A stretch of 6,325 nucleotides of DNA from the NCBI GenBank assembly GCA_016932235.1, contig JAFGDF010000026.1, positions 1 to 6,325 of the forward strand. Reading direction: 5' to 3'. The DNA comes from Deltaproteobacteria bacterium (GTDB taxonomy: Bacteria > Desulfobacterota > DSM-4660 > Desulfatiglandales > HGW-15). The translations under genes were made by a program, and so were the position numbers. This document shows, in pieces, positions 1 through 6,325 of this stretch. Under the pieces are notes generated by a model that was given only the letters and a program-made list of their open reading frames with translations, was not told where the DNA came from and searched no databases. Position 1 is the stretch's first letter; each line of letters starts with the position of its first letter.

Positions 1-800
1 ATATGGCTGTTGCCCATAATAATACCCGCCAGATTAGCGTAGGCCAAAAGCTTGCGCATGGGCGTGTAATACTCAGCGCCCGCCAAATAATTGAAAACGT
101 TTCCCGCCCGGTTTTCATATCTGGCATTTACGCCCCAGCTGTTGATTGCCGTGTAATCGCCCGTCGTGTTGATTGTGTAACCGACATTGGCCGTCACAAG
201 AAAATTTCTGAAAAGCCTGGATACGCTCTGACTTATAATGAAATCATATGAACCGGTTCCGAGGGCCAACTGTTCCTGCTGGTCTTCGAACAGCTCATTA
301 TCCCCCGTGGGCAGTTTTATATAGAACGAGGTTATCCACTGGTATTTGTTGATGTCTCCATAGCGATACTTGCCGCCTACTGTTATGTCGCCAAGACCGC
401 TGGCGGTAAGGTCAGCGCCCGTATATTCACCCTTTATTTGTTTGCGCAAATAGGGGATGGAGAGCTCCATCTTGAGATTTTCCGTAAAGGCATAGGAAAG
501 GGGAATGTTGTACACCTGGATGGGTGAGGAATAAAGGGTTTGCAGGCTTGCCTCGATGGCCCCTGGCATTATGGAAGGCGCGGCCGGCGTGGGGGCGGGT
601 ATTGCAGAGAAAGTGGGATTGATGACAACGGGATTGGTCACTATCGTGGTTACGGACTGCACGGTTGCCGTCTCCTCCGGGGGTTCCATCCACTCACCCT
701 CTCCATCATGCATAGGATGCTCTTGTGCTGATGCAATAGATATTCCCAGAAATAATCCAATTACAATCACATATACAAAAACCAGACAATGCTTGCTCAT
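1..800 (-). CDS. Phenol_MetA_deg-type outer-membrane beta-barrel protein (partial, 3' end outside window)
   Basis: The reading frame is open from an ATG at 800-798 to the left edge, 266 codons with no stop, so the C-terminus is missing. The start is supported by a Shine-Dalgarno AAAGGAGGAA (complement of 807-816). Residues 1-25 are a signal peptide ending ASA|QE. A Pro/Thr/Val-rich stretch follows (about 39-80). From about 88 the protein has alternating beta-strand character, with the landmarks GLGDITVGGKYRY (135-147), a strand ending KLPTGD (162-167), and later strands such as LVTANVGYTI. The GLGD...KY and LPTGD signatures are typical of the Phenol_MetA_deg/transporter family of outer-membrane channels, whose members are often near aromatic or hydrophobic-compound metabolism genes. 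The role is therefore a probable outer-membrane pore or uptake protein with unknown substrate. It is transcribed divergently from the selenoprotein gene. Family assignment is by motif recall; a different small barrel family is possible. Confidence 0.8.
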   Translation of the reverse strand, partial: MSKHCLVFVYVIVIGLFLGISIASAQEHPMHDGEGEWMEPPEETATVQSVTTIVTNPVVINPTFSAIPAPTPAAPSIMPGAIEASLQTLYSSPIQVYNIPLSYAFTENLKMELSIPYLRKQIKGEYTGADLTASGLGDITVGGKYRYGDINKYQWITSFYIKLPTGDNELFEDQQEQLALGTGSYDFIISQSVSRLFRNFLVTANVGYTINTTGDYTAINSWGVNARYENRAGNVFNYLAGAEYYTPMRKLLAYANLAGIIMGNSH

Positions 801-840
801 CTTCTCTTCCTCCTTTGCGGTGCAGTTCGCAGCAATCGCA

Positions 841-870
841 AATATTTTCGTTTTTATGTTATTTTTTCAA
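841..870 (-). promoter_or_regulatory. Weak candidate promoter for the outer-membrane protein gene
   Basis: On the minus strand, TTGAAA (complement of 865-870) could be a -35 element. An AATATT (complement of 841-846) lies 18 bases downstream and matches four of six -10 bases. The region is AT-rich and close to the start at 800. The -10 match is poor, so this is only a candidate. Confidence 0.25.
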
Positions 871-950
871 ATAACCTACCATACTTAATTATTGTTATGA
901 AGGTCATGCATATCTTTTAACTATTTGTTCGAGGAGATTATCTCTAACCC

Positions 951-976
951 AGACTAAAATCAAGATAAAATAGTCT
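951..976. repeat. Short inverted repeat, possible operator
   Basis: AGACTA at 951-956 and its exact reverse complement TAGTCT at 971-976 flank a 14-base AT-rich centre. The total span of 26 bases suits a dimeric regulator in a divergent intergenic region. Six-base arms can arise by chance, so the operator role is only a suggestion. Confidence 0.2.
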
Positions 977-982
977 CTATTC

Positions 983-1012
983 AGGCTGAAGCGGTTTAGG
1001 CTGAAGGCTGAA
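983..1012 (+). repeat. AGGCTGAA short direct repeats
   Basis: Three exact copies of the 8-mer AGGCTGAA occur at 983-990, 998-1005 and 1005-1012. The last two overlap by one base and form a 7-base-period tandem tract. They lie just upstream of the promoter at 1044. They may be slippage-derived sequence; no function can be assigned. Confidence 0.5.
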
Positions 1013-1043
1013 GGAACGGCAGAATTTACGGGGAGATTTAATA

Positions 1044-1072
1044 TTGACATAAAATAGGGAAGTCCATATAGT
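1044..1072 (+). promoter_or_regulatory. Strong sigma70-type promoter of the selenoprotein-esterase unit
   Basis: A perfect -35 hexamer TTGACA (1044-1049) is followed after exactly 17 bases by TATAGT (1067-1072), five of six matches to the -10 consensus. Transcription would start near 1079, giving a leader of about 65 nt before the ATG at 1145. This is the best promoter in the window and is correctly placed to drive the selenoprotein and the esterase. Confidence 0.75.
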
Positions 1073-1134
1073 TTATCCACTGGCTAAAAAAGGAATACCT
1101 GTCAAAAAAAACATATCAAATAACCATCAATTGC

Positions 1135-1140
1135 GGAGGG
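1135..1140 (+). promoter_or_regulatory. Ribosome-binding site of the selenoprotein gene
   Basis: GGAGGG at 1135-1140 sits four bases before the ATG at 1145. It is a strong Shine-Dalgarno sequence that fixes the start codon at the signal-peptide methionine. By contrast, the downstream GTG at 1574, the only way to begin the second half as a separate gene, has no such site and lies inside a hairpin. Confidence 0.75.
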
Positions 1141-1144
1141 AGAT

Positions 1145-2896
1145 ATGAGGAAAAAGATACTGATTTTCAGCCTTCTATTCGTGGTAGTTGCCCTGATTTC
1201 GATCGGGGTAACGCCATTGGCAACAGGGCAGGCGGATACGGCAAAAAGCAATGAACGATTGGTCACTGTATTGAATCCCGCGATTTCGAGCAGGATGGTG
1301 GAGCGGATTCCGCTCGCGCCGCGCACCGATACCCTGGAAGGAAAAACCATTTACCTGGTCGACCTTCAGTGGGGCGGTCCCAAGGCCGCGTACAGCGTCT
1401 TCGAGGAGATGCAGGACTGGTTTTCCCGGAACATGCCGTCAGTCAAGGTAGAGATACGAAGGGCAAGCAGCGGTTGGATGGGCGATGATGCTGGTCTGCG
1501 GAAGGAGATAATCTCCAAGAAGGCCGGTGGAGTCGTCATCGGGATTGGCGGTTGACACGGCTGCGTATCGGCCGTGCGCCGATTTGCAAGGAACATTGAA
1601 CTTGAAGGCAAGATACCCACCGTGGGCGCTTCCGGCGTCAATGTTGTAAAATTCAAGGATTACGAGCTTAAATACTCCAACGGCATGCCCATCCGGTTTG
1701 TCGCGTTTCCGTTTCCCGTTGCCGGTCAGCCAAGGGCTGTACACAAGGGCTATGTCGAAGGGAAGGATCTCCTGAGCGGCAAGCCGATGATGCAGGCTAT
1801 TATAGATGCCCTTACAAAGCCTCTTACTGATGAAGAAAAGAAAGAGGGGATGCCCCCGGAGGGAACTCCCGAGCCGAGGCTTCTGAGGCCGGACACTGAG
1901 GACAATCTGCAACGCCTGTTTAAAGACAGGGAGTGGACCGACTTCAATCCTATAATACTTCCTACCGAAGAGAGGGTGGAGGCAATGCTCAAGGGGACCA
2001 GCCACAGGCCCGAAGAGGTGGTGAGCAAAATAGGCTCCCGCGAAATGACGGTAGAAAAGGCCGCGATTTACGCGGTTATGGCCGGCGCGAAACCGGAATA
2101 TTTCCCGACCATTCTCGCAATCCTTACCCAGGCGCCGTCTTTCGGCAATTCAACAAGCTCCATGGCAAACATGATCATTGTGAGCGGGCCGATCCGAAAA
2201 GAACTGGGCATGAATTCAGGCGTTGACACAATGGGTCCCTTCAGCGAGGCCAACTCGGTGTTAGGCAGGACTTTCACGCTGGCAGGCAAGATAATGGGAG
2301 ACCTCCGTCTAAACGAAGGCGCTTATTCAACGCTTGGAAGCAACCTTCAATACAACAATATATGTTTTGCCGAGAACGAAGAAATGCTGCCCGAGGGATG
2401 GAAACCCCTCCATGTGCAGCTGGGCTTCAAGCCCACGGACAACGTTGTCAGCATAGGCGTTGGATGGAGCTACATATCGAGTGTGGGAGAATCCCTGATT
2501 AACCATCCTCCTCATATGCTGATCAGGGACTATATGAGGGCCCTCACGGGCATGGGAGCGACCGTCGTGGTGGACCCGACCGTCGCCGGCCTGCTCAAGG
2601 ACGCCCATGGTTTCAAGACAAAGGATGAACTGAGTGAATGGCTGTCCAAGAACGTGGAGGTAGCCGTCGGAACATACTGGGGAAACGGGGTGAATACGAC
2701 AGCAATGATGCCGATGGCCCTTCAGGGGCTGGAACCTTACGCAAGCTGGTTAAAACTGCCCCCGGAAGCAATGATCAAGCCATTCTCTGATCCCAGGTCT
2801 ATCCAGGTTGTGGTTGCGGGCGGAGGGATCCAGAGCACATGGTTTGTAACGGACTTTAGATTCGGCAGAGGAATTCTGATCGACAAATGGAAATGA
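1145..2896 (+). CDS. Exported UGSC-family-like selenoprotein with U-H-G-C motif (TGA at 1553-1555 read as Sec)
   Basis: This is one 583-residue protein if the in-frame TGA (codon 137) is read as selenocysteine; the frame is identical on both sides of it. Residues 1-30 are a signal peptide (charged MRKK, hydrophobic core, cleavage near ATGQA), so the protein is predicted periplasmic. Residues about 41-160 match the UGSC (seleno)protein domain: the LAPRTDTLEGKTIYLVD start (57-73), then GGVVIGIGG-U137-H-G-C140, then an IELEGKIPTV-like segment, where the family typically has U/C-G-S-C. The C-terminal part continues the family pattern: ILPTEERVEAML near 270, TVEKAAIYAVMAGAKPEYFP near 302-321, CFAENEE at 407-413, and a Gly-rich VVVAGGG near 556-562. 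The only other sulfur or selenium thiol residues are C140 and C407, which points to a U-x-x-C thiol/selenol redox centre. The reaction and substrate are unknown. It is followed 22 bases later by the esterase. Alternatives are a sequencing error at a Cys codon or a nonsense mutation; the SECIS-like hairpin and the family alignment argue against both. Confidence 0.88.
1553..1555 (+). other. UGA selenocysteine codon (Sec137)
   Basis: The TGA interrupts an otherwise continuous frame exactly where UGSC-family proteins carry Sec or Cys. It is preceded by the VVIGIGG strand-turn and followed by His-Gly-Cys. The first codons after it, CAC GGC, are also those I recall after the Sec codon in E. coli fdhF. 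Decoding would need SelA, SelB, SelC and SelD, none of which is in this window. Confidence 0.85.
1562..1588 (+). promoter_or_regulatory. Bacterial SECIS-like hairpin
   Basis: The upper stem is six perfect pairs, ATCGGC (1567-1572) with GCCGAT (1578-1583), closing a five-base loop CGUGC with G in the second position followed by U. A U/U mismatch (1566/1584) separates it from a lower stem, UGCG (1562-1565) with UGCA (1585-1588), made of three Watson-Crick pairs and one G-U. The upper stem begins 11 nt after the UGA and the apical loop 17 nt after it. This agrees with known bacterial SECIS geometry (SelB-binding element inside the coding region, G early in the loop, unpaired U below). Pairing was done by eye; no folding energy was computed. 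Confidence 0.8.
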
Positions 2897-2903
2897 GGAC
2901 CGT

Positions 2904-2911
2904 AAGGAGGG
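2904..2911 (+). promoter_or_regulatory. Ribosome-binding site of the carboxylesterase gene
   Basis: AAGGAGGG at 2904-2911 is a near-ideal Shine-Dalgarno sequence, seven bases before the ATG at 2919. It lies in the 22-base gap after the selenoprotein stop, so the two genes are probably co-transcribed but independently initiated. Confidence 0.75.
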
Positions 2912-2918
2912 TAACAAG

Positions 2919-4466
2919 ATGACTATTCAAAGAGTGTTTGCCTTTTTTCTAATGATTTTTTTATTGGCAGGGATAATCCTTTCAGGTTGTGTGAAAAAGA
3001 CTGAAGTTATTATGCCGGAAGTTCTTTCTGATCCATTGAAGATAGATACCGGGTATATCTCGGGGACCTTGATAGGAGATGTCCATAATCCCGTAAGGGC
3101 CTACAGGGGGATCCCTTATGCCGCACCGCCAGCGGGTGATTTGCGATGGAAACCGCCTCAGCCGGCTGCCCCATGGGATGAAATACGTCCATGCGTGGAA
3201 TTCTCCAAAATACCTCCACAGGCGGCAATGCCCGGTTTTCCGCAAACACCACCACAGAGCGAAGATTGCCTCTATCTAAATGTAATGACCCCGGCAAAAA
3301 CAGTTGGGGAGTCGCTGCCTGTAATGGTCTGGCTGCATGGAGGGGGATACTCTTCCGGATCTGGCACTGATCTCCTGTCCAACCTGCATCGTCTGCCTCA
3401 GCATGGTGTGGTGCTCGTTACCGTCAGCATGAGGCTTAATAGTTTCGGATTGCTTGCGCATCCCCTTTTGACAGCGGAATCGCCCAATAATTCATCAGGC
3501 AACTACATGTCTCTGGATATGATAGCGGCCCTTAATTGGGTCAAGAGAAACATATCCGTGTTCGGAGGCAATCCCGATAATGTCACTATATTCGGGGAAT
3601 CCGGAGGAGGATCCAAGGTCTCCACCCTTATGGCATCTCCTCTTGCCAAAGGCCTGTTTCACCGGGCCATCTGCGAGAGCGGATCGTCCATAGGAGGTTT
3701 TTTAAACGGCAGAGATCTCAAGGAGATGGAGGAACTGGGCATTAAATTATTTGCCAAACTGGGCGTTGATAAGGAGGAAGATCCTTTGAAGGCGGCAAGG
3801 GCGCTTCCATTCGAAAAGATCATGGAGGCAAGAGATGCCATGATGAAGGATCTTCAGGGTGACAGAAGGAGTATCGGTCTGGATGACTCAACTGTTGACG
3901 GCTGGTTTCTGCCTAAAACACCGCTGGAGCTTTTTGAGGCTGGAGGATATAACGCTGTTCCCTTAATCACCGTAGCCAACCTGGGCGAAATAACAGGACC
4001 GGGAGGATTATTGTTGCCGCAGCTTATTCCAGCCTATGTGAACATGCATGATTTCCAGAATAAGGCCGGTGTAAAGGGTTATGCCGCCATATTCGACCAG
4101 GTTCCCAGCAAATGGAGGGCGGAAGGGGCCGTATCCACGCATGCCATGGAGGTCCTGTATGTCTTTGGGGACTATGACAACAGGACGGGTTGGTGGCCTT
4201 TCATGCACGGCCTCGCTAGCGCATCAGGTGCAAAAGACCCGAATGATCCGGGTCTCACTGAAGCGGACAGAAATGTCTCCGAGGCCATGATGAAGATGTG
4301 GACCCGGTTTGCCCTGACAGGAGATCCTAATATTGAAGGCATGATCCAATGGCCGGCCTATGATAAAGAGGATGATAAATATATGTATTTTGCCGATCCG
4401 CTTGAGATCAAGGCCGGATTTTCAAATATAAAGCCCCCATCTCCGCCGCCGCAGCCACCTGTTTAA
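2919..4466 (+). CDS. Type-B carboxylesterase lipoprotein
   Basis: The 515-residue alpha/beta-hydrolase belongs to the carboxylesterase type B (COesterase) family and would hydrolyse carboxylic esters. The N-terminus is a lipoprotein signal with lipobox LSGC, lipidated Cys24, so the enzyme should be membrane-anchored in the envelope. Family landmarks in order are YRGIPYAAPP (62-71), SEDCLYLNV (114-122), oxyanion loop HGGG (140-143), nucleophile elbow GESGG with Ser228, probable acid Glu357 in NLGE (354-357), and catalytic His408 in a THAMEVLYVFG context. Residues after 500 form a proline-rich tail. Two oddities: the elbow is GESGG where GESAGG is usual, and Glu357 to His408 is only 51 residues, well below the roughly 110 of classical members such as acetylcholinesterase, so the cap/C-terminal region is shortened. 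The triad looks complete and the enzyme likely active; the substrate is unknown. It is co-directional with, and 22 bases after, the selenoprotein. Confidence 0.92.
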   Translation: MTIQRVFAFFLMIFLLAGIILSGCVKKTEVIMPEVLSDPLKIDTGYISGTLIGDVHNPVRAYRGIPYAAPPAGDLRWKPPQPAAPWDEIRPCVEFSKIPPQAAMPGFPQTPPQSEDCLYLNVMTPAKTVGESLPVMVWLHGGGYSSGSGTDLLSNLHRLPQHGVVLVTVSMRLNSFGLLAHPLLTAESPNNSSGNYMSLDMIAALNWVKRNISVFGGNPDNVTIFGESGGGSKVSTLMASPLAKGLFHRAICESGSSIGGFLNGRDLKEMEELGIKLFAKLGVDKEEDPLKAARALPFEKIMEARDAMMKDLQGDRRSIGLDDSTVDGWFLPKTPLELFEAGGYNAVPLITVANLGEITGPGGLLLPQLIPAYVNMHDFQNKAGVKGYAAIFDQVPSKWRAEGAVSTHAMEVLYVFGDYDNRTGWWPFMHGLASASGAKDPNDPGLTEADRNVSEAMMKMWTRFALTGDPNIEGMIQWPAYDKEDDKYMYFADPLEIKAGFSNIKPPSPPPQPPV

Positions 4467-4473
4467 GGACAAT

Positions 4474-4533
4474 AGGGTCAGGGCTACACATTTGACAGAA
4501 TTATTGTTTTGTCAATTGTGTAGCCCTGACCCT
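4474..4533. repeat. 60-base near-perfect palindrome, possibly a REP/RAYT-type element
   Basis: The arms are a perfect 17-base match, AGGGTCAGGGCTACACA (4474-4490) with its reverse complement at 4517-4533. After one T/T mismatch, TTGACA (4492-4497) pairs with TGTCAA (4510-4515), and a few further pairs lead to a short AT loop. The GGGTCAGGGC arms resemble dispersed GGGTCAGG-type palindromes that I recall near REP-associated tyrosine transposases in environmental bacteria. No run of T follows on either strand, so it is not a classical intrinsic terminator, though such a stem could slow transcription or protect the upstream mRNA 3' end. It starts eight bases after the esterase stop and ends 17 bases before the cytochrome ATG. 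Confidence 0.85.
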
Positions 4534-4550
4534 CCTACTTACGAAATGAA

Positions 4551-6323
4551 ATGACCAGAATGCCTTTGTATTCACACAATTGTTACGCCTCCGCGAGAAT
4601 TTCCATTTCAAGGGGTTCGAAATGGGTCGCGGTTATAGGCGTTTTTGTATTAGCCGGGATTATATTTCGCCCGTGGTTACAGGTTTCAGCGCAGGGAGCG
4701 ACTCCTGAAAGGATTATTGGAGGTATCGTCTGTGACGACAAAGGCCCCGTTTCCAGGGCCATAGTCCGGATCCAGACTACTGAACACAGCGCTGTAACCG
4801 GTTCTGAAGGAGAATTCGAACTGGCTGCACCCGAATCTTTCAGCGGCCCCGTCAAGCTCACAGCATGGGCTAAAGGCTATTTCATTGGTGGGCCGGTTGA
4901 GGCCTCGCCCGGGGAAAAGGACGTGAAGATTTCCATTCACCGACACAGCCGGTGGGATAATCGCGAATACGAGTGGCTGCCCTCCTTACGATCAGCCGGT
5001 TCCGGCAAAAGTCAGGCGTGCTCCGAGTGTCACTACCGACGTGAGGATGCCTCACTCCCCGTTCTTCCGGTCGATGAGTGGCTTGAAGACGCTCATTCCC
5101 AATCCGCCGTAAACCCGCGTTTTATTACCATGCATACCGGCAAAGACATGTCAGGCCGCCGGAGCCCGTCAACCCGCTATAGACGCACAAAAGACAATGA
5201 GCTGTTTCCTCTTCCCCCGGATCCTGAAGAGCCCTATTACGGACCCGGTTACAGGCTCGATATTCCGAACCATACCGGCAATTGCGGCACCTGCCATATT
5301 CCCGGGGCGGCAATCAATGCGCCATTTAATACTGATCCTGTATCGGTACAGGGAGTCGAAGCAGAGGGAGTCAACTGCGACTTCTGCCACAAAATCTTGG
5401 ATGTCCGCCTCGACCCCGTCACAGGGCTTCCTTTTCCGGATAAACCCGGGGTACTTTCCTACGAATTCCGCAGACCTTTCGAGGGGCATCAATTCTTTGC
5501 CGGGCCCCTGGACGATATCTCCCCGGGCGAGGACACGTATTCCGAACTTCAGACGCGCAGCCAGTTCTGCGCCCCATGCCATTATGGAGTTTTTGAGAAT
5601 ACGGTTGTTTACGATTCCTTCGGGGAGTGGCTGCGAAGCCCCTACAGCAATGAGGAAACGGGAAAGACTTGCCAGGATTGCCATATGCCGAGCTCCGGGG
5701 CTGAATTCTTCGCCCATCCCGAAAAAGGCGGGCTCAGACGTGATCCTGATACTGTTGTCAGTCACAAAATGCCCGGAGCAAGAGACCTTGATCTCCTCGA
5801 GAACTCGGTGTCTCTTACCATTGAGGCAGAGCGATTGCCGGAAGGGATCCGGGTCAGAACAAAGGTTGTCAATGACCTCGCTGGTCACCATGTTCCCACT
5901 GACTCGCCACTTCGACATTTAATACTTGTAGTAGTGGCCTATGGCAGCGACGCTTCCAGATTATCTCTCAAGGAGGGGCCTGTTCTCCCGGAGTGGTGCG
6001 GCCTCGGGGATCCGGCAGACGGATGCTACGCCGGGCTTCCCGGAAAGGTGTTCGTTAAGCTGCTTGAAGAGATTAGGACAGGAGTATCACCAACGGCTGC
6101 ATATTGGAACCCGACACGGGTAGTGATGGACACCCGGCTCGGAGCGTTCGAATCCGATGTTGGTGAATTCCTGTTTAGCGCTCCAGATTCGGGAGATGTG
6201 CGAATCGAGGCTGTCCTCCTCTACCGGAGGGCCTACAAGAAGCTCATGGTCCTCAAGGGTTGGAATGAGCCCGACATCGTCATGGAGTCGGCCGCAGTCT
6301 CTATATTTCAAAAGCAATCGTGA
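4551..6323 (+). CDS. Exported five-haem cytochrome c with N-terminal carboxypeptidase-regulatory-like domain
   Basis: The 590-residue protein has an N-terminal hydrophobic segment (24-40) and a VSA|Q cleavage site near 47, so it is exported to the periplasm, where c-type haems are attached. Residues about 55-130 look like a CarboxypepD_reg-type beta-sandwich (GGIVCDDKGPVSRAIVRI, GSEGEFEL). Five CXXCH haem sites follow: 157-161, 245-249, 276-280, 340-344 and 374-378. Segments such as DEWLEDAHS (175-183), FGEWLRSPY (357-365), CQDCHMP (374-380) and SHKMPG (404-409) recall cytochrome c554-like multihaem proteins, with histidines available as distal ligands. Residues about 415-590 form a beta-rich C-terminal domain with AGHHVPTD (444-451). 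The likely role is periplasmic electron transfer, or a redox reaction with an unknown substrate. The start is uncertain: no Shine-Dalgarno precedes 4551, and an in-frame ATG at 4560 is an alternative. The palindrome directly upstream may separate its expression from the esterase. Confidence 0.88.
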   Translation: MTRMPLYSHNCYASARISISRGSKWVAVIGVFVLAGIIFRPWLQVSAQGATPERIIGGIVCDDKGPVSRAIVRIQTTEHSAVTGSEGEFELAAPESFSGPVKLTAWAKGYFIGGPVEASPGEKDVKISIHRHSRWDNREYEWLPSLRSAGSGKSQACSECHYRREDASLPVLPVDEWLEDAHSQSAVNPRFITMHTGKDMSGRRSPSTRYRRTKDNELFPLPPDPEEPYYGPGYRLDIPNHTGNCGTCHIPGAAINAPFNTDPVSVQGVEAEGVNCDFCHKILDVRLDPVTGLPFPDKPGVLSYEFRRPFEGHQFFAGPLDDISPGEDTYSELQTRSQFCAPCHYGVFENTVVYDSFGEWLRSPYSNEETGKTCQDCHMPSSGAEFFAHPEKGGLRRDPDTVVSHKMPGARDLDLLENSVSLTIEAERLPEGIRVRTKVVNDLAGHHVPTDSPLRHLILVVVAYGSDASRLSLKEGPVLPEWCGLGDPADGCYAGLPGKVFVKLLEEIRTGVSPTAAYWNPTRVVMDTRLGAFESDVGEFLFSAPDSGDVRIEAVLLYRRAYKKLMVLKGWNEPDIVMESAAVSIFQKQS

Positions 6324-6325
6324 AG

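Follow-up and report, generated by a model that had tools for sequence, protein, structure and literature searches.

Positions 1145–2896 of the window (the whole 6,325-nucleotide stretch of DNA that was analysed) are, in all likelihood, a single gene that encodes an exported selenoprotein of two domains, in which selenocysteine (Sec) at residue 137 would take part in a U-x-x-C redox role; taken as a whole, this is the best explanation of the results. The two unnamed proteins under which the databases hold such a gene are very probably, judging from sequence, one exported selenocysteine-containing protein. The reading frame, the conservation of its internal TGA codon and of the hairpin that follows, the exchange between Sec and Cys, the Sec machinery in the genomes of relatives and the domain architecture were all computed directly.

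The joined frame, its domains and its putative function

The preliminary description had proposed a single gene split by an in-frame UGA, with a promoter, a ribosome-binding site and a signal peptide before the split and none of these after it. The two frames, 1145–1555 (+ strand, 136 aa) and 1574–2896 (+ strand, 440 aa), are indeed the same frame, and its sole interruption between 1145 and 2896 is the TGA at 1553–1555 (codon 137). With this TGA read as U, the frame translates into 583 residues with U at 137 and then reaches its final TGA, codons 137 and 584 being the only TGA codons in the gene. At this GC content, the chance of 445 codons staying open after a TGA is approximately 9e-9. Inspection of the sequence upstream of GTG 1574 found no ribosome-binding site like the one before ATG 1145, so that this part of the claim also stood, and a simple charge and hydrophobicity test for signal peptides was passed by 31 of the 32 aligned members of the family, the window protein included. 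The promoter fared less well: its sigma-70-like sequence matches at 11 of 12 positions, but two such sites were observed in the scanned region vs. 2.8 ± 1.6 in shuffles, and the promoter claim alone is thus not significant. The features of the gene are as follows.

1044–1072, + strand: sigma-70-like match, TTGACA-17-TATAGT
1135–1147, + strand: ribosome-binding site GGAGGGAG (1135–1142) and start codon ATG 1145, from the sequence
1145–2896, + strand: putative selenoprotein gene in full, encoding 583 residues, Sec137 included, and ending at the stop TGA 2894–2896 (translation, UGSC match, alignment)
1145–1228, + strand: signal-peptide-like N-terminus, approximately residues 1–28, predicted to direct export
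1268–1735, + strand: UGSC domain (PF24696), residues 42–197, Rossmann/flavodoxin-like in the model
1553–1555, + strand: TGA codon 137, probably decoded as selenocysteine and opening the U-H-G-C motif (33 of 33 loci and 23 homologues, see below)
1562–1564, + strand: TGC codon of Cys140, candidate resolving cysteine, invariant in the family alignment (32 rows) and in the long homologues
1563–1587, + strand: bacterial SECIS-like hairpin, pairs 1563–1565/1585–1587 and 1567–1572/1578–1583, loop CGUGC (covariation, codon constraint)
1574–1576, + strand: GTG at which the truncated frame (440 aa) begins, Val144 of the joined frame and inside the SECIS loop (frame list, alignment)
1766–2893, + strand: C-terminal domain, approximately residues 208–583

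The split had been placed inside a UGSC-type domain with the TGA at its U/C position, which the profile search bore out: the joined frame matched PF24696 (E 4.7e-7, 30.5 bits, gathering cut-off 25), and neither half alone matched any Pfam family at E ≤ 0.001. PF24696 was also matched, at E up to 1, by all 32 members of the family alignment A3 (31 of 33 loci described below plus the window), in which the protein sequence is conserved on both sides of codon 137. Two loci were omitted from A3, L030 because its frame hits a further stop 98 codons past the TGA and L031 because it ends before any stop; both were retained in the SECIS and codon counts. As for the expected U/C-x-x-C motif, the pair itself is present (U137 and C140), while the literal U-G-S-C motif is absent from the window protein, which reads U-H-G-C. 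The protein also scored only 16.4 bits, below the curated cut-off of 125, with the NCBIfam equivalog NF041046 (UGSC_fam). It is a UGSC-domain variant with a second conserved domain, a point that the preliminary description had missed, and no Pfam family and no clear solved fold were found for this C-terminal domain (approximately residues 208–583).

The passages on the UGSC selenoprotein family (PF24696, NF041046) in PMC2398784, published in 2008, describe Sec in a U-x-x-C motif within the UGSC domain, with rarer Cys forms (in ocean metagenomes, 255 Sec vs. 21 Cys forms), and suggest a thioredoxin fold for the domain. The window protein shares the domain, the motif and the position of the Sec site, but it differs in its predicted export, its length of 583 residues, its second domain, its UHGC sequence and its low NF041046 score. 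The same passages report a UGSC/Unknown_1 fusion, in which the UGSC domain is likewise fused to a conserved domain (PMC2398784); this 2008 fusion may include the architecture of the window protein. The same two parts are found in L135 and L136, in which the TGA lies in a small UGSC part and the C-terminal domain in a separate frame nearby.

The window protein is most likely a selenol-based, cell-envelope oxidoreductase that would cycle between selenol/thiol and selenenylsulfide. The U-x-x-C redox pair would consist of Sec137 and Cys140, located at the N-terminus of the helix that comes after a beta strand in the Rossmann-like UGSC domain, and the substrate site would probably be shaped by the C-terminal domain. 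From the results above and below, we infer Sec insertion, export and a redox role for the product of 1145–2896, which would be an envelope enzyme with Sec/Cys redox chemistry. In L090, L093 and L085, a UGSC gene is directly preceded, on the same strand, by a TrxR-like gene, i.e., one whose best NCBIfam profile was thioredoxin-disulfide reductase, and another such gene adjoins selB in L133. The scores were under the curated cut-off, and three of the four reductase pieces were incomplete; the search covered 791,130 bases of fetched loci. In addition, in database entry P0134, in which a frame error is possible, a TrxR-like reductase is fused to a Cys-bearing UGSC domain. The three gene pairs and P0134 thus favour a thioredoxin-like redox role for those members.

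Sec could also be inserted and yet serve to break a substrate bond reductively, as glycine, sarcosine and proline reductases do, rather than to exchange disulfides, an alternative that concerns the function only and that we consider possible but less likely. GrdB and GrdF of these amino-acid reductases have a U-x-x-C motif. So does PrdB, as listed in a table of PMC2398784. Some relatives of the window protein show a weak profile likeness to these selenoproteins (GrdF in 5, PrdB in 3 and GrdB in 2 of the 32 members of A3, at E up to 1), the second domain is large and there are many paralogues, which suggests substrate diversity. However, the best E-value was 0.0013 (GrdF), neither the window protein nor any of the ten members tabulated singly had a match, the window protein differs from GrdB/GrdF/PrdB in architecture, and the TrxR-like neighbours and joined entry argue for the thioredoxin-like role in some members. 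An exported Sec enzyme family that has a linked second domain and, for some members, TrxR-like neighbours is directly testable.

Conservation of the TGA codon and of the hairpin

The joined protein, used as query, matched 3487 of 7996 scored candidates at E ≤ 0.001; the best 120 of the 3487 were 422–445 aa long and covered only 70–76% of the query, and thus correspond to the part after the TGA. With the first part as query, 1644 matches were found at E ≤ 0.001, the best 120 of which had 123–151 aa, the top one being the window's own. The prediction that gene callers would break the gene in two was observed directly in P0170 (VJ373_05915, 136 aa) and P0006 (VJ373_05920, 440 aa), which have neighbouring locus tags in one Desulfatiglandales MAG. 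The result suggests that hypothetical proteins now stored separately, in their thousands, are halves of a single selenoprotein family.

Long homologues were sought with query residues 36–142 among candidates limited to 0.55–1.75 times the joined length, which yielded 23 matches among 152 candidates. Column 137 is Cys in 12 and Leu in 11 of these homologues, and column 140 is Cys in all 23. For example, P0123 (585 aa), which is 59% identical to the joined protein, has GISGCDSCTS where the window protein has GIGGUHGCVS. A scan of genome contigs identified 33 loci of the window's family in MAGs titled Acidobacteria/Acidobacteriota, Terriglobia, Deltaproteobacteria and Gammaproteobacteria; TGA is found at the column in all 33, with the upstream frame open for 126–197 codons. 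Among 26 more distant loci sampled from one phylum, 18 had a UGSC domain with the column covered, each with TGA; eight had no UGSC domain in the stretch examined, and one row was gapped. Both checks proposed earlier, i.e., for Cys at the column in homologues and for a sense codon replacing the TGA, came out on the side of Sec: no sense codon was found in the 33 loci, although Ser, Leu, Thr, Gly or Asn does stand there in more distant paralogues.

The hairpin right after the TGA shows compensatory changes and strong synonymous constraint. In 34 aligned segments, its stem (11–13/33–35 and 15–20/26–31, with the TGA as 1–3) is paired in 82% of the cells, compared to at most 34% when the same stem is slid by 1 to 3 columns. 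Changes on both sides occur in 5 of the 9 pairs (34 sequences), and on none of five measures did any of 500 shuffles score as high as the real alignment. The rows left unpaired number 9 of 34 for pair 17–29, 8 of 34 for pair 15–31 and 12–14 for the lower three pairs. Codon choice within the hairpin is nearly fixed: Ser is TCG in 31 of 32 cases (17% elsewhere in the same genes), Ala is GCC in 31 of 31 (48% elsewhere) and Val is GTG in 33 of 34 (33% elsewhere). The loop G-U lies at +22/+23, counting from the T of the TGA; the corresponding nucleotides of the E. coli fdhF SECIS are G23 and U24. SelB and tRNA-Sec would decode the UGA at 1553–1555 as selenocysteine at this hairpin, the stem of which begins 8 nt past the UGA.

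A covariance model of the 33 loci, with the window held out, gave window positions 1553–1609 a score of 62 bits (E 1.5e-12), compared to 8.3 bits for the runner-up; the high score is partly plain sequence similarity, and the structural evidence lies in the pair counts. The reach of the model is narrow: across 18 other sources, its hits were limited to L084 (14 bits) and three of the loci on which it had been trained, and it missed all selD genes and other distant UGSC genes supplied. Plain folding of four window segments was not significantly stable (z −0.23 to −1.31), and support for the hairpin therefore rests on comparison. The TGA, the hairpin and the Cys homologues agree with one another and, at the level of sequence, support the full-length selenoprotein that had been proposed.

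The database entries are annotated as two genes, with translation ending at the TGA and a separate gene starting at GTG 1574, but this reading is very improbable. The GTG has no ribosome-binding site, such a split would cut the domain and its U-x-x-C motif apart, TAA or TAG never takes the place of the TGA found in 33 of 33 loci, the hairpin has pair covariation and synonymous constraint, and long homologues carry Cys at the column.

Selenocysteine machinery in the genomes of relatives

The proposed check for selA, selB, selC and selD was made indirectly, through relatives. In 15 genomes of relatives, selB was over the cut-off in 13, and selC, selA and selD were in 14 each, vs. 2 (selB), 5 (selC), 1 (selA) and 2 (selD) among 14 known control genomes. 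The tRNA-Sec model lacks specificity around its cut-off of 47 bits, which 5 of the 14 controls exceeded; the best scores of 14 relatives were 67.5–75.5 bits, and that of G004 was 45.9. Neither selA nor selD was found in G008, and selB was not above the cut-off in G008 and G010. On one contig of G009 (L133, G009:C2:140000-156000), two TGA-bearing UGSC genes are interleaved with selB, selA and selC. In many of the relatives' genomes (L046, L049 and others), selD itself has one in-frame TGA (Sec-SelD).

In 297 genomes of one phylum, PF24696 was matched in 31, 30 of which had at least one TGA-bearing match. All 30 genomes with TGA-bearing UGSC genes were selA-positive, compared to 192 of the 297 overall, the hypergeometric probability of which is 8.6e-7, or 3.0e-5 without eight genomes known beforehand, in both cases uncorrected for kinship. 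The one PF24696 genome without TGA, G856, has a weak partial match in which the column is unreadable, and it is not among the selA-positive genomes.

An altered code, with TGA as Trp or Gly throughout, would open the frame too, but no result here supports it and its probability is minimal: the other three frames of the window have no internal TGA and hold 23 TGG in all, the cytochrome gene of the window terminates in TGA, the column is Cys or Leu and never Trp or Gly in the 23 long homologues, and Sec machinery was found in relatives. A pseudogene or a sequencing error at codon 137, from which a lone in-frame TGA in one gene can arise, is likewise supported by no result here and has a negligible chance, given the identical TGA in all 33 loci and the conservation of the protein on either side of the codon.

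UGSC-domain paralogues and neighbouring genes

UGSC-domain matches in the 15 genomes numbered 26, 15, 25, 13, 12, 15, 8, 7, 16, 23, 10, 8, 11, 16 and 13 (218 in total), counts that MAG contamination or strain mixing could inflate. Among 150 of the 218 matches, 133 had a TGA (one also a TAA) and 17 did not. The column residue in these 17 is Ser (12), Leu (2), Thr (1), Gly (1) or Asn (1), Cys was found in none, and the second Cys is also absent in 15 of the 17. These 17 non-Sec UGSC paralogues (L121–L132) are in genomes that hold Sec paralogues too. TGC stands at the column in L083 and in L082, the latter of which has a TGA 29 codons later. Of the fetched paralogue rows, 62 covered the column and 43 of these had TGA, 39 being distinct after removal of four repeats; one more row was gapped. 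A 39-row comparison, in which L095 and L112 were aligned on the wrong TGA, served as an impression only. L011, L019 and L020 each have a plus-strand UGSC gene and two minus-strand UGSC genes, and all six of the latter have TGA. In a second phylum, PF24696 was matched in just 5 of 398 genomes. It should be noted that at most 4, 8 or 11 candidates were scored per genome, depending on the scan (8 for the 398 genomes and 11 for the 297 genomes).

UGSC-containing proteins appear in two reviews (PMC13188914; PMC9312934) and a survey of bacteria (PMC5029168), and UGSC is listed among the least widespread selenoprotein families in algae (PMC7539508) and with UAG in Geodermatophilaceae (PMC5330540). 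A search of open-licence PMC full texts brought up no publication that describes exported UGSC proteins as having expanded in Acidobacteria. Two features go beyond the literature searched: the exported form, whose C-terminal domain is unmatched, and the 7–26 UGSC-domain matches in each relative's genome. The result added here is a fused and probably exported UGSC branch that is widespread, occurs in genomes with many UGSC-domain genes and is split in databases.

The exported two-domain UGSC selenoproteins may form a large, diversified and almost wholly mis-annotated superfamily of cell-envelope enzymes that has grown to at least a dozen paralogues per genome in some MAG lineages of Acidobacteria, Deltaproteobacteria and Gammaproteobacteria, with Sec serving different substrates and with side branches in which Ser or Leu replaces Sec; we regard the chances for and against this reading as evenly balanced. 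If it is true, UGSC proteins make up the bulk of the selenoproteomes of these organisms. For comparison, a 2026 review gives totals of at least 57 and at least 63 selenoprotein genes for the two largest bacterial selenoproteomes that it names (PMC13188914). The 7 to 26 UGSC-domain matches per genome point to lineages that have seen a great expansion of one selenoprotein domain.

Two genes follow the selenoprotein gene.

2919–4466, + strand: carboxylesterase, lipoprotein-like N-terminus by eye, own ribosome-binding site, 22 nt past the selenoprotein stop
4551–6323, + strand: protein that has five CxxCH motifs and, at its N-terminus, a stretch resembling CarboxypepD_reg, with a weak likeness to the (seleno)protein ExtKL

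The carboxylesterase may be functionally linked to the selenoprotein. The protein encoded by 4551–6323 has no internal TGA, and the UGSC gene of L024 has a relative of it upstream. Positions 4474–4533, located between the esterase gene and that for the cytochrome, form a long, near-perfect inverted repeat that has the look of a small mobile-element- or terminator-like hairpin and matches microRNA families only below gathering scores. Divergent from the selenoprotein gene, a 266-aa frame at 3–800 (− strand) leaves the window; it has no Pfam match and is outer-membrane-barrel-like by eye.
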